24,209 bases of DNA from the IMG/VR virus record IMGVR_UViG_3300021961_000619, positions 1-24,209 of that record, one strand, 5' to 3'. Origin of the DNA: a virus. A program made the translations under genes and the position numbers. This document shows positions 1 through 24,209 of this stretch, in pieces (position 1 is the first letter of the stretch; every line of letters begins with the position of its first letter). A model generated the notes under the pieces. That model saw only the letters and a list, made by a program, of their open reading frames with translations. It was not told the origin of the DNA and made no database searches.

Positions 1-1
1 C

Positions 2-35
2 CACACGCGCGCACACGCGCGCGCGCGCGCGCGCG
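2..35. repeat. Alternating pyrimidine-purine (CA/CG)n tract, Z-DNA-prone
   Basis: Bases 2 to 35 alternate strictly pyrimidine and purine; positions 16 to 35 are ten uninterrupted CG dinucleotides, preceded by CACA-containing units. Alternating CG is the classical sequence for left-handed Z-DNA under negative supercoiling. It lies upstream of the first gene and at the very edge of the window, so the repeat may continue outside or may be a collapsed or expanded assembly edge. A function (regulatory, end-related) is inference only. Confidence 0.8.
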
Positions 36-50
36 ACCCTTTCGCCCCCG

Positions 51-72
51 CCCCTGCCTCTTTCGACAGGGG
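51..72 (+). terminator. Small GC hairpin upstream of the first gene (possible weak terminator)
   Basis: CCCCTG at 51-56 is perfectly complementary to CAGGGG at 67-72, with a 10-base pyrimidine-rich loop. No T-run follows, so if it terminates transcription from an upstream gene it is a weak or factor-assisted signal. It could equally be a leader structure of the gene that starts at 113. Confidence 0.3.
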
Positions 73-112
73 GGTGCCACACAAAATTTTCGTCACTTTC
101 AGGAGAATTGTC

Positions 113-274
113 TTGACCACGCCCACCCCTTGCCCCGAATGTTATGGCGCACGTTACGTGTCGTACGACGAGGCGGTGCCGGACTACACCCACGGCGGCC
201 ACATACGCGAAGTCGTGCGGCTATGCGAAACCTGCGACGGCGCAGGTGAAATCGAGGAGGAACACGATGCGTAA
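113..274 (+). CDS. Small zinc-finger-like protein with two CxxCxGxG-type motifs (53 aa)
   Basis: The 53-residue product carries CPECYGA near the N-terminus and CETCDGAG near the C-terminus, which matches the CxxCxGxG pairs of the DnaJ-type zinc centre. Two such pairs are enough to bind one zinc ion. I chose the TTG at 113 because AGGAG at 101-105 sits 7 bases upstream; a GTG at 74 would add 13 residues but lacks a comparable ribosome site. The stop codon overlaps the start of the next gene (ATG at 267), suggesting coupled translation. Isolated half-DnaJ zinc fingers of this size are common in phage genomes and have no assigned role. Function is unknown; zinc binding is inferred from the motif. 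Confidence 0.65.
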   Translation: MTTPTPCPECYGARYVSYDEAVPDYTHGGHIREVVRLCETCDGAGEIEEEHDA

Positions 275-875
275 GCTACCCAGAAAGCCGAAACTCGTTA
301 ACGGCGTTGGCGTCAATGACGCGGATTATGTAGTGCAGCCAACAGGCTCAGACGGGAAGCAGCGCGTGTGTCCGTATTACTTAGTTTGGCGCAGCATGCT
401 TACCCGCGCCTACTGCCCGAAGTATCACGCAAAGTACCCCACTTATATCGGCGTCACCGTATGCGAGGAATGGCACTCGTTTATGGCGTTCCGCGCATGG
501 ATGGAGACGCAAGACTGGGAGGGCAAGCATCTGGACAAGGACATCATCGTGCCGGGGAACAAGGTGTATTCGCCCGCGACGTGCGCGTTCGTGTCGGGTC
601 AAATTAACGCTTTGCTTAATGATTGCGCCGCCTCCCGTGGTGAGTGGCCGATTGGTGCGTCTTGGCATAAGAAAAACAAAAAGTTCCACGCCCAAATTAA
701 GGAAGATGGAAAAAAACGACACCTCGGCCTTTTTGACACACCCGGAGCTGCCCACCTTGCGTGGCGTAAGGAGAAAGCGCGAATCGTTCGCACCGTTGCC
801 CGTGAGTGCGACGACCCGCGCGTCGTTGCTGGCTTGCTGCGTCACAGCTATCGCATTGAATCTGGAGCCGTTTGA
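267..875 (+). CDS. HNH/AP2-type homing endonuclease-like protein
   Basis: This 202-residue protein has the layout of free-standing phage homing endonucleases of the HNH class with a C-terminal AP2-like DNA-binding domain. Residues about 37-110 hold the usual block: a YLVWRSMLTRAY segment, a CEEWHSF segment and LDKDIIVPGNKVYSPATCAFV. Residues about 127-172 hold the AP2-like block, with PIGASWHKKNKKFHAQI and HLGLFDTPGAAHLAW. Such proteins cut an intronless or endonuclease-free allele and spread by homing. The ATG at 267 was chosen because GAGGAGGA (254-261) is an ideal ribosome site; the reading frame stays open back to 144, but that extension lies inside the previous gene. The classical HNH histidines are not clear by eye, so catalytic competence is unproven. 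Family assignment is strong; activity is inference. Confidence 0.8.
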   Translation: MRKLPRKPKLVNGVGVNDADYVVQPTGSDGKQRVCPYYLVWRSMLTRAYCPKYHAKYPTYIGVTVCEEWHSFMAFRAWMETQDWEGKHLDKDIIVPGNKVYSPATCAFVSGQINALLNDCAASRGEWPIGASWHKKNKKFHAQIKEDGKKRHLGLFDTPGAAHLAWRKEKARIVRTVARECDDPRVVAGLLRHSYRIESGAV

Positions 876-1124
876 ATGATTGAGTGTAACTGCGCCGACT
901 GTCAGCGCCGCCGGATGCTGCGACGTGCCCTGCCCAAGAGCGACCCGATTGTCGATGCCGTCGTGCGTCGATTTAATGAGCGTAGCAAGGCCGGCATCGA
1001 GCATTACGGCTGCACAATGGCCGGGAACCCTGCGCCGACGATTGAGTGGATCAACCACGCGCAGGAGGAACTGATGGACGGCATCCTGTACCTTGAGCGG
1101 CTGAAGGCGGATTTTGATGACTGA
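876..1124 (+). CDS. Conserved small phage protein with EExxD motif (possible MazG-like all-alpha NTP pyrophosphohydrolase)
   Basis: The 82-residue product starts with a CNCADC cluster. It then shows a pattern I recognise from many podophages: DPIVDAVVRRFNERSKAGIEHYG, a short turn, then EWINHAQEELMDGILYLERLK. The EELMD stretch (E64, E65, D68) resembles the metal-binding EExxD motif of the MazG/all-alpha NTP pyrophosphohydrolase group, and the YG plus EExxD spacing also fits. Only one helix pair is obvious, so the protein may be a reduced or merely related form. It starts at the ATG directly after the previous stop, with GGAG at 864-867, and its end overlaps the small terminase gene. Enzymatic function is a tentative inference; the alternative is a structural or regulatory protein of unknown role. 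Confidence 0.7.
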   Translation: MIECNCADCQRRRMLRRALPKSDPIVDAVVRRFNERSKAGIEHYGCTMAGNPAPTIEWINHAQEELMDGILYLERLKADFDD

Positions 1125-1524
1125 TAAGCCCTTATCCGTTCGCGAGGCGCGTGCTGCATTAGCGGCGCAGGACGAGCAGCGCCGTGAGGCGGTGGTACAG
1201 GAACTTGAGGCGCTGGCGTCCAGCGAGATTACGGACGTGCTGCAATGGGATCAGGGTGGCCGGGTGCAGGTGCGTGCCTCGGATGAGTTATCGCCGCGCG
1301 CCCGCCGCGCTATCAAGAAGGTGAAGATAACGCCCACGGAGGACGGCAACCAGATCGAGATCGAGATGCACGACAAGCTGACGGCCTTGCGCCTGTTGGC
1401 GAAGCATCGCGGCTTGCTGGAGCCGAACAGCGATGACCGGCGGCCCAGTATGATCGGCATCAATGTGAAGGGGCCGGAAGTGACGACGTATGAAATTGTT
1501 GAACAAGAGGAGAACGAGGAGTGA
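1117..1524 (+). CDS. terS: Terminase small subunit
   Basis: Small terminase subunits recognise the packaging site on phage DNA and regulate the large subunit. The 135-residue product matches the central and C-terminal part of the family. It has EITDVLQWDQGGRVQVRASDELSPRARRAI (about 37-66), then the highly typical DKLTALRLLAKHRGLLE (86-102) and GPEVTTYEIVE (119-129). The N-terminal helix-turn-helix found in longer relatives is not evident; about 35 charged residues precede the conserved part, so DNA recognition may work differently or through this shorter helical region. I use the ATG at 1117 rather than the in-frame TTG at 1114. The gene overlaps its upstream neighbour by 8 bases and its downstream neighbour by 4 (GTGA). 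Unusually, three small ORFs separate it from the large subunit gene. Confidence 0.82.
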   Translation: MTDKPLSVREARAALAAQDEQRREAVVQELEALASSEITDVLQWDQGGRVQVRASDELSPRARRAIKKVKITPTEDGNQIEIEMHDKLTALRLLAKHRGLLEPNSDDRRPSMIGINVKGPEVTTYEIVEQEENEE

Positions 1525-1841
1525 CTACGTACATTTGCCCGCGCTGTCGGGAGGAGTCGCATGACTTCAGGTATCATCAGGCGTGCTATGATGCGCAGTT
1601 GCGCGAGGACGCACTGATCCGCGAGGCGATACAGGCGCAGCGCGAGGAGTATGCCGCGCGTCGGAGCAAGGTGGGGCGACCACGCGAGGAGGAGAGGCAA
1701 CAGACGCGCACCGAACTGGAGGCGGTAGATGAGAAGTTTGCTGCCCGTATGTATGCGTGCGGCGCAGCGTACGAGGACGTACGTGTACGCGAGGTACGTA
1801 CGCACGTACTGCCGCGTTACATGTGGGGTGCGGGCCGATGA
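1521..1841 (+). CDS. Small protein with N-terminal CxxC and charged coiled coil, unknown function
   Basis: The 106-residue product begins TTYICPRCREES, a half zinc-ribbon. It continues with a long, strongly charged helical stretch rich in Arg, Glu and Gln (about residues 25-75) that looks like a coiled coil. A second CxxC is not obvious; further cysteines lie at about residues 22 and 80, so a non-canonical zinc site is possible. It starts with GTG at 1521 behind GAGGAG (1507-1512) and overlaps the stop of the small terminase gene. Its 3' part encodes a cluster of GTAC motifs that can fold as a hairpin. Position between terminase genes suggests a packaging-related or accessory role, but I do not recognise the family. 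Confidence 0.65.
   Translation: MTTYICPRCREESHDFRYHQACYDAQLREDALIREAIQAQREEYAARRSKVGRPREEERQQTRTELEAVDEKFAARMYACGAAYEDVRVREVRTHVLPRYMWGAGR
1779..1809 (+). other. GTAC-rich imperfect palindrome inside the coding region
   Basis: GTACGTG at 1779-1785 is perfectly complementary to CACGTAC at 1803-1809. TACG at 1786-1789 can pair with CGTA at 1797-1800, leaving a two-base bulge (1801-1802) and a 7-base loop. Six GTAC tetramers fall between 1769 and 1809, far more than chance would give. It could be a protein-binding or packaging signal, a recombination site, or a by-product of the VRV/VRT codon run. Function is not shown by the sequence. Confidence 0.5.
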
Positions 1842-2107
1842 CGATGCCATTCACCGATGACTGGGTTGTCGTGGCAGTTAAGGATTACGGCGCTCTGGGT
1901 CGCCCGTGGGTTTTGACGGATACGGCGCTGCGCCGGTTCTTCGCCACGAGTACGCCGGAGTACAACGAGGTGAGCCGTTTCTTTCGTGACATACAGAATG
2001 AGGCGGACAACGACCGTATCTGGCTGATGCAGCAGCGCGAGGCCGATACGGGTGTGTTCCGGTTGCTGGCGAAGAAGAAGCGCCGGAAGTATTGGGTGGT
2101 GGAATGA
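1838..2107 (+). CDS. Hypothetical protein (89 aa), unknown function
   Basis: I do not recognise this 89-residue product. It starts MTMPFTDDWVVV, has an aromatic-rich middle and a basic tail (AKKKRRKYW), and no cysteine pair, signal peptide or membrane segment. The ATG at 1838 overlaps the previous stop (ATGA), which favours it over an upstream in-frame start at 1757 that would lie deep inside the preceding gene. The ribosome site is weak (GGGGTGCGGG upstream), consistent with translational coupling. The 3' end overlaps the next small gene by 4 bases. Its place among small genes between the terminase subunits suggests an accessory function; the basic C-terminus may indicate nucleic-acid contact, which is inference. 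Confidence 0.6.
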   Translation: MTMPFTDDWVVVAVKDYGALGRPWVLTDTALRRFFATSTPEYNEVSRFFRDIQNEADNDRIWLMQQREADTGVFRLLAKKKRRKYWVVE

Positions 2108-2286
2108 AGGACTATTCGCGGCTTAATGGTGGCACGCGCGACTACGTGCGGTTTTACGCGGAGTTCGTGGACTGCGATTTTTGTGGTGAGGCCACACGCG
2201 GTCGCGTGTATGATGGCGAGCAGGAAGTCGTATGCGGATCATGCGGCAATGTCTTGATAGATGTAGAGATTGCGGATGGCGCGTAG
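2104..2286 (+). CDS. Small zinc-ribbon-like protein (60 aa)
   Basis: The 60-residue product has CDFC at about residues 24-27 and CGSC at about 44-47, separated by about 16 residues including RGRVYDGEQEVV. This is the geometry of a zinc ribbon or rubredoxin-like knuckle pair. It starts at the ATG at 2104, overlapping the previous stop as ATGA, with GGTGGTGGA just upstream. Its last 11 bases overlap the large terminase start, so translation of the two is probably coupled. Zinc binding is inferred from the motif; the biological role is unknown. Confidence 0.65.
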   Translation: MKDYSRLNGGTRDYVRFYAEFVDCDFCGEATRGRVYDGEQEVVCGSCGNVLIDVEIADGA

Positions 2287-3832
2287 TCAACGTGCAACGG
2301 ATCGGTCACCGCGTCGTCGTCGCTCACGCGACGGCGAGGCGCTGACGGGCCTTAATCTTGATTTCAGCCAGAGCCCGACCGTCTGGCAGTTTTTGAATGA
2401 CGACAGCTTTGTGCGCGGCCTGATGGGTCCGGTCGGCAGTGGCAAGACGTATGCGTGTCTGGCGGAAGTCATGCTGCGCGCCGTGAAGCAGCCGCCATCG
2501 CCGGTCGATAATGTGCGCTATACGCGGTTCGCTGTTATTCGTAACAGCTACCCGGAATTGCGTACGACCACGATCAAGACGTGGCAGGAGATATTCCCCG
2601 AGAACACGTGGGGCGAGATGCGCTGGTCGCCGCCGATCACGCATCATATCAAGTTGCCGCCGCGTGACGATGCGCCCGGCGTCGATTGCGAGGTGATCTT
2701 CCTCGCTCTGGATCAGCCGCGCGACGTGCGCAAGCTGCTGTCGCTGGAGTTGACGGGCGGTTTCGTGGACGAGGCGCGTGAGTTGCCGAAAGCGGTGGTC
2801 GATGGCCTGACCTCGCGTGTCGGTCGTTATCCGACGAAGAAGCATGGCGGCTGCCCGTGGCGCGGCGTGTGGATGTCCACGAACCCGATGGACTCGGATC
2901 ACTGGTGGCACAGCCTCGCCGAGAAGAACCCGATCCGTGGCCGGTATCCGTGGAAGTTTTACAAGCAGCCCGGCGGCGTTCTGGATGCGACCAAGGAGCA
3001 CGAGGACGCGCTGTTTGCGGCCAACCAGTTTTGGCGTCTGAACCCGAAGGCTGAGAATCTGAACAACCTGCCGCCCGGTTACTACGAGCAGCAGTTGGCG
3101 GGCAAGACGCTGGATTGGATTCAGTGCTATGCCGGCGCGAAGTATGTCTATGTGCAGGACGGTAAGCCGGTCTGGCATGAGTTCAGCGACAGCTTGATGG
3201 CGGCGGACTTGGAGATCGAGGTCGGCATGCCCGTGCACATCGGGCTGGACTTTGGCCTGACGCCTGCGGCGGTATTCGGGCAAAAGATGCCGAACGGGCG
3301 CTGGCACGTCGTGCATGAACTCGTGGCGTTTGATATGGGGTTGGAGCGGTTCGCGCATCATTTGATGGCTGACATCAGCACCAAGTTCCCGAAGTCTGAG
3401 GTGTTCATCTGGGGCGACCCGGCGGGCGGTAAGCGCGACGAAATCTTCGAGGTCACGGCGTTCGACCATTTGCGAACGCTTGGCCTGCGCGCGCAGCCTA
3501 CGGCATCAAACGATTTCATGGTGCGCCGCGAGGCTGGCGCGATGCCGATGAACCGGCTGATCGACGGCAAGCCCGGCCTGCTTGTGTCGAAGGATTGTCA
3601 CCGCACACGCAAGTCGCTTGCGGGCGGGTATCATTTCAAACGTATGGCGATTGGTGCCGGGCAGGAACGGTTCCGTGACGTGCCGTCGAAGAACGAGCAT
3701 TCGCATGTCGGCGATGCGTACGGCTACCTGATGCTTGGCGGCGGCGAGCACCGCAAGCTGACGCGCAACCCGAACGGCAAGCCGTTGTTCCAGCAGGCGC
3801 AGGCTAATATGGATTTTAACGTGTTCGCCTAA
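2276..3832 (+). CDS. terL: Terminase large subunit (packaging ATPase and nuclease)
   Basis: This 518-residue enzyme pumps DNA into the procapsid through the portal and cuts the concatemer. The N-terminal ATPase shows Walker A GPVGSGKT at 51-58 and a Walker B-type GGFVDE (catalytic D165, E166), with STNP at 201-204 as a likely coupling motif. The C-terminal RNase H-like nuclease shows acidic residues in HIGLDFG (D325), IWGDPAGG (D381) and HVGDAYGY (D480), the usual triad. A basic N-terminus (SPRRRRSRDG) precedes the ATPase. I start at the ATG at 2276, which overlaps the previous gene by 11 bases; the in-frame TTG at 2270 is less likely. Length is normal for podophage terminases. A stable hairpin follows the stop codon. 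Confidence 0.95.
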   Translation: MARSQRATDRSPRRRRSRDGEALTGLNLDFSQSPTVWQFLNDDSFVRGLMGPVGSGKTYACLAEVMLRAVKQPPSPVDNVRYTRFAVIRNSYPELRTTTIKTWQEIFPENTWGEMRWSPPITHHIKLPPRDDAPGVDCEVIFLALDQPRDVRKLLSLELTGGFVDEARELPKAVVDGLTSRVGRYPTKKHGGCPWRGVWMSTNPMDSDHWWHSLAEKNPIRGRYPWKFYKQPGGVLDATKEHEDALFAANQFWRLNPKAENLNNLPPGYYEQQLAGKTLDWIQCYAGAKYVYVQDGKPVWHEFSDSLMAADLEIEVGMPVHIGLDFGLTPAAVFGQKMPNGRWHVVHELVAFDMGLERFAHHLMADISTKFPKSEVFIWGDPAGGKRDEIFEVTAFDHLRTLGLRAQPTASNDFMVRREAGAMPMNRLIDGKPGLLVSKDCHRTRKSLAGGYHFKRMAIGAGQERFRDVPSKNEHSHVGDAYGYLMLGGGEHRKLTRNPNGKPLFQQAQANMDFNVFA

Positions 3833-3833
3833 A

Positions 3834-3871
3834 AAACTGGGGGCTGCCCCACACCGACAGCCCCCAAGTTT
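3834..3871 (+). terminator. GC-rich hairpin after terL (partial or bidirectional terminator)
   Basis: GGGGGCTG at 3839-3846 pairs with CAGCCCCC at 3858-3865 around an 11-base loop. The flanking A/T bases (AAACT at 3834-3838 with AGTTT at 3867-3871) extend the stem with a single bulged base. Only three T's follow, so termination in the + direction is probably incomplete. The A-run before the stem would act as a T-run on the opposite strand. Confidence 0.6.
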
Positions 3872-3887
3872 AGGGAGGAACCACACG

Positions 3888-3912
3888 GTAGCGCCAAGGA
3901 GAAAAACGCTAC
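3888..3912 (+). promoter_or_regulatory. Hairpin presenting a Shine-Dalgarno sequence in its loop
   Basis: GTAGCG at 3888-3893 is perfectly complementary to CGCTAC at 3907-3912. The 13-base loop holds AAGGAG (3897-3902), the best ribosome-binding sequence in this gap. The start codons that follow (ATG 3916 and ATG 3945) are at awkward distances, so folding may affect which one is used. Regulation is inferred from structure only. Confidence 0.35.
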
Positions 3913-3915
3913 GAC

Positions 3916-3948
3916 ATGCGCAACTTTTATACCCCTACCGCCCGATGA
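3916..3948 (+). CDS. Possible 10-codon leader ORF coupled to the GNAT gene
   Basis: ATG at 3916 opens MRNFYTPTAR and stops with TGA at 3946-3948, overlapping the ATG at 3945 of the next gene as ATGA. AAGGAG at 3897-3902 is the only good ribosome site nearby; its spacing to 3916 is long (13 bases), but the downstream gene has no site of its own. This arrangement suggests a leader peptide that delivers ribosomes to the next start. It may be chance, since the ORF is very short. Confidence 0.3.
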   Translation: MRNFYTPTAR

Positions 3949-4406
3949 TTACAAGCAATATGAACGTCACGTTTGTGCCGTTTCACTGGGCGCACCCGTC
4001 AGCGATGGACATGCGCCCGTTCGAGCGCGCCTATTACAAGAACCTGCCGGACTATCAGGATCGGCTGAAGATGTACGCGCAGTGCGGACAGAGTTTGACG
4101 GCGATTTGCGACGGCGAAATCGCGTGCTGCTTTGGCGCAATACCGATCTGGCCGGGTGTCGCGGAGGCGTGGCTACTTACGTCATACATGGTTGATACAA
4201 GGGCTGTATCACTTACGCGCGGCGCTATACGATACTTCAACAATATTTGTAGCGAAATGAGCCTACATCGGTTGCAGATTACAGTAGATTGTGCAAATGA
4301 TGTTGCAATCCGGTGGGCAAAAGCATTAAACTTCACTCAAGAAGGCGTCATGCGCAAGTATGGCCCCGATGGCTCCGACCATATTATGCTTGCAAGGATT
4401 CCGTAA
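3945..4406 (+). CDS. GNAT-fold acetyltransferase-like phage protein (T7 gp13-like position)
   Basis: The 153-residue product has the core of the GNAT acyltransferase fold. There is a strand pair around ACCFGAIPIWPGVAEAWLL (about residues 60-78), a helix with RGAIRYFNNICSE, then RLQITVDCANDVAIRWAKALNFTQEGVMRKYGPDG (about 109-143), the usual A..WA..LGF..EG signature. Many podophages carry such a protein next to structural genes; T7 gp13 (internal virion protein A, DUF2833) is a degenerate member. Real acetyl-CoA binding is not certain, as the classical Q/RxxGxG/A loop is not clear. No strong ribosome site precedes the ATG at 3945; a leader ORF may couple it. The second half (about 4180-4400) is visibly richer in A and T than the first half, a hint of mosaic origin. 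It overlaps the next gene by one base. Confidence 0.75.
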   Translation: MITSNMNVTFVPFHWAHPSAMDMRPFERAYYKNLPDYQDRLKMYAQCGQSLTAICDGEIACCFGAIPIWPGVAEAWLLTSYMVDTRAVSLTRGAIRYFNNICSEMSLHRLQITVDCANDVAIRWAKALNFTQEGVMRKYGPDGSDHIMLARIP

Positions 4407-4636
4407 TGGGTGGACTTTTCTCAGCACCGAAGATGCCTGCCCCCGCTCAGGTAGCGCCGGAGACGACGGCGGCGCAAGACCGGCAGGAGGCGCGCCTCGC
4501 AGAGCAGGAGCGCGAACAGCAGGCGCGTCTGGCTGCGCAGCGTCGCGCACGCCAGATTGGCGGCCAGCGTATGCTGCTTTCTCAGGAGCGTGAGAACGCG
4601 CAGACCGGCATTCAAACTACGTTGGGGGTCGGATGA
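4406..4636 (+). CDS. Small Ala/Arg/Gln-rich protein, paralogue 1 of 3 (gp6.7/gp7.3-like virion candidate)
   Basis: The 76-residue product starts MGGLFSAPKMPAPAQ, has a highly charged helical middle (EARLAEQEREQQARLAAQRRARQ) and ends TGIQTTLGVG. The two following genes share the MGG start, the basic RARxxG core and the QTTLG(V/I)G end, so the three are tandem paralogues. Small Pro/Ala-rich, basic proteins with MGG starts and glycine-rich ends sit at this position in many T7-like phages. T7 gp6.7 and gp7.3 are minor virion proteins ejected early or needed for tail assembly; assigning that role here is inference from position and composition. It starts at ATG 4406, overlapping the previous stop, with AAGGA at 4394-4398. 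Confidence 0.65.
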   Translation: MGGLFSAPKMPAPAQVAPETTAAQDRQEARLAEQEREQQARLAAQRRARQIGGQRMLLSQERENAQTGIQTTLGVG

Positions 4637-4647
4637 TGGGCGGTGTA
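4616..4647 (+). repeat. Junction direct repeat, copy A
   Basis: This 32-base stretch covers the end of paralogue 1 and the start of paralogue 2. By hand alignment it matches 4885-4916 at 28 of 32 positions, including the unbroken 12-mer TCGGATGATGGG. Such a repeat would allow unequal recombination to add or delete whole genes. Confidence 0.8.
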
Positions 4648-4905
4648 GCGCCAAAAATAGTAACGGGATGGGCGCAGGCGGTTTCGGGAAAAAAAATTGG
4701 AGACGGCGGCGGCATGGAATTTGTCGGCGGCGATAGGCCTCAAATGTTTCCAGAAAAAACGCCTACCGCTAATCCAGTCCAATCCACGCAGGAGGCGCGG
4801 CAACGCGCCGCTCGCTCACGCGCTCGTCTCACGGGTCGTCCTTTGCTTGGACCGGGCGGTTCGCGGCGCGACGAGGGCTTGCAGACCACGTTGGGAATCG
4901 GATGA
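4633..4905 (+). CDS. Small basic protein, paralogue 2 of 3 (gp6.7/gp7.3-like virion candidate)
   Basis: The 90-residue product (89 if the second ATG at 4636 is used) starts MMGGVAPK. It carries an insert not seen in its sisters (about residues 8-45, including WAQAVSGKKIGDGGGMEF), then PVQSTQEARQRAARSRARLTGRPLLG and ends GLQTTLGIG. The PVQST core and the tail match paralogue 3 closely. ATG 4636 gives the same MGG start as paralogue 1 and a better 7-base spacing from GGGGG at 4624-4628, so it may be the true start. Stop and start codons overlap with both neighbours. A role as a minor virion or ejected protein is inferred from position; no enzymatic motif is present. Confidence 0.62.
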   Translation: MMGGVAPKIVTGWAQAVSGKKIGDGGGMEFVGGDRPQMFPEKTPTANPVQSTQEARQRAARSRARLTGRPLLGPGGSRRDEGLQTTLGIG

Positions 4906-4916
4906 TGGGTGGTGTA
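4885..4916 (+). repeat. Junction direct repeat, copy B
   Basis: Second copy of the 32-base junction repeat, spanning the end of paralogue 2 and the start of paralogue 3. It differs from copy A (4616-4647) at four positions. The end of paralogue 3 (about 5094-5119) keeps a diverged version of the first half. Confidence 0.8.
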
Positions 4917-5117
4917 ATCTCAAAGCCGAAAGCGCCGGCACCGGCACCGGCACCAGCGCCCGCTCCTGTAGCGCCCCCGCCCGCTCCCGTGCAATCCACA
5001 CGAGAGGAGCGCCAGATTGCCGCTCGGCGGCGCGCCCGCATGTCGGGCCGCGCCCTTCTCGGGACGCAAGCTGAGGCCGCCGGTCAGGAAATTCAGACGA
5101 CGCTTGGAGTTGGCTGA
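4902..5117 (+). CDS. Small Ala/Pro-rich basic protein, paralogue 3 of 3 (gp6.7/gp7.3-like virion candidate)
   Basis: The 71-residue product (70 from ATG 4905) begins MMGGVISKPK. An alternating Ala-Pro stretch follows (about residues 11-29), then PVQSTREERQIAARRRARMSGRALLG and the family ending EIQTTLGVG. The AP run is an extended, flexible linker of the kind seen in minor virion proteins. It is coded by repeated CCGGCA units (about 4935-4955), which can expand or contract by slippage. Start and stop overlap the neighbours on both sides. Function is inferred from position and composition as for the other two paralogues. Confidence 0.65.
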   Translation: MMGGVISKPKAPAPAPAPAPAPVAPPPAPVQSTREERQIAARRRARMSGRALLGTQAEAAGQEIQTTLGVG

Positions 5118-5257
5118 TGCCCTTGAAAGAAGGCAAGTCGGACAAGACGGTCGGCAAGAACATCAAGATGTTGATGGCCGAAGGCCGGCCCATGAAGCAG
5201 GCGGTGGCGATTGCCATGCGCAAGGCCGGCAAGCCTAAGCCGCAGGACATGAAGTAG
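5117..5257 (+). CDS. Conserved 46-aa phage protein (DUF6496-like)
   Basis: The 46-residue product begins MPLKEGKSDKTVGKNIKMLM and continues AEGRPMKQAVAIAMRKAGKP. I recognise this pattern (K-G-K-S..TV..NI..L..EG.P..QAVAIA...AG) from many phages near portal genes. The start overlaps the previous stop (TGATG), with GGAG at 5106-5109 at 7 bases. The product is short, basic and helical. A similar motif occurs in DUF6496 proteins; its function is not known. The gene is easily missed because of its length, but motif, ribosome site and tight packing together make it convincing. Confidence 0.75.
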   Translation: MPLKEGKSDKTVGKNIKMLMAEGRPMKQAVAIAMRKAGKPKPQDMK

Positions 5258-5530
5258 TTGGTCAAGAAAGCCTACCAGAATCCCTCAGGCGGCCTGAATG
5301 AAGCGGGCCGCCGCCACTTCGAGCGCAAGGAAGGGGGTGATCTAAAGGCTCCGGTGAAGTCGGGTACGAACCCGCGCCGGGTTTCTTTTGCTGCGCGGTT
5401 TGCCGGCATGGACGGCCCGATGAAAAACGAGAAGGGTGAACCTACGCGCCTTGCACTTGCGCTGCGGGCTTGGGGTTTTGGATCAAAGGAAGCCGCCGCT
5501 AATTTTGCCGCGCGCCACAAAAAGAGTTAG
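5258..5530 (+). CDS. DUF6321-like phage protein
   Basis: The 90-residue product holds the conserved phage pattern GGLNEAGRRHFERKEGGDLKAPV, then RRVSFAARFAGMDGPMKNEKGEPTRLALALRAWGF. This corresponds to DUF6321 (usual consensus with LSxKGRxxYxRKxGxxLKxPV and RRKSFCARMxGMxGPMKDxKGKPTRKxLALRxW). The start is TTG at 5258, directly after the previous stop; no ATG exists before residue 51. AGGA at 5243-5246 is the nearest ribosome-like sequence. These proteins are found beside portal genes and in packaged or virion-linked gene sets, but no activity is known to me. The cysteine of the consensus SFCAR is Ala here. Confidence 0.75.
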   Translation: MVKKAYQNPSGGLNEAGRRHFERKEGGDLKAPVKSGTNPRRVSFAARFAGMDGPMKNEKGEPTRLALALRAWGFGSKEAAANFAARHKKS

Positions 5531-5532
5531 CC

Positions 5533-7074
5533 ATGCTCACCGTCGAACAGATTATGAAGCGCCACGATCTGGCACAGCGTCGCAAGGATAACTGGCGTCA
5601 GATTTACGAGGATTGCTACGAGTTCGCGCTGCCGCAGCGGAACCTGTACGACGGCTACTATGAGGGCGGCGGCTCACCCGGTCAGAACAAGATGTCGCGC
5701 GTGTTCGACAGCACCGCGATCAACGCGACGCAGCGTTTTGCAAACCGCATTCAAGCTGGCCTGTTCCCGCCGTATGGCCGCTGGTGTCGTCTTGAGCCCG
5801 GTCCCGATATTCCATTGGATCGCCAGCTTGAGGCGCAAGCTGCGTTGGACATGTATAGCGAGAAGATGTTCTCGCTGTTGCGCCAATCGAACTTTGATCT
5901 GGCTATGGGCGAGTTCCTCATGGACCTCGCGGTCGGCACCGCCGTCATGCTGGTCCAGCCCGGCGATGACATGACGCCGATCCGCTTCACTGCGGTTCCG
6001 CAGTATCTTGTAGCCATCGAAGAGGGCGCGCACGGCAAGGTCGATAATGTCTATCGACGGATGCGCCTGAAGGCGGAAGCGATTCAGCAGCATTGGCCGG
6101 ACGCGGACATTCCGGTTCGTCTGGCGCAAATGATTAGCGAGAAGCCGACCGACGAGATCGAGCTGATCGAGGCAACCATCCTCGACGTGCAGCGCGGTGA
6201 CTTTGACTACTGCGTGATCTGGCCGCAGGGCAAAGAGCGGCTGCTTCATCGCAAGATGATTTCATCGCCGTGGATTGTGGCCCGTTACATGAAAGTGGCC
6301 GGCGAAATTTACGGACGCGGCCCGCTCGTCACGGCAATTCCCGACATCAAGACGCTCAACAAGACGCTCGAACTCCTGCTGAAGAACGCCTCGCTTTCTA
6401 TTGCAGGCGTCTACACGGCTGCGGATGACGGCGTGCTGAACCCACAGACGATCCGCATCGTGCCGGGTGCGATCATTCCCGTCGCGCGCAATGGCGGGCC
6501 ACAGGGCGAAAGCCTGCGCATGCTTCCGCGTTCAGGTGACTTCAACGTGTCGCAGATCGTGATTAACGACTTGCGCATGAACATCAAGAAAATCCTTCTT
6601 GATGACACACTGCCGCCCGACAATATGTCGGCGCGTTCTGCGACGGAGATCGCCGAACGTATGAAGGAACTGGCGCAGAACCTCGGCTCTGCATTCGGTC
6701 GCCTGATTACCGAGACGATGGTGCCGCTTATCGCGCGCATCCTCTATGTCATGGACGAGCGTGGTCTGATTGAGATGCCGCTGCGCGTCAATGGGCTTGA
6801 GGTTAAGGTTACGCCGGTGTCGCCGATTGCGCAGGCGCAGAACATGGGCGACATCGAGAAGATCACGCAATGGGTCCAGCTTTCCTCGGCACTTGGGCCG
6901 GAGGGGCAGATGGCCCCACGTATGGGTGCCATTGCCGATTACGTCGCTGACAAACTTGGCGTTCCTGCCGAACTGCGCACGTCGCCGCAGGAACGGCAGC
7001 AGATGGCCGAGCAGGCCATGCAGATGGCGCAGATGGCCGCCGAGCAGCAAGGCATTATTCCGCCGCAGCAATAA
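5533..7074 (+). CDS. Portal (head-to-tail connecting) protein
   Basis: The 513-residue product is the podophage portal, T7 gp8 type (Pfam head-tail connector family PF12236). It forms the dodecameric ring through which the terminase packages DNA and on which the tail assembles. Diagnostic stretches are the N-terminal WRQIYEDCYEFALPQRN (21-37), DSTAINATQRFANRIQAGLFPPYGRW (59-84), and the later PDNMSARSATEIAERMKEL with LITETMVPLIARILYVM. The C-terminus is Met/Gln-rich (about 485-513), as in many relatives. Length is typical. It starts at ATG 5533 with a weak AAGAG upstream, two bases after the previous stop. The Bbp19-like gene and the scaffold gene follow, the usual order for this lineage. Confidence 0.95.
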   Translation: MLTVEQIMKRHDLAQRRKDNWRQIYEDCYEFALPQRNLYDGYYEGGGSPGQNKMSRVFDSTAINATQRFANRIQAGLFPPYGRWCRLEPGPDIPLDRQLEAQAALDMYSEKMFSLLRQSNFDLAMGEFLMDLAVGTAVMLVQPGDDMTPIRFTAVPQYLVAIEEGAHGKVDNVYRRMRLKAEAIQQHWPDADIPVRLAQMISEKPTDEIELIEATILDVQRGDFDYCVIWPQGKERLLHRKMISSPWIVARYMKVAGEIYGRGPLVTAIPDIKTLNKTLELLLKNASLSIAGVYTAADDGVLNPQTIRIVPGAIIPVARNGGPQGESLRMLPRSGDFNVSQIVINDLRMNIKKILLDDTLPPDNMSARSATEIAERMKELAQNLGSAFGRLITETMVPLIARILYVMDERGLIEMPLRVNGLEVKVTPVSPIAQAQNMGDIEKITQWVQLSSALGPEGQMAPRMGAIADYVADKLGVPAELRTSPQERQQMAEQAMQMAQMAAEQQGIIPPQQ

Positions 7075-7082
7075 GGTAGACG

Positions 7083-7355
7083 ATGAGCCTAACGGAAGGG
7101 TGGGACGGTCTCCGGCAAGTTGAGCCGGAGTTTCGTCGCACGAACCAGCAGGAGCAGGACGATGTTGATCGCCTGTACCTGCGCGTATTCGGCAGTGATG
7201 ACGGGCAGAAACTTTTGACGCATCTGCGCGCACTGACGATAGAGCAGCCCACGTGGTATCCCGGCGAAGACGCTTCGCACGGTTATGCCAGAGAGGGGCA
7301 AAACTCACTAGTCCGCGAAATAGAGCGGCGCATTAAAAGGGCAACAGAACTATGA
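7083..7355 (+). CDS. Bbp19-like small phage protein
   Basis: The 90-residue product matches the small protein that lies between portal and scaffold in many podophages (Bbp19 family, named from Bordetella phage BPP-1). The family core is visible as YLRVFGSDDGQKLLTHLRALTIEQP (about 32-56), with a C-terminal YAREGQNSLVREIERRI (68-83). The REGxNxLVRxI element is the strongest signature. It starts at ATG 7083 with AAGGT at 7073-7077, and its end overlaps the scaffold gene by 4 bases. It is likely a minor virion or assembly protein; no biochemical role is known to me. Confidence 0.75.
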   Translation: MSLTEGWDGLRQVEPEFRRTNQQEQDDVDRLYLRVFGSDDGQKLLTHLRALTIEQPTWYPGEDASHGYAREGQNSLVREIERRIKRATEL

Positions 7356-8149
7356 CTGACACTGACGGACTGCTGGCCGACGCTCAACCGAGCGACGATA
7401 ACCAGCAGGAAGCACAGGAAAGCATCTCCCACATTGAACCCGGAACGCAGACACTCCAGCCTGCGACGCAGGAGACCAGCAATGAGGACGCCGAACCCGT
7501 TGTCCGCCCTGACTGGTATCCTGAGAAATTCTGGTCCGAAGAAGACGGGCCAGACCTTGAGAACCTTGTCAAATCCTATAACGAGTTGCAGAAGAAGTTC
7601 TCTCAAGGAAAACACAAGTCTCCAGAAAGCTATGACGAGGCCATATTCCGTGACGCCGGAATCGCTGAAGACGATGCACTCTTGTCCTCCTACCGCGATT
7701 GGGCCAAGCAGAATGGCGTTAGCCAAGCAGCTTTTGAGGATTTGGCGGGCAAGTTTATCGAAATGGCTGGCACAGAGGCGCAGCAGGCCAAGATCAGCTA
7801 CGAGACTGAGTTCAAGAAACTGGGGCCTAACGCGGACGCGACGATTAAGTCGATGACCGATTGGGCGCAAGGTCTTGTTCGTAAAGGTGTGTGGGGGCAG
7901 ACGGACTTTGAGGAATTCAAGATCATGGGCGGAACCGCCGATGGTCTACGCGCCTTGCAGAAAATCCGTTCGTATTACGGCGATCAGTCTGTTCCAGTTG
8001 ATGTTGCGCCGACGAGTGAAGGCCCGTCGCGCGAGGAACTGATGGCAATGGTCGGCAAGCCTGAGTACGTCAGCGACCCGGCCTACCGCGCCAAGGTCGA
8101 AAAGATGTTTGAGAGAATGTACGGAAATGATCCGTACAGCCCATCCTGA
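7352..8149 (+). CDS. Scaffold (capsid assembly) protein
   Basis: The 265-residue product is placed between portal and capsid and is acidic and helical, as T7 gp9-like scaffolds are. The first 50 residues are disordered and rich in D, E, Q and S. They are followed by PDWYPEKFWSEEDGPDLENLVKSYNELQKKFS (about 51-82), a conserved start of this family, then a long helical domain and an EFKKLGPNADATIKSMTDWAQGL block (about 152-174). The last ~25 residues (VSDPAYRAKVEKMFERMYG) form the predicted capsid-binding helix. Scaffolds guide capsid subunits into the procapsid and leave before or during packaging. The start overlaps the previous stop (ATGA), with AAAAGGG upstream. A strong terminator follows. 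Confidence 0.88.
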   Translation: MTDTDGLLADAQPSDDNQQEAQESISHIEPGTQTLQPATQETSNEDAEPVVRPDWYPEKFWSEEDGPDLENLVKSYNELQKKFSQGKHKSPESYDEAIFRDAGIAEDDALLSSYRDWAKQNGVSQAAFEDLAGKFIEMAGTEAQQAKISYETEFKKLGPNADATIKSMTDWAQGLVRKGVWGQTDFEEFKIMGGTADGLRALQKIRSYYGDQSVPVDVAPTSEGPSREELMAMVGKPEYVSDPAYRAKVEKMFERMYGNDPYSPS

Positions 8150-8174
8150 CGTATAGAATAATGTTATAAGAAAG

Positions 8175-8205
8175 TGGGTCGGGTATTTACCCGGCCCATT
8201 TTTTT
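8175..8205 (+). terminator. Strong intrinsic terminator after the scaffold gene
   Basis: A 10-bp stem, TGGGTCGGGT at 8175-8184 with ACCCGGCCCA at 8189-8198 (one G-T wobble), closes a 4-base ATTT loop. Seven T's (8199-8205) follow at once. This is the textbook factor-independent form. It separates the portal/scaffold unit from the capsid unit. Confidence 0.92.
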
Positions 8206-8214
8206 GCATATATT
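8186..8214 (+). promoter_or_regulatory. Candidate sigma70-type promoter for the capsid unit
   Basis: TTTACC at 8186-8191 (4 of 6 to the -35 consensus) and TATATT at 8209-8214 (5 of 6 to the -10 consensus) are separated by 17 bases. The -35 box falls inside the terminator stem, so promoter and terminator would share DNA. A new promoter directly after a strong terminator makes functional sense for a highly expressed capsid gene. A phage-specific promoter cannot be excluded. Confidence 0.3.
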
Positions 8215-8217
8215 CGT

Positions 8218-8344
8218 AATTGCGGACAACCGTAAGGCCCGCAAAACCCGCCGTGGGAGAGGGCGTAAACCATCCAAGCCGCAGCCCGTTACAGGATACC
8301 TGCTTGGCGAACTCAACTTGAACCCTCTACGAAAGGAATAGGAA
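8218..8344 (+). promoter_or_regulatory. Structured 5' leader of the capsid gene
   Basis: This non-coding stretch can form several stems. TTGCGG (8220-8225) pairs with CCGCAA (8239-8244), with an inner CC-GTAA-GG hairpin that has a GNRA-type loop. CCAAGC (8274-8279) pairs with GCTTGG (8302-8307), competing with a local CAGG-ATA-CCTG hairpin (8292-8302). It ends in AAAGGAATAGG, a good ribosome site for the capsid ATG at 8345. A stabilised leader or cis-regulatory RNA is plausible; no known riboswitch is recognised. Confidence 0.4.
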
Positions 8345-9178
8345 ATGGCTCAGGGCATTTCTAACGCTTTCGTTCAGTTGTTCGATGCGGAAGTCAAACA
8401 GGCGTATCAGGCGTCGCGTGCGCTTGCCGGTGTGACCCGCGAACGGGCAAATGTCGAAGGCAATCAGGTGAAGTTCCCGAAGATCGGGAAAGGCACCGCT
8501 ACGGTTCGTGTTCCCCAGACTGATGTCACTCCGCTGAACGTGTCCTACTCGCAGGTCACGGCCAGCATGTCGGACTACATCGCTGCTGAATACTCGGACA
8601 TTTTCCATCAGGCCAAGGTCAACTTTGACGAGCGCCGGGAACTTGTCAGCGTTGTCGGTAATGCGATTGGTCGTCGTATGGACCAGCTTGTCATTGACGC
8701 GCTCAATGCGGCTTCGTCCCCCTCGACGGTCGGCACCGACATCGGTGGCGTTGGCACGAACATGAATCTTGCCAAACTCCTCGCCGCCAAGAAGGCGCTG
8801 GACACGAAGAACGTGCCGATGGAAGGTCGCGCGATCATCATCCACGCCAACGGTCTGGCTTCGCTGCTGGACGAGACTGAACTGACCAGCGGCGATTTCG
8901 CCACTGTGAAGGCTCTCGTTCGTGGCGAGATCGACACGTTCCTTGGCTTTAAGTTCATCACCCTTGGTGATCGTGACGAAGGTGGCCTGCCGCTGCCGTC
9001 CACCCGCACCAGCTTCGCGTTCCATCGCGATGCGGTCGGTCTGGGCATCAGCATGAACCAGAAGACCGAGATCAACTACGTCCCCGAAAAGACGTCGTTC
9101 CTCGTGTCCTCCATGTTCTCGGCTGGCGCTATCGCCATTGACGATGAAGGCATCGTCAAGATCAGCAGCACCGAGTAA
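8345..9178 (+). CDS. Major capsid protein
   Basis: The 277-residue product is the podophage major capsid protein of HK97-like fold. Its N-terminus (MAQGISNAFVQLFDAEVKQAYQ) and the segments YSQVTASMSDYIAAEYSDIFHQAKVNFDERRELV (about 67-101), RRMDQLVIDAL (about 112-122) and FLGFKFITLGDRDEGGLPLP (about 199-218) match capsid proteins of this group. So does the C-terminal FSAGAIAIDDEGIVKI. Position after the scaffold, its own terminator-separated unit and a strong ribosome site (AAAGGAATAGG) all fit the most abundant virion protein. It is shorter than T7 gp10A but normal for this lineage. There is no slippery sequence at its end, so a gp10B-type frameshift product is unlikely. Confidence 0.92.
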   Translation: MAQGISNAFVQLFDAEVKQAYQASRALAGVTRERANVEGNQVKFPKIGKGTATVRVPQTDVTPLNVSYSQVTASMSDYIAAEYSDIFHQAKVNFDERRELVSVVGNAIGRRMDQLVIDALNAASSPSTVGTDIGGVGTNMNLAKLLAAKKALDTKNVPMEGRAIIIHANGLASLLDETELTSGDFATVKALVRGEIDTFLGFKFITLGDRDEGGLPLPSTRTSFAFHRDAVGLGISMNQKTEINYVPEKTSFLVSSMFSAGAIAIDDEGIVKISSTE

Positions 9179-9191
9179 GGAGGATTAGATC

Positions 9192-9470
9192 ATGGCTTTT
9201 GATTCCGCTGGTCTCGGCGTTGTTTCGGCCTCGAAGAAGGGTAATGCTCCTAGCATCTACACCTATCAGACCGCCGATACGATTGCTGACGTAAACACCG
9301 CTGGTTATTTCAATAGCATTTCGAACACCCTCGCGGTGGGCGACCTGATCTATTGCGTGACCTCGACTGGTGGCACGCGCGTTAGCACGCTTACTCAGGT
9401 TCTGTCGAACTCGGGTGGCGTTGTTGACGTTGCGGACGGCACGACGCTGGCCGCCACCGACAGCGACTAA
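9192..9470 (+). CDS. Conserved small protein after the capsid gene (virion/decoration candidate)
   Basis: The 92-residue product matches a conserved phage pattern: MAFDSAGLGVVS, IYTYQTADTIADVNTAGYFNS, VGDLIYCVTSTGG and a closing SNSGGVVDVADGT. It is nearly all beta-type sequence with no charged helices. Relatives usually sit directly downstream of the capsid gene and are annotated hypothetical. The very strong ribosome site AAGGAGGA (9177-9184) at 7 bases suggests high expression, fitting a decoration or head-surface protein. That role is inference from position, expression signals and composition. A GC hairpin follows the double stop (TAATAA). Confidence 0.75.
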   Translation: MAFDSAGLGVVSASKKGNAPSIYTYQTADTIADVNTAGYFNSISNTLAVGDLIYCVTSTGGTRVSTLTQVLSNSGGVVDVADGTTLAATDSD

Positions 9471-9477
9471 TAAGTGC

Positions 9478-9499
9478 GGGGCGGGAGCAATCCCGCCCC
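9478..9499 (+). terminator. Very stable GNRA-loop hairpin after the capsid unit
   Basis: GGGGCGGGA at 9478-9486 pairs perfectly with TCCCGCCCC at 9491-9499 around a GCAA tetraloop, an especially stable fold. The T-run is missing (AAACTT follows), so it may pause or partly terminate transcription, or protect the 3' end of the abundant capsid mRNA from exonucleases. Confidence 0.7.
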
Positions 9500-9518
9500 A
9501 AACTTAATGAGGTAAGCG

Positions 9519-10133
9519 ATGGCCGCAGGCGATACCAAACTCTCGATTTGTTCTGACGCGCTCATCATGCTTGGTGCGTCGCCGGTCTCAAGTTTTAGTG
9601 AAGGCACGGATGAGGCGCAGGTCGCCGACCGCCTTTACGACGACATCCGCGACACGCTGTTAATGCAGTATCCGTATAGCTGGTCGATCAAGAAGGAGGC
9701 GTTGGCCCGCCTTCTTGATGCGCCGAAAACAGAATGGCGCTACAAGTATCAACTTCCCGGCGACATCATTGGTAACCCGAAGGCCGTCTTCATCAGCAGC
9801 GCAGCGGGCGCGTCCCCCGCGCGCGATTTCGACATCTACGGCACGGCGCTGTACAGCAATTACGAAAGCATCTGGATTGATTACCAGTACGTTCCGGAGC
9901 CCGCCTTCTTCCCGCCGTACTTCGTCAATCTACTCAAACACGCGCTGGCTGCGGCATTTGCCGAGCCGATCACGGACCAGATCACGAAGGCTGATTACTA
10001 CCATCGCCTGACGTATGGCGCGCCGGAACAGAACATGCGTGGCGGTCTGGTCCGCGTGGCAATGAACATCGACGGCGTTGACAGGCCACCGCAGAACATC
10101 ATGGACTTCCCGCTGACGGATGTACGTGGATGA
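9519..10133 (+). CDS. Tail tubular protein A (T7 gp11-like adaptor)
   Basis: The 204-residue product shows the family pattern LSICSDALIMLGASPVSSFSEGTDEAQVADRLYDDIRDTLLMQYPYSWS (about 7-55). PKTEWRYKYQLPGD and a C-terminal YHRLTYGAPEQNM block follow. In T7, gp11 forms the dodecameric ring that binds the portal and to which nozzle and fibres attach. Length is close to T7 gp11. The start has GAGGTAAG (9509-9516), and the stop overlaps the nozzle gene by 4 bases, so the pair is probably made in a fixed ratio. Confidence 0.92.
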   Translation: MAAGDTKLSICSDALIMLGASPVSSFSEGTDEAQVADRLYDDIRDTLLMQYPYSWSIKKEALARLLDAPKTEWRYKYQLPGDIIGNPKAVFISSAAGASPARDFDIYGTALYSNYESIWIDYQYVPEPAFFPPYFVNLLKHALAAAFAEPITDQITKADYYHRLTYGAPEQNMRGGLVRVAMNIDGVDRPPQNIMDFPLTDVRG

Positions 10134-12337
10134 GCCGCATCATTCAAATTCAGAATGATTTCACGTCCGGTGAACTAGACCCAAAACTGCGCGCCCGCAC
10201 CGACATCGCGCAATATCAGTCTGGTCTGACGACCGCGCGCAATGTTTCCATTCAGCCGCAGGGTGGCGCGCGTCGGCGCGACGGCACGAAGTTCATCTAT
10301 CAACTTGACGCCGGTGCGGGCAATGCGGTGCGCATGGTCGCGTTTGAGTTCAGCACGAGCGATAGCTACATGCTCGTTTTTACGCCGGGCCGCATGTATG
10401 TTTTCAAGAACGGCGCGCTGGTCCCGAACATCAACGGCAGCGGAAATGATTATCTTGCCGTAGCTAGTCTGACTGCGGCGATTATCCCCGAGATGAACTG
10501 GACGCAAAGCGCCGACACAGTAATCATCGTGCATGAAGACCTGCCGCCGCTAAAGATTTTGCGCGGTGCTACGGACGCCTCGTGGACGGCAAGCAGTCTG
10601 GAATTCACATTCATTCCAAAATATGCGTATGAGTTTGATACTCACGAGCCGCAATTTTCAATTACGCCATCCGCCGCCAGCGGGAACATCACCATTACCG
10701 CGTCTGGCGTCACGACTGACACCGGGAATGCTCAAGCGGGGACGATCAGCACGATCACCTTGAAGTCGGCCTCCAGCTTTACATCGGACGACCAGCCCAA
10801 CGGAATGTATGTTGCAATCACGTCTGGCGCCGGATCGGGGCAAACGAGGCACGTTGAGGACTACGTGGCTTCGACCAAGGTGCTGACTGTCTACCCGGAC
10901 TGGGACACCGCCCCAGACAATACGTCGTCTTATGAAGTTAAAGCGTTTAAGCCTGCCGCCGTAAATGAATACATCTCCGTGCTTAACGGCTTTGGCTATG
11001 CGCGAATTGTCGAGTACGTGTCGGACACTTCCGTGCGCGCCTTTGTCGAAGTTCCGTTTTTTGACACAAGCGCCATCGCCGCCGGCAACTGGCAAAGCGA
11101 GCACGGCTACGAGGATGCGTGGTCTGATGCTAGAGGATGGCCGCGCAGCGCAACTTTCCATGAGGGCCGGCTGTACTTCGGCGGCGCTAAGTCGTTGCCG
11201 TCTACAATATGGGGGTCGCGCGTAGCTAGCTTCTTTGACTTTGCGCCCAATGAGTCATTGGACGACGACGCGGTAGAGGCCACCCTCGACACCGGCACCT
11301 TTAACGCCATTGTCGATGTTTATTCAGGCCGCCACCTCCAAGTGTTCACGACGGGCGGCGAGTTCTATGTGCCGCAGGCACTGGATGAACCGATCACGCC
11401 CGCCACGTTGATCGTCAAACAGCAGTCTTCGTACGGCATGAAGCCGGGAATACGTGTGCAAAACATCGACGGCGCATCAATGTTTGTGCAGCGTCAGGGT
11501 AAGTCACTTCAGGATTTCGTCTACACCGACGTTCAGAACGCCTACACGTCTGCCAAGATTTCACTGCTATCGTCCCATTTGCTGAAGTCTCCTAGCGAGA
11601 TGGCGACGCGAGTTTCGACACGAACTGACGAGGGCGACCGCCTGCTGATCGTGAACGACGACGACGGCTCTATCGCTTGTTACACTTTGTTGCGCTCTCA
11701 GAACGTCATTGCGCCGAGTGAATGGACGACAAGCGGGCAATTCCTTAGCATCGGCGTCGATGTAGACGACATCTATACCGTCGTGAAACGAACGGTGAAT
11801 GGGAGTGCGGTGTACTATGTTGAACTTTTCGATTCAGACACCCTTCTTGACTCAGCCAAAACGGGCGGCGCTGCGGCTTCTGTCGCGATGTCTCACCTTG
11901 AAGCGGCGACTGTCAAGATCATTCGAGATGGCGTGGTCGAACCTGACCAAATTGTTCCAGCGTCTCCGTACACAGTTACGTTTGAGGTGGCTGCGACTGA
12001 AAGCTATCAGGTAGGTTTGAACTTCACGCCAGAGATCAAGACGCTACCGACGGAGCCGCGATTGTCCAGTGGCTCGCTGCGCGGCTTTAAGAAGCGCATC
12101 TTTGAGGTCAACGCTGAAGTTTTTGAAACGCAAGCTATGACGATCAATGGCAGAGAGATACCGTTTCGTCGTTTTGGTGTTGGCCTGCTGGATCAGGATG
12201 TGCCGGAGTTTACCGGCATCAAGACGCTGCACGGCATCTTGGGTTACAATTATGACGGTCAGATCACAATCGGCCAATCTGTGCCGTTGAAGATGACGCT
12301 GTTGGGGATCGACTACAAACTAAGCGCGGGGCAGTAA
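10130..12337 (+). CDS. Tail tubular protein B (T7 gp12-like nozzle)
   Basis: The 735-residue product is the nozzle that forms the distal tail tube. The N-terminus is diagnostic: QNDFTSGELDPKLRARTDIAQYQSGLTTARNVSIQPQGGARRRDGTKFI (about 7-55). Mid-protein motifs include DAWSDARGWPRSATFHEGRLYFGG (about 327-350), GSRVASFFDF and GEFYVPQALDEPITPATLIVKQQSSYG (about 410-436), all typical of this family. The length fits (T7 gp12 is about 790 residues). It overlaps the adaptor gene as ATGA and is followed after one base by the first internal virion protein. Confidence 0.93.
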   Translation: MSRIIQIQNDFTSGELDPKLRARTDIAQYQSGLTTARNVSIQPQGGARRRDGTKFIYQLDAGAGNAVRMVAFEFSTSDSYMLVFTPGRMYVFKNGALVPNINGSGNDYLAVASLTAAIIPEMNWTQSADTVIIVHEDLPPLKILRGATDASWTASSLEFTFIPKYAYEFDTHEPQFSITPSAASGNITITASGVTTDTGNAQAGTISTITLKSASSFTSDDQPNGMYVAITSGAGSGQTRHVEDYVASTKVLTVYPDWDTAPDNTSSYEVKAFKPAAVNEYISVLNGFGYARIVEYVSDTSVRAFVEVPFFDTSAIAAGNWQSEHGYEDAWSDARGWPRSATFHEGRLYFGGAKSLPSTIWGSRVASFFDFAPNESLDDDAVEATLDTGTFNAIVDVYSGRHLQVFTTGGEFYVPQALDEPITPATLIVKQQSSYGMKPGIRVQNIDGASMFVQRQGKSLQDFVYTDVQNAYTSAKISLLSSHLLKSPSEMATRVSTRTDEGDRLLIVNDDDGSIACYTLLRSQNVIAPSEWTTSGQFLSIGVDVDDIYTVVKRTVNGSAVYYVELFDSDTLLDSAKTGGAAASVAMSHLEAATVKIIRDGVVEPDQIVPASPYTVTFEVAATESYQVGLNFTPEIKTLPTEPRLSSGSLRGFKKRIFEVNAEVFETQAMTINGREIPFRRFGVGLLDQDVPEFTGIKTLHGILGYNYDGQITIGQSVPLKMTLLGIDYKLSAGQ

Positions 12338-12338
12338 G

Positions 12339-12827
12339 ATGGCGGCTGCACTTCCATTCATCGGCGTGGCCGTGTCTGCCGTATCTGCATTCGGACAGAT
12401 ACAGGCTGGCAGAGCGCAAGCAAATGGTCTTGCCCAACAGGCCGCAATGGCGCAGGTGCAGGCTCGCGGTGAGGCGCTGAAGTACAGGGAACAAGGCGTT
12501 GATGTTTTGCGCAACATTGTGCGTACTCGCGCTACTATTCGCGCCAGAGCCGCAGCCGGCGGAATCGACCCGTTTTCCGGTAGTGCGGACGCGCTTTCTA
12601 CCTTTGCAATGACGGAAGGCGCTAGAGAACTTTATGTCACGCGCGAAAATGAAATCATTGCCCGAGAAGGTGGCTCAATACAATCAAGTCTTCTGATGCA
12701 GCAAAGCAAATCGGCATACAATGGCGGTATCTTTGGTGCAATCGGCACCTTGGGAAGCGCCGCGTTGTCGTTCAGCAAGATCGGCGGTCCGCCCGCCGGC
12801 GGCGCGCCCGCTGGCGGGACTAAATAG
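12339..12827 (+). CDS. Internal virion protein, T7 gp14-like (first ejection protein)
   Basis: The 162-residue product sits directly after the nozzle gene, as gp14 does in T7. It has a hydrophobic N-terminal segment (LPFIGVAVSAVSAF, about 5-18) and a long helix rich in Ala, Gln and Arg. RARAAAGGIDPFSGSADAL (about 68-86) is typical of this family (AAxGxxxxxGS). A glycine-rich tail (GGPPAGGAPAGGTK) closes it. In T7, gp14 is ejected first and forms the outer-membrane part of the channel. Sequence conservation is low in this group, so the call rests on these segments plus gene order. Confidence 0.82.
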   Translation: MAAALPFIGVAVSAVSAFGQIQAGRAQANGLAQQAAMAQVQARGEALKYREQGVDVLRNIVRTRATIRARAAAGGIDPFSGSADALSTFAMTEGARELYVTRENEIIAREGGSIQSSLLMQQSKSAYNGGIFGAIGTLGSAALSFSKIGGPPAGGAPAGGTK

Positions 12828-12836
12828 AGGCAAGTC

Positions 12837-15206
12837 ATGGCTGAACTCCCACGCTATCGTCCTCTCGGTGTCGCCCTCGCGCCGGCCCCGCGTATTGATT
12901 ACGCTGGTGCCGGTGCCGTGGAGGCGCGCGGCTGGCAGAACATGTCTCAGGCGCTCGACCGCATGTCTGCTTATGTTTTTGAGAAAGCAGGAGAGCAGGC
13001 AAAAATAAGTGGCGCAGAGCGTGGCGCAAAGGAAGCGCCGCAGGTTCTCCGTGAACTTATGGGCCGAGACAGGGCGGACTTTACTATCTATGAGCAGGCG
13101 GCTTACGAAACAGCCGTAAAAACATTTAGCGTAGATGTCGAGGCTCAGGCCCGACGCACAATGGGAGAAATTATTCTTCGCTCTAATGAGGAAGGCGTCG
13201 CGCCAGAGGTGTTGGATGCGCGCCTGACCGACGCGATTGATGGTTTCTCGGACAGCATAAATATGCTGTCGCCAGACGAAGCAAACTCCTTAAAGGGGCG
13301 ACTTTCTTCCGTTCGTGACGCTCAGTACCTCAAAGCCAGTGAGCGGCAGATTGAGTTACGCAACGAGCAAAAAAGGTCTGACGCCCTTTTGGTGGTGGAC
13401 GACATTGGGCGCGCCATTGAAGATTTGGGTAGTGCCGGCGTGCCGCCGGAACGCCTTGAAAGAGAGTTAAACGATCTTCGTGCCACGATGGCCGTGTCCG
13501 GCTTTTCCTCGTCCGAGATTGCAAGAACTGAAATCTCCCTTAGGGAAAGATTCCATGTCGCTCGCCTGACCGGCGAGTTCGATAAATTACAAACGCCAGA
13601 ACAGCGCGTTGCGTTTGTTAATGAACTTCAAAAACAGAAAGTTACCGGCGGCCCTCTTGTAGAGGGTCTTGACGACAGGATCGTCAAGCCGCTTGTTACG
13701 AGTTTCATCAATGCGGTCAAAGCCGATCAGGCCGCAGTCAAATCAGAAGTATCTGATTTGCGGGTGAAAGTTCGGGAGTCGGTAACCGCTATTGTAGATA
13801 AGGGTTTTTCCCCGGAGGCCGGCGTCACCATTAGCTTGCGCAGGCAAGCCGCAGCCCTTGCGGCGCGTGGCGGCGATGTAAGCGATATCACGGAGGCGCT
13901 GGACAACGCGCAGCAAGATGCGGCGTATTATCGTTCATTGAATCCTATGAATCTCGGCGAACTCACCCAAGAACAACGTGAGTTAGAGCGCGCGGTACGT
14001 GACGGCGCAACGCCCCAAGAGGCGCGCCGCTTGCAAATCGTCAAATCTCGCGTATCCGGGTTGCGCGAGACACTTAATCGTGACCCTCTTTCTTGGGCCA
14101 AATCTACCGGCCAAATGCCCGACGAGAACATTGTCGCTAGGTTGTCTTCGTCTCCGCCAGATCAATGGCAAGCGATTCTGGACCGGCGCGTCAAGCAGGC
14201 GGTTTCTTTCCGTGGATCGCAGAACCTCAAGGGCGACTTGCTTATATTTGACCTTGAAGAAAGCATCGCGCTTGCCCGTTTTCTCGAAGAAGCGCCGCTC
14301 GACAATCAGATTAGACTTATTGCTGGCTTGAACGACGGTATGGGAATTTATTCATATTCCGCCTTCAAACAGATTTCCGACTCTGCCCCGGTCGTGGCCC
14401 ATGCGGCTGGACTTCTTAACGCCGGAAGCAGCCCGCGCGTTGTAGCAGATCTTCTGCGGGGCAATGCGTTGCTAAAGGAAAAAGCGGCCCTGAAGATGTC
14501 GACAGATCGGGCCGATAAGGTAACAGCCGCCATCGCCTTGCTTGGTGGCAATCTGGTCAGAACACCAAAACTGCAAGCAAGTATCTTGGCTGGCGCAGAC
14601 GCTCTTTATGCCGCGACCGGACTAACCGAGTATGACGCCAGTGAGTATCAGAAGGCGCTTCAATTGTCTGCGGGCGGCAGATATTCAGCCGATGGCGATC
14701 TATATGGCGGAATAGCCAAGTACAGGCAAAGTGCCATCATTATTCCTAATAATATCAAGAATGATGATCTGGAAAATTTATTGGACAAGATGACGCAAGA
14801 GGAGTTCTTGCAAGTTTCCAATAACAACGGAATGATGCCTGTCGCGCAAGATGGATCGGCAGTCGGATGGGAACGTCTAAAGGACAATCTGAGCCTTGTC
14901 AGCGTTGAAGATGGCGTCGTCGCTGTAAAAATGCGTTTGGGCGATCAAACATTTGATCCTTTAACGCTAGACGGAAGCGAGTTCCAAATCGATCTGCGTT
15001 CCTTGGCTGACCTGATTGCCAGCAGGCCGGTCGTTATTGAGGAACCCGTCGTTAAAATTGGTCTGCCGGAAGACCGGCAGGGAGAAGTCGTTGGCGGGCC
15101 GCAGTCAATGGAGTTGCCGCAAGCTGCGGCTGAGGCGGCGCGAGGTCCGTTGCAAGACTTCTCGAAAACCATGACTGACATAGCAAAAAGCCTGCGCGGT
15201 CAATAG
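12837..15206 (+). CDS. Internal virion protein, T7 gp15-like (ejection protein)
   Basis: The 789-residue product starts MAELPRYRPLGVALAPAPRIDYAG, followed by a helix with ALDRMSAYVFEKAGEQA. This opening is frequent in podophage ejection proteins. The rest is almost wholly alpha-helical with many charged heptads and no membrane segment, signal peptide or enzyme motif that I can see. T7 gp15 (747 residues) has similar size, helical content and position and builds the periplasmic tube with gp16. AGAGG at 12826-12830 serves ATG 12837. The call rests on position, size and composition more than on detailed motif matches. Confidence 0.75.
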   Translation: MAELPRYRPLGVALAPAPRIDYAGAGAVEARGWQNMSQALDRMSAYVFEKAGEQAKISGAERGAKEAPQVLRELMGRDRADFTIYEQAAYETAVKTFSVDVEAQARRTMGEIILRSNEEGVAPEVLDARLTDAIDGFSDSINMLSPDEANSLKGRLSSVRDAQYLKASERQIELRNEQKRSDALLVVDDIGRAIEDLGSAGVPPERLERELNDLRATMAVSGFSSSEIARTEISLRERFHVARLTGEFDKLQTPEQRVAFVNELQKQKVTGGPLVEGLDDRIVKPLVTSFINAVKADQAAVKSEVSDLRVKVRESVTAIVDKGFSPEAGVTISLRRQAAALAARGGDVSDITEALDNAQQDAAYYRSLNPMNLGELTQEQRELERAVRDGATPQEARRLQIVKSRVSGLRETLNRDPLSWAKSTGQMPDENIVARLSSSPPDQWQAILDRRVKQAVSFRGSQNLKGDLLIFDLEESIALARFLEEAPLDNQIRLIAGLNDGMGIYSYSAFKQISDSAPVVAHAAGLLNAGSSPRVVADLLRGNALLKEKAALKMSTDRADKVTAAIALLGGNLVRTPKLQASILAGADALYAATGLTEYDASEYQKALQLSAGGRYSADGDLYGGIAKYRQSAIIIPNNIKNDDLENLLDKMTQEEFLQVSNNNGMMPVAQDGSAVGWERLKDNLSLVSVEDGVVAVKMRLGDQTFDPLTLDGSEFQIDLRSLADLIASRPVVIEEPVVKIGLPEDRQGEVVGGPQSMELPQAAAEAARGPLQDFSKTMTDIAKSLRGQ

Positions 15207-15207
15207 C

Positions 15208-16368
15208 ATGTCTTTTTTCTACGATAAGCCTGACGCATCGAAATATGCCCTTCGCCCGGTCGAGAACGGCGGCGAAGAAGTTGGGTTCGTGGAAGGGCTG
15301 GAATATGGGTATGCTTACGCCACAAAGGTAGACAACGCTGACGCTTATAATGAACTTTTGAAAGAGCAGATGCAGTCTATCATTGATGTCATACAAGAGC
15401 GATCAGGGGAAACATTTGTCAACCCCGCCAATTGGTACGGTATGTCTGATAGCGAAGGCGGCATGGAGAAGAATCGCGCTTTTGCTATGGACCGAGTTCT
15501 CAGCCACATACGAACAAGTCCTGATTTGTATCCAGAATACCAAGACATTGATCTTGACACTATTGATCAAAAGATTAAGCAGGAAGCATTGGCGGAAGTA
15601 GAGCGCAACAAGGAAGCGCGGAAACGCGAATGGACTTGGCGGGGTTACGCCGGGGAGTTGTCCGGCACCGTGGCCGGAACACTTGTTGACGACACATTTT
15701 TTGAATTGAATGCCACGTTGGCGCGTCTTTACGCGCCAGCGTCGTCGCTGTGGCGCACTGTAATGAAGGACACCATCCTCAGTGCAGGCACTGAGGCAAT
15801 AATGCAAACCGAAGTCAAGAAATGGTACGAAGAACTCGGGCTTGATTATGGGTACGATGAATTTGTTGAGAATGTAGGCGCCGCTGGACTCTTAGGCGGC
15901 GCACTTCCCGTCGTCGGTCGCGGTATTGCCATTACGGCCAGCAAGGCAAAAAACGGTATCAAGGCATTTACGGACGCCGGCCACATCAGCCCTAAGGATG
16001 CTGACATCCTGAATGATATGGTGGACAGGGAAGTCTCTTTGCAAGAGCGTCCGCCGGGTGTTGAGGTTGACAACATTGAGCATCTTCAAAAAATCGAAGA
16101 TGCGGCAAGAGATGTTTCCATCGGGCGCATTCCGGGCGATCCTGACGCGCCGTCCTACGACGACCCTTTGCCGACCGTGCAGGATATAGATGACATACAG
16201 CCAGAATCTTACATGTCCTTTATAGATGACCTCGCTGATGCCGACGAAGTTGTGTTCGATCTCCCAGATGATGCTGGTTTTGTCACGATGAGTGGCGCGC
16301 AGATTAAGCAGGAAATTGCGCAAGACACGTCTATGCTGGATCGACTTAGAGGGTGCGTCATACGATGA
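15208..16368 (+). CDS. Internal virion protein candidate (N-terminal partner of the gp16-like protein)
   Basis: The 386-residue product starts MSFFYDKPDASKYALRP. It has a helical N-terminal half and a small hydrophobic Gly/Ala stretch (GAAGLLGGALPVVGRGIAITAS, about 229-250). The C-terminus is very acidic (about residues 300-370) and ends MLDRLRGCVIR. It starts two bases after the previous stop and overlaps the next gene by 4 bases. No lytic transglycosylase (SLT) signature, as in the N-terminus of T7 gp16, is visible. I interpret it as an ejection protein that together with the next gene replaces one giant gp16; this is inferred from position and tight coupling. Confidence 0.65.
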   Translation: MSFFYDKPDASKYALRPVENGGEEVGFVEGLEYGYAYATKVDNADAYNELLKEQMQSIIDVIQERSGETFVNPANWYGMSDSEGGMEKNRAFAMDRVLSHIRTSPDLYPEYQDIDLDTIDQKIKQEALAEVERNKEARKREWTWRGYAGELSGTVAGTLVDDTFFELNATLARLYAPASSLWRTVMKDTILSAGTEAIMQTEVKKWYEELGLDYGYDEFVENVGAAGLLGGALPVVGRGIAITASKAKNGIKAFTDAGHISPKDADILNDMVDREVSLQERPPGVEVDNIEHLQKIEDAARDVSIGRIPGDPDAPSYDDPLPTVQDIDDIQPESYMSFIDDLADADEVVFDLPDDAGFVTMSGAQIKQEIAQDTSMLDRLRGCVIR

Positions 16369-18884
16369 GCTTCCTAGACTGCATCAATAATGGCGAAAAA
16401 GAAGGAAACCTGACGGCGGAACAGGCTGAGAAGGCGCGCCGTTTGTACGCTTCGTTTGAAGCGGAAAATCGCGGCCTAATGGCCGGAGAGGAAGCCGCCG
16501 CAAAGGCGAGTCAAGAGACTTTTGACGCTTTGGAAAAAGAGGCCAAGGAGCGTGTCCGTAGAACCGCACTGCAACGGAAAGCGCAAAGGCGTGTTCTTGA
16601 AGACATTGACTCGTTCAAGGGGGCGACAGCAAGCGACGGCATGACACATATCGTTGAGCGGGATGGCTCTGGCAAGGCCGCTTACTCTAATTTGGCCTCG
16701 CGGCGAGAGGCCATTCGCGGCTTTGCTCATGCCAAAATGGACAACATTTTAGGCAGATTGAAAAAGACAGTTGTCCTTGGCCGCACGACGCGCGCGCAGA
16801 AAGCAGAAAGTCTTGATCTTGTTAGAGAGCTTTTCGATGTAGACACCGGAAATGCTTCTGCGAAGGAAATGGCGCAGGCATGGAAGGATGTTTCGGAATG
16901 GCTCCGTACCCGGTTTAACGCGGCGGGCGGCAGTATCCCAAAACGTCTTGATTGGGGCATGCCGCAAAATCACGACAGCATTAAAGTGGGGAAGGCAACC
17001 GAAGAAGAATGGATTGCCTACATTGAGGACAAGCTGGACTGGCAGAAGATGGTTGACGAGACCACTGGCCGTCCTATTGCTGAGGCGGACAAACGGGAAT
17101 TGCTGCAAAAAATAAGGCAGACAATCGTCACGGAAGGTTTCAACAAGATAAGCGACGAAGGACCGGTGATGGGGAGGTCTCTCGCGCGGCGCAGGCAGGA
17201 TCACCGTTTTCTTGTATTCAAGAGCGCAGAAGATTGGCTGTCCTACCAAGACAAGTTTGGCTCTGGCGATGCGTTCAATATAATGATGAATCACATCGAC
17301 GGGATGGCGCGCGACATTGCCATGCTTCAAATTCTAGGGCCAAACCCAAATTCCACGGTTAGGCTGATGAAGCAGCAGGTGGAGAAAAAGTCGCGCCTCG
17401 CGGACGCAAGGGCCGGCACTCGGAAAAACATTGATGCGTACCGCAAGAACGAAAATGCGTTTGACGAGATGTATGGCATATTCACCGGAACCGGATTAGC
17501 GCCGGTGAATGAAAAGCTGGCGTTAGGTTTTTCCGGTCTAGGGGAACTACTGAGCGCAGCGCAATTAGGCTCTACGGCCCTCTTGGCTATATTCACGGAC
17601 ACTGCCAACGCTCGTATGCAGGCGCGTATCGCAGGAATGCCGCAGGCGCGGCTTATTGGGCGTGTCGCGCAGATGGCAGTCGCTAACAAGATGACCAAAC
17701 AAGAGGCCATACGAGCCGGACTCGTGGCGGAGAACTGGTCTGCTGTCGCTTATGGGCAAACGCGCTATCTTGGCGACCTTCTTGGACCGGGCCTGACTAG
17801 GCGCATTTCCAACACCATGATGAATGTTTCGCTGCTATCTCCTTGGACTCAGGCTTCAAGGTGGGCGCATGGTGTTGAAGTTATGGGGTACATGGCGGAC
17901 AACATTGGCCTGAATTTTGACGCCTTGCCTGACAAATTGCGCCGCAAATTAGACCAGTACGGCATTACGTCAGAAGATTGGGGCAATTTCAAAAAGGCTA
18001 AGTTGCATAAGTTTAAGGGCGCAACCTTGTTGCGCCCGACTGACGTGACCGACATCAGCGAGCAGTCGGCCTTCAAGTTTCTCGAAATGATCCAAAAGGA
18101 AACCGACCTAGCTATTCCAGTTTCTACCATACGTGCGCGTGCCGTATTACGCGGCTCGACGCGCCCCGGTACTTTGATCGGCAGCTTGGCCCAGTCTGCG
18201 GCGCAATATAAGAATTTTCCCGTTACGTTCTATACGAACAATATTCGGCAAATAACCAATCTTGATGCGACGAAACTTTCCCGCGCAGGCTACGCGGCTG
18301 AACTGATGGTCACATCCGTTCTAATGGGCGCTCTTGCTATGCAGTTCAAGGAAGTAGCAAAGGGGCGCAACCCCATTCCGATGTTTGACGAGCAGGGAAA
18401 CCCAAACCTCAACTTCTGGGGAGCAGCCGTTCTTACCAGCGGTGGGCTTGGTATTTTCGGAGATTTCTTGTTTTCCAATGTCAACAGGATGGGGGGCGGG
18501 CTGGCTGAAACCGTCGCCGGTCCCGGCATCGGGTTCTTTTCTGATTTACGCAATCTTACGGTTGGCAATGTTCAGCAAGCGTTGTCTGGCGAGGACACCA
18601 AGGTGTTGCCGGAGACAGTCGAGTTCCTAGGTCGCTATTTGCCGGGTACATCTCTCTGGTATGCCCGCGCCGGGATTGAGCGCGTCATCTTGGACAATGT
18701 GCGGCGCATGTCTGACCCAGACGCAGAGGCCCGCTTCCGCAGAATGCGGCGCACACGGAAACGTGAGTATGGGCAGGATTATTGGTGGGGTCCGGGTGAA
18801 AGCCGTTGGACTGGCGATGCCAAAGACTTGCTGCCAAGACGAGCGCCGGACCTGAGTAGCATTGTGTCCGATCTACCACGCTAG
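16365..18884 (+). CDS. Large internal virion / ejection protein (T7 gp16-like position)
   Basis: The 839-residue product starts MSFLDCINNGEKEGNLTAEQAEKARRLY. It continues as a long charged helical region (to about 380), then has hydrophobic segments near 386-412 (GELLSAAQLGSTALLAIF), 644-662 (AAELMVTSVLMGALAMQF) and 685-703 (WGAAVLTSGGLGIFGDFLF). The YKNFPVTFYTNN stretch and the basic Trp-rich end (RKREYGQDYWWGPGESRW) are shared with large ejection proteins of many podophages and prophages. Hydrophobic segments fit insertion into the inner membrane during genome entry. I chose ATG 16365 (overlap ATGA) over GTG 16353; AGAGGG at 16347-16352 lies upstream. T7 gp16 is longer (about 1,300 residues), consistent with a split function here. 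Confidence 0.78.
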   Translation: MSFLDCINNGEKEGNLTAEQAEKARRLYASFEAENRGLMAGEEAAAKASQETFDALEKEAKERVRRTALQRKAQRRVLEDIDSFKGATASDGMTHIVERDGSGKAAYSNLASRREAIRGFAHAKMDNILGRLKKTVVLGRTTRAQKAESLDLVRELFDVDTGNASAKEMAQAWKDVSEWLRTRFNAAGGSIPKRLDWGMPQNHDSIKVGKATEEEWIAYIEDKLDWQKMVDETTGRPIAEADKRELLQKIRQTIVTEGFNKISDEGPVMGRSLARRRQDHRFLVFKSAEDWLSYQDKFGSGDAFNIMMNHIDGMARDIAMLQILGPNPNSTVRLMKQQVEKKSRLADARAGTRKNIDAYRKNENAFDEMYGIFTGTGLAPVNEKLALGFSGLGELLSAAQLGSTALLAIFTDTANARMQARIAGMPQARLIGRVAQMAVANKMTKQEAIRAGLVAENWSAVAYGQTRYLGDLLGPGLTRRISNTMMNVSLLSPWTQASRWAHGVEVMGYMADNIGLNFDALPDKLRRKLDQYGITSEDWGNFKKAKLHKFKGATLLRPTDVTDISEQSAFKFLEMIQKETDLAIPVSTIRARAVLRGSTRPGTLIGSLAQSAAQYKNFPVTFYTNNIRQITNLDATKLSRAGYAAELMVTSVLMGALAMQFKEVAKGRNPIPMFDEQGNPNLNFWGAAVLTSGGLGIFGDFLFSNVNRMGGGLAETVAGPGIGFFSDLRNLTVGNVQQALSGEDTKVLPETVEFLGRYLPGTSLWYARAGIERVILDNVRRMSDPDAEARFRRMRRTRKREYGQDYWWGPGESRWTGDAKDLLPRRAPDLSSIVSDLPR

Positions 18885-18934
18885 AATTAGCGGCAGTGTT
18901 AAGGTAAAATCCTTCTCAAACGAGAGGCGCAGAG
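18885..18934 (+). promoter_or_regulatory. Short leader of the tail fibre gene
   Basis: This 50-base gap is the only non-coding space between the tail tubes and the fibres apart from a few bases. It holds a small hairpin (AAGG 18901-18904 with CCTT 18911-18914, AAAT-rich loop) and the ribosome site GAGAGG (18922-18927). No clear promoter is seen, but a promoter here cannot be excluded. Confidence 0.3.
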
Positions 18935-20491
18935 ATGGCTAATTACAATATCAACGCGGTGACGCGGCGCGTGGTCTACAGCGGCTCTGCCGGTCTCGGG
19001 CCATACGCATTCACGTTTGAGATTCTGGAGCAGACCGATATTGCGGTCTACTTCAACGCGGCCAATCTGACGCTGACGACCGATTTCACCGTCACCATCA
19101 ACGCGAACGGAACCGGCAGCATCACAATCGTGACCGGCACTAATGTGCCATCGACACCGACAGCCAGCGACCAGATCGTGATCGTAGGCTCTCGCGATAT
19201 TGAGCGCACCACGGACTTTGTGACTGCCGGCGATTTCCCTGCTTCGTCCATCAACGAGCAGCTTGATAGCCAGATCATCATGATCCAGCAGGTCGCGGAG
19301 GAGAACCGTCGCGGCATGCGCGCGCCGATCTACGATCCTGCGCTGATCGAAGATGGCGGTGTCGTTGACATGACATTGCCGACGAAGGCGTCTCGCGCCG
19401 GCAAGGTGTTGGCGTTCGACAGCAACGGCAACCCGGCTGTCGGCGAGGACATCGGTAACTGGCGCGGCGATTGGGCAGCGGCGACCGCTTATACGGTGCG
19501 CGACCTTGTGCGCGATGCAAGCAACTCAAATGTGTACCGCTGCAACACGGCGCACACTTCTAGCGGCTCCGTGCCGCTGTCTTCCAACGCTGACATTGCT
19601 AAATGGGATTTGGTTATCAACGTGTCGGACGCGCAGGCTTATGCCGATGAGGCGGAAGCGTGGGCTGCCAAGACGGACGGCATTGTTGAGTCCACGGATT
19701 ATTCCGCGAAGGCATGGTCGATTGGCGGCACGGGCGTCACCAGCACGGCATCGCGCGGCGCGGCGAAAGAGTGGGCAACGACGACCGGCTCGACAGTAGA
19801 CGGCACCGAGTACAGCGCCAAGCATTACTCGCAGGCCGCTTCTTCCTCGGCGAGTAGCGCATCCTCCAGCGCGTCGGCTGCGTCCACCTCGGCCAGCAAC
19901 GCTTCAACCAGCGCGTCGAACGCCTCGACCTCAGCGTCTAACGCGGCGACCAGCGCGTCTAACGCCGCATCCTCGGCCAGCAGCGCCTCGACCAGCGCGT
20001 CGAATGCGGCGAGTTCGGCCTCGGCTGCGGCTGCATCGGCTGCGTCAATCTCGCTGCCCCTCGCTGTGGCAAGCGGCGGCACCGGCGCGACCGACGTCGG
20101 CGACGCGCGCAGCAACCTCGGCCTCGTGATCGGCTCCGACGTACAGGCGTTCGACGCCGACACCGCAAAGACTGACGTTGCGCAGACATTCACGGTGAGT
20201 CAGCGCGGCACGATCACGACGGATAATGATCTCAGCTTCGACCTCAGTGTGACGAATAACTTCAAGTGTACCCCCAGCGGAACCGGCACGCTGACGTTCA
20301 CGAATCACACCGCCGGTCAGTCGGGCAACATCTTGCTGATTAACACAGGCGGCCACGCGATCAGCCTCGCGGCGACGACCAAGGGTGACGCTAACTTGGC
20401 CACAACGATCTCGACTGCTGGCACCTACTGGCTCTCATACTATGACGACGGCACTAACGCCTACGTCACCACCAGCGCGGCGTTCGTCTAA
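18935..20491 (+). CDS. Tail fibre / adaptor with T7-type N-terminal domain and Ser/Ala heptad stalk
   Basis: The 518-residue product starts with the T7 gp17-type tail-attachment domain (PF03906). It has RRVVYSGSAGLGPYAFTFEILEQTDIAVYF (about 10-39) and RDIERTTDFVTAGDFPASSINEQLDSQIIMIQQVAEE (about 89-125). A middle part (about 165-300) holds a WRGDWAAATAYTVRDLVRD carbohydrate-binding-like segment and WAAKTDG/YSAKAWS repeats. A Ser/Ala/Asn/Thr heptad stalk (about 301-370) precedes the linker LAVASGGTGATDVGDARSNLGL. The last 120 residues are beta-rich (QSGNILLINTGGHAISL). It lacks a large receptor-binding end, so it probably connects the tail to the next gene's product. GAGAGG at 18922-18927 serves the start; the stop overlaps the next ATG. 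Confidence 0.88.
   Translation: MANYNINAVTRRVVYSGSAGLGPYAFTFEILEQTDIAVYFNAANLTLTTDFTVTINANGTGSITIVTGTNVPSTPTASDQIVIVGSRDIERTTDFVTAGDFPASSINEQLDSQIIMIQQVAEENRRGMRAPIYDPALIEDGGVVDMTLPTKASRAGKVLAFDSNGNPAVGEDIGNWRGDWAAATAYTVRDLVRDASNSNVYRCNTAHTSSGSVPLSSNADIAKWDLVINVSDAQAYADEAEAWAAKTDGIVESTDYSAKAWSIGGTGVTSTASRGAAKEWATTTGSTVDGTEYSAKHYSQAASSSASSASSSASAASTSASNASTSASNASTSASNAATSASNAASSASSASTSASNAASSASAAAASAASISLPLAVASGGTGATDVGDARSNLGLVIGSDVQAFDADTAKTDVAQTFTVSQRGTITTDNDLSFDLSVTNNFKCTPSGTGTLTFTNHTAGQSGNILLINTGGHAISLAATTKGDANLATTISTAGTYWLSYYDDGTNAYVTTSAAFV
19886..20011 (+). repeat. Tandem 21-bp (7-codon) repeats with 42-bp higher period in the fibre stalk
   Basis: Six units of about 21 bp start at 19886, 19907, 19928, 19949, 19970 and 19991. 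The motif ACCAGCGCGTC(G/T)AA(C/T)GC recurs at 19907, 19949 and 19991, exactly 42 bp apart, so the higher period is two heptads. The units encode the heptad (A/S)(S/A)TSASN. Slippage or recombination in such DNA can change stalk length. Confidence 0.85.
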
Positions 20492-22845
20492 TGTCAATCA
20501 TTCAAGGCAACACCAAGGTCTCGGCTGGCGGGACCACCATCGACCAGTCATTGCGGTTTAACGACGATGATTCGGCGTATCTTACAGACACGCTTGGAAC
20601 TGCAACAGATTCGAACCGATGGACGTATTCAGTATGGGTAAAGCGCGGAGCATTGCCCGGAACTATAATGTCGCTTATCAATAGCAATTTTGCCGGAAAC
20701 GATGCTGGGTTTTTGGCAATGTCGTTTGATACGAACAACACTTTTTACATGACAGGCTGGACTACTCGTTGGCGTCAAACGTCACAAGTATTTAGAGACC
20801 CTTCTGCTTGGTATCACATCATTGTTGCGGTTGATACAGATCAAGGAGTCGCCAATGATCGAATTAAAATTTATGTCAACGGTAGTCAGATAACTAGCTT
20901 TAGCACGACCAATAATCCCTCAAGCGGCGCGAACCTCGGACTGAATCAAGCTGCTGCACACGAGATTGGTCGAGATAACGGCGGCATTCGTTATTTTGAT
21001 GGCTACATGGCCGAGATTAATTTCATTGACGGCCAAGCCCTAGCCCCTACTGACTTCGGTGAGTTCAACGACGACGGCGTGTGGATTGCGAAACGATTTG
21101 CCGGCGCATACGGAAACAACGGCTTCTACCTCACAGGCGAAGACTCCGCTGATCTTGGCGCTGATTACTCCGGCAACGGGAATGATTTCACGTCGTCAGG
21201 CTTGACGACAGCCGATCAGGTCACTGATACGCCGACTGAGAATTACTGTGTACTAAACGTGCTGAATGAATATGGCACATTAGGCACTATGGGGTGTTCG
21301 GATGGAAACCTTAGAAGTAGTCCGGGTGGCGCCAGCACTAATAAAGGTTGGCGTTCGACGATTGGCCCTACATCAGGCAAATGGTATTGCGAAGCCACTT
21401 TTACGGCAACGTTGTCTGACAATAACGGGGGTGTTGCTTTAACAACTGGAAGCGGTATTCCGGGCGAAACTAGCGACCCTACTGGCATTCGTTATATGGA
21501 CTATGGAAACTGGCGACAAAACGGAGTTACTGTTGGTCTTCTCGCCGGTATTTATGTGAACGACGTGGTGATGATGGCGTTTGACGTGGACGCTGGGAAA
21601 GTCTGGTTTGGCAAAAACGGCTCGTGGTATGCAAGTGGTGATCCTGCAAATGGCCTCAACCCAATCAGCACTACTTGTCCTAGTCCAGCATTCCCTGCTT
21701 CGTATCATTATAACAATAATGCAATTACAACGTGGAATTTTGGTCAACTAGGCTTCACCTACACCCCGCCCACCGGCTTCTCAGCCCTGTCCACCGCGAA
21801 CCTGCCTGAGCCGACGATCAAGGACGGCTCGGCTCATTTTAATGCCATTACCTACACAGGTGATGGAACAACAAGTCGTACAATTACTGGCGTTGGTTTT
21901 CAGCCTGATCTGGTGTGGATTAAATGTCGAAGTAACACTGAAAGCAACATTCTTACAGACGCTGTGCGAGGTATATCCGCCGGTCGATTAAAATCCGACA
22001 GCACGGCTGCGGAGGAGTCACAATCGTCAACCCCAACTGCAACATTGTCTGGTTTTGATTCAGATGGTTTTGTTGGCCCGAGTTCAACTCCGGGGAATAT
22101 CAACGTCAATAGTAGAACGTATGTGGCACGGAACTGGTTAGCCGGGAACGGCACTGCGTCGAACACCGACGGCACCATCACGTCTACGGTGTCGGCTAAT
22201 CAGACGGCTGGGTTTAGCATTGTTAGCTATACTGGTAACGGAACTGCCGGAGCAACCGTTGGTCATGGACTTGGTGTTGCTCCTGACATGCTGATTGTTA
22301 AAAACAGAGACGGTACTGAGCAGTGGATTGTTTATCACCAGTACAATGGTGGAACAAAATATCTGCTACTTAATGCGGGTAATGCTGTCGCCACATCTTC
22401 GGGGGCATGGAACAATACCGACCCAAGTAGCACAGTCGTCACATTAGGTGGTGGCGGGTTTGGTACAAATGTCAGCAGCAACGCGATGATTATGTATGCG
22501 TTTGCCGAAGTCGAAGGCTTCAGCAAATTCGGCAAATACATCGGCAACGGTAATGCTGATGGCCCCTTTGCTTGGTGCGGATTTAGACCTGCTTTTATTA
22601 TGGTGAAAAACATCAACCAAGCAGTAGCGTGGGGCATGTTCGATAATAAACGAATTGGCTATAATGCTGATAACTTTATTCTTTATTCAAGTAACACAAA
22701 CGCTGAAACAACTACTCAATTTGTCGATTTCTTATCAAATGGTTTTAAGTTGCGTAGAACAGGACAGGCTGAGAACGTCAACGGAAACACGCATATCTTC
22801 ATGGCATTTGCCGAACACCCCTTCAAGTACGCCAACGCGAGGTGA
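20491..22845 (+). CDS. Receptor-binding / tail fibre protein with LamG-like, SPRY-like and three repeated modules
   Basis: The 784-residue product is modular. Residues about 18-215 look like a concanavalin A/LamG fold (SLRFNDDDSAYLT, WTYSVWVKRG, WYHIIVAVD, IKIYVNGSQ, FDGYMAEINFIDG). About 250-430 resemble a SPRY-type domain (GKWYCEATFTA, GIYVNDVVMMAFDVDAGKVWFGKNG). About 449-784 hold three copies of a DUF7483-like module starting FNAITYTGDG, FSIVSYTGNG and FSKFGKYIGNG, with GFQPDLVWIK, GVAPDMLIVK and GFRPAFIMVK as equivalent strands. The end IFMAFAEHPFKYANAR is shared by many marine phage fibres. These folds bind sugars or proteins, so host receptor binding is likely. The gene is coupled to the previous one (TAATG) and shows blocks of clearly different base composition. 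Confidence 0.82.
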   Translation: MSIIQGNTKVSAGGTTIDQSLRFNDDDSAYLTDTLGTATDSNRWTYSVWVKRGALPGTIMSLINSNFAGNDAGFLAMSFDTNNTFYMTGWTTRWRQTSQVFRDPSAWYHIIVAVDTDQGVANDRIKIYVNGSQITSFSTTNNPSSGANLGLNQAAAHEIGRDNGGIRYFDGYMAEINFIDGQALAPTDFGEFNDDGVWIAKRFAGAYGNNGFYLTGEDSADLGADYSGNGNDFTSSGLTTADQVTDTPTENYCVLNVLNEYGTLGTMGCSDGNLRSSPGGASTNKGWRSTIGPTSGKWYCEATFTATLSDNNGGVALTTGSGIPGETSDPTGIRYMDYGNWRQNGVTVGLLAGIYVNDVVMMAFDVDAGKVWFGKNGSWYASGDPANGLNPISTTCPSPAFPASYHYNNNAITTWNFGQLGFTYTPPTGFSALSTANLPEPTIKDGSAHFNAITYTGDGTTSRTITGVGFQPDLVWIKCRSNTESNILTDAVRGISAGRLKSDSTAAEESQSSTPTATLSGFDSDGFVGPSSTPGNINVNSRTYVARNWLAGNGTASNTDGTITSTVSANQTAGFSIVSYTGNGTAGATVGHGLGVAPDMLIVKNRDGTEQWIVYHQYNGGTKYLLLNAGNAVATSSGAWNNTDPSSTVVTLGGGGFGTNVSSNAMIMYAFAEVEGFSKFGKYIGNGNADGPFAWCGFRPAFIMVKNINQAVAWGMFDNKRIGYNADNFILYSSNTNAETTTQFVDFLSNGFKLRRTGQAENVNGNTHIFMAFAEHPFKYANAR

Positions 22846-22851
22846 GTAATC

Positions 22852-23427
22852 ATGTGGCTGTTGAATAACAAAGTTATCCGCGAAGGCCGCGCGTTCACTG
22901 ACGCAAGCGGCGTGTCGCACCCTGCTTCATGGGGCAGATACGACGCAACGATGAAAGCGTCTATCGGCCTTGTCGAGGTGGCGGTTCAGCCGAAGCCTGA
23001 CGAGCGGTTCTACTGGGTGACCGGCCCGGCACTCGACGGCTCGTATACAGCGACGCCGCGCGAGCTTGATGACCGAAAAGAAGTAGACGATAACAACGAT
23101 CCCATTTTGGGACCAGACGGCACTCAGATTGTAACACCGGGTCTTAAAACTCAGTGGATCAACCAGACCAAGGCGACGCAGGGCAGCCTGCTGGCGCAGA
23201 CCGACTGGGCAATTGTGCGCAAGGCCGACACCGGCATCGAGGTGCCTGCCGCGATCCAGCAGTATCGTAACGAGGTGCGGCTTGCCGCCGGCATCATCGA
23301 GGACCGCATCGCACAGGCTGCTGATCTCGCCGCGTTCAAGGCGCTGTTCGACACGCCGGTTGACGGCAGCGGCGCGCCGACTGGCAACGCGCCGATCAAC
23401 GACTGGCCGAAGGAGCCGCAATCATGA
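22852..23427 (+). CDS. Tail fibre assembly / tail assembly chaperone-type protein
   Basis: The 191-residue product follows the receptor-binding protein and matches the phage tail-assembly-chaperone pattern (PF16778-like). It has TKATQGSLLAQTDWAIVRKADTGIEVPAAIQQYRNEVR (about 103-140), a helical segment with DRIAQAADLAAFKALFD, and a C-terminal NDWPKEP. The N-terminal part (about 1-70) is beta-rich, with WLLNNKVIREGRAF and DERFYWVTG. Members near fibre genes are thought to help fibre folding or attachment. GAGGTGAG (22838-22845) lies 6 bases before ATG 22852. Whether it stays in the virion is unknown. Confidence 0.78.
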   Translation: MWLLNNKVIREGRAFTDASGVSHPASWGRYDATMKASIGLVEVAVQPKPDERFYWVTGPALDGSYTATPRELDDRKEVDDNNDPILGPDGTQIVTPGLKTQWINQTKATQGSLLAQTDWAIVRKADTGIEVPAAIQQYRNEVRLAAGIIEDRIAQAADLAAFKALFDTPVDGSGAPTGNAPINDWPKEPQS

Positions 23428-23519
23428 TGCCCGGAATGTACATCATCAGCCTGCCCGAGCTGCTCATCATCTCGATGCTGCTAATCAACACCGCGATCCT
23501 CTTGCGTCGGAAGAAGTGA
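23424..23519 (+). CDS. Tiny single-pass membrane protein (31 aa), lysis region
   Basis: The 31-residue product has one hydrophobic helix (about residues 5-27: MYIISLPELLIISMLLINTAILL) and a positive end, RRKK, so the C-terminus should stay in the cytoplasm. AAGGAG at 23410-23415 sits 8 bases before ATG 23424, an excellent ribosome site that supports a real gene despite its size. The start overlaps the previous stop (ATGA), and the holin-like gene begins one base after its end. A lysis helper, holin or antiholin is possible; I do not recognise a family. Confidence 0.6.
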   Translation: MMPGMYIISLPELLIISMLLINTAILLRRKK

Positions 23520-23520
23520 C

Positions 23521-23688
23521 ATGCGCGACGAAGCAATGAAGGCGGCAGGCGATGTGCTGTCGATCAGTGTCGTCGTCGGCACGCTGGCTGACTGGCTGCC
23601 TTCCGTCGCTGCGATCATCAGCATCGTGTGGGGCGCGATTCGCATTTATGAAACCGACACTGTGCAGCGGATGATCGGACGACGCTGA
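23521..23688 (+). CDS. Holin-like small membrane protein (55 aa)
   Basis: The 55-residue product has two hydrophobic stretches (about 11-23 and 28-43) joined by DWLP, then IYETDTVQRMIGRR. The pattern LPSVAAIISIVWGAIRIYETDTVQ is one I recognise from many podophage proteins annotated as class II holins, located like T7 gp17.5 after the fibre genes. Holins assemble in the inner membrane and open it at lysis. ATG 23521 is one base after the previous stop; the ribosome site is GGAAGAAG overlapping the end of that gene. The stop overlaps the next ATG. Timing and activity are not shown by sequence. Confidence 0.75.
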   Translation: MRDEAMKAAGDVLSISVVVGTLADWLPSVAAIISIVWGAIRIYETDTVQRMIGRR

Positions 23689-23996
23689 TGTCGGAGATGG
23701 CAGTCGATATAAAGCTGCTGCTTACGCTGGCGGGGATGCTGGTCAGCGTGGTCGCCGCAGCAGCGGTCGCTCGCCGTGAGATTAAGCTGCTTGCCGATCA
23801 GGCCGGGGACATCGAGACGAGACTGCGCAGGCTAGATCAGCGCGTCGATAAACTGGAGAACGCGGTAGATCGTAGCGAGCAGCGTGTCAGCGTCCTGTCA
23901 GGCATGATGTCACCTGACACAATGGAGCGGCGGCACCGTGAGATCGAGCGGCTGCGTGTCGAGGTTGACCATTTGAAAAAGTTGATCTGCAAGTGA
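23688..23996 (+). CDS. Membrane-anchored coiled-coil protein (possible inner-membrane spanin-like)
   Basis: The 102-residue product has one N-terminal membrane helix (about 9-28: LLLTLAGMLVSVVAAAAVA). Two coiled-coil stretches follow (about 31-72 with regular L/V heptads, LLADQAGDIETRLRRLDQRVDKLENAV, and about 78-100). This shape matches inner-membrane spanins (Rz type) and also several small phage proteins such as DUF2730-like ones. If it is an i-spanin the coiled coil would be periplasmic; the positive residues (RRE) right after the helix argue instead for a cytoplasmic coiled coil, which weakens that idea. No embedded or overlapping o-spanin lipoprotein was found in the window. It overlaps both neighbours by start/stop codons. 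Confidence 0.7.
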   Translation: MSEMAVDIKLLLTLAGMLVSVVAAAAVARREIKLLADQAGDIETRLRRLDQRVDKLENAVDRSEQRVSVLSGMMSPDTMERRHREIERLRVEVDHLKKLICK

Positions 23997-24172
23997 ACGT
24001 CATCAAGTTCCAGCCGCAGCCAGAACGATACGAGATGCGATGCGGCGCTTGTGACGGCGCGCTGTTTACGTGGCACCTTGTCGGCGACCAGACCGTGCTG
24101 TGCTGTATGAGTTGCCCAGAGGAATATACACTTCCAAATGTGTATGACGTGGAGGCTGTAGAAAAAAAATGA
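23993..24172 (+). CDS. Small zinc-ribbon-like protein (59 aa)
   Basis: The 59-residue product has CGAC at residues 17-20 and CCMSC at about 37-41, with a beta-type DGALFTWHLVGDQTVL between them: a simple zinc ribbon. It starts with GTG at 23993 overlapping the previous stop (GTGA) and ends at 24172 overlapping the next ATG (ATGA). The first ATG in frame is at residue 15, too close to the cysteine pair to be likely. It resembles the other small CxxC proteins near the terminase genes in design, not in sequence. Function is unknown. Confidence 0.62.
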   Translation: MNVIKFQPQPERYEMRCGACDGALFTWHLVGDQTVLCCMSCPEEYTLPNVYDVEAVEKK

Positions 24173-24209
24173 TCGGCGCCCTTATTCCGGCCATCTTGCC
24201 GCTCGTCAA
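24169..24209 (+). CDS. Start of a hydrophobic protein, cut by the window end
   Basis: ATG at 24169 overlaps the previous stop (ATGA) and opens MIGALIPAILPLV before the window ends. Small phage holins of the three-helix type (GTA_holin_3TM-like) often start in this way, but 13 residues are not enough to assign a family. GGAGG at 24151-24155 is the nearest ribosome site. Confidence 0.45.
   Translation, partial: MIGALIPAILPLV

Follow-up and report, generated by a model that had tools for sequence, protein, structure and literature searches.

Small tandem genes with a common C-terminal module upstream of a podophage portal gene, and their likeness to T7 gp6.7 and gp7.3

Three small genes between terminase and portal

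The window, by which we mean the whole 24.2-kb virus record that was analysed, belongs to a podophage. Among named members of the phage collection, Methylophilales phage MEP301 is its nearest relative, with a portal 68% identical; a megablast search of the window against phage records gave no match. The closest solved portal is PDB 9efk, and the phage behind this structure was not found among phage records. The genes run from the terminase large subunit through a GNAT-like protein, three small open reading frames (ORFs A, B, and C), a phrog_2423 gene, and a DUF6321 gene to the portal, downstream of which lie the capsid protein, an adaptor-like tail protein, the nozzle, a gp14-like protein, and other structural genes (Table 1). 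The GNAT-like protein, of the gp13 family, directly precedes the small-protein genes; in T7, gene 13 adjoins gene 14. Its gp13 link rests on a common PHROG profile, phrog_308, which T7 gp13 itself matches at 1.1e-42, and BLAST of the protein against T7 gp13 alone returned nothing.

Table 1. Features of the window discussed in the text.
Feature	Position	Strand	Description
GNAT-like gene	3945..4406	+	phrog_308, E 5.4e-9; phrog_4177, E 2.3e-18; overlaps A by one base
ORF A (type A)	4406..4636	+	76 aa; MGGLFSAPKM...RRARQIGGQRMLLSQERENAQTGIQTTLGVG
ORF B (type B)	4636..4905	+	89 aa; MGGVAPK...SRARLTGRPLLGPGGSRRDEGLQTTLGIG; alternative start 4633
ORF C (type B, extra copy)	4905..5117	+	70 aa; MGGVISKPKAPAPAP...RRARMSGRALLGTQAEAAGQEIQTTLGVG; alternative start 4902
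Small basic ORF	5117..5257	+	phrog_2423, unknown function
DUF6321 protein	5258..5530	+	PF19846
Portal (head-tail connecting protein)	5533..7074	+	PF12236, E 8.7e-100
Adaptor-like tail protein	9519-10133		precedes the nozzle gene
Tail nozzle (tail tubular B-like)	10130..12337	+	phrog_376, E 4.4e-130; PDB 8ck1 'Tail Nozzle', E 7e-47
gp14-like internal virion (ejection) protein	12339..12827	+	phrog_418, E 7e-13; PF24072 (T7_gp14), E 0.011, did not pass the cut-off
Fibre-like protein	18935-20491		long Ala-Ser-Asn repeat tract (SASNASTSASNA)
Large protein with DUF7483	20491-22845		PF24299, E 5e-117; probably a tail or receptor-binding part

A, B, and C are genuine protein genes with a common C-terminal module. 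Their products are small and basic (pI 10.5-11.6), and the A/B and B/C junctions are TGATGG overlaps, with possible starts of B and C lying 3 nt earlier. In A, an N-terminal LFSAPKMPAP segment is followed by a long charged Q/E/R helix and then the module (RRARQIGGQRMLLS...GIQTTLGVG). B has a Lys/Gly-containing N-terminal half, unlike that of C, before its module (SRARLTGRPLLG...LQTTLGIG), and the N-terminal half of C is an Ala-Pro linker that leads into RRARMSGRALLG...IQTTLGVG. AlphaFold models, both of low confidence, predict a helix at about residues 18-72 of A and a short helix (33-46) in C, the remainder of which is modelled without helix or strand.

A preliminary description had reported an MGG start, a RARxxG core, and a QTTLG(V/I)G ending in three consecutive genes at 4406-5117, and this is borne out by translations and shuffles. 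Local alignment scores are 66 (A-B), 121 (A-C), and 124 (B-C), which 0 of 20,000 shuffles reached for any pair, and B and C are alike from PVQST onward and dissimilar upstream of it. Exactly three of the 446 six-frame ORFs of at least 30 codons in the window end in TTLGxG, namely A, B, and C. They are also the sole matches below E 0.1 when the window is scanned with a profile of the C-terminal module, which was built from the family itself and so demonstrates specificity, not independent discovery. All three genes, the common module included, evolve under purifying selection (dN/dS 0.05-0.11 for A and about 0.1-0.4 for B and C).

Paralogue types and copying of the C-terminal half in relatives

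Relatives were sampled as 80 loci by portal similarity and 80 loci by type-A similarity, and their usual content between terminase and portal is two genes, type A and then type B. Type A is marked by a charged Q/E/R helix, RARxxGGxRMLLS, and a TLG end; type B has an Ala-Pro or Lys-rich N-terminal half, RARRxGxRxLLG, and a TTLG end. N-terminal parts vary, the proteins reaching about 290 aa. Among 76 distinct terminase-portal intervals, the profile counted two module genes in 56, one in 17, three in 2 (one of them the window virus itself), and none in 1. These are undercounts: some intervals scored as one hold a long type-B protein whose module has diverged (e.g., L021 and L034), the Pelagibacter phage scored as none carries one diverged gene, and a locus scored as two (L204/L030) has a third module gene. 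Further three-gene loci are L012 and L047; in the latter, the third module gene (L047:400-720) is a recent copy, its N-terminal part long and unrelated and its C-terminal half near-identical.

Three-copy arrays are rare among the relatives. The two conserved types are ancient paralogues, and the window holds the ancestral pair plus an extra B-type gene. The tandem triplication first described therefore holds insofar as the three are real paralogues, but they are one type-A and two type-B genes, not one gene in three copies, and triplication is no hallmark, two copies being the norm. Simple dosage, which had also been suggested, is unsupported because A and B are distinct types, each conserved separately. 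QTTLG-type endings, which were to be sought in other phages, have widespread related forms in the relatives.

The last 130 nt of the two B-type genes in L047 are 97% identical in DNA, and the N-terminal parts of these genes are unrelated. The C-terminal half has been copied in one piece and joined to an unrelated N-terminus, and the tail is therefore a transplantable module; B and C in the window repeat this layout at greater distance. Within each of two lineages, moreover, the modules of A and B are 46-47% identical, versus 33-36% between own orthologues across lineages, a likeness that fits concerted change or repeated copying and alone does not establish a common binding site. The tails of A and B from the same genome covary significantly in the window lineage, and shared ancestry explains this because the N-terminal part covaries significantly too.

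Proposed role and competing explanations

Six chains of T7 gp7.3 are held at the nozzle/adaptor junction by their residues 84-98, and K84/K85 lie on the DNA end; residues 2-15 of gp6.7 (loop I) bind the portal barrel, and both proteins are ejected at infection (PMC11784390). Both have been detected by mass spectrometry in virions of a T7-like phage (PMC4517105), and p2_32 of Peru-2, a small protein encoded at a similar position, is present in virions (PMC13320782). By analogy, we put at about even the chance that A and B/C are minor virion proteins of the podophage, with A working like gp6.7 and B and C like gp7.3.

Each chain would consist of a flexible, lineage-variable N-terminal part and the common C-terminal module, in which a basic RARxxG(R) patch is combined with a hydrophobic LL and the terminal TTLG. 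Through this module each chain would dock at sites that are repeated on the tail-channel wall, either at the nozzle/adaptor or at the portal; the nozzle is the proposed partner, and the basic patch may contact the DNA end. The N-terminal part would fill the channel or, in A, extend to the portal barrel and internal core. On the T7 analogy, the variable N-terminal parts would do the specific work and the module would act as anchor, and at infection A, B, and C would exit together with core proteins. It is from T7 that we infer their virion location, docking site, contact with DNA, and ejection; that the tail may serve in packing or docking is deduced from the gp7.3 C-terminal loop, whose structure is solved (PMC11784390). 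In support, 75 of the 76 terminase-portal intervals hold at least one module gene; as a counterpoint, the T7 links reach HHalign probabilities of only about 20%. A literature search found no virion proteomics for the window lineage.

More tentatively, the C-terminal module may be a general podophage tail-channel docking cassette, in which one repeated site takes several different small proteins and the cargo is diversified by joining copies of the cassette to new N-terminal parts, the tails of paralogues co-evolving. The copying of the module suggests that the tail channel tolerates interchangeable small proteins.

A somewhat unlikely alternative is that the proteins are morphogenesis factors, perhaps absent from the virion, such as small portal or tail assembly chaperones whose common module binds one partner during assembly. 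A, B, and C do sit within the morphogenesis block, but the T7 counterparts and Peru-2 p2_32 occur in particles. We regard it as improbable that the module serves as a signal instead of a dock, acting as a targeting or proteolysis tag by which varied N-terminal cargo enters the procapsid or is marked for turnover. The whole-unit copying seen in L047 and the variable, sometimes long N-terminal parts would suit such a tag; the type-B module, however, resembles the docked C-terminal loop of gp7.3, so no separate signal function is needed. That these small, basic proteins with little predicted fold are non-structural DNA- or RNA-binding or host-takeover peptides, beside the portal gene by chance, is very unlikely given the same structural-operon place in nearly all intervals, in HTVC010P, and in Skadi phages.

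Should the virion role proposed for A, B, and C be true, a function could be suggested for phrog_831, a marine podophage family (e.g., in HTVC010P) of unknown function, and there would be a sequence rule to spot gp6.7/gp7.3-like ejected proteins where authors could not (e.g., ICP3 and Peru-2; PMC13320782).

Comparison with marine podophages and T7

Pelagibacter phage HTVC010P resembles the window in having tandem small genes, gp03 and gp04, between terminase and portal in the A/B layout, and both match phrog_831. Such a tandem pair also occurs in Skadi phages, and the endings there and in HTVC010P are of the STILTG...LLG type. In phrog_831 (HTVC010P gp03/gp04 and relatives) a basic patch goes with a STILTG...(K/R)(T/S)LLG ending; the window proteins instead end in TTLG rather than TLLG and have RMLLS/RPLLG in place of STILT. 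HHalign gave probabilities of 97.9% and 95.7% for type B against the HTVC types and 84.8% for type A against HTVC type A (of the column-shuffle controls run against the HTVC type-B alignment, some produced stray scores of ~130, and these controls were discarded). The phrog_831 profile-profile similarity spans most of the length, and the arrangement as a tandem pair before the portal recurs. Five of 13 type-B relatives match phrog_831 (best E 8.6e-6), and an HMM search of A, B, and C of the window against it gave no match. Scanning a genome collection with the HTVC-type profile yielded one bacterial contig. When individual type-A or type-B members were compared with phage records by tblastn, the outcome was MEP301 only, where the counterparts are gp42 and gp43, or nothing, and searches of solved structures with the A, B, and HTVC profiles gave no credible match.

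Members of phrog_9015 in Acinetobacter phage TPWB-05 and Yersinia phage YeP4 are like the window proteins in having a basic patch, STVLT or SSLL, and a TTLGG or TLGA end, and this family is matched weakly by 6 of 13 type-B relatives (E 0.005-0.13 for those listed). One such pre-portal gene was seen in these phages, whereas the window has several.

The gene order of the window is T7-like: in the T7 order 6.7-7-7.3-7.7-8, gp6.7 and gp7.3 occupy places corresponding to the window genes, and the gp7.3 position, shortly upstream of the portal and after the gp6.7 gene, is found here as well. T7 gp6.7 matches phrog_1391 and gp7.3 matches phrog_1320; C matches phrog_1391 at E 0.017, and several type A and B relatives match phrog_1320 (E 0.003-0.08). 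A, B, and C had no match to Pfam PF11653 (gp7.3) or PF17570 (gp6.7), with T7 gp7.3 itself scoring 2.8e-61 on PF11653 as control. The type-B profile aligned with KKKARxGGKKSLSVARSSG of gp7.3 at a score of 24.4 (maximum 12.2 in 50 column shuffles; probability 22%), and the type-A N-terminus with that of gp6.7 at 16.0 (shuffle maximum 13.3; probability 22%). The type-A module compared with the gp7.3 C-terminus was at chance level (9 of 50 shuffles as good), and with the gp6.7 C-terminus it scored at shuffle level, so that no common C-terminal module was detected in that comparison. The comparison with gp6.7 and gp7.3 made in the preliminary description thus stands for position and for weak, above-control sequence similarity to both.

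In Vibrio phage ICP3, in which gp6.7/gp7.3 orthologues were not readily identifiable according to authors who also did not find them for Peru-2 (PMC13320782), we observed that gp36 (L268:3825-4115) nevertheless ends in GGKQSLSVSRSSGSGINI, the gp7.3 C-terminus, and that gp34 begins with MCIFKAP, which is gp6.7-like.

Because the T7 profile links are weak, we describe A, B, and C as working like gp6.7 and gp7.3 and do not file them as members of these families. T7 gp6.7 (PF17570/phrog_1391) is likewise the first of a pair, and its N-terminus MCFSPKIKTPK weakly resembles MGGLFSAPKMPAP. T7 gp7.3 (PF11653/phrog_1320, PDB 9jyz) differs in its C-terminus (KKARxGGKKSLSVARSSGGGINI), which ends in GINI rather than TTLG, and in the lack of a Pfam match, the similarity being sub-threshold; it is like the window proteins in its pre-portal place, its size, and its flexible N-terminal part, and its basic C-terminal core KKARAGGKKSL weakly resembles their RRARxxGxRxLL. 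Taken on gene order, the gp13-family protein ahead of A, and these sequence likenesses, the T7 analogy for A, B, and C is moderately supported.
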